40,963 bases of DNA. Origin: Prevotellaceae bacterium (lineage in GTDB: Bacteria > Bacteroidota > Bacteroidia > Bacteroidales > Bacteroidaceae). Position 1 is the first letter of the stretch. Every line of letters starts with the position of its first letter. Below the pieces are notes generated by a model, which was given only the letters and a program-made list of their open reading frames with translations, was not told where the DNA came from and did not search any database. The stretch lies in contig JALERS010000010.1 of NCBI GenBank assembly GCA_022763905.1, positions 1 through 40,963 on the forward strand, in the 5' to 3' direction. Of the stretch, positions 1 through 40,963 are shown one piece after another. Made by a program: the position numbers and the translations under genes.

Positions 1-171
1 CTACTTTTAATCTCCGTTGCAGCCTGTTCAACTCCTACTACTAAAAAACAATCTAATATTTGTGTCAGTAATACTGCACTTGCTATTGCTTTGATATATT
101 CTTTTGCCATAAAACAAAATTCGTTTTCCCCTCAACTTCTAATTGAATCCCCACTGATTTTCTACTGAGCC
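1..171 (-). mobile_element. Terminal end of an insertion sequence (probable ISAon1/ISL3-type), truncated by the window edge; outer TIR at 146-171
   Basis: 146-171 reads AATCCCCACTGATTTTCTACTGAGCC, identical to 22940-22965 and the inverse of 22362-22387. Minus strand just inside encodes MAKEYIKAIASAVLLTQILDCFLVVGVEQAATEIKS..., resembling the start of the short N-terminal region protein of ISAon1-type transposases (family call from memory). Confidence 0.6.
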
Positions 172-650
172 TGTTTTGTCCCATATTACTACTTCCCGAT
201 GCATAGCAGTTAAGTGATATCTGAGAGTATATTGACTGCTTCCTCTTAGCATCGTCGCTTCTTTTGGAAAGCACCGACGACTCTTTTACTGAGCACCATG
301 AATACTTGGGTCAGTCAATCAACTTCATTTCCCAAAGGATTCATTTCCAGCTTTCTCCGGATTCTTTTTCTCTTCATCAACTGAAATAGCAGACAGCTTG
401 GCAGAATCATACTGAATCAACAGACACCTGCCAACAAGACCCTCCTGTTTTTGTTGACAAAACGGTCATATCGGACATGCTGAATTCGGGTGACTGAGTG
501 GGCCGTGCCAAGATATGTGCTTGCGCTATTTGAGAACCGGTAGCAATGAGATGAAGCCTCTCTTGACTGGCACCCTGCAACAAGAAAGGAAATGCTAGCG
601 GGATTTACTCTACCTGTCACTTCCCGTCCCACTTGAAAATCTGCTGACCC
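172..650 (-). repeat. Copy A of a ~0.5 kb dispersed repeat, inverted relative to 29633-30178, carrying 2 units of a 22-bp tandem repeat
   Basis: The reverse complement (GGTCAGCAGATTTTCAAGTGGGACGGGAAGTGACAGG...CATGTCCGATATGACCGTTTTGTCAACAAAAAC...CAGTTGATGAAGAGAAAAAG...CAGTCAATATACTCTCAGATATCA...GGGACAAAA) aligns along its length with 29633-30178. Confidence 0.85.
253..296 (-). repeat. 22-bp tandem repeat, 2 units
   Basis: Minus strand: GTGCTCAGTAAAAGAGTCGTCG / GTGCTTTCCAAAAGAAGCGACG, followed by degenerate ATGCTAAGAGGAAGCAGTCA. Confidence 0.85.
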
Positions 651-861
651 CCTTTTCAGCAGGTGCCTACTCTTTTGAGCAATGAATCTTAATATGGATA
701 GAGTTGCTCCTTGGGCCAGCAATGAGAGAAGGAATTAGGGTTAAATGCATCTTTCATCGTTTGCTCCTTAGCAGCAGTATATCTACTCACCCTTACCTAC
801 TGTATTGATGCCTCTGAAATCTTCTGGTTCTCTTTCGGACTTATATCCTTTCTAAAAACAA

Positions 862-895
862 CCATCGGGCTGGAGTTTTCGTTCCAGCCCGATGG
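862..895 (-). terminator. Rho-independent terminator of the FAS1 lipoprotein gene
   Basis: Perfect 13-bp stem CCATCGGGCTGGA / TCCAGCCCGATGG followed on the minus strand by GTTGTTTTTAG. Confidence 0.8.
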
Positions 896-932
896 GATGA
901 TTCTGACTTGATGTATGGGTCAGAGAAATATG

Positions 933-3026
933 TTACCAAATATCTTCATTTCTGAGAGCATTGTCGTATACAGTCTTGGGACATAGTTCAAATGCATCTC
1001 CGAATAGGTATGCACTAGGCTCTGTCAGCAAGGTCTTGAAGCGGAAGTAGTAGGTCTTGTCCGGCTCCATATATCCACGGTAAACAATCAGACGGAGAGA
1101 GTTGGCGCGATAACGTAGGGCTTTGGACTCAGGATGAGCTACACCGAAGTAGTTACGACACCATGTCTTGCAGCCTTTCATGTACATATGATTACGCATC
1201 TGAAGGTCGTTCTCAATTGCCAACAAGGAGTCACCGTCGGTACCTGCTACGTTGTCAGCAACTACGTTGGAACCAATACGTGGGTTACCGCCTTCAATAC
1301 GGAAGTCAAAGGGAAGACCCGTAGCTACAAGGTTCTTGGGATTGGTACCAAAGTAACCCTGAGCCAAACCACGCTCTGGAATATTGGATACTAGGTATCT
1401 GATTTCCCATGTACCAGCGAAAGGTACAGGCATCAATTTAAATGTTACATCAAAATTGTTGGAGAAAGCAAACTGGTCACTCTCAATACCGCACCAGCCA
1501 GTATTACCGGCAATAGCAGGTGTACGATAGTCGGTATCACATCCCTCGTTGAGCAGGTTCTCGCAATAAGGATAAGGCTTATAAGGAATATAATAATGGT
1601 AAGCAGACTTCATGTAACCGGTACGCATGTCGTTGCTCATCATTTCGGGGAGATACTGAGCAATATTGTAACGGATACGCTCGTTGAGGACAGCATCGCG
1701 TGTGAAATCCGTATAAAGCATAATTCCGTCAATGGGGAAATAATGGCCGTTTATACAAGAGTTTTCATAAGGCGCATTGAAAGCATTGATAAGAAGACCT
1801 GGATCTACAACCGAAGTTTCTTTCATTGTACCATAGAAGGAGTTGTCATGGTAACTCATACGGTTGATGTGGTACTGGTTGTCTACCGTGTGGGTAATCT
1901 TGAACAAGCGGTTGGGCTTACCCATAGCATGGAAATAGGTCCATATATCCATAGGGAGCTGGTCAGGAAGGTCAGTATTGAAACCTATTTCGCTACCATG
2001 TCTTACAAGTAGGTTGTAAGGCTCCTTGAAGGGTACCAAATGATAAGAAACAAACTGGTTGATAGCATTTTTGCTACTTGTCATATCTGGGTCAGTGGCA
2101 TTAGGATAAGCCTCTGCGCATTTTGTCTTGATGGCTTCCAGAATCTCTCCTTCATTGAGCAATCTACCAGCAGAAAACTGAGGTTCGGGAATGTTCCAAT
2201 CAGCTACGAATACACTGTCGGTCTCAACAAATGCCATGAAACCATAATATCTGTGAGGAGGACAGGTGAATTTAAAGTACTTCTCGTTCTTTTTCTCTTC
2301 AGCGGGAATGTTCTCATATACTTCGTCACGAATAGGACGCAGTGAATCTGCCCAACTGGTCTTTTGGAGTAGAAGGGAGAAGATTCTCAAGTTGGGGACT
2401 TCGTTGATCAAAGCGTCCAAAGTGGCAGTAGAGGGGTCAAGCACTCTGTCAACTACATCCAAATAGCCGTTGGTCAGTTCAATGTCGGGACGGGTAATAT
2501 GGCTCTTTACATTGAGAATAATGGTGAACTTACCACCCTCCAGAGTGTCGAAGTCAACCTGAATATGACGGTCATTCAAAGTGGTTTCACTCGTACTACC
2601 TTTTACCAAAGAAGATGTCAACAAGGCTTTCATGGTACCGTGGTCAATGATACAATTGTGTGTAATCTTGTTGGCCACATCCTCACTCATGGTATCAATA
2701 TCCCATTCTGTAGAACCATAGATGGAGTCAAGGAAAGTCTTCACTGCATCATCGTCGGGAGCAAATACCGTGTAGTTGCCACGGGCGGAAAGTAATGCCT
2801 TGGCGCTACTCTTGGAGTTTTTGGATACTTTGGATTTCTCTAAGATTTTGGAGAACAGAGAAAGACTTGAATCAGCTTCTACAAAGTCGGTAATGGTCTG
2901 TCCCGTAAAAGTGTAGATATCTCCAGTATCTACGGAATCCTTACAGGACATCTGGAATCCCGCCATCAGCAATAGACATGCTGGTAGCATTCTCATCCAC
3001 TTGAATTGTGATAAATTCATTTTCAT
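933..3026 (-). CDS. Fasciclin (FAS1) domain-containing lipoprotein
   Basis: ORF with an internal start MKMNLSQFKWMRMLPACLLLMAGFQMSCKD (lipobox); FAS1-like motif NYTVFAPDDDAVKTFL. Confidence 0.8.
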   Translation of the reverse strand: MKMNLSQFKWMRMLPACLLLMAGFQMSCKDSVDTGDIYTFTGQTITDFVEADSSLSLFSKILEKSKVSKNSKSSAKALLSARGNYTVFAPDDDAVKTFLDSIYGSTEWDIDTMSEDVANKITHNCIIDHGTMKALLTSSLVKGSTSETTLNDRHIQVDFDTLEGGKFTIILNVKSHITRPDIELTNGYLDVVDRVLDPSTATLDALINEVPNLRIFSLLLQKTSWADSLRPIRDEVYENIPAEEKKNEKYFKFTCPPHRYYGFMAFVETDSVFVADWNIPEPQFSAGRLLNEGEILEAIKTKCAEAYPNATDPDMTSSKNAINQFVSYHLVPFKEPYNLLVRHGSEIGFNTDLPDQLPMDIWTYFHAMGKPNRLFKITHTVDNQYHINRMSYHDNSFYGTMKETSVVDPGLLINAFNAPYENSCINGHYFPIDGIMLYTDFTRDAVLNERIRYNIAQYLPEMMSNDMRTGYMKSAYHYYIPYKPYPYCENLLNEGCDTDYRTPAIAGNTGWCGIESDQFAFSNNFDVTFKLMPVPFAGTWEIRYLVSNIPERGLAQGYFGTNPKNLVATGLPFDFRIEGGNPRIGSNVVADNVAGTDGDSLLAIENDLQMRNHMYMKGCKTWCRNYFGVAHPESKALRYRANSLRLIVYRGYMEPDKTYYFRFKTLLTEPSAYLFGDAFELCPKTVYDNALRNEDIW

Positions 3027-3314
3027 GTTGTTATTTTGTTTATTGTTATTTTGGCAAACTGATGTGTCAATTGTGTTGGTGACAAGACATAATCTTTCCT
3101 GCCATATCACGATGTAAAATTACAACATCTTTTTTTGCTCCACAATATTTTTCTCAAAAAAAATGCGCTGAATGTTATATATCTGCGTTTTTAAGGATTT
3201 TTTTGCCGATTTGTCTTTTATGTTCCGATTCAAATGCCTACTTTCGCCCCGAATATTAATTGTCTGATCCTCTGACAAGAAAGAGGGATGACCCTAATAC
3301 TAATTATGACAATC

Positions 3315-4199
3315 ATGAAAAGAATTTGTTTATGGGTCTCTGCCATTGCAATGATCATGGCACTGACAGGATGCATCAGCAAGAAAGAATTTCAGGCTTT
3401 GCAGAATGAAAACAATGCCTTAAAGACAGAAAATGCATCGTTGAAGCAGGATAACGTGAAAACTTTGCTTCAATTGACAGACAGCAAGGCCAATGCCAAG
3501 AATCTGCAGGAAATGCTGGATGCAGAACGCAAACGTAATGCAGAACTTAAGGATGCCTATGCTAATCTCCAGTCATCTCTGGATAAGAGTCTGCTTCAAA
3601 ACTCTCAGGGAAATATCAATATCTCCAAGCTGGTGGATGAAATCAATGCTTCCAACCGTTTCATCAAGCAATTGGTGGAAGCCAAGGACAAGAGTGACTC
3701 TTTGAATATGGTGCTGACCAACAATCTGACCCGTTCGCTGACCAATGCTGAAAAGCAGGAAGTGGATGTACAGGTGCTGAAGGGAGTGGTTTACATTTCA
3801 CTGGCTGACAATATGCTTTACAAGTCGGGCAGTTATGAAATCAATGCCCGTGCTAGTGAGACGTTGAGCAAGATTGCCAAGATTATCAAGGACTACAAGG
3901 ACTATGAGGTTCTCATTGAGGGCAATACGGATGATGTACCCATTGCACGTACCAATATCCGCAATAACTGGGACCTCAGTTGTCTGCGTGCTTCATCTGT
4001 AGTGCAGGCTTTGCAGAATGAATATGGAGTAGATCCCCAGCGTCTGACGGCAGGAGGACGTGGCGAATATAATCCTGTAGCCAGCAATGCAACAGAGCTG
4101 GGCAAGCAGCGCAACCGTCGTACACAGATTATTATTACGCCCAAACTTGACCAGTTCATGGACCTCATAGACGAGGCTCCTGATTCCAATCAGCAATAA
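3315..4199 (+). CDS. OmpA family lipoprotein with N-terminal coiled coil
   Basis: MKRICLWVSAIAMIMALTGC lipobox, long coiled coil, C-terminal OmpA motif EGNTDDVPI...NWDLSCLRASSVVQAL...GRGEYNPVASN...RNRRTQIIITP. Confidence 0.88.
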   Translation: MKRICLWVSAIAMIMALTGCISKKEFQALQNENNALKTENASLKQDNVKTLLQLTDSKANAKNLQEMLDAERKRNAELKDAYANLQSSLDKSLLQNSQGNINISKLVDEINASNRFIKQLVEAKDKSDSLNMVLTNNLTRSLTNAEKQEVDVQVLKGVVYISLADNMLYKSGSYEINARASETLSKIAKIIKDYKDYEVLIEGNTDDVPIARTNIRNNWDLSCLRASSVVQALQNEYGVDPQRLTAGGRGEYNPVASNATELGKQRNRRTQIIITPKLDQFMDLIDEAPDSNQQ

Positions 4200-4489
4200 T
4201 CAAACGGATCGGCCGCTGTATATTAAGGAGAACAGGTATGTGGAAGCGATTTCATATGCCTGTTCTGCTATTTGACCCCTATCGATGTCATTGGATTTTC
4301 TGTTATATTGTCTGTCTGTGTAACAATGGTGACCACTAAAGGGAGTAGGCATTATATATATTTAAATTGATATATGGGAAGAGGAATGCATTTCAAATGT
4401 CTTTAGGGAAAAAGATACAAATGCGTTTGTGTCCTCGGAATTGCAAAAAAAGAAGTAACTTTGTCCATCTTAAAATAATCGAATGCGCT

Positions 4490-5629
4490 ATGTTTAGAAA
4501 ATTGCTTTTATCTTTTATGCTGGTATGTGGCACTTCTGTAGTTGCCCAGACCCGTTGGGTGGATACTCCTTTTGGCCAACTGCCTGCCAAGGTGTATTAT
4601 GCCACAGGTAAACATCATGTACAAGGTGTTGCTGTAGACACCCAAAACAAATGTATCTATTTCTCCTTTACCACCAGTCTTGTCAAGACCGACTACGAAG
4701 GACGTCTGTTGGGGTCGGTAGTAGGTTTGACCTGCCATTTGGGATGTCTTGACCTGGATACAGAAACAGGACTTCTTTATGGCTCTATGGAATACAAGAA
4801 TGATGTTATTGGTCAAGGCATTTCTGGTAAAGATGCGATGGAACGTCCCAATTCTTTCTATGTGGGAATCTTTGACACTCGTCAAATCAATCGGATTGGC
4901 ATACCGGCTACAGACGGTAAAGTGCTGAAAGGTGTCTTCTTGCAAGAAGTGGTAGACATGTATGAAGGTAAGACTGTCAATAAGGGAAAAGAGTGCGAAC
5001 ACATCTATGGATGCAGTGGAATAGACGGAGTGTCGGTAGGACCTCAGTTTGGTAAGCAGGGAGGCAAGAAGGTCATCAATGTGGCTCTAGGTATCTATGG
5101 TGACAACCATCGCAGTGACAATGACTATCAAGTGCTCTTGCAGTATGATCTCGCCCAGTTGTCAGCCCATGCCCAACCCTTTACCTCTTTCCATAGAAGT
5201 GGGCCGACACAAGCTAAAAAGCGTTATTTCGCCTTCACGGGAAATACTACATGGGGTGTACAGAATATGGAGTATGACTCCTTTACAGGATATTGGTTTC
5301 TGGGAGTCTATAAAGGCAAGAAACCGGAATACCCTAATTATGCTCTATTTGCCATTGACGGGAAAAAGCCGGCCCGCAAGCAGGTGTTGCAGGGATTTGA
5401 CAAAAAAGAGAAGGGACTGGTGCTGACCATGGCGGAAGACGGTTTGAAAGACCCTGCTACTGGAATACGTGGATGGAATTTCAGGGCTGATACAGGTATT
5501 GAAAGTCTGGGGAAAGGTTATTTCTATGTTTCGGAGTCAGGAAAGACCCAAGAGAAAGTACAATATTGTAACCTGCGCCTTTACCGCTGGACCGGCAATG
5601 CAGAAAAACCATTTGAAGAAGTTCGTTGA
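4490..5629 (+). CDS. Secreted hypothetical protein, possibly a beta-propeller-like fold
   Basis: Signal peptide MFRKLLLSFMLVCGTSVVAQ; repeated KCIYFSFT / GLLYGSMEY type strands. A TAACTTTG -7 like box lies just upstream at about 4455. Confidence 0.7.
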   Translation: MFRKLLLSFMLVCGTSVVAQTRWVDTPFGQLPAKVYYATGKHHVQGVAVDTQNKCIYFSFTTSLVKTDYEGRLLGSVVGLTCHLGCLDLDTETGLLYGSMEYKNDVIGQGISGKDAMERPNSFYVGIFDTRQINRIGIPATDGKVLKGVFLQEVVDMYEGKTVNKGKECEHIYGCSGIDGVSVGPQFGKQGGKKVINVALGIYGDNHRSDNDYQVLLQYDLAQLSAHAQPFTSFHRSGPTQAKKRYFAFTGNTTWGVQNMEYDSFTGYWFLGVYKGKKPEYPNYALFAIDGKKPARKQVLQGFDKKEKGLVLTMAEDGLKDPATGIRGWNFRADTGIESLGKGYFYVSESGKTQEKVQYCNLRLYRWTGNAEKPFEEVR

Positions 5630-5643
5630 ACAAAGAGTGTCCT

Positions 5644-7425
5644 ATGAAAAGAATCACTATCATTCTATGGGCCATCATGGCCGTAGTTGGTACCTCCGTG
5701 TCTGCCCAAACAGTGTGGTATGACCCTATGCAGGCAGGCGATGAGCCTTATGTGGAAGGCAGAGCATGGAACAAGGAAATAGGGAAGGCCAACTACAGCC
5801 GTCTGCCTGACCGTTTCGAGGGAAAGGTAAGTAAGCATGTATGGACCTTGTCCAAGCATACAGCAGGTATGTCAGTACGCTTCTTTACCACAGCAAAAAA
5901 GATTAAGGTGAGATTCATCAATGTCAATGCCGGCAAGAATTATCCCAATGTGGTATCCTTGAACCATTCAGGAGTGGACCTTTATGCCACTGACGTAGAA
6001 GGCAACACGACATGGGTGCCCAACATGATGAAATATACCTTCAGTGTTAATGGCTCCGACACGGCTCAGTTTGTTTATGATACCCGTGAGATGCCCGTAT
6101 TCAAGCGTCAGGGCATGTATTATGAATTGTATCTGCCTAGTTATAATGGTATAAAATGGTTGTCAGTAGGTGTTGACAAAAACGAAAGGTTTGAGTTTAT
6201 ACGCGGCTCCCAAGAACGTCCGATAGTGGTATATGGTACATCCATAGCTCATGGCGCTTCAGCAAGTCGTCCTGGACTTATCTGGACCACTCTGCTTAAA
6301 CGCCGTTATGACATACCTTTCATTAATTTGGGATTCTCTGGCAGTGCCAAGATGGAGAACATCATGTATGATGCCCTGTCAGAAATAGAGGCAAGAGCCT
6401 ATATCATTGACTGTATCCCCAACTGCGAAGGATTGGACAATAAGGAATTTGCTTCCCGTGTGGAATATGGCATACGCAAGTTGAGAGAAAAGAGCGGGGC
6501 TCCCATCATATTCATGGAAGGCAATGCTATTGCAGGTTCTTCTACCCATCTTCACCGCAACTATTACGAGCAGCATGAGAAGGATTCCATACAGTATGAG
6601 GTATATATGCGAATGAAAGCCTTGGGCTTCAAGAATATGTACTATATCACCCATGAGCAACTTGGGTTTACGGCCGAAGACCTGATAGAGGGTACGCATC
6701 CCAATGATGTAGGTATGCATAAATATGCTGCTGCCTATGCCAAAGTACTTGACCCTCTGCTGATAGGCTCAGATACTATGAAATGCTTCACTCCTTGTAT
6801 CCAGCACCGTGATGGTAGTTATGAGTGGATGACTCGTCACAATGAAATACTTGCACTCAACCATACAATTCAACCTGAGATACTCATGATAGGCAATTCC
6901 ATTACCCATTTCTGGGGAGGAGAACCCCAGTCGCGTTGTAATGGAGGGAAGACTTGGCAACAACTGTTCGGTAAACATCGTGTAGTGAATATGGGTATGG
7001 GCTGGGACCGAGTGGAGAATGTCTACTGGAGGCTTTCCCATGGAGAATTGGAAGGATGCCGTCCTTCCCAGATATGTCTGTTGATAGGTATCAACAACCG
7101 AGCCGATAGTGATGAACGCATTGTCAGTGGTATCTGTGATATAGTAGCTCTTATACGTAAGCGTCAGCCACAGGCCCGTTTGCATGTAGTGGAAATCTAT
7201 CCTTGCAAAGGTAGTGAAGAAAGGGTAAGAGCCATTAATACACTGCTGAGAAGCAAATTGCCTCTGGATGATATGACTGATATCCAGGATGTGTCATCAG
7301 CATTGATACTGGATGACGGAAGTGGCCGTATTGATCCTACCTGCTTTTTGGAAGGTCTTCATCCTAATGAAAAAGGCTATGGAAGATTGGCGCGGCTTTA
7401 TAGGAAATTCTTATTTGGGAAGTAA
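5644..7425 (+). CDS. Secreted protein with two tandem SGNH/GDSL hydrolase domains
   Basis: Signal peptide MKRITIILWAIMAVVGTSVSAQ. Domain 1: VVYGTSIAHGASA and GTHPNDVG. Domain 2: ILMIGNSITHFWGG, CLLIGINNRAD and GLHPNEKGY. Confidence 0.85.
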   Translation: MKRITIILWAIMAVVGTSVSAQTVWYDPMQAGDEPYVEGRAWNKEIGKANYSRLPDRFEGKVSKHVWTLSKHTAGMSVRFFTTAKKIKVRFINVNAGKNYPNVVSLNHSGVDLYATDVEGNTTWVPNMMKYTFSVNGSDTAQFVYDTREMPVFKRQGMYYELYLPSYNGIKWLSVGVDKNERFEFIRGSQERPIVVYGTSIAHGASASRPGLIWTTLLKRRYDIPFINLGFSGSAKMENIMYDALSEIEARAYIIDCIPNCEGLDNKEFASRVEYGIRKLREKSGAPIIFMEGNAIAGSSTHLHRNYYEQHEKDSIQYEVYMRMKALGFKNMYYITHEQLGFTAEDLIEGTHPNDVGMHKYAAAYAKVLDPLLIGSDTMKCFTPCIQHRDGSYEWMTRHNEILALNHTIQPEILMIGNSITHFWGGEPQSRCNGGKTWQQLFGKHRVVNMGMGWDRVENVYWRLSHGELEGCRPSQICLLIGINNRADSDERIVSGICDIVALIRKRQPQARLHVVEIYPCKGSEERVRAINTLLRSKLPLDDMTDIQDVSSALILDDGSGRIDPTCFLEGLHPNEKGYGRLARLYRKFLFGK

Positions 7426-7453
7426 GTAACAACCATCTGTTTTTCCTTCCTTG

Positions 7454-7491
7454 TTATGCCGGAACGAAAAAATATATTCGTTCCGGCATAA
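7454..7491 (+). terminator. Intrinsic terminator-like hairpin after the SGNH gene
   Basis: Perfect 15-bp stem TTATGCCGGAACGAA / TTCGTTCCGGCATAA with an 8-nt loop. Confidence 0.65.
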
Positions 7492-7516
7492 TATCAAAGG
7501 AGGGTATTCGTTATAA

Positions 7517-8266
7517 ATGATGATGAATAGAGTCAGCATGCGAAAGCGAGGACATCAGGGGGGGAGGCATTGGCTCCTTCTGTTTTTCTTTTCATTATTA
7601 TGTACAGGAGTTGGTGCACAGGAGCGCAAACTCCAGTACAGACCTTATGCTGACCTAAGAAATTTCCATTATGGTTTCTATTTGGGACTTCATCAGCAGA
7701 GTCTGCAATTGCCAGGTAATGGATATGTTGATCCCGAAACAGGCAGTCAGTGGATAGTAAGCAATGATCGTTATGACCCAGGGTTTACGGTGGGACTGGT
7801 AGGTGAGTGGCGGCTGTCATCAGCTTGGGCATTCCGTTTGCTTCCTACAATGCATTTTGCCACGAAGCATCTGGTGTTCAGAGATCAGGTAAGTGGGCAG
7901 AAGCAGTATCAAGATGTGAAGTCTACCTATATTTCATTGCCGATGAACATTAAGTTGACCCCGCCTCGCATCAACAACTACCGCCCCTATTTTATAGCGG
8001 GTATCAATCCGATGTACGACCTTACAGTAAAGGATCAGGAGAATATCCTGCTTAAACCATTCAATATGTTCCTTGAATTCGGCTTCGGGTGTGACCGCTA
8101 TTTGCCTTTTTTCAAGTTTATTCCTGAAATCAAATTTTGTTTTGGGTTGGCAGATATCCTGGATAAGGACCGCTCTTCCCTTCGAGATAAAAGCAAGGAA
8201 GTTTTTACTCGTTCGGTCACCAAGGGCAAAACCAATATGATTGTTCTTTCCTTCTACTTTGAATAA
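7517..8266 (+). CDS. porT: PorT-like outer-membrane protein (type IX secretion associated)
   Basis: Signal peptide ...LLLFFFSLLCTGVGAQ, then YADLRNFHYGFYLGLHQQSL; beta-barrel-like, C-terminal aromatic ...VLSFYFE. Confidence 0.7.
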   Translation: MMMNRVSMRKRGHQGGRHWLLLFFFSLLCTGVGAQERKLQYRPYADLRNFHYGFYLGLHQQSLQLPGNGYVDPETGSQWIVSNDRYDPGFTVGLVGEWRLSSAWAFRLLPTMHFATKHLVFRDQVSGQKQYQDVKSTYISLPMNIKLTPPRINNYRPYFIAGINPMYDLTVKDQENILLKPFNMFLEFGFGCDRYLPFFKFIPEIKFCFGLADILDKDRSSLRDKSKEVFTRSVTKGKTNMIVLSFYFE

Positions 8267-8289
8267 ATAGGGAAACAGGTAGCCAGGAT

Positions 8290-10263
8290 TTATTGATGAT
8301 GCTTGCTCTTGGCTGCCATCATTTCATCAAACAATTTCAATACATCCCCTTTATACCATTCGGGCGATTGAGGCAACCAGGTGAAGCCATAGAATTTGTG
8401 TTCGATTTCGATCTCTTTCCTTATAGCCTCTTCGCTATAGCCGTGGTCTACCATATAGCGAATGACGGATACACGTACCAAACTCTCTTCAATGACACTC
8501 TGCCAAGTACCGTAACCTATGGAATTGAGTTGCTTGCGGTGTTGTTTCAATAGGGATTTCCCTATTTTCTTATAGCGTTTGGGAACAGAGATGTAGGAAT
8601 GGCAAAATTCATGTACCAGGATTTTGTCCTCTTCGCTGTCACGATTGTAGATGGGAGAACCATCTGGAGCTTCTGCATAGAGCATAACAGCAATCTTCTC
8701 AGGTTTCTTCCCAGGAAGAGCGCGCTCAATGCCGAAACTTCCAGCCCCGTTGTTGAGTCCTGGAATTATACTGAAATCGGCAGAATGACAGGTACCGAAG
8801 AAATTGTCTAGCCAGTCTAGGTCGATATAGTCTCCGATGTTGATACGGGCGGCATTCACTGCAGCTTGGTAGGTATCCGTATGACGGGCATAGAAGTCAT
8901 GGAACCGGCTTTGCTGGTAAAAGTCGGAGAGTAACGGCAGAAAAGCCTTGATAGCCTTGTTGGGCCAACGGTCGTAGGTCTTGTTGGCACCTTTGGGGAC
9001 GACAAAACCGTCAGATGTCCATTGGATGTGTAGTCCCATCCAGGGGATGGCATCATAAGAGATGCCATAGACAGGAAGTTGGCGCTTCATCCATATGACG
9101 GCTGGATGATTCTGGAAGGCACTGAAACAAGAGTCACAATCCCGTTGGTATCTAGGAGCCAGTGTATCGGCAAAGATGGAGTTGTCAGCCAGGCGTCCAA
9201 TCACTTCCATCAGTTCTACGTATTCAGAGGTACTTACAGAAGGATGTCGGGTCGTGAATTTGCCGATGAACCGCATGAGGCGACGTGTGTATTCCTTGTC
9301 GGATGCGGGCGATGTAAAGTCATCACAGATGAAATGCTGGTCGCCCGCTACCGTGAACGTGTCAATGTCAGCAGTATAATGCTGGGCTTCAGCCAATATC
9401 TTTTCAAAGCATAAGAAGGGTACCTGACTGTCCTGACGGCTGTGCATCAGCAGTAAAGGACGATTGTTCAAAAAGGGAAGGGCTTTGACAGGAGAGGAGG
9501 AAAGAGCCTTGGTGCCATACTTGTGTGCAATCAAGGTGTTGATGGACTCGTCTGGATGGTTGTCGGGAACCATGGGAAGCACTTGCTTGTGATGATAGAG
9601 GAGAAAGTCTTCAAAACTGGAATAGGCTGACAGGCAAATCAGAGCGTCGATATCCTCATTGTCGGAGATAGAACGGATGGCAACTCCTCCACCCATGGAT
9701 ACACCCATCAGTATGACGGGTATTCCCTGATAGCGGGATTGACGGTTGATGTAATCTGTAACCGCTTTGACATCCAACGTCTCCTCGTAACCTATACAGA
9801 TGCGGTCTCCGTCACTCTTGCCATGACCTCTGAGGTCGGGCATGATAGTGGCTATACCTGACTGATAGAATAAGGCGGCATGACCATAATAGGCAGTGAC
9901 GGAAGGATTCTCGATACCTGAAAGGCAGATGATAACTGCCCGAGGTTTGTCAGGACTGATTTCATAAGCAAAGATATTGTATCCATCCTGAGTCTTGAGA
10001 TGTAGCGAGTCGGGCGCAGGAAGACCGAAGTCACGCGCATCATATATCTTCTGGTAATGGACATGCTTGTCCAGTAATAGGGTGAGTACTTGGGAAGCTG
10101 ACTTCAGCCATGGTTGCTCCTCCTGACAGAAAACTTGCTGTTGGCCCCGTGCAGGTACTGAGGGGGATAGCATAATAGTCAGAACTGGTAGGAAAGCAAC
10201 TATCCGATGGTGTCTACAGGATAGCAGGGAGGAAAACAGTTGAAAGGAAAAAAATGAGTTCAT
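8290..10263 (-). CDS. Alpha/beta hydrolase fused to a DUF4932-like (HExxH) domain
   Basis: N-terminal half: PDLRGHGKSDGDR and nucleophile elbow GVSMGGG. C-terminal half: ILVHEFCHSYIS (HExxH). Confidence 0.78.
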   Translation of the reverse strand: MNSFFSFQLFSSLLSCRHHRIVAFLPVLTIMLSPSVPARGQQQVFCQEEQPWLKSASQVLTLLLDKHVHYQKIYDARDFGLPAPDSLHLKTQDGYNIFAYEISPDKPRAVIICLSGIENPSVTAYYGHAALFYQSGIATIMPDLRGHGKSDGDRICIGYEETLDVKAVTDYINRQSRYQGIPVILMGVSMGGGVAIRSISDNEDIDALICLSAYSSFEDFLLYHHKQVLPMVPDNHPDESINTLIAHKYGTKALSSSPVKALPFLNNRPLLLMHSRQDSQVPFLCFEKILAEAQHYTADIDTFTVAGDQHFICDDFTSPASDKEYTRRLMRFIGKFTTRHPSVSTSEYVELMEVIGRLADNSIFADTLAPRYQRDCDSCFSAFQNHPAVIWMKRQLPVYGISYDAIPWMGLHIQWTSDGFVVPKGANKTYDRWPNKAIKAFLPLLSDFYQQSRFHDFYARHTDTYQAAVNAARINIGDYIDLDWLDNFFGTCHSADFSIIPGLNNGAGSFGIERALPGKKPEKIAVMLYAEAPDGSPIYNRDSEEDKILVHEFCHSYISVPKRYKKIGKSLLKQHRKQLNSIGYGTWQSVIEESLVRVSVIRYMVDHGYSEEAIRKEIEIEHKFYGFTWLPQSPEWYKGDVLKLFDEMMAAKSKHHQ

Positions 10264-10341
10264 GGATTAAACAGAGGTAAATAATCAGAAATAGGAGGAG
10301 ATAATATAAGTTGATTGTATAGGTTCAGTAGAAGAGGAATT

Positions 10342-10707
10342 CTAGGACTGTTGGCTCAAGGATGCCAGATTGTCCAAAACTTGAGGATTGTTTTGGACGA
10401 TTTCTCCCAATACCGGGCAACTTGGATGGACAGGGCATTCAACGCAAGTGGAATAATGTCGGGAGTGTACGCAGAGGCGTATTTTGCATAGATTACTACA
10501 GTAATAGGTCTTGCAGCCTGCTATGCGGCATCCTGTACAGTTGATGTCTTCTGTCTTGATTTCAGGAGCATGGTTCCATTCTGCCCATTGGCGAGCTACT
10601 TTCTCTCGCAAAGTATCATCGTTGTTAATTGTGGCCAGACGGGCTTCGCATTGACTGCAGTCCAAGCCACAGCAGGCTATTAACAGATTGTTGGAAGTAT
10701 GAGGCAT
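10342..10707 (-). CDS. Cysteine-rich DUF3795-type protein
   Basis: LLIACCGLDCSQCEA...NCTGCRIAGCKTYYCSNLCKIRLCVHSRHYSTCVEC pattern. Confidence 0.75.
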   Translation of the reverse strand: MPHTSNNLLIACCGLDCSQCEARLATINNDDTLREKVARQWAEWNHAPEIKTEDINCTGCRIAGCKTYYCSNLCKIRLCVHSRHYSTCVECPVHPSCPVLGEIVQNNPQVLDNLASLSQQS

Positions 10708-10851
10708 TGAGAAGAGATGGGTTTTAAGATGGAATTAGGGCGGAAAACAGAAAATCTGTGAGTGTTTACAGGAGAACAGATGGAAATCAACCACAGATAT
10801 TGCTGCTTTTTCCATATTGTCGTACCAGTTTGTAGGGACAGTGCTGGCGGC

Positions 10852-11175
10852 TCAGCCAATGGGTGATTGCCTGAAGCATTCCTGAACCTGATTGCAATCG
10901 GGATTCATGAGGGAGGAATGTTCTTCTTGGGAGCTACTGAGAAACTCTGGCAACAGGGACATGGAGACTTTATGTCTCTGTGATAGTAGGTAAGCATTTT
11001 CTTTGCTGACAATAGCAGTCACGGAACACCCGTTGGCTTTATCCTCGTAGTCTGTATGCTCCAAGGCTATCAGTAGGTTCATGTCGGTATTGAATCCTAC
11101 ATAGAGGTCTTCAACAATGATCTGGTCCTCATCAGAACTTATGATATGGGAACTTTTCCAAAGTTTGTGTACCAT
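10852..11175 (-). CDS. Small hypothetical protein
   Basis: 107-aa ORF in a sensible intergenic position on the same strand as its neighbours; no family recognised. Confidence 0.45.
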   Translation of the reverse strand: MVHKLWKSSHIISSDEDQIIVEDLYVGFNTDMNLLIALEHTDYEDKANGCSVTAIVSKENAYLLSQRHKVSMSLLPEFLSSSQEEHSSLMNPDCNQVQECFRQSPIG

Positions 11176-11315
11176 TGTTCTTTCAAGTGTAGACGCTTTG
11201 TAAAGGGGAGTAAAATATATGTCAGCCTACGTGTCCATCTCGTAAATGAGAGGGGGAAGTACCCTTAAAACAGATATCGGGGTATTTTGTTTCAGAGAAA
11301 CAACCCCGATAAAAG

Positions 11316-11388
11316 TCGGAAAGAGGCGACTCGAACGCCCGACCCCTACGTCCCGAACGTAGTGCGCTACCAACTGCGCTACTTTCCG
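11316..11388 (-). tRNA. tRNA-Pro (anticodon CGG)
   Basis: Folds by eye: acceptor CGGAAAG/CTTTCCG, D arm GCGC AGTTGGTA GCGC, anticodon stem CTACG/CGTAG with loop TTCGGGA, T arm GGGCG TTCGAGT CGCCT. No encoded CCA. Confidence 0.93.
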
Positions 11389-11520
11389 AAAACGATGCAA
11401 AGTTAGCAAAAAAGAAGGAAATCAGCGATTTTGCCTTTATCTTTTTTGAGAGGTTGTAATAGGCTTATGTTTCCTGCATGGTTGGGACGGACAGCCAGGG
11501 CAGTAACGAAGAGGGGGGAA

Positions 11521-13692
11521 TCAATATGAAATGTTCAGTTTTTGGGCGTGATAACCACTGGGAGTCTGTATTCTGACAATATAGGTACCTTTCTGAAACG
11601 GAGAGATTTCCAATGAGTTTTGACAGGTAGAGGCGATGCAACGACCATTCACGTCAAACAGAGAAATCTGCATGGCAGTACCGCTGTAAGAAAGGATGCG
11701 GTCAGTGAGAGTCAGTCCGGGAATGTGCATCTGTGTCTTCTGAATGGCAGAAGGAGAGCCTGTATAGGTCATAGTGTAGCATGCAACGCCATTTCCTGGT
11801 ACATATAGATAGATGGATGCAGTATCAGCACTGGCATTGACAGTGCAGGTGGCAAGGGCTTCGTTGTGCGTGTTATTGATGTTCCCAAAACCGTTTTGGG
11901 GTATCTTCCATAGAGGCAAGGCTGATGAGAGAAGGGAAGGATGGCTGATAGAGGCTATGCAGAAGCGATATCCAGTGGAAGATGTATAGTCATCGGAAGG
12001 ATAGACTATGAAATGTTTCCCCTTGAGGGAGAATGTACAACAACCATTAGTCTTCATGCCCTCTTCACTCGGAAGAGCCTCGGTGCTCAGTGTACTGGCT
12101 ATGGCTCCGGTTTTGAAATTGTAAAGGGTGGGATAGATATTACTGCCGTTGACCAGCACTAAGGTATCATTAATAGGCAAGAGACGGGTATTCAGTCCGA
12201 AACTGGTAGCACTGGTCGGACAATAGGATTGGGCAGTTATGGATGTTTCATCTGTTAATGTCCCGCCTAGAAAGGTAAATCTGTAGATAGTACCTTTGCT
12301 GTTGACGGGTACCCATACATCAAAGTCTCCTTTTTCTACATCCCCGCTGATATGACAACAGTCAGTTCTGACGACGGAGGCAGTTTTGATGGAGGCACGC
12401 TGAACGGCTTGGCCTGTGATAGGGTCTATCTGGTGGATGATTAATGGTGCCGTGGAAAGGGAGATGGTATAGTTGTATGTGAGCAGATGTCCAGCATCGT
12501 CGACAGTGATGTCATTGCAGGGATATGTCTTGACATTGATGGAAGGGTCAAGGGTAAGTGTTCCCAGATAGTCACCGGAAGATGCCTCGTAGCGGTAGAG
12601 GAAACTAGGTGATGACATTGTATTGGATTGGCGTTCGGCAGAATAGAGGATGCCTTCGGGGGTGAGACAAAGACCTCTGTTGTAAGTGGCATCGCCTATA
12701 TGGAAATTGTAGTGAGGATCATTGACAGACCTTATCCATTTACATTCCAAATGGGTATCTGCTGTAGATGTATAGGTGACAGTATCTGTCCATGTCAAGG
12801 GAATCTGTACATCTGCATATAGAGGATAGTGGTCGGATATCCAACGGATACCATATTCTTCACTATTATCTACCCGATAGGTCTTGAAGATAAGATTGCG
12901 TCCATAGATATGGTCAAGTGTCTTCAGGTTGTTTTCACGGAATCCGTTATAGGTAACTTTCAGCGGTCCGTCGCTTTCCGGAGCTGTAACGGCAGCATCG
13001 TGCATACAGGATAGTAGTGTATCTAGACGGGAATCTCCATATTGCAGATTGAGGTCACCACAGAGAATGACAGGGTCGTTGATGCCGGTTTCTTTCATGA
13101 TGCTGGTGACAATCATGTCAGAACATTTCTGTTTGCCAATATCGCCCGAAGGGAAAAAGTGGGTGTTGTATACCCAAAATGTCTTGCCTTTTCCTTCGCC
13201 GTTAGCTACAAGGGATTTGAACTGGGCAAGGATAGTAATCTTAGGAGTTCCAGCGTCCCAGGAATAGGAGGATACATAGGGTGTTTCGCTAAACCAGAAA
13301 TACTTCCATTGCAGGCATTCAAACTTGTCCTTACGATACATGATAAGGTCACGCTGGCCTCCATTGGATTCTATGCCGTCCTTGGGATATAGTACCTGCG
13401 CATATGAAGGCAATTGTTCGGCTAGCCAAGAGCATTGCTTCTTGCGGGCTTCCTGAACGCAGATGATATCAGGAGCATCCGCTTTGATCATCTTGACAAC
13501 CGCATCGCGGCGGTCCAACCAACTATAGCCAACTGTCTCGGATTCATTGAATACGTCCCAACCTTGTAGGATGTTGAACTGCATAACCCTGAAATTGAGA
13601 GTTCTGCTGTCATCATCTATCTTCGGGGATTGGCCATACGAAGGTAGATACAGAAATGAGAGAAAACTGATGAGAGTATAGAAATACTTCAT
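11521..13692 (-). CDS. Secreted endonuclease/exonuclease/phosphatase-family protein with a T9SS type A C-terminal sorting domain
   Basis: Signal peptide; FRVMQFNILQGWD, CVQEARKKQ, CGDLNLQYGDSR and WISDHYPLYADV motifs; tail ISLFDVNGRCIAS...LEISPFQKGTYIVRIQTPSGYHAQKLNIS. Confidence 0.82.
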   Translation of the reverse strand: MKYFYTLISFLSFLYLPSYGQSPKIDDDSRTLNFRVMQFNILQGWDVFNESETVGYSWLDRRDAVVKMIKADAPDIICVQEARKKQCSWLAEQLPSYAQVLYPKDGIESNGGQRDLIMYRKDKFECLQWKYFWFSETPYVSSYSWDAGTPKITILAQFKSLVANGEGKGKTFWVYNTHFFPSGDIGKQKCSDMIVTSIMKETGINDPVILCGDLNLQYGDSRLDTLLSCMHDAAVTAPESDGPLKVTYNGFRENNLKTLDHIYGRNLIFKTYRVDNSEEYGIRWISDHYPLYADVQIPLTWTDTVTYTSTADTHLECKWIRSVNDPHYNFHIGDATYNRGLCLTPEGILYSAERQSNTMSSPSFLYRYEASSGDYLGTLTLDPSINVKTYPCNDITVDDAGHLLTYNYTISLSTAPLIIHQIDPITGQAVQRASIKTASVVRTDCCHISGDVEKGDFDVWVPVNSKGTIYRFTFLGGTLTDETSITAQSYCPTSATSFGLNTRLLPINDTLVLVNGSNIYPTLYNFKTGAIASTLSTEALPSEEGMKTNGCCTFSLKGKHFIVYPSDDYTSSTGYRFCIASISHPSLLSSALPLWKIPQNGFGNINNTHNEALATCTVNASADTASIYLYVPGNGVACYTMTYTGSPSAIQKTQMHIPGLTLTDRILSYSGTAMQISLFDVNGRCIASTCQNSLEISPFQKGTYIVRIQTPSGYHAQKLNISY

Positions 13693-13856
13693 AAAAATGA
13701 TTCTTTATGGTTGAATATAGGTAAATGGAGAAAGGAGGAGAATCAATACAAAACCGTCTCTTAACATCAGAGCCTCCCATGCAAAGGCAATTATGCCATT
13801 GCTGAAAGTGCAGCCAATGAAAAGGGACGGATTCCTAGTGGTGGTTGTGTATACTT

Positions 13857-14018
13857 TTAGTCTTCAGGTGAGAATTCGTCTTTGCCTACTTGGCAGAGAG
13901 GACAAACCCAGTCAGCAGGAAGGTCTTCAAAAGGAGTACCTGGCTGGATGCCGTTGTCGGGGTCACCTACTGCGGGATCGTATTCATATCCACATACATC
14001 ACAAATGTACTTTTTCAT
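13857..14018 (-). CDS. Rubredoxin
   Basis: Minus-strand translation [53 protein letters not shown]; two CxxCG/CPLC iron-binding motifs. 53 aa, absent from the ORF track. Confidence 0.96.
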
Positions 14019-14053
14019 AATGATTGTTTATTAGGGTTGTTGAATAGGGAAGT

Positions 14054-14683
14054 TTATCGGTCAAAACTGACTTTGTTGTTTTGGGGGTCTACTAGGCAGC
14101 GAACGGCGGCAAAAGCTTCCTGTCCGTTAGAGTCTTTTTGGAAAAACGAGAGGAAAAAGGATGTGGTGACCTTGCCGATTTCCTCAGTGTCATTGAATGC
14201 TTCGTCTCCGGCGGGTACTGATTCACTGATGGTGTAGTCATAAATGGCTTTGAATTTTCCGCCTTCAGGAATGAGTTTTTTGGCCTGATTAATCTGGTCA
14301 AGAACTTTGTCGGCATCAAAGTGGGTAATGTCAATGCCCTTCACGTTTTTGTAGATGGGAGCCTCGAAGGTGTGAGGAAGATGTTCCATAGGAAGAGCCT
14401 GACAGTTGCCGGTAAGGAGTATCTTGAGAGAATAGGCCATGTCTTTATCGCTGACTACCTTGATAGTGAGGGTTTCCAAACGATTGCCATGTTCCTGTGA
14501 ACATTCGAATTTCATGTAATAGACTTTCTCAGTAGCAGGGTCTACTGATTTGAGAATGAGTTTGACCGCTTCTGCATAACCTTCTTTTGTGTCAGCGTCA
14601 TACGCTGTACCACCGGCATGGCATGACCACATGGCAATGAGAGCTATGGCCAATGCAAGCATTGAAATGATTCTTGTTTTCAT
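14054..14683 (-). CDS. Hypothetical lipoprotein
   Basis: Signal with lipobox-like MLALAIALIAMWSCHAGG. Confidence 0.65.
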   Translation of the reverse strand: MKTRIISMLALAIALIAMWSCHAGGTAYDADTKEGYAEAVKLILKSVDPATEKVYYMKFECSQEHGNRLETLTIKVVSDKDMAYSLKILLTGNCQALPMEHLPHTFEAPIYKNVKGIDITHFDADKVLDQINQAKKLIPEGGKFKAIYDYTISESVPAGDEAFNDTEEIGKVTTSFFLSFFQKDSNGQEAFAAVRCLVDPQNNKVSFDR

Positions 14684-14779
14684 GGCATCAATGTTTATAT
14701 CGGGTTACGGCGCAAAGATAGCAAAATGTTGTGGAAATGGAAGACACGAGGGAGGGTAACTGCTTTTTTTTTCAAAATA

Positions 14780-14811
14780 TTTGTATCACCATGGGCTTTC
14801 TATTACCTTTG
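14780..14811 (+). promoter_or_regulatory. Bacteroidetes-type promoter (-33 TTTG, -7 TACCTTTG) for xseA
   Basis: TTTG at 14780-14783, 20-bp spacer, TACCTTTG at 14804-14811, just upstream of the ATG at 14819. Confidence 0.6.
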
Positions 14812-14818
14812 CAGGGTA

Positions 14819-16141
14819 ATGATGAATGATATTTATTCCCTTTACCAAATCAATGGATTTGTACGTCAGGTAGTCGAGGAACGTATGAATGAGCTCTTCC
14901 GGGTACAGGCCGAGATAAGTGAAATTAGAATTTCGCAAAAGGGAGCTTGCTTTCTGGAACTAGTAGATAGGGAGTCGGAAGGAGAGGGAAAGATTTGTGC
15001 CAAGGCACGTGCTGTTATCATGCGTCAAGTATTTCCGTTGATTCGGATGCAATTTGAACAGACTACAGGTCAACCGTTGGCTGCTGGCATCAAGGTGTTG
15101 ATGGAGGTGACTGTTTCATTTGATGAATGCTATGGTTATTCGCTGGTGATACATGATATTGACCCTGCCTATACAATGGGTGAGATGGCCTTGCATCGCA
15201 AAAGAATTCTGGAACGTCTTGAAAAGGAAGGCGTGCTGGATATGAACCGTTCTCTGGAAATTCCTGTCTTAATACAGCGGATAGCAATTGTCTCTTCTCC
15301 TACAGCTGCCGGTTATGAGGATTTTTGTCGTCAGTTGGAAGAAAACGAATGGGGATTCAGATTTGATTATCGCTTGTTTCCTGCTACGATGCAGGGAGAG
15401 GAAACAGAAAAGAGTGTGATTGCTGCTTTGGATAGCATAGCCTCCCAAATGGAGGAATGGGATGTGGTAGTCATTATTCGCGGCGGAGGAGCAGTGAGTG
15501 ACTTGAACAGTTTTGATTCTTATGCACTAGCTAACAATTGTGCCCAGTTCCCTCTTCCTGTATTTACGGGAATTGGACATGAACGTGATAGCTCTGTGTT
15601 GGATGAAGTGGCAGCCTTGCATTTTAAGACACCTACTGCAGTGGCAGCTTTCCTGATAGATCATATGCGACAGCAGGCTGACAGAATACAATATCTGTAT
15701 GATAGTCTTCAAGAGGCAGCCCTTCGGAAGATGGAAGAAAAAAGAGACCGACTCAAACGACTCTCACGTGCATTGGAAACCATAGGTCCTTCTTTCCTTC
15801 CTCAACGTAATGCCCTACTACAGCGGTTGTCGGAGAGCATCTTTACTGCTGCCAAACACAGGACGGACTTGGAACAACTGAAGATGGATAACCGCAGTCA
15901 CTATCTTCAACAATGCGTAGAAAAGGTCTTGAATAATAGAAAGCAGCAACTGGAACTCTTGTCAGTGGCTATTGACAAAAACAATCCCCTACGTATCCTT
16001 CAACTGGGGTATAGCCTTACCAGATGCAACGGACATCTGCTTACTGACATTGAAGGCATTCAGCCGGGAGATGTATTGGAGACCCAATTGTTTAAGGGAA
16101 GACTGAAAAGTAGGGTAGAAGATGTGGATGCCAGTTCTTGA
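14819..16141 (+). CDS. xseA: Exodeoxyribonuclease VII large subunit
   Basis: IAIVSSPTAAGYEDF, VVVIIRGGGAVSDLNSFDSYALA, FPLPVFTGIGHERDSSVLDEVA, FKTPTAVAAFLI. Confidence 0.95.
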   Translation: MMNDIYSLYQINGFVRQVVEERMNELFRVQAEISEIRISQKGACFLELVDRESEGEGKICAKARAVIMRQVFPLIRMQFEQTTGQPLAAGIKVLMEVTVSFDECYGYSLVIHDIDPAYTMGEMALHRKRILERLEKEGVLDMNRSLEIPVLIQRIAIVSSPTAAGYEDFCRQLEENEWGFRFDYRLFPATMQGEETEKSVIAALDSIASQMEEWDVVVIIRGGGAVSDLNSFDSYALANNCAQFPLPVFTGIGHERDSSVLDEVAALHFKTPTAVAAFLIDHMRQQADRIQYLYDSLQEAALRKMEEKRDRLKRLSRALETIGPSFLPQRNALLQRLSESIFTAAKHRTDLEQLKMDNRSHYLQQCVEKVLNNRKQQLELLSVAIDKNNPLRILQLGYSLTRCNGHLLTDIEGIQPGDVLETQLFKGRLKSRVEDVDASS

Positions 16142-16222
16142 ATCAGTTTGTTATACCATAATTATATATATACATTATTATTATATAGATATCATCATTG
16201 ATCAACCGACAAGATACCGAAT

Positions 16223-16420
16223 ATGAAAAAAGAATTCTGCTATGAAGAGGCTGTGGAACGGCTCGAGAAAATAGTGGCTGAAATGGAAGACTCCCATCAG
16301 GATATTGATCACCTCATAGATCGACTGAAGGAAGCCAAGGGGCTTATTAAGCAGTGCAAGGAGAAACTGTACAAGATAGACAAGGCTATCAAGGAACTGG
16401 AAGAAGAGGATGAAGAATAA
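16223..16420 (+). CDS. xseB: Exodeoxyribonuclease VII small subunit
   Basis: FCYEEAVERLEKIVAEMED... directly downstream of xseA. Confidence 0.92.
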   Translation: MKKEFCYEEAVERLEKIVAEMEDSHQDIDHLIDRLKEAKGLIKQCKEKLYKIDKAIKELEEEDEE

Positions 16421-16522
16421 TGCAGGAAGAGAGGGATTCCTGTCTTGGCAGTATGAGGTAACGATTCCTCTAAGCCTCTTCCGATGAACAGACGTTAGTC
16501 TGCTTCCTTGGCAGATAGAATA

Positions 16523-16578
16523 ATTCAGGCACGGAATAACAGAAGTACAACAGACTTCTGTTTGTTCCGTGCCTGAAT
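16523..16578. terminator. Bidirectional hairpin between convergent genes
   Basis: ATTCAGGCACGGAA ... TTCCGTGCCTGAAT (14-bp stem) with a second inner stem CAGAAGT/ACTTCTG. Confidence 0.75.
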
Positions 16579-16598
16579 GTGTTTATCAATAACAAGGA

Positions 16599-18446
16599 CT
16601 ATCTGTCCTCAGCCTGATGCCCAGTGCGGTCTACTTGATGATAGAATTGAGTATAAGGCACATCTGTGCGTCCGGCACCTTTCTTCATTAGCTCGACTAA
16701 GTCGCTGAAGTATGAAGTATAGATATCCCTGGGCATGATTTTCTTCTTGGTACAAACATTGGCTGCCAAACCTACCACTTCTCCCATCATGGCACAGGTA
16801 CGCATGACACGTACAGAACCCAATGCTACATGGGTAACAGAAATGTCACGTCCGGCCATGAACATATTGTCAATATCACGAGAATACAGACAACGGTAAG
16901 GGATGGCATAGGGGTCGATAGGCATCAGTTTGCCATAACTCATCCACTCCTCACCGGGATAATCTCTTGAATTCTTCTCCATGGGATAATGCTGGTCAAT
17001 GCGCCAAGTTGTGGTGCAGGTACCATCTTCGTAGGGGATGGGTCGTGTCAAATCCTGTTCTCTAAGGATGAGGTCACCTACAATGCGCCTGCTTTCACGC
17101 TTGCCAGATACATGGGAAACCCATGTCAGATGTGTGCATTCCCAGTCTTCTTTCTTTGCCAGACGGTTCTTGCAGTAAGAGAAGGTAGAATAGGCAACAT
17201 ACATACCATAGTCACGAATCTTTTCGGCATCGGCTACTTGGTCGTCCCGCATGCCTACTTCCCAGTACCAATTGGCACGATGGACTGGTTCAACGGTGTC
17301 TTCGTCCAGACGAAGTCCCCAGTCCAAAGAGTCGGGGAATGTGCAGGGTGTATTCCAGTCTTCACAATACCATTCAATAGATACGCCCATGGTGAAATCG
17401 TCTGCTTTTTCTGGAGCAAGTGTTTCGCCATATAGGCTACGTGATTCGCGTCCCATCATGGTTTCAGCTCCAGCCATTACTGCCAAATGGGCATCACCCG
17501 TACAGTCAGAGAATACATATCCGCTTATCTTGATTCGGTTCTGGCGGGTAGCTTCCACTGCTGTAACGCTCTTTATCTTTTTGCCTTCCATCACCACACC
17601 ATCAACAGTATAACCAGTGAAGAGAGTGATATTCTTTTCTGCCAGTATCACGTCCATTTTCTTCCAGTCTTGATAATGGTGGGCTCCGCGTGCATTTCCG
17701 ATGCGGTCGGGACCTATTTCATTGAGAATATAACCCAAAGAAGGGTAGGGAGCCATGTTGATCTGGCCGCCTAGACCTACTCTCACTTCCGATGAATTGT
17801 TGCCTCCTAATATATAGCGGTCTTGAATCAAGGCTACTTTGGAACCGTAACGTGCTGCAGCTATAGCGGCACATAGACCCGACATGCCTCCGCCTACGAC
17901 AACGAAGTCATATGTCCCTTTATCTTCTGTCGGTTCTGGTAGAAGGGTTTCACGCAGTTTTTTGTATCCATTGAGGCAATCGCAGGGAGCTTGTTCTGCT
18001 TGGGTGAACAGAATGGCATCACAACGTCCGTCCAATCCCATAAGGTCATGAAGAGCAATGGTGTGTTTGCCTTTGGACAGATGGTAGACTCCACCTTTCT
18101 GCCAATACCATTGGGCACGTTCTTTACGGTTGTCTCCTTTTTTGCCTATTCCAAATTCTGCTTCATCAGTTGTTCCGTCCACTTTTACCTGAAAGATACC
18201 GGGAGTTTTCCCTTCACTCCAGAAAGCAGTCCAGTTCTTGGTGCGAACATACATGGTGTAGTCTCCTTCAGAGGGAATGTCAAAAGAAGTTTCTGCATCA
18301 TGGACAAGTGGTGAGCCTAAGCCGTGTGCCATCAGATAGCTGGATCCCATTTGCAATACAAACTGCTGTTCCACTATCCAATCACCTGGATTGTCAAAGC
18401 GGGTAGCCAGTAGCAAAATGGAATTGTCTTTAGAAAAAGCATCCAT
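16599..18446 (-). CDS. FAD-dependent oxidoreductase
   Basis: DFVVVGGGMSGLCAAIAAARYGSKVALIQDR Rossmann motif; LGGNNSSEVRVG; GRDISVTHVALGSVRVMRTCAMMGEVVG. Confidence 0.85.
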   Translation of the reverse strand: MDAFSKDNSILLLATRFDNPGDWIVEQQFVLQMGSSYLMAHGLGSPLVHDAETSFDIPSEGDYTMYVRTKNWTAFWSEGKTPGIFQVKVDGTTDEAEFGIGKKGDNRKERAQWYWQKGGVYHLSKGKHTIALHDLMGLDGRCDAILFTQAEQAPCDCLNGYKKLRETLLPEPTEDKGTYDFVVVGGGMSGLCAAIAAARYGSKVALIQDRYILGGNNSSEVRVGLGGQINMAPYPSLGYILNEIGPDRIGNARGAHHYQDWKKMDVILAEKNITLFTGYTVDGVVMEGKKIKSVTAVEATRQNRIKISGYVFSDCTGDAHLAVMAGAETMMGRESRSLYGETLAPEKADDFTMGVSIEWYCEDWNTPCTFPDSLDWGLRLDEDTVEPVHRANWYWEVGMRDDQVADAEKIRDYGMYVAYSTFSYCKNRLAKKEDWECTHLTWVSHVSGKRESRRIVGDLILREQDLTRPIPYEDGTCTTTWRIDQHYPMEKNSRDYPGEEWMSYGKLMPIDPYAIPYRCLYSRDIDNMFMAGRDISVTHVALGSVRVMRTCAMMGEVVGLAANVCTKKKIMPRDIYTSYFSDLVELMKKGAGRTDVPYTQFYHQVDRTGHQAEDR

Positions 18447-18491
18447 AATTATTAAATATGTAAATTGTTTTGAGAATTATTTGTTAGGGTC

Positions 18492-19448
18492 TTATGCTTT
18501 CTGTCCCTCCAGATAAGCGGAAATGTTCTTTTCCAAACGTTCGGAAAGACCCTCAGTAGGTGATTTGACAAATATCTCCCCTGTGATGTGCTCATAGAGT
18601 TCGATGTATCTGTCACTGATGCTCTGCACTATTTCTGGGGTCATCTCAGGTACTTGCTGTCCTTCTTTTCCTTGAAAGCCATTGTCCATGAGCCATTCTC
18701 TAACAAACTCTTTGGACAACTGTCGCTGAGGTTCTCCTGCCTTCAGTTTCTCTTCGTAGCCCTCTTTGTAGAAATATCGGCTTGAGTCAGGTGTGTGAAT
18801 CTCATCCATCAAGCAGATTACTCCATCGGCTTTACCGAATTCATACTTTGTATCTACCAGAATGAGTCCTCTCTTTTCTGCTATTTCCGTTCCTCTTTGG
18901 AACAAGGCCAAAGTGTATTTTTCAAGTAGAGCATATTCTTCAGGTGTAGCTAGTCCCTTGGCTAGGATTTCTTTTTTAGAGATATCGGCATCATGCTCAC
19001 CATATTCTGCTTTGGTGGTAGGCGTGATGATAGGAGAAGGAAACTTCTGATTCTCTTTCATTCCTTCAGGCAATGGGACTCCGCATATTTCACGTACACC
19101 GCTTTTGTAGGCTCTCCAGGCACTTCCGCATAGATATCCTCTTACAATCATTTCCAATGGAAATCCCTTGCAGAGGATGCCTGCTGTGACCATAGGGTCG
19201 GGAGTAGCCCGTTTCCAGTTGGGACATATATCAGAGGTGGCATCTAGGAATTTTGAAGCAATCTGGTTGAGTACCTGTCCCTTGTAGGGAATTCCTTCGG
19301 GAAGGATGACATCAAAGGCTGAGATACGGTCAGTAGCAACCATGACCAGTTGCTCGTCATTAATATTGTATACGTCGCGTACCTTTCCGTGGTATACGTT
19401 TTTCTGATGATTAAAATGGAAATCAGTTTGCGTCAACGCTTTGTTCAT
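18492..19448 (-). CDS. purC: Phosphoribosylaminoimidazole-succinocarboxamide synthase
   Basis: [69 protein letters not shown]. Confidence 0.96.
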
Positions 19449-20424
19449 GATGGGTGGATTGTATGAGGTTAGTATTTTCTTTTTTCGTTTTCTCGGCTTT
19501 CTCGTAAGCTTCTACAATGTGGGTAACAAGTTGGTGGCGTACAATGTCTTTCTTGCTGAAGGTAATGAAGGAAATACCCGGGATATGTTTCAATATGCGA
19601 ATGGCTTCTACCAGTCCTGATTTGTGGACAGTCGGTAGGTCTATCTGGGTACAATCGCCAGTAATGACCATCTTGGTGTTGGTACCCATACGAGTAAGAA
19701 ACATCTTCAGTTGGCTGGTTGTGGTGTTTTGGGCTTCGTCCAGAATAACAACGGCATCATTGAGTGTGCGTCCTCTCATGAAAGCCAAGGGAGCAATCTG
19801 TATGACATTGGAGGCAAGTAGTTCCTGTAGCCGTGCATGGGGTACCATTTCTTCCAAAGCATCATAGAGAGGTTGGAGGTAGGGGTCAATCTTTTCCTTC
19901 ATGTCCCCAGGTAGAAAGCCTAGTTTTTCCCCTGCCTCTACTGCGGGGCGTGAGAGAATGATTTTCCTGATCTGTTTCTTTTTGAAAGCTTCAATGGCAA
20001 GTGCGATGCTCAGATAGGTCTTGCCTGTTCCTGCAGGACCTATGGCAAACACCATATCGTTGGTGTGAAAGGCATTTACCAGACTCTCCTGGGTCTTGTT
20101 GCGTGGTCGGATGGCTTTCCCTGTAGTACTATATACGATGACTCCGTCCTGAAGCAGACCTTCAGCAGAGGTGTTGCCATTCAAGATGCCTATGATGTCT
20201 TCTTCTGAGAGCCGGTTATAATTGACGCAATGCGCAATCATGTCTCTGGCTCTTTCTTCAAATTCATTAATCTGCTTTTCTTCTCCTTGGATGCAGATGA
20301 CATTTCCCCTGGCGATGATACGCAGTTTGGGATAGAGAGATTTCAGCATTTTCAGATTGGAGTTTTGTACACCATAGAAGATGCCAGGGTCTGCTTCATC
20401 CAGCAGGAGATGTTTTTCTATCAT
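19423..20424 (-). CDS. phoH: PhoH family ATPase
   Basis: [58 protein letters not shown]. Confidence 0.92.
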
Positions 20425-20443
20425 GGGCACTATACTTTTCGTG

Positions 20444-20451
20444 CAAAAGTA
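20444..20451 (-). promoter_or_regulatory. -7 element of the phoH promoter (TACTTTTG on the minus strand)
   Basis: CAAAAGTA on the plus strand, just upstream of the phoH start at 20424. Confidence 0.45.
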
Positions 20452-20484
20452 CAGAATTCTGAAGAAGGAGGAAAGTTTTTTTAG

Positions 20485-20492
20485 TACTTTTG
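20485..20492 (+). promoter_or_regulatory. -7 element of the DUF5715 gene promoter (TACTTTTG)
   Basis: TACTTTTG upstream of the ATG at 20509-20512. Confidence 0.45.
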
Positions 20493-20508
20493 CAGGGCAA
20501 TTTGAAAG

Positions 20509-21333
20509 TTGATGGGAGAAAAAAAGCATTTTGGTAAAAAAGCATTTGTGAAGACATTCTTTGGAATCGTCTTGATTTTGTTTTTTGTCAAGACCCTCTT
20601 CCCTTCGCTACTCCTTCCCCTTGCAGACAAAGAAGCAGAAGTGCTGTCTCCTTCCACCCTACAGTTAGATAGTATTGCACTGCATGCCCGATATGTGGAT
20701 TCTCTGATGTCGCAGCCTCATTGTCTTCCGGTGGATCTTAGTCGTACTCCTACCACAACACTTCACCGCATATGGAGTGTTAGCAGTTATGAGCGTGCCT
20801 TCCCCGACCTTAACGATGTTCAGATGGCTACAGCGGAACGTTTGGGTAATCCTCCTGTCAAGGACAGACAGGAAGCCAGTCGCTTCGGACATGACAAATT
20901 GGTGTATGTAGGAGGAAATCCCTTCTATCATGTCAAGAAACTAGATAACTCCATTCCCTATTTGGTTCCCAGGGCACAATTGCTGTTGACTTATATCGCC
21001 CGTACGTTTATTGACTCCCTTCTTGTGAAGAAGATACGTCCCAGTCAGCTTATCGTTACTTCTCTCACACGAACCCGAGAAGATGTGGACCGTCTACGTA
21101 GTCATAATCCCAATGCCAGTGAACGCAGTTGTCATTGTATGGGTACTACCTTCGATATCAGCTATACCAAATACTATCCCATCCAAGATCCGGAAGCTTT
21201 ACCTGTGAGGCAGACTCGTGACGATACGCTTCGTTGGGTACTCAGTGAAGTATTACAAGATGCCCGTAGACAGGGACTTTGTTATGTGAAATATGAGAGG
21301 AAACAAGGCTGCTATCATATTACGGCGCGATAA
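20509..21333 (+). CDS. DUF5715 family protein
   Basis: N-terminal TM segment; LIVTSLTRTREDVDRLRSHNPNASERSCHCMGTTFDISYTKY. Confidence 0.75.
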   Translation: MMGEKKHFGKKAFVKTFFGIVLILFFVKTLFPSLLLPLADKEAEVLSPSTLQLDSIALHARYVDSLMSQPHCLPVDLSRTPTTTLHRIWSVSSYERAFPDLNDVQMATAERLGNPPVKDRQEASRFGHDKLVYVGGNPFYHVKKLDNSIPYLVPRAQLLLTYIARTFIDSLLVKKIRPSQLIVTSLTRTREDVDRLRSHNPNASERSCHCMGTTFDISYTKYYPIQDPEALPVRQTRDDTLRWVLSEVLQDARRQGLCYVKYERKQGCYHITAR

Positions 21334-21378
21334 CCCCCATTCCGATAGAATCGATATATCCCCCTCCTTCCCCCTGCT

Positions 21379-22137
21379 ATGAGATATTTCCTGTTTTTTT
21401 CCTATGACGGTACTTGTTACCATGGTTGGCAATACCAGCCCAATGCCATATCGGTTCAGCAGAAGTTGCAGGAAGCCTTGTCTTTGCTCTTGCGTCATCC
21501 TGTTGTCATTGTTGGAGCAGGACGTACTGATACAGGAGTCCATGCCCGAATGATGGTAGCTCATTTTGATGTGGTGCAAGCTCTGGAACAGGTGGAACGT
21601 ATGGTATTTCGCCTCAATGGCATTCTTCCTTCCGATATATCTGTGACAGCCATTACGCCGGTCCGTCCTGATGCCCATGCTCGTTTTGATGCCGTAGCCC
21701 GTCGTTATAGATATTATGTAGTTATGAACAAGTCTCCGTTTGATACTCGTTTTGCTACACATCTCTATTACCATTTGGATTTTCAGGCCATGAATGAAGC
21801 GGCTCTCCTATTGCTGTCCCATCAGGACTTTGGTAGTTTCTGCAAGGCAGGGTCTGATAATAAGACCACGATATGCCATGTATCATTGGCCAGATGGGTC
21901 TGTCAGGGAGATGGGCGTTACTATTTTGAGATTCGTGCTGACCGTTTTCTTCGGAATATGGTCAGAGCGATAGTAGGAACACTACTGGATGTGGGAAGAG
22001 GCAAGATAACCATAGAAGGATTTGCCAAGGTGCTTCAGTCTGGTTCACGCTCGGTAGCAGGAGATTCAGTTCCTGCACAAGGGCTGTTTCTGGAAGAAGT
22101 GGAGTATCCTCAATCTGTCTTTGATATCCTGTCCTAA
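21379..22137 (+). CDS. truA: tRNA pseudouridine(38-40) synthase
   Basis: YDGTCYHGWQYQPNAISVQQKL, GAGRTDTGVHARMMVAHFD, FDAVARRYRYYV, ADRFLRNMVRAIVG. Confidence 0.95.
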   Translation: MRYFLFFSYDGTCYHGWQYQPNAISVQQKLQEALSLLLRHPVVIVGAGRTDTGVHARMMVAHFDVVQALEQVERMVFRLNGILPSDISVTAITPVRPDAHARFDAVARRYRYYVVMNKSPFDTRFATHLYYHLDFQAMNEAALLLLSHQDFGSFCKAGSDNKTTICHVSLARWVCQGDGRYYFEIRADRFLRNMVRAIVGTLLDVGRGKITIEGFAKVLQSGSRSVAGDSVPAQGLFLEEVEYPQSVFDILS

Positions 22138-22524
22138 TAAAAACACTGCCTTGCTAACTGAAGTTTCACGTGTTGGGAACCAACATGTCAGTAATTGCCT
22201 TGTTCACTGTCCCTTGTAGGCCTAACTATATTCTATAGAAACGAGTATGCATGATTTTTGGCAGTTCTATGGATAGCAGGGGCTTTGTATGTAGAATATT
22301 CTTATTCAATTTGAATAGATTGAAGTGCTTTCAATGATTCGGTAGAAGGTGACGAAAAAAGGGCTCAGTAGAAAATCAGTGGGGATTGTATTGAATAATT
22401 TTGGCTCAGTAGATAATGGGGGGACACTCGTTGAGAACGGAGAAGATATTTGTCGGAAAGACCTCTTCTGGCTTTCCGGAAGATATCAACAGGGAGGATG
22501 AAGTCACTCTTACATCTGTCTCTT

Positions 22525-22546
22525 GCGTTCAGCCTAGGCTGAACGC
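22525..22546. repeat. Perfect 22-bp palindrome, copy 1
   Basis: GCGTTCAGCCTAGGCTGAACGC equals its own reverse complement. Confidence 0.95.
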
Positions 22547-22591
22547 TCAAATATATTGATTGAAATCTCCATTTATATTGACTTCTTTCAC

Positions 22592-22611
22592 CGTTCAGCC
22601 TAGGCTGAACG
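22592..22611. repeat. Perfect 20-bp palindrome, copy 2
   Basis: CGTTCAGCCTAGGCTGAACG, same sequence as the core of 22525-22546. Confidence 0.95.
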
Positions 22612-22797
22612 CAAAAACAAGTTGGGTGCAGGGAAATGAGGAGATATCCATGTGCTCTATTTTAAATGGCAAATGAGGAATAAACTGCCTTTACAGAAAC
22701 AGAGCAGGATGGTAAGAATATCCAGTACCAATCATTTGGAACTGGTATTTCAATGAATGGATTTTTCCTGCTCCCCCCACGAAATATATTCTGAACC

Positions 22798-22910
22798 AAT
22801 CTCCGTTGCTGCCTGTTCAACTCCTACTACTAAAAAAATAATCTAATATTTGTGTCAGTAATACTGCACTTGCTATTGCTTTGAGATAATCTTTTACCAT
22901 AAAACAAAGA
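22798..22910 (-). pseudogene. Frameshifted remnant of the IS N-terminal region protein
   Basis: Minus strand reads MVKDYLKAIASAVLLTQILDYFF then shifts frame in a T run, relative to MAKEYIKAIASAVLLTQILDCFLVVGVEQAATEI in the copy at the window start. Confidence 0.65.
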
Positions 22911-23092
22911 CCATTTTGTTTTTCCTCAACTTCTAATTGAATCCCCACTGATTTTCTACTGAGCCATATTTAGGCCAATTAGTCGACTTCTTTTGGAGAG
23001 GTCTGTGTGTTGAATCGGGGAGCCAATCAATATCCTGTCTTCTTTAGGGGAGACCTTAGGTGGTTTGTGTTGTGCTAAAACGATGAAATCTG

Positions 23093-23123
23093 TTTGAGAA
23101 TTTTGTCAATTGGTATATCTTTG
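23093..23123 (+). promoter_or_regulatory. Bacteroidetes-type promoter for the PASTA gene
   Basis: TTTG at 23093-23096, 19-bp spacer, TATCTTTG at 23116-23123. Confidence 0.6.
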
Positions 23124-23138
23124 CTATTTTTGTAGAAT

Positions 23139-23810
23139 ATGAAAGAAGGCTTCAGAAATCAAGGTAATGCCACACAGTCGGCCAAGACTGGAAAGAAAAT
23201 GTCATTCAGAAAAAAGTTGCTGTATAACTTACTGGCAATGGCTATTATGCTAGTGGTGTTAGTCGTGGCAGCATCCTATTGTCTGCGGGATTATACCTGT
23301 CATGGAAAGGAAATCGATGTGCCTGACCTCAAAGGAATGACGACCGAGCAGGCTGTGGCTTCTCTGGAGAAAATAGGGTTGCAGGCAACTTTGACAGACT
23401 CTGTGTATGTGAAATCGCAGCGACCTAATACCATCTATTCCCAATCTCTTTCACCAGGTACCCATGTCAAAGAGGGACGCATCATTCATTTGACTGTCAA
23501 TACGGACCAACCTCCTACTGTGGTCATGCCGGATATAGCAGACAACAGTTCGTTACGCGAAGCAATGATGAGACTCACAATGCTGGGACTTATCGTCCTT
23601 CCACAGGAATATGTGAATGGAGAGAAGGACTGGGTCTATGCTGTCAAGGTGAACGGTAAAAATGTCACTGCCGGTGACAGAGTGCCTTCAGATAGCAGGA
23701 TAACCCTGGTGGTAGGTGACGGCACCTATTTCAATATGGATGGGAGTGGTGAGATGGAAATGGCAGACGACTCAATGTCTGACTTTGGGTCGGACATGAC
23801 TCCATTGTAA
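23139..23810 (+). CDS. PASTA domain-containing membrane protein
   Basis: N-terminal TM; DVPDLKGMTTEQAVASLEKIGLQATL...IYSQSLSPGTHVKEGRIIHLTV repeats. Confidence 0.88.
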   Translation: MKEGFRNQGNATQSAKTGKKMSFRKKLLYNLLAMAIMLVVLVVAASYCLRDYTCHGKEIDVPDLKGMTTEQAVASLEKIGLQATLTDSVYVKSQRPNTIYSQSLSPGTHVKEGRIIHLTVNTDQPPTVVMPDIADNSSLREAMMRLTMLGLIVLPQEYVNGEKDWVYAVKVNGKNVTAGDRVPSDSRITLVVGDGTYFNMDGSGEMEMADDSMSDFGSDMTPL

Positions 23811-23841
23811 CCTCCTGAACGATTAAAGCCAAGATACCAAT

Positions 23842-24912
23842 ATGACCCGACTTTCCACGGCAGGTGACATGCAGGATACAGATGACAGTATGCTTCAAAA
23901 CGAAGCTACTCTCTATGAACATATCCGATTGCAGGCTGATAAAGGACAGTCACTGCTTCGTGTGGACAAGTTTTTGTTCCTGCATCTGCAGGATACTTCC
24001 CGCAACCGAATCCAGAAGGCGGCAGAGGCTGGTTTCATACAGGTCAATGACCGTCCTGTGAAAAGTAGTTATAGGGTCAAACCTTTGGACGTTGTGACCG
24101 TATGGCTGGACCATCCTCCTTTCGATACCACTATAGAAGCAGAAGATATCCCCCTGGATGTGGTGTATGAAGACGACAGCCTGATGGTTATCAACAAGCC
24201 TGCTGGCATGGTGGTGCATCCAGGGTGCGGTAATTTCAATGGCACTCTGGTCAATGCCGTGGCTTGGCATCTGAAAAACAATCCGGACTTTGATATTAAT
24301 AATCCTGAAGTGGGACTGGTACACCGCATTGATAAAGATACCAGCGGGCTGCTTGTGATCGCCAAGACCGCCAAAGCCAAGACGGGTCTTGGGCTGCAGT
24401 TCTTCAATAAAACCACTTCCCGTAGATACAATGCCTTGATATGGGGAGACCCCGGACAGAATGAGGGACGCATAGAAGGCAATATAGGGCGTGACCCTAA
24501 AGACCGTCTCCGTATGGCTGTGTTCCCTCCTGAAAGCGGTATAGGCAAACCTGCGGTAACACATTGGCGAATTTTGAGAAGATACAGACATACTACTTTG
24601 GTGGAATGTGTGCTGGAGACAGGACGTACCCATCAGATACGTGCCCATATGACTTCCATAGGACATCCGCTGTTCAATGACGCCCGTTACGGGGGACAAC
24701 AGATTCTTAGGGGGACGCCTGACAATAGTTATCGTCTCTTTGTTCAGAATTGCTTCAAGACATGTCCCCGTCAGGCCCTGCATGCCAGGACACTGGGGTT
24801 TGTCCATCCCGAAACTGGGAAGGAAATGAACTTTGTCTCCGAACTGCCGGAGGATATGCAAAAGTTGGTGGATATGTGGGAAGCAACAGTGGAACGGGAA
24901 GAGAATAGATGA
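23842..24912 (+). CDS. RluA family pseudouridine synthase
   Basis: VINKPAGMVVHPG, GLVHRIDKDTSGLLVIAKT, ETGRTHQIRAHMTSIGHPLFND. Confidence 0.93.
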   Translation: MTRLSTAGDMQDTDDSMLQNEATLYEHIRLQADKGQSLLRVDKFLFLHLQDTSRNRIQKAAEAGFIQVNDRPVKSSYRVKPLDVVTVWLDHPPFDTTIEAEDIPLDVVYEDDSLMVINKPAGMVVHPGCGNFNGTLVNAVAWHLKNNPDFDINNPEVGLVHRIDKDTSGLLVIAKTAKAKTGLGLQFFNKTTSRRYNALIWGDPGQNEGRIEGNIGRDPKDRLRMAVFPPESGIGKPAVTHWRILRRYRHTTLVECVLETGRTHQIRAHMTSIGHPLFNDARYGGQQILRGTPDNSYRLFVQNCFKTCPRQALHARTLGFVHPETGKEMNFVSELPEDMQKLVDMWEATVEREENR

Positions 24913-25952
24913 ATCATCTGATTAATACATTGAAAATTCACATGAAAAAAAGTATGAAACGAATCATTGCAATCGTAGCGGGAGGAGATTCTTCTGAACA
25001 CGATGTATCGCTGCGCAGTGCGCAAGGCATTTATTCTTTCATGAACAAAAACCTGTATGAAACTTATATCATTGAGATAAGCGGAACCGATTGGAAAGCA
25101 CGTCTCGCCGATGGTAATACGGCTGTAGTCAGCAAGGAAGATTTCTCCTTCTATGTGGGAGACAGAACCGTCCGTCCAGATTTCGCCTATATCACTATTC
25201 ATGGTGCCCCCGGAGAGAACGGATTACTGCAAGGCTACTTTGACCTGATACGCATGCCTTACTCTACGAGTGATGTTCTGGTGGAGGCGCTCACCTTCAA
25301 TAAATATTTCCTCAACAATTTCCTTCGCTCTTTTGATGTGAATGTGGCAGACAGCATATTGTTGCGCAAAGGTGAGGATACCCAATGGACGGATGAGGCA
25401 ATAGTGGACCGTGTGGGACTTCCCTGTTTTATCAAGCCTGCTGCAGATGGCAGTAGTTTCGGGGTGACTAAGGTCAAGACATGCACTCAGTTGCGTCCAG
25501 CCATAGCCAAAGCCATGGAAGAGGGTGATGAAATTATGATAGAGAGTTTTATCCAAGGTAGGGAAATTACTTGTGGATGCTATAAGACACGTCAGGGAAG
25601 CCATGTGCTGCCGATTACAGAGGTGGTGACCCAAAACGAGTTTTTTGACTATGATGCCAAATATAACGGAGCAGTACAGGAAATCACTCCAGCAAGAATC
25701 TGTAAGGATACAGCCCGGAGAGTGGGTGAACTGACCAGCCGCCTCTATGACTTGCTGAATTGCCGAGGCATTATCCGTATTGACTATATCCTGACTGGTG
25801 AAGAAGGAAAAGAGAATATCCATCTGCTGGAAATCAATACCACACCTGGAATGACAGCTACCAGTTTTATTCCGCAACAAGTGAAAGCGGCAGGAATGGA
25901 TATGGGAGAGGTACTCTCGGAAATTATTGAAGACCGTATGGCAACGATGTAA
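24909..25952 (+). CDS. ddl: D-alanine--D-alanine ligase (start could be 24942 or 24954)
   Basis: IVAGGDSSEHDVSLRSAQGIY, CFIKPAADGSSFGVTKV, RGIIRIDYIL, LLEINTTPGMTATSFIPQQ. Overlaps the upstream stop by 4 nt. Confidence 0.94.
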   Translation: MNHLINTLKIHMKKSMKRIIAIVAGGDSSEHDVSLRSAQGIYSFMNKNLYETYIIEISGTDWKARLADGNTAVVSKEDFSFYVGDRTVRPDFAYITIHGAPGENGLLQGYFDLIRMPYSTSDVLVEALTFNKYFLNNFLRSFDVNVADSILLRKGEDTQWTDEAIVDRVGLPCFIKPAADGSSFGVTKVKTCTQLRPAIAKAMEEGDEIMIESFIQGREITCGCYKTRQGSHVLPITEVVTQNEFFDYDAKYNGAVQEITPARICKDTARRVGELTSRLYDLLNCRGIIRIDYILTGEEGKENIHLLEINTTPGMTATSFIPQQVKAAGMDMGEVLSEIIEDRMATM

Positions 25953-25989
25953 TAACCTCAAACCAAGAATGTGAATAAAAAAGACGCAT

Positions 25990-27147
25990 ATGATGACACT
26001 ATCAGATTTCAACGATATCCGACCCTACAACTCAGAGGAGATTCCTCAGATAATTGATGAGTTGACCACAGACGAGGCTTTTAGGGAGTCCATGCGGAAA
26101 ACCTTTACAGTCCCTGTAGATGCTATGCTGGCGAAGGGACGCCAGTGCGGTTCCTTGCTGGAAATTCAGAAGACTTTCGTTTATCCTTTCATAAAAGGGA
26201 TATTGGACCAGAAGTCGGATGGCATAGATATGCAGGCTGACGAATTGGATCGCAATGGTAGTTATACCTTCATTTCCAACCATAGGGACATTGTATTGGA
26301 TGCTGCCCTGCTCAGCGAGATGATGGTGGATATAGGTTTCAATAGAACTGCAGAACTCTGTACGGGTGACAATCTGCTGACAGTGCCCTGGATAGAGAAG
26401 ATAGTAAGACTTAACAAAGGCATCGTGGTCAAAAGAGGGCTGAGCCTAAGGGAACAACTGGTGAGCAGCAAGCATCTCAGTGACTATATCCACTATGTCA
26501 TTAATGTGAAAAAGGACAATGTTTGGATAGCCCAACGCCAAGGTAGGGCCAAGGATTCCAATGACCTTACTCAAGAGTCTATCCTCAAGATGCTCAGCAT
26601 GGGAGGAAAAGGGACTCTGAAGGAAAGTATCAAGGAACTGAACATCGTGCCTCTGACGATTTCTTATGAATTTGACCCATGTGACTTCCTCAAGGCACGT
26701 GAATACCAGATGCGTCGGGATAATCCTGATTTCAAGAAGACTCGCGATGAGGATGTGAACAGTATGGAGACGGGAATGTTCGGCTATAAAGGTCATATCC
26801 ATTACCAAGCTGGCAATACCATTAACGAATGGGTGGATAGTCTGCCAGACCAGATGCCCAAGACGGAATTCTTTGCCACTCTTACCCACCATGTAGACCA
26901 TATCATCCACAGTAACTATAGGTTGTATGCCAACAACTACATAGCTTCGGATATGCTCCGGGAAGAAGAGCGCTTCGCCCAACTCTATACTCCACAGGAG
27001 AAGAAACGCTTTGAAGACTATCTGCATACCCAATTGGGACGTATTGAGATGGAGAATCCAGACAATACTTTCCTGACTCACAAGATGCTGGAGATGTATG
27101 CCAATCCGCTCTATAACTATTTGAAAGCGGCTGACCAGAATCATTGA
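25990..27147 (+). CDS. 1-acyl-sn-glycerol-3-phosphate acyltransferase-like protein
   Basis: YTFISNHRDIVLDAALLSEMM (NHxxxxD motif); VWIAQRQGRAKD. Confidence 0.8.
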   Translation: MMTLSDFNDIRPYNSEEIPQIIDELTTDEAFRESMRKTFTVPVDAMLAKGRQCGSLLEIQKTFVYPFIKGILDQKSDGIDMQADELDRNGSYTFISNHRDIVLDAALLSEMMVDIGFNRTAELCTGDNLLTVPWIEKIVRLNKGIVVKRGLSLREQLVSSKHLSDYIHYVINVKKDNVWIAQRQGRAKDSNDLTQESILKMLSMGGKGTLKESIKELNIVPLTISYEFDPCDFLKAREYQMRRDNPDFKKTRDEDVNSMETGMFGYKGHIHYQAGNTINEWVDSLPDQMPKTEFFATLTHHVDHIIHSNYRLYANNYIASDMLREEERFAQLYTPQEKKRFEDYLHTQLGRIEMENPDNTFLTHKMLEMYANPLYNYLKAADQNH

Positions 27148-27157
27148 CCCCCTGTTT

Positions 27158-27802
27158 ATGCGCTGGAAAGAGGGATTGCTTTTCCTGATAGCCGGTTGTA
27201 TGCTGACTGTTGTGGTTTCCTGTGGTGATGAAGAGGGTTATGCACCTTCTTATGAGATGGGGCTTCTTGACCTCCATACGGATGCTACAGGAAAAATGGT
27301 GACAGCTATGGACGACCTGGATAGGGAATGGCCCGTAGTGGTAGAGGGAAAGACCTTTAAGGCGGATACAGTCTATCGATGTATGGCGGTATTTGTACGG
27401 CAAGAGAATAAGTTGGAAATCCACCAATTGGGGAGTGTATTGACTGTGATGCCTTTCAAATGGCAGGATGAACTGGTGTTTCATGCCGATCCTGTCAAGG
27501 TGCAAAGTAGCTGGAAGGTAAACAGGTATATCAATTTCTCCCTTCAAATTCCCCGAAAGCAACTCACCCATGTTTTGGGATGTGTGGACGGAGGCATTAG
27601 GACCATGGATGGAGGATACAAGAAGGCTGTTGTCTACCTGTATCATGACGCCTTTGGGGACGAAGAGGCATTCGATGCCACCACTTATATGTCTTTACCC
27701 ATGACCTACTATGCAGACTCTCTCGTAGCAGGACGTGACAGTATTGCTGTACAAATCTCTGTCAAAGACAAGGGATGGGTGAGCTATCCGTTCCCCTTCT
27801 GA
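27158..27802 (+). CDS. NigD-like lipoprotein
   Basis: Lipobox MLTVVVSCGDEEG; length and layout typical of the NigD-like family. Confidence 0.6.
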   Translation: MRWKEGLLFLIAGCMLTVVVSCGDEEGYAPSYEMGLLDLHTDATGKMVTAMDDLDREWPVVVEGKTFKADTVYRCMAVFVRQENKLEIHQLGSVLTVMPFKWQDELVFHADPVKVQSSWKVNRYINFSLQIPRKQLTHVLGCVDGGIRTMDGGYKKAVVYLYHDAFGDEEAFDATTYMSLPMTYYADSLVAGRDSIAVQISVKDKGWVSYPFPF

Positions 27803-27833
27803 AAAAGGAAGGGAAGAGAAGCCTCTCCCCCTG

Positions 27834-27923
27834 CCCTCTCCTGAAGGAGAGGGGGATAACCTTTTGAAACCTCGTTGAGCTTTACTCAATAATGTACTCC
27901 CTGCCCTTCAGGGAAGGGCAGGG
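27834..27923. repeat. CT/GA-rich palindromic repeats between convergent genes
   Basis: CCCTCTCCT-GA-AGGAGAGGG at 27834-27853 and CCCTGCCCTTC-AGG-GAAGGGCAGGG at 27899-27923. Confidence 0.8.
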
Positions 27924-27936
27924 GAAAGGTTCTTAC

Positions 27937-29514
27937 TTAGTTTTCCTTGAAGCGGCTACAAACTTGGTCATTGGGTGATGCCGAGGAGCGTGGACACTGG
28001 AGGGTGCCATAGAATTGGCATGCACTGCAGTTTTTGGCTCTGCTGTTAATAAGTCCGGAGAGGGTGGCTTCTGGACTTGAAAGACGCCCTGAAAAGAACA
28101 TCCAAAGGAAAATCATGAAAATAATGAAGAAAATAAGGGCAGCCAGTAATGCTCCCATCACAAGGGCGATTGTCCAAAGAACGAAAAGGGCTGGTAGGGA
28201 AGATGTGATGGCGGGGTTCTGCTGTATCATGTTGCGGCAACCCCATCCAAGGGTGCACACGATAACAGCCAACCAACAAATGATGGCTTCTGTGGCTGAG
28301 GATTCTTCGTATCCCATTACAGGAACCATGATAATGTGTATCAATAGGGTAGCAATCAGTCCGATGCCGATTCCGATACCAAAACTTTTGAGGGATATTT
28401 CAACATCATAGTGGTTAAGAATCAGCATGCCGATGCTCCACGATACGAAGAGGATAATACCCATTGCGATTATTGTAATCAGTCCGATGACTATCCACGC
28501 CAATCCTCCCCAATCATTGAACTGATTCTCGGGTAGGGAGATATAATAGTAAGCCATGCATGCCAATGCTATGAGGTCGGCAATGACAATATAAGCATAT
28601 TTTGTGGGGACTGTCTTTGAATGAGTAGATAGCAAGAGAAGGACGAGCAATACCAATATGGGAATCAGCAGAGGCCACAAGTCGCTGATGGTCATGCGGG
28701 TGTATTGCTTGAAATTGACGTTCCAATTGCCGCTTTGGGCTATGTCATGATTCTCCAGATAGAGACGCAAAGATCCTAGCTCATAGTTAGACTTCAATGG
28801 GAGCTCTTTGTTCATATATGCGATATATTCCTTCTCGGTCATGAGATGGTAGGCAGAGGCTGGTACATCAAATCCTCGACCCATATCCATCAGTACCACA
28901 CCATCAGGCATGGGCGACTCTGTAGGAAACCATAATCCTTTAGGGAATGTTTCTGATGTACGTTCCACGCTAATGGAATTGCCTCGGGAGGCCCATTGCT
29001 CGTTGACAGGACATTCTACGTCTTCATGGATAATATATATGTATACGGGTGTCAGCCCTCGAGGACTATGGGGCTGGCCGATGTCGGTGGGTGAAGTGGC
29101 ATGCTGTTGGTCAAATTCACTGTCAACATCGGTCTTGGCAGGTGCAGCAGAAGAGCTGAACGTCTTTTGAATCACCTCGGAAGAGGCACCATTATCTTCC
29201 AAATAACTACGGAAAGAACCATTGGCCTGATCCAAATCAATCTCTTCGCTGGCATAGTGGCGCATGGAAAGGATGTGGGCCCAACCTTTGGTGTCGCCTT
29301 TTTCTACATACAGCCATTCTGGATTGTTGGTATCGAGCTCGGAAAAAGGAATGTCTCCCTTGTCAAGATAATCCACTACGGCAGATGTGACGCTTTGCAT
29401 GGACCATATGGGGGACTTGGTGGTCTGAACGATATAATCTTTGGCTAGATTTTGGGCCAATAAAAAGATGGTGCAAAAGAAAGTAGTGAGCAACAGTGTG
29501 ACAATCCGCTTCAT
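27937..29514 (-). CDS. Hypothetical multi-TM protein with signal peptide and C-terminal Cys cluster
   Basis: Signal MKRIVTLLLTTFFCTIFLLAQ, soluble N-terminal half, several hydrophobic helices, terminal NCSACQFYGTLQCPRSSASPNDQVCSRF. Confidence 0.7.
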   Translation of the reverse strand: MKRIVTLLLTTFFCTIFLLAQNLAKDYIVQTTKSPIWSMQSVTSAVVDYLDKGDIPFSELDTNNPEWLYVEKGDTKGWAHILSMRHYASEEIDLDQANGSFRSYLEDNGASSEVIQKTFSSSAAPAKTDVDSEFDQQHATSPTDIGQPHSPRGLTPVYIYIIHEDVECPVNEQWASRGNSISVERTSETFPKGLWFPTESPMPDGVVLMDMGRGFDVPASAYHLMTEKEYIAYMNKELPLKSNYELGSLRLYLENHDIAQSGNWNVNFKQYTRMTISDLWPLLIPILVLLVLLLLSTHSKTVPTKYAYIVIADLIALACMAYYYISLPENQFNDWGGLAWIVIGLITIIAMGIILFVSWSIGMLILNHYDVEISLKSFGIGIGIGLIATLLIHIIMVPVMGYEESSATEAIICWLAVIVCTLGWGCRNMIQQNPAITSSLPALFVLWTIALVMGALLAALIFFIIFMIFLWMFFSGRLSSPEATLSGLINSRAKNCSACQFYGTLQCPRSSASPNDQVCSRFKEN

Positions 29515-29632
29515 GTGTATGAAAATATAATAGAGATAAGTTGTAGTCTTGCAAAGTTAGTTTTTTAAAATTTGGCAGACAAGGGGTGGTGAATATTTTC
29601 ATGGTGTATATAAGGAAGACGGGAGACTTCTA

Positions 29633-30178
29633 CTGGGTCAATAGATTTTTTAGTGGGACGGGCAGTGACAGGTAGAATAAATCCCGCTATCGTTTCCCTT
29701 TTTGTAGGGCGTCAGCCAAAGGAGAGACTCCGTTTCATTGATGCCCGTTCTCCCATAGCAAGCACATATCTTGGCACGACCTGACAAATTACCAGAGTTC
29801 AGGATGTCCGATATGACCGTTTTGTCAACAAAAAAAACGAGGGTCTTGTTGGCAGTGTCTGTGGATTCAGTATGACTTCAGCCAAGCTGTCTGCTGATTC
29901 AGTTGATGAAGAGAAAAAGAGTCTGGTGAAAGCAGGAAATGACTCCTTTGGGAAATGAAGTTGATTGACTGGCCCAAGTATTCATGGTGCTTTCCAAAAG
30001 AGTCGTCGGTGCTTTCCAAAAGAAGCGTCGATTCTAAGCAAAAGAATCGACGGTGCTATGAAAAAGAATCGACGATTCTTTTTAAAAGAAGCGACGATGC
30101 TCAGAGGAAGCAGTCAATATACTCTCAGATGTCAATTAACTGCTATGCCGTGGGAGGTAGTAATACGGGACAAATACA
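29633..30178 (+). repeat. Copy B of the ~0.5 kb dispersed repeat, carrying 5 units of the 22-bp tandem repeat
   Basis: Collinear with the reverse complement of 172-650 from GGGTCA (29635) to GGGACAAA (30174). Confidence 0.85.
29987..30096 (+). repeat. 22-bp tandem repeat, 5 full units plus a degenerate sixth (30097-30116)
   Basis: GTGCTTTCCAAAAGAGTCGTCG / GTGCTTTCCAAAAGAAGCGTCG / ATTCTAAGCAAAAGAATCGACG / GTGCTATGAAAAAGAATCGACG / ATTCTTTTTAAAAGAAGCGACG. Confidence 0.92.
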
Positions 30179-30522
30179 TAGTAAAATCATAGTTTTTCCC
30201 CTTGGGTTTCGTGAAGCTTTCTCTCTGTTGCCTTTCTGTCTCTGTGGATTCATCTGGAGCAACACCATAGAAATGGGTGGTTTCGTAAAAGATACTTGTT
30301 TTTCCGATGAGATGCAGTGCCCTTATGAGGACTCCTGTAGCAAGTCTTTGAGTCATTCATGGCATAGGAAAGGGAGCGCTTGCCATATACTCCAATTGCC
30401 ACAATGTATGGATAGCGTTATTCAATGCAATCCCCCAGTCAATTTCTAATGAGCCCTTCGATATATAGATAGTGTATATATATTATAATGGAATACATAT
30501 ATTATATAGGGAGGAAATACAA

Positions 30523-30554
30523 CATCGGTTGCCAGTAGTGACCGGCAACCGATG
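30523..30554 (-). terminator. Terminator-like hairpin after the ompH operon
   Basis: Perfect 11-bp stem CATCGGTTGCC / GGCAACCGATG. Confidence 0.65.
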
Positions 30555-30584
30555 GAGAAATCTTAATCAAGTGTATTCAGAAAA

Positions 30585-31082
30585 TTATTGCAGTCCAAGT
30601 TTGGCTTTGATTTCTGCAGTAACGTCTTTGCTCAACTGGGTACTGATGTAGGGAATGCCTGCAGTGAGGTCCATGATGTAAACATAGCCACCAGCATCAC
30701 CGATTGCTTTAACGGCATTCTTTACTTTATCGGCAATAGCCTGCATCTTTTCTCCAGAAGCCTTCTGAAGAGCCTGCTGGTCATCCTGAGAAGTCTGCTG
30801 GATACGTGCATAGAGATCTTGCATTTCCTGCTCACGACGCTGTCTGATATTATCGGGAAGGGTAGCTTTGTCCTTCTCGTATTCTGTGCTCTTGCGCTGT
30901 AGTTCCTCCTGCATAGCTTTGATTTCTGTCTCGTATTGCTGTTGGAGTTTCTGCAGTTCATCCTGTGAGGTCTTGTATTCAGGCATGAGCTGGATGATGT
31001 CAGCAGAGTTGAAGTGGCCAAACTTCTGTGCGAAGAGACTCAGCGGCGCTAAAAGCAGCGCCATCAATAAAAACTTTTTCAT
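30585..31082 (-). CDS. OmpH/Skp family periplasmic chaperone
   Basis: Signal peptide, FGHFNSADIIQLMPEYKTSQDELQKLQQQYETEI, charged coiled coil. Confidence 0.9.
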   Translation of the reverse strand: MKKFLLMALLLAPLSLFAQKFGHFNSADIIQLMPEYKTSQDELQKLQQQYETEIKAMQEELQRKSTEYEKDKATLPDNIRQRREQEMQDLYARIQQTSQDDQQALQKASGEKMQAIADKVKNAVKAIGDAGGYVYIMDLTAGIPYISTQLSKDVTAEIKAKLGLQ

Positions 31083-31145
31083 GTGAGTTATTTGTACTGT
31101 TATAATTCTATTATTGATCGGTATCGGACTGCGAAATTAGTGATA

Positions 31146-31664
31146 TTATTTGGAATAACCTAATTTTCCGAGTACTTCGTTGGATATATCGGCTGCAGGG
31201 GAGGCAAAAACAATACCGTTATCACTTGCTCTGTCAAGGACAAGCTGGTATCCACGTTGTTCTGCAACGGTCTTGACAGCATTGTAAATCTCGTCCTGAA
31301 TAGGGCCGATAAGGCTTTCGCGTTTCTTGTAAAGTTCTCCTTCGGGTGAGAAATACTTTTTCTTCAGTTCGCTGGCTTCTTTCTCTTTTTGGAGGATGGC
31401 CTGTTCCTTAGCTTTCTTTTGCTCTGCACTGAGGAAAACACTCTCATTCTGGTAGTTTTCATACATGGCTTTTGCAGCATTGTTGAGGGTCTCCACTTCT
31501 GTCTGCCATTTTTTAGAGGTCTGATTCAATTGTTCATTGGCCCTCTCGTAGGCAGGGATATTCTTTAAGATATATTCCATGTCTACCAAAGCGAATTTCT
31601 GAGCCATCGAGGTCATACCCATCGCAATCAACATGACGCATGTTATCAAAAATTTCTTTCCCAT
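31146..31664 (-). CDS. OmpH/Skp family periplasmic chaperone
   Basis: Signal peptide, FALVDMEYILKNIPAYERANEQLNQTSKKWQTEVE, charged coiled coil. Confidence 0.9.
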   Translation of the reverse strand: MGKKFLITCVMLIAMGMTSMAQKFALVDMEYILKNIPAYERANEQLNQTSKKWQTEVETLNNAAKAMYENYQNESVFLSAEQKKAKEQAILQKEKEASELKKKYFSPEGELYKKRESLIGPIQDEIYNAVKTVAEQRGYQLVLDRASDNGIVFASPAADISNEVLGKLGYSK

Positions 31665-31693
31665 AATATGTATGTATTTGAAGTTAATGAATT

Positions 31694-34312
31694 TTACAGT
31701 TCACGACCAATCATGAAATGGAAGTTGCTTCCTGCTTCTGTCCGAGAACCATTGACTTTATCAAATCCGTAGGCCCAGTCAATTCCCAACAGTCCAATCA
31801 TCGGCAACCACAAGCGTACACCAAATCCTGCAGAACGCTTCATGTCGAAGATGTTGAATTTGCTGCAACGTGTCCACACGTTACCTCCTTCAATGAATGC
31901 AAGGGCATAGATACTGGTTTGGTCAAGCATGAGAGGATAACGAAGTTCCATAAGCATACGGCTGTAGGCATATCCTTCAGATCCGTAAGGGGTAAGGGAG
32001 CCGTTTTCATATCCTCTTAAGGCTATCATTTCTTGTGCATACCCTGTGGTGTAGCCTGACATGCCGTCACCACCCATATAGAAGGTTTCGAAGGGTGAGC
32101 GCTTATGCTTGTTGTAGTAACCGAGCAAACCGAATTCTGTGCGGGTCATCAGGACAGGGGTGTGCTTGGTGCTGTTGTTGAGGGCATTATAGGTCTTGAG
32201 GGAGAATTTCCACTTGTGGTACTCTATCCATTTGTATTTCTCCTTCATCTCGTCCATGTATGTGGTGCTCCGTACATTGTTGGCGAGGTTCTTGTAGTCT
32301 TTGCCGTCCCAAAGGGAATAGGGTGGGGTCATGGTGACTGACAAGGAGAACTCGGAGCCACTTCTGGGATAGAATATCTGGTCGGATGAGTTGCGCTGGA
32401 GGGCCAAGGTAAAGTTTACGTTGTTGCAGTTGCCGTCAGTCATGATGAAGTAGGACCAGGAGCGCAACATATATCGCTGATAAGATAACATGGCGGTGAA
32501 TGTGAAATAGTCGTCAGGCCAGTGCAGACGCTTCCCCCATCCTATGCTCCCACCTATCATCTTGACATATTTGTCAGGGTCATAGTAATCGGCCATGTTG
32601 TAGTAGTTGCCAGCTGTACCATAGCCATAGAGATTCTGGTAATAGTAATTGTAGTAATTGCTGTTATAGTAATTGCTGTTGACGTCGGTCTGTTTGGAGT
32701 AATAGAGCGAGATGGAAAGGTTGTTGGGACGTTTCCCTCCAAACCAAGGGTCCTCAAAAGACAAACTATACTGCTGATAGTAGGTACCATTGGTTTGAGC
32801 TTTTATCTCTATACTCTGTCCCATGCCTTGCGGGAGAAGCAACCGATGCTTCTGGTCGCGTTTGAAGAGATTCTGCAAGGCAAAGTTGGTGAACTTGACA
32901 CCGATGCTTCCTGTGACACCTACTACACCCCATCCTGCTGATACTTCCAACTGGTCGCTGCTCTTGGGGACAAGTTTGTAGGTAACATCTACCGTTCCGT
33001 TGTCTACATGTGGTTTGATATCAGGTACCATATGCTCAGGATCCCAGTGTCCCATTTGGGAGAGATCCTTGAGTGACCTCATGATGGCTTCCTTGTTGAA
33101 GAGGTCACCAGGTTTCGTGCGGAGTTCACGACGGATTACTTCATCGAAGACACGCTCGTTTCCTGATATGGATACACGGCCCAAATGAGCTTGCTGGCCT
33201 TCTACGACACGCATTTCCAGGTCAATAGAGTCACCCACCACATTGGTTTCTACAGGAGAGATGTGATTGAATACATATCCGTGGTTGTAATACTGGTTGG
33301 AGATGGCGTCGTCGTCTGTGGAAAGTCTCTTCTCCAGTTGGGTCTGGTTATAGACATCACCATGCTTAAGGGCCAGTGTTCGATTGAGCGCATCTGTGCT
33401 GTAGATGGTGTTGCCTACCCAAGTGATGTTCCTGATATAGTATTTGCCACCTTCTTCAATATTGAGGTGAACGTCGACATGCTTCTCGTCAAACTGGGTA
33501 ACAGAGTCACTGACAATGTAGGCATCGCGGTATCCCCACTCGTTGTATTTTTTGATGACATTTTCCTTGTCGGCTACATATTTGTCTTCAATGAACTTCT
33601 TGGACTTGAAAAAGTTGGCAAGACGGTTCACTTCTTTGGTCTTCGAAAGGGCTTTCTTGATGGCCTTGACTCTGGAAGGGTCGACACCGGTGAGGTAAAT
33701 CTTGTGGACTTTGACCTTGCTGTGCTTGTCGATGTTGACCGTAACGTCCACATAGTTCTTTTTGTCGGGATGGTCTGTACGGATGATGTCTGCAGTAGCA
33801 TTCTTGAATCCCTTTTCCTCAAAGTAGTTCTTGATGACTATTATGGCCCGGTCAATGGAGTTGGTGCTTATCTGATTGTCTTTGGTAAGGCCTATTTTGT
33901 CCTCCAGGTCCTCCTTCTCTGTCTTCTTTACACCCGTGAAGGTGATACTGGAGATACGGGGGAGAGCGGTGAGGTTGATGTGCAGATAAATCTTGTTGCC
34001 CTTGATACTGTCGGCGCTGATGGAAACATCAGAAAACAATCCCTGCTTCCAGAAATTGCGGATAGCTGTGGAAACAGCATTGTCTGGTTGAGGGAATGAA
34101 ATGGTCTGGCCAACGCGTAGTCCGGAGACCCCCAACAGGATGTTTTCATCGTATTCCTTGACTCCGTCAATGATGATGCCGTCAATGACGTATTCGGTGG
34201 CAGATGAAGAATAGTCCATGGGGGGATTTACCTTGACAATTTCTGACTGTGCCCTGGAAGGGAACACAATTAGCAGAAGGATGTATGTCAGGAAAAGAAG
34301 TCGTCTTGTCAT
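31694..34312 (-). CDS. bamA: Outer membrane protein assembly factor BamA
   Basis: POTRA-like repeats, YKLVPKSSDQLEVSAGWG, C-terminal barrel ALRGYENGSLTPYG... and GIDWAYGFDKVNG; located between uppS and ompH. Confidence 0.93.
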   Translation of the reverse strand: MTRRLLFLTYILLLIVFPSRAQSEIVKVNPPMDYSSSATEYVIDGIIIDGVKEYDENILLGVSGLRVGQTISFPQPDNAVSTAIRNFWKQGLFSDVSISADSIKGNKIYLHINLTALPRISSITFTGVKKTEKEDLEDKIGLTKDNQISTNSIDRAIIVIKNYFEEKGFKNATADIIRTDHPDKKNYVDVTVNIDKHSKVKVHKIYLTGVDPSRVKAIKKALSKTKEVNRLANFFKSKKFIEDKYVADKENVIKKYNEWGYRDAYIVSDSVTQFDEKHVDVHLNIEEGGKYYIRNITWVGNTIYSTDALNRTLALKHGDVYNQTQLEKRLSTDDDAISNQYYNHGYVFNHISPVETNVVGDSIDLEMRVVEGQQAHLGRVSISGNERVFDEVIRRELRTKPGDLFNKEAIMRSLKDLSQMGHWDPEHMVPDIKPHVDNGTVDVTYKLVPKSSDQLEVSAGWGVVGVTGSIGVKFTNFALQNLFKRDQKHRLLLPQGMGQSIEIKAQTNGTYYQQYSLSFEDPWFGGKRPNNLSISLYYSKQTDVNSNYYNSNYYNYYYQNLYGYGTAGNYYNMADYYDPDKYVKMIGGSIGWGKRLHWPDDYFTFTAMLSYQRYMLRSWSYFIMTDGNCNNVNFTLALQRNSSDQIFYPRSGSEFSLSVTMTPPYSLWDGKDYKNLANNVRSTTYMDEMKEKYKWIEYHKWKFSLKTYNALNNSTKHTPVLMTRTEFGLLGYYNKHKRSPFETFYMGGDGMSGYTTGYAQEMIALRGYENGSLTPYGSEGYAYSRMLMELRYPLMLDQTSIYALAFIEGGNVWTRCSKFNIFDMKRSAGFGVRLWLPMIGLLGIDWAYGFDKVNGSRTEAGSNFHFMIGREL

Positions 34313-34326
34313 AAAGGAAATATGTG

Positions 34327-35079
34327 CTAGTCTACTTGTTCAGACAGGTTAATCTGTTCACTGGTTTTGCCGAAACGGCGCTCGCGTTGCTGGTAGTCCC
34401 ATACGGCTTTGCAAAGGTCTTCGCAACCGAAGTCGGGCCAGTAGGTATCGCAGAAATATAGTTCGGAATAGGCGCATTGCCAGAGGAGGTAATTGCTCAG
34501 GCGTTGTTCTCCTCCTGTACGGATGAGCAGTTCGGGATTAGGCATGAAAGCGGTCTTCATGTGTGCATCAATGGTCTCTGCGGTAATGTCGTCGGGCTGC
34601 AAACTTCCTGACTGGACGGCATGGGCGATGTCTCTCACTGCTTCCTGCATTTCCCAACGCGAGGAATAACTGAGAGCCATATTGACGGTCATGGCTGTAT
34701 TATGGCGCGTATCGTTTACAACGTTCTGGATATGTGCCAAAACGTCCTTGGGGATACGGGTGGTGTCTCCAATGCAACGCAGGCGTACATTGTTCTTCAT
34801 AAATATCTCTTCCTTTAACTGGGAGAGTACCAGTCCCATCAAGGCCGCTACCTCATCGTCTGGACGGTTCCAGTTTTCCGTGGAGAAGGTATATAGAGTC
34901 AGGTATTTGATACCTATTCTTACTGCTTCTTCTGTGACGATGCGCACAGCCTCTACTCCTTGCTGATGGCCTTGGCTACGTTCCAGACCACGTTGCTTGG
35001 CCCAACGGCCATTGCCGTCCATGATGATGGCAACATGTTTGGGAATCCTGTTCTTGTCGAGCTGTTCTTTATATGTCAT
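34327..35079 (-). CDS. uppS: Isoprenyl transferase (undecaprenyl diphosphate synthase)
   Basis: [61 protein letters not shown]. Confidence 0.95.
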
Positions 35080-35101
35080 GGTTGTAGATGGGTATGCTTG
35101 T

Positions 35102-35812
35102 TCAATAGGCTTTGTTGCAATTGGGGCAGATAGGGGCAAAACTGTAGGTGAGGGTAATCATCGTGGTACAGTAGCTGTCTTTGTTCTTAAAAGCTTCCGA
35201 GGTGATGCCTTTAGGGTCTTTCAGATTGTCGAGCTGGTCAGACAGACTGAAGTGCATGGCCCAGTCAAAGGTAAGGTTCAGACGTTTTCCTAAACGGTAT
35301 TTGATGCCTAGTCCGAATGGGATATTGGCTGAAAAGGCCTTGCCGGATGAGCCGTAGGTGAAGCCTGCCCCTAGTTGCAGGAAGGGTGTGAGACGCTTGT
35401 ATCCCATGTAACCGGAATAGTAACCGTAAGGCCAGAAGTTGAGTTCGTAGATGCAACTGAGGTCTGTAACGGCTCCGGAAAACGAATGGATATAAGGTTG
35501 GGCTATGGTTCCCGATGGTGTATTGTCAGGAAGGAAGTCTGCATGGGCGTCTCCTTGTCCCTTGATACCACCTGTGGTGAGTTGTACTTTCAATACATTA
35601 TGATGGTCAAAAAGATATCTCCATAAGGCAGTGATTGCCGGACAAGTCTTGGAATACATCTTGTCATTGACATCACCTAAATAGAAGGATGTGCCTATGC
35701 CTCCGCCAATCTCCATACGGAATTCAGCGTCTTCCTGAGCAAGGCTTTTTGCTGGGAATGCCAGCAGTGCACAAGAACAGAAGCCTAGAACAATCATTCT
35801 TATATAAGGCAT
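35102..35812 (-). CDS. DUF6089-type outer-membrane beta-barrel protein
   Basis: Signal peptide; [49 protein letters not shown]. Confidence 0.75.
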
Positions 35813-35830
35813 GATGTCAGTCGGGATATT

Positions 35831-37210
35831 TTATTGGGTGAATGATGTCTGGTTGTTCTTGAAGCCGAGGCGGTTGATTCTCCCTCGCCAGATGTCTCCT
35901 GAACCTCCGCAGAAAATCCACATGTATTTATCTTTGTCAATGGTCCAACTGAAGTTGGAAGCAGGGATGGCCGCAGGATGGAGGTAGGTGTTGCTCTGTG
36001 GAATCCATGTGCGTCCGCCGTCGTTGCTGATAGAGAAGAGAGAGAGGGTGTCTCCTTGAATACCCAAAGAGTAGATACGGTTGTCGTAGGCTATGATTTG
36101 GGTACCTGGCAGGGAGGGATAGGGGAAGGTGATGTCATTGCCTGCGTTGAAATAGTTCCAAGGCTCAGTGTTGGAATCCTTGTTGTCAATCACCTTTTTC
36201 CATTCGGTAGGAGTCGTACCGTCTTGCAGGAGACCTCCCATGATAACATATTCGAAATTGCTGTTGAAACTCATGGGCATCCATACAGAGGTGAAATGGC
36301 TGGCTGGTAGCAAATGGGAGGCATTTTCCACTGCATCAGATTCCCATACTGCTCCATCGGCTGAAACATACATCGCACCATCCTTGATAGCATAGAGATG
36401 ACTGCTGCTATGGGCCGTCAAGGCATCAGGAACCAGTGAACTTCCTGAATCGCTCCAGTGGATGCCGTCGTCAGAACGCATTACCTTATTGTCTGCTACC
36501 ATGTAAAATATATTGTGTAGTAGCTGGATGTTGCTGGGATTGAAAGAGGAAAATGGAAGGTAGGTTACGGTCCAGTTTTGTGGTGAAGACGTCGGAGCGC
36601 TGATGCAAACTGGCTGGCCGGCCTTGAGGGCAAAGACATTTAATTGGGCATCCTTGTAGAATGCCTTTTGAAGGGTGATGTCTGTCCAAATGTCATGGGC
36701 ATTGGCTTGCTGTTGCCAAACGAAAAGCTCCGAGTTGACTTGGTGTACATTGATGCTTACTGTGTACTCTTTCTTTGCTTTGCCTGAATAGGAATAGCAT
36801 ATGAAGGTACGCGGATGAGTAAAGTCGAGGGTGTCTGTTCTGGAGAAGAGCGTATCGGTGCCATTGGCTGTACGATAACTGAGAATACCGTCACTAGAGA
36901 TGTTGCTGAAGATGACTTTGTCTACATGAGTACCTATAGGAAGGGAGTCGGGATTGTAGATTTCGCCTTTGTATTGGTCAATGTACAGGGCATAAAGGCT
37001 TCCAGAAAGGGTAGTATTATAAGTGGTATCCTTACCACTGCTGGTTTGGGATTGGATGGTACGGATAAGACTTCCGAGGGTGATATCAGTAATGGCGCAA
37101 TGATTGCTGTTCAGGCTGGTGCTATCAATGGAATCTTCTGTATTGCAAGAGAAAGTCAGACACCCCCAACATATGGTCAACAACCATGTTCCAATAAAGG
37201 ATTTCTTCAT
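35831..37210 (-). CDS. DUF6242-type lipoprotein
   Basis: Lipobox LTFSCNTEDSID; sialidase/propeller-like SDDGIHWSDSGSS, SNDGGRTWIPQS repeats. Confidence 0.65.
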   Translation of the reverse strand: MKKSFIGTWLLTICWGCLTFSCNTEDSIDSTSLNSNHCAITDITLGSLIRTIQSQTSSGKDTTYNTTLSGSLYALYIDQYKGEIYNPDSLPIGTHVDKVIFSNISSDGILSYRTANGTDTLFSRTDTLDFTHPRTFICYSYSGKAKKEYTVSINVHQVNSELFVWQQQANAHDIWTDITLQKAFYKDAQLNVFALKAGQPVCISAPTSSPQNWTVTYLPFSSFNPSNIQLLHNIFYMVADNKVMRSDDGIHWSDSGSSLVPDALTAHSSSHLYAIKDGAMYVSADGAVWESDAVENASHLLPASHFTSVWMPMSFNSNFEYVIMGGLLQDGTTPTEWKKVIDNKDSNTEPWNYFNAGNDITFPYPSLPGTQIIAYDNRIYSLGIQGDTLSLFSISNDGGRTWIPQSNTYLHPAAIPASNFSWTIDKDKYMWIFCGGSGDIWRGRINRLGFKNNQTSFTQ

Positions 37211-37303
37211 TTTTGTGGTTATAGTATATATGTTATAAATGCAAAAGTACTCACTTTTAAGGAAATTCTTTCTATAATCTGTCTGGTTTTTGTCGAAAAA
37301 ATA

Positions 37304-37933
37304 CTAATTGTCGAAGTCTTCCTCTGTGTTTGAATCCTCTTCTTCAGTAGCAGAAGGCAGATAAGATTCGGGGATGTTGTTTTCATCGATAACTTCTTCT
37401 GAGGGAACCTGCATTTCATGGTCGGGAGACAGAGACGCATTGGTTAGATGCCTTTGGATGAGAGCCCATGCTAGCAGGAAGAATAGGAGAATTCCGATAA
37501 TGACAATGACAGTGACTGTTTTCCTTCCATTGTGTGAATATACAGGGGTAGTGCCCTCTGGAAAATCTGTCTGTAGTGGCTTGTTTTTTCGTGACTGAGA
37601 GAGCATGCACCCGCATTCTGGGCAGATGCGGTTAGTATCAGGTATGATAGAATGGCAGGTAGGACAAGTCGTTGTTCCTAACGGGTGACCGAAGGAATTG
37701 TCCTTAAACGGATCATCAAGGACATTGTTGTCAAAAGTCAACTTGGGGGGCTGGGAAATTACAGGTGGCTGGGATGTCAATAATGTGCCGCATTTCATGC
37801 AGAAACGGTCGGTAGGCCTTATAGGAGATTGGCACTGGGGACAGCAGGTTTCTGATGTGACTTTATAACCGCAGGAAGGACAGTAGATGGCATTAGAGGG
37901 TAGCGTTGCACCACAGTGATGACAATTGTTCAT
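37304..37933 (-). CDS. Zinc-ribbon membrane protein
   Basis: Three CxxC...CxxCG ribbons (CHHCGATLPSNAIYCPSCG, CCPQCQSPIRPTDRFCMKCG, TCPTCHSIIPDTNRICPECG), then a TM segment. Confidence 0.8.
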   Translation of the reverse strand: MNNCHHCGATLPSNAIYCPSCGYKVTSETCCPQCQSPIRPTDRFCMKCGTLLTSQPPVISQPPKLTFDNNVLDDPFKDNSFGHPLGTTTCPTCHSIIPDTNRICPECGCMLSQSRKNKPLQTDFPEGTTPVYSHNGRKTVTVIVIIGILLFFLLAWALIQRHLTNASLSPDHEMQVPSEEVIDENNIPESYLPSATEEEDSNTEEDFDN

Positions 37934-38206
37934 GAGCAAGAGGGTGATAATCTGGTTGCAAATATAGCAATTCATGGGAAAAGAGGGTCATAAAGAAGCC
38001 TAAAGAATGTTGTGGGTAGGTACGGAACCAACTGCAGAGGCCTCTTTATTAGAGTCAGTTTAGACCTTTTATAAAGTGACAAATTGAAAAAATAGACTCC
38101 AATATCAAGTTTGGCACACTCATTGCAAGGTATAAGAACTGTGGATGTCAAGGATCCACCAATAGATAAACCTTTTGAATATAACAGAAAAAAAAGAATA
38201 ATAATT

Positions 38207-40114
38207 ATGGGAAAGATTATTGGAATTGACTTAGGTACGACTAACTCTTGCGTATCTGTATTTGAGGGCAACGAGCCCGTGGTAATCGCTAATTCTGAAG
38301 GCAAACGTACTACTCCTTCTGTAGTAGCTTTTATTGAAGGTGGCGAGCGTAAAGTGGGTGATCCTGCCAAGCGTCAGGCTATTACCAACCCTAAGCGTAC
38401 TATTTATAGTATCAAACGTTTCATGGGTGAACCCTATGATATGGTTCAGAAAGAGATTGAACGTGTTCCCTACTCTGTGGTAAGGGGAGACAACAATACC
38501 GCCCGTGTGGAGATTGACGGTCGTCAGTATACTCCGCAGGAAATTTCTGCTATTATTCTTCAGAAGATGAAGAAGACGGCAGAAGACTATCTGGGCGAAG
38601 AGGTAAAGGATGCAGTGATTACCGTTCCTGCTTACTTTAGTGATTCTCAGCGTCAGGCTACCAAGGAAGCAGGTGAAATAGCCGGTCTGAATGTACGCCG
38701 TATTGTCAATGAACCGACAGCAGCCGCTTTGGCTTATGGACTTGACAAGAGCAATAAGGACATGAAGATTGCTGTGTTTGACCTGGGTGGTGGTACTTTC
38801 GATATTTCTATTTTGGAATTTGGAGGTGGCGTGTTTGAAGTACTCTCCACCAATGGTAATACTCATCTGGGTGGTGATGACTTCGATCATGTGATCATTA
38901 ACTGGCTGGTAGAAGAATTCAAGAATGATGAAGGTGCTGACCTTAGTCAGGATCCTATGGCAATGCAGCGTCTGAAGGAAGCTGCCGAAAAGGCCAAAAT
39001 AGAATTGTCTAGTTCTACTACCACTGAAATCAATCTGCCTTACATCATGCCTGTAGGAGGTGTGCCCAAGCATTTGGTGAAGACTCTTACTCGTGCCAAG
39101 TTCGAACAATTGGCTCATAGTCTAATCCAAGACTGTTTGGAGCCATGTAAGAAGGCTATTTCAGATGCCAAACTCTCTCCTTCTGATATCGATGAGGTAA
39201 TCCTTGTAGGTGGTTCTAGCCGTATCCCTGCAGTACAGAAATTAGTGGAAGACTATTTTGGCAAAGCACCTTCTAAGGGTGTCAATCCAGACGAAGTAGT
39301 AGCGGTAGGTGCTAGTGTTCAGGGAGCTATTCTCAATAAGGAAAGTGGCGTGGGCGATATCGTATTGCTGGATGTGACTCCGCTGTCTCTCGGTATCGAA
39401 ACCCTGGGCGGTGTAATGACCAAGTTGATTGATGCCAACACTACTATACCTTGCAAGAAGAGTGAAACATTCTCTACAGCTGCCGACAACCAGACAGAAG
39501 TAACTATCCACGTGCTACAGGGAGAGCGTCCTATGGCTTCTCAGAACAAGAGCATCGGACAGTTCAACCTTACCGGTATTGCTCCGGCACGTAGAGGTAT
39601 TCCACAGATTGAGGTAAGTTTTGATATCGATGCCAACGGTATTCTCAAAGTGTCTGCCAAGGATAAGGCCACGGGTAAGGAACAAGCCATCCGTATTGAA
39701 GCTTCATCAGGTCTTTCTAAGGAAGAGATTGATCGTATGAAGGCAGAAGCACAGGCTAATGCCGATGCTGACAAGAAAGAACGTGAAAAGATTGACAAAC
39801 TCAATCAAGCCGATTCTATGGTATTCCAGACTGAAAACTTCCTGAAGGAGAATGGCGACAAGATTCCTGCTGACCAGAAACCTGCTATTGAGGCAGCAGT
39901 AGAGAAACTGAAGAATGCCCACAAGGCACAAGACCTCGCCGCTATTGATGCCGCTACTGCCGAACTGAATCAGGTGATGCAGGCAGCCAGTGCACAGATG
40001 TATAGTCAGGCAGGTCCTCAATCTGGCGCACAGGCAGGTCCTCAGGGCAACACTCAGAATACTCAAGATTCTAATGACAATATTCAGGATGCCGATTTCG
40101 AGGAGGTGAAGTAA
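38207..40114 (+). CDS. dnaK: Molecular chaperone DnaK
   Basis: [52 protein letters not shown]; Gln/Asn-rich tail ending DADFEEVK. Confidence 0.98.
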
Positions 40115-40145
40115 GACTGATTAACAGTAATAATTATCGAAAACA

Positions 40146-40178
40146 AAATCCGTGTAGCTCATTGAGTTACACGGATTT
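40146..40178 (+). terminator. dnaK intrinsic terminator
   Basis: AAATCCGTGTA...TACACGGATTT stem with T-rich tail. Confidence 0.8.
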
Positions 40179-40186
40179 GTCTTTGG

Positions 40187-40806
40187 GTATGACGGGCATG
40201 TCATACATCTGTGGTGAAAGTCCATGTGGGGCGTAGTTGCCAACGAACCCTATAGCGACTTGCAAGTTTCGAGTGGTGACGCTCGGGAGAGAAGAAGCAA
40301 TAGCGAAATCGTGGCCTGACGAACAGAAACATGGTACTAAGGCGCATCAAGCGGACAAGCTGGCCAAAGACAGTGAAGCTCCTAAAGGCAACCGTAACCT
40401 TGTTGCGTAAACCATGCAGGTAAACGAGGAAAGATGTATGGCTTATCCCGCGAGGCCTCGGCAGTCCGCAAGGATAGTAACAACGAATGTCGAGGAGTCA
40501 GCAGAGGCCGAAGTAGCCGACCGCGTGACGGTCAAGGCGAAGGGCCGAATCGTGCATTGTCTTACAAGACAATCTGTGTATTTGGAAACTGTAGTAGTCA
40601 GATGGCCGAAGAGGAACTCTCTTTTCAAGACGATAGGGCGTATCCTGACAATAGAGAAGAAGTGACGATGTCCAATATGCGGAGTCCAAAAGGGACAAGA
40701 CAAGCACGAAACCGCCGTATGCCGAACGGCACGTACGGTGGTGTGGGAGGAAAGAAAACGAAAGTAGGTCAGAAAACTTACTACGTTTTCCGACCTACCC
40801 GATTAT
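40187..40806 (+). ncRNA. ORF-less group II intron RNA (domains I-VI; end points approximate)
   Basis: 5' GTATGACGGGCATGTCATACATCTGTGGTGAAAGTCC; domain V-like hairpin ACCGCCGTATGCCGAACGGCACGTACGGTGGT (40711-40742); domain VI-like hairpin TAGGTCAGAAAAC...GTTTTCCGACCTA. No reverse-transcriptase ORF between. Confidence 0.78.
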
Positions 40807-40835
40807 AATACGCCGCTTCACACTGATACACTTGT

Positions 40836-40963
40836 CTATACCCAATTGTTCTGCAATCGTTTGACAGCGATTGATTCCGTAAGAATACGGATAAACTCCT
40901 GCATGGAGTGCTTGCGGTAGGTCTCTTTCAGGATATGCACGCATCCCGACATCTGGTTGTCGT
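40836..40963 (-). CDS. C-terminal fragment of an unidentified protein, running off the window
   Basis: Minus-strand open frame ...DNQMSGCVHILKETYRKHSMQEFIRILTESIAVKRLQNNWV stop at 40836-40838. Confidence 0.35.
   Translation of the reverse strand, partial: DNQMSGCVHILKETYRKHSMQEFIRILTESIAVKRLQNNWV

Follow-up and report, generated by a model that had tools for sequence, protein, structure and literature searches.

A minisatellite-bearing MITE in a Prevotellaceae genome, probably mobilised by an ISAon1-type insertion sequence

What is the non-coding sequence that a 40,963-bp stretch of Prevotellaceae DNA (hereafter the window, i.e., the whole stretch analysed) carries twice in opposite orientation, and how did it come to be there? 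The two copies reported by the initial annotation are genuine: copy A (172–650, minus strand) and copy B (29633–30178, plus strand) align end to end at ~85% identity, with a similarity-search E-value of 2.8e-126 that excludes chance. The main gap in their alignment spans 66 columns, exactly three 22-bp units, which bears out the earlier explanation of their difference in length. The size of ~0.5 kb did not hold: the repeat is real, and the complete element measures 821 bp.

Overall, the repeat occurs at ~57 merged places in a similarity search of the 149-contig, 2.13-Mb genome from which the window comes; not counting the right-hand extension described below, these copies sum to ~19.5 kb and make up 0.9% of the assembly (about 1% overall). 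The search of the host genome that the initial annotation had proposed thus returned the many copies with conserved ends and variable array length that it had anticipated. Many copies coincide with or adjoin contig ends, the pattern that a repeat breaking short-read assembly would give, and the element probably explains part of this draft's fragmentation.

The true extent of the element emerged from aligning the flanks of the copies: most long copies have an additional ~280 bp in common to the right of position 30178, up to a terminus reading ...TCTACTGAGCC. Extended to this right end, copy B forms a complete 821-bp element (29635–30455, plus strand) with full-length relatives on contigs C19, C24, C41, C85, C93, C103, and C11. 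Similarity among copies starts at a left terminal inverted repeat (TIR), GGGTCAATAGATTTTTTAGTGGGA (29635–29658, plus strand), and ends at a right one (30433–30455, minus strand; reverse complement GGCTCATTAGAAATTGACTGGGG). Typical copies begin GG(G/C)TCAGTAGATTTT..AAGTGGGG and terminate in CCCCAGTCAATTTCTACTGAGCC; read as its reverse complement, GGCTCAGTAGAAATTGACTGGGG, the right end imperfectly repeats the left. Alignment to copy B and to the other copies shows copy A to be incomplete. At position 171 it passes into GGCTCAGTAGAAAATCAGTGGGGATTCAATTAG..., then into an open reading frame (ORF) starting MAKEYIKAIASAVLLTQILDCF, and then reaches the contig end; what cuts off its right side is an insertion sequence (IS), whose left end starts at 171 and runs off the contig. 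Across 34 long copies, the median identity to the consensus was 86%, with most copies diverging by 9–20% and typically by ~14%, which implies that most movement was not recent.

The earlier statement that the copies encode no shared intact protein was confirmed by comparing 34 long copies to their consensus in the three forward frames: the three codon positions did not differ in mismatch rate, and synonymous changes made up the fraction expected under neutrality. A long conserved frame under purifying selection, named beforehand as an observation that would count against a mobile unit, was looked for in these copies, and no coding selection was seen. We accordingly rejected the reading of the repeat as a coding gene, as these tests carried no selection signal in any of the three forward frames. 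A 164-amino acid frame inside the element (29955–30449, plus strand) has no codon-position signal, is broken in most copies, and was judged a chance occurrence. Based on a rough ORF call, no long ORF spans any copy, i.e., placement is intergenic; 44 of the 59 neighbouring gene ends are 3′ ends, and divergent gene pairs are absent from the 13 two-sided cases. We infer that the element encodes no product and that it affects the host by inserting between genes, mostly at their 3′ ends. No Rfam family matched within the element at gathering thresholds, so the earlier suggestion that it acts as RNA gained no support here. Plasmid and phage collections yielded no sequence similar to it, and an origin from either was rejected. 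Elsewhere in the window, three Rfam matches to intron domains mark a group II intron RNA at 40270–40803 (plus strand), within 160 bp of the contig end.

The terminal repeats connect the element to a resident IS. The sequence that cuts copy A is the left end of an ISAon1-type (ISL3) element (1–171, minus strand), comprising a terminal repeat at 149–171 and the start of the first ORF at 1–110, with the remainder off the contig and the family assigned from a homologue, L224. This left-end sequence is found again where other contigs of the genome end, and contig C132 starts with the last ~61 amino acids of a DDE_Tnp_ISL3 transposase, after which comes the opposite IS end, CCCCACTAAATTTCTACTGACCC. 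A collection search with these 61 amino acids recovered IS copies of ~1422 bp, with the same type of TIR, in Prevotella, Phocaeicola, Bacteroides, and others. In L224, two proteins score as the ISAon1 N-terminal region and the ISAon1 transposase with its DDE_Tnp_ISL3 domain (NF049916, NF049917; PF01610). Duplications of 8 bp are clear at IS relatives from named genomes, e.g., GTAAAAAC at L227, CAATTTAT at L230, CAAATTCA at L237, and CAGATTGT at L277, as well as at L241 and others. The left TIR of the repeat matches the right end of the ISAon1-type IS and its right TIR the left end. Only these ends of ~26–30 bp are common to the two, which makes the repeat a TIR-only miniature inverted-repeat transposable element (MITE).

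A third element in the window (22362–22965, 604 bp) has the same terminal repeats and represents a second MITE type, which contains part of the IS left end together with a pair of CGTTCAGCCTAGGCTGAACG palindromes. Its ends close many contigs (C2, C13, C45, C56, C61, C65, C95, and C112), and it looks both abundant and recent. Ends of the IS or of this second type also lie within copies of the 821-bp MITE on contigs C1, C40, C52, and C113.

Target duplications were next examined at eight full MITE copies. The 8-bp flanks agreed at 7 of 8 positions in two copies, at 5 of 8 in two others including the window copy, and at fewer in the rest, with a mean identity of 4.1 compared to 2.4 for mismatched pairs. 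In the window, CTTCTACT (29627–29634) and CTTCGATA (30456–30463) form a possible decayed duplication, a weak match with 5 of 8 positions identical. A synteny comparison at the OmpH gene yielded no empty site for the MITE, the neighbouring 525-amino acid gene not being conserved there.

Taken together, these observations are best explained by a non-autonomous MITE, 821 bp when complete, that is most likely moved in trans by an ISAon1-type (ISL3) transposase acting on ~23-bp TIRs, a reading to which we assign a probability of roughly 0.84. The repeat is a short, dispersed, non-coding element (821 bp, ~57 places, no coding selection) whose TIRs also belong to an autonomous element, as is characteristic of MITEs. 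Several observations count against this reading: most of the MITE's target duplications are decayed or absent, the window's genome contains the ISAon1 element only as end fragments, with no intact copy assembled, no empty site for the MITE was found, and the copies' ~14% distance from the consensus makes most movement old. The initial suggestion of a non-autonomous mobile unit is upheld by the many copies, the TIRs common to a resident IS, and arrays of 2–13 units, while the extent had to be revised to 821 bp, with copy A truncated by an IS. Inversion of the 29-kb segment, also suggested there, would have to use inverted copies that share just ~85% identity across ~400 bp. In the mechanism we propose, the transposase would recognise the TIRs, move the MITE in trans, and generate 8-bp target duplications.

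The interior of the MITE is composite. A search of 400 family genomes matched more distant relatives only at element positions ~158–322, corresponding to 29792–29956 of the window (core 29823–29939, plus strand), and BLAST aligned this segment to IS3 ends in other genera. In the single-contig genome G237, the matching segment forms the right-hand terminus of an IS3-family element. This element has inverted repeats TGACTTATACTGATATAGGTAGACAC and TGACTTTTCCTGATTTCACTAGACAC, and its orfA and orfB (at locus L306) score as IS3; the MITE segment is accordingly annotated as the remnant of an IS3-family right end. Directly outside the G237 IS3 end lie palindromes at 22-bp spacing, in sequence unlike the window's. 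The MITE in turn carries an array of 22-bp units around GAATCGWCGRTKC (29986–30101; 5.3 copies according to TRF), with five units in copy B and two in copy A. Across 33 copies, arrays comprise 2–13 units, with an interval of exactly 22 bp in 105 of 106 cases, and the units of the window's genome are only partly palindromic. We propose that an IS3-family element inserted next to a 22-bp array and was then reduced by decay to its right end, and that the resulting segment was captured between two ends of ISAon1 type and multiplied along with them. Subsequent change in the array came in whole 22-bp units, gained or lost, probably through unequal exchange or slippage.

This pairing of IS3 ends and arrays extends beyond the MITE. 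Of 201 family genomes searched with the IS3-end consensus, 25 gave a match; these belong to 11 of the 30 genera sampled. Among 64 distinct outside flanks of IS3 ends, 46 displayed 22-bp periodicity (z > 3), 43 had 22 as their best period between 15 and 40, and 51 folded better than dinucleotide shuffles (z < −2). MITE copies of the window's genome (G000) and of one congener (G011) account for only four of the 46 periodic flanks; elsewhere, 42 of 60 IS3 ends adjoin 22-bp arrays. The array motifs vary by lineage (CACCGCGGTG, TATCCGYGGATA, TTGAATCGATTCAA, CACTTAAGTG, TGTTTC-n7-GAAACA, TTCCC-n7-GGGAA, and others) and are mostly palindromic, a few not clearly so. One motif, ATCCRYGGAT, was found at 22-bp spacing in 28, 39, and 32 unit pairs in three species of one genus (reversed-pattern control, 0) and in none of five other genomes searched, one of them from that genus. 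These arrays look like ~100-bp units of four palindromes, and 6 of 10 distinct arrays examined had no IS3 end in the stretch read. In 307 kb around ISAon1 copies in named genomes, a set less selected than the IS3-end flanks, tandem periods between 10 and 60 were most often 22 (6 of 15, small numbers). Palindromic arrays of 22-bp period also occur in other Bacteroidales picked without IS3 selection (L252, 682–747; L276, 2152–2214; L278, 1563–1631).

The possibility that IS3 end and array form one transposon was rejected on two grounds. In four of five two-ended IS3 copies, duplications of 3–4 bp (TTT, TTC, CCT, and GCTG) separate the IS3 from the array. In addition, two IS3-filled loci (L411 in G087 and L401 in G171) match G069 loci L406 and L400, which hold the array without the IS3, so the array predates the insertion. 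At two G237 loci, L306 and L312, IS3 copies lie on opposite sides of the same array type, i.e., the array is inverted relative to the IS. At L332/L392 (G161, contig C24), the far side of the array is bounded by an IS3 left-end-like sequence, AAATGTGTCTACCTATATCAGTATAAGACA, which places the array between two IS3-type ends. The arrays may represent an undescribed class, widespread in Bacteroidales and putatively intergenic, in which lineages replace the sequence but retain the 22-bp spacing and self-complementarity. Members of this class would serve as landing sites for an IS3-family element that inserts next to the array, its right end facing it; we rate this proposal at slightly below even odds. 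Searches confined largely to the open literature turned up no account of palindrome arrays with 22-bp spacing in Bacteroidales. Since 22 bp is about two helical turns, target choice would, if the proposal is true, follow structure or helical phasing instead of sequence. The pattern exposed, IS3 right ends beside fixed-period, mostly palindromic, lineage-specific arrays, would then be a natural setting in which to test whether a DDE transposase chooses its targets by structure, provided that one IS3 lineage does pick arrays of unrelated sequence.

In a rival reading, the IS3-type end and/or the array drove dispersal, with the MITE being IS3-derived or a REP-like unit and its ISAon1-like ends incidental. 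The IS3 right end is indeed found inside every long copy examined over that segment, and IS3 ends accompany arrays in many genomes. However, it is the ISAon1-type repeats, rather than the IS3 end, that delimit the copies, and the element has a single, internal IS3 end, so we consider this origin very unlikely. We hold a similarly low opinion of a dispersed regulatory or structural RNA or DNA element under selection, e.g., a terminator or RNA-stability element. The excess of gene 3′ ends beside copies (44 of 59) and the better-than-shuffled folding of array flanks in most genomes would fit such a role, but a 3′ bias is equally expected from selection against promoter damage, many copies are truncated or interrupted, Rfam holds no match, and 17 of 18 congeners are without the element.

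A simple segmental duplication or an assembly artefact, finally, would account for contig pairs C149/C113 and C135/C57, which have flank as well as element in common, and the assembly is a 149-contig draft in which many contigs end in or near the element. Yet the copies are dispersed, most with unrelated flanks, defined termini, and 9–20% divergence from the consensus, which excludes simple duplication as the general explanation and leaves it a scarcely credible account of the two window copies. We thus retain a MITE mobilised by an ISAon1-type transposase as the preferred explanation.

The distribution of this MITE is narrow: beyond the 17 congeners without a match, the remaining one (G011) has a single fragment (L178, 668–882), and the best reading is amplification within this species. 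The fragment might be taken for an ancestral, pre-MITE state, an interpretation we rejected: it and its flank match contig C27 of the window's genome at 96% identity along 908 bp, a similarity that breaks off within the MITE, whereas OmpH is only 54% identical between the two genomes. Judging from this sequence contrast, the fragment was probably transferred horizontally or misbinned.

Among known systems, the closest in organisation is BrickBuilt of Porphyromonas gingivalis, an intergenic MITE with a leader, a 23-nt minisatellite, a tail, and IS-type ends (PMC4596501). Both are intergenic MITEs of narrow host range, with non-coding leader and tail, an internal minisatellite of variable unit number, and TIRs common to a resident IS family. 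They differ in that BrickBuilt has IS5-type ends (GAGACCTTTGCA; PMC4596501), which the window MITE lacks, its own ends being of ISAon1/ISL3 type (GGSTCAGTAGA), in copy number (19 elements vs ~57 places), in the IS3 right end inside the window MITE, and in unit sequences that are unrelated as far as printed. As its ends belong to another transposase family, the window MITE is, by its sequence features, an element that works like BrickBuilt without being a member. MITE464/PgRS of P. gingivalis likewise contains an internal tandem repeat, of 41 nt (PMC4596501), but differs in repeat length and has IS5-type ends. The present element thus adds an ISAon1/ISL3-type case to the few bacterial MITEs with a minisatellite, the two literature cases both having IS5-type ends. 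ISAon1-family IS (NF049916/NF049917; ISL3 type) have the same terminal repeats and the 8-bp duplications expected of the mobilising element; they are autonomous and ~1422 bp long, whereas the window MITE is non-autonomous. For the association of IS3 and arrays, the nearest precedent is IS1397, ISKpn1, and ISPsy8, IS3-family elements that target intergenic REP palindromes with ~3-bp duplications (PMC1525189). These insert at the palindrome, whereas the IS3 described here lies beside the array, right end towards it and not at the palindrome axis, and the palindromes vary in sequence from lineage to lineage and sometimes inside one genome, unlike in the REP-targeting case. The internal-array type also resembles REP/BIME sequences (PMC2817692, PMC3733652) in forming dispersed clusters of short, putatively intergenic palindromes with many copies per genome, and is set apart from them by its strict 22-bp spacing.
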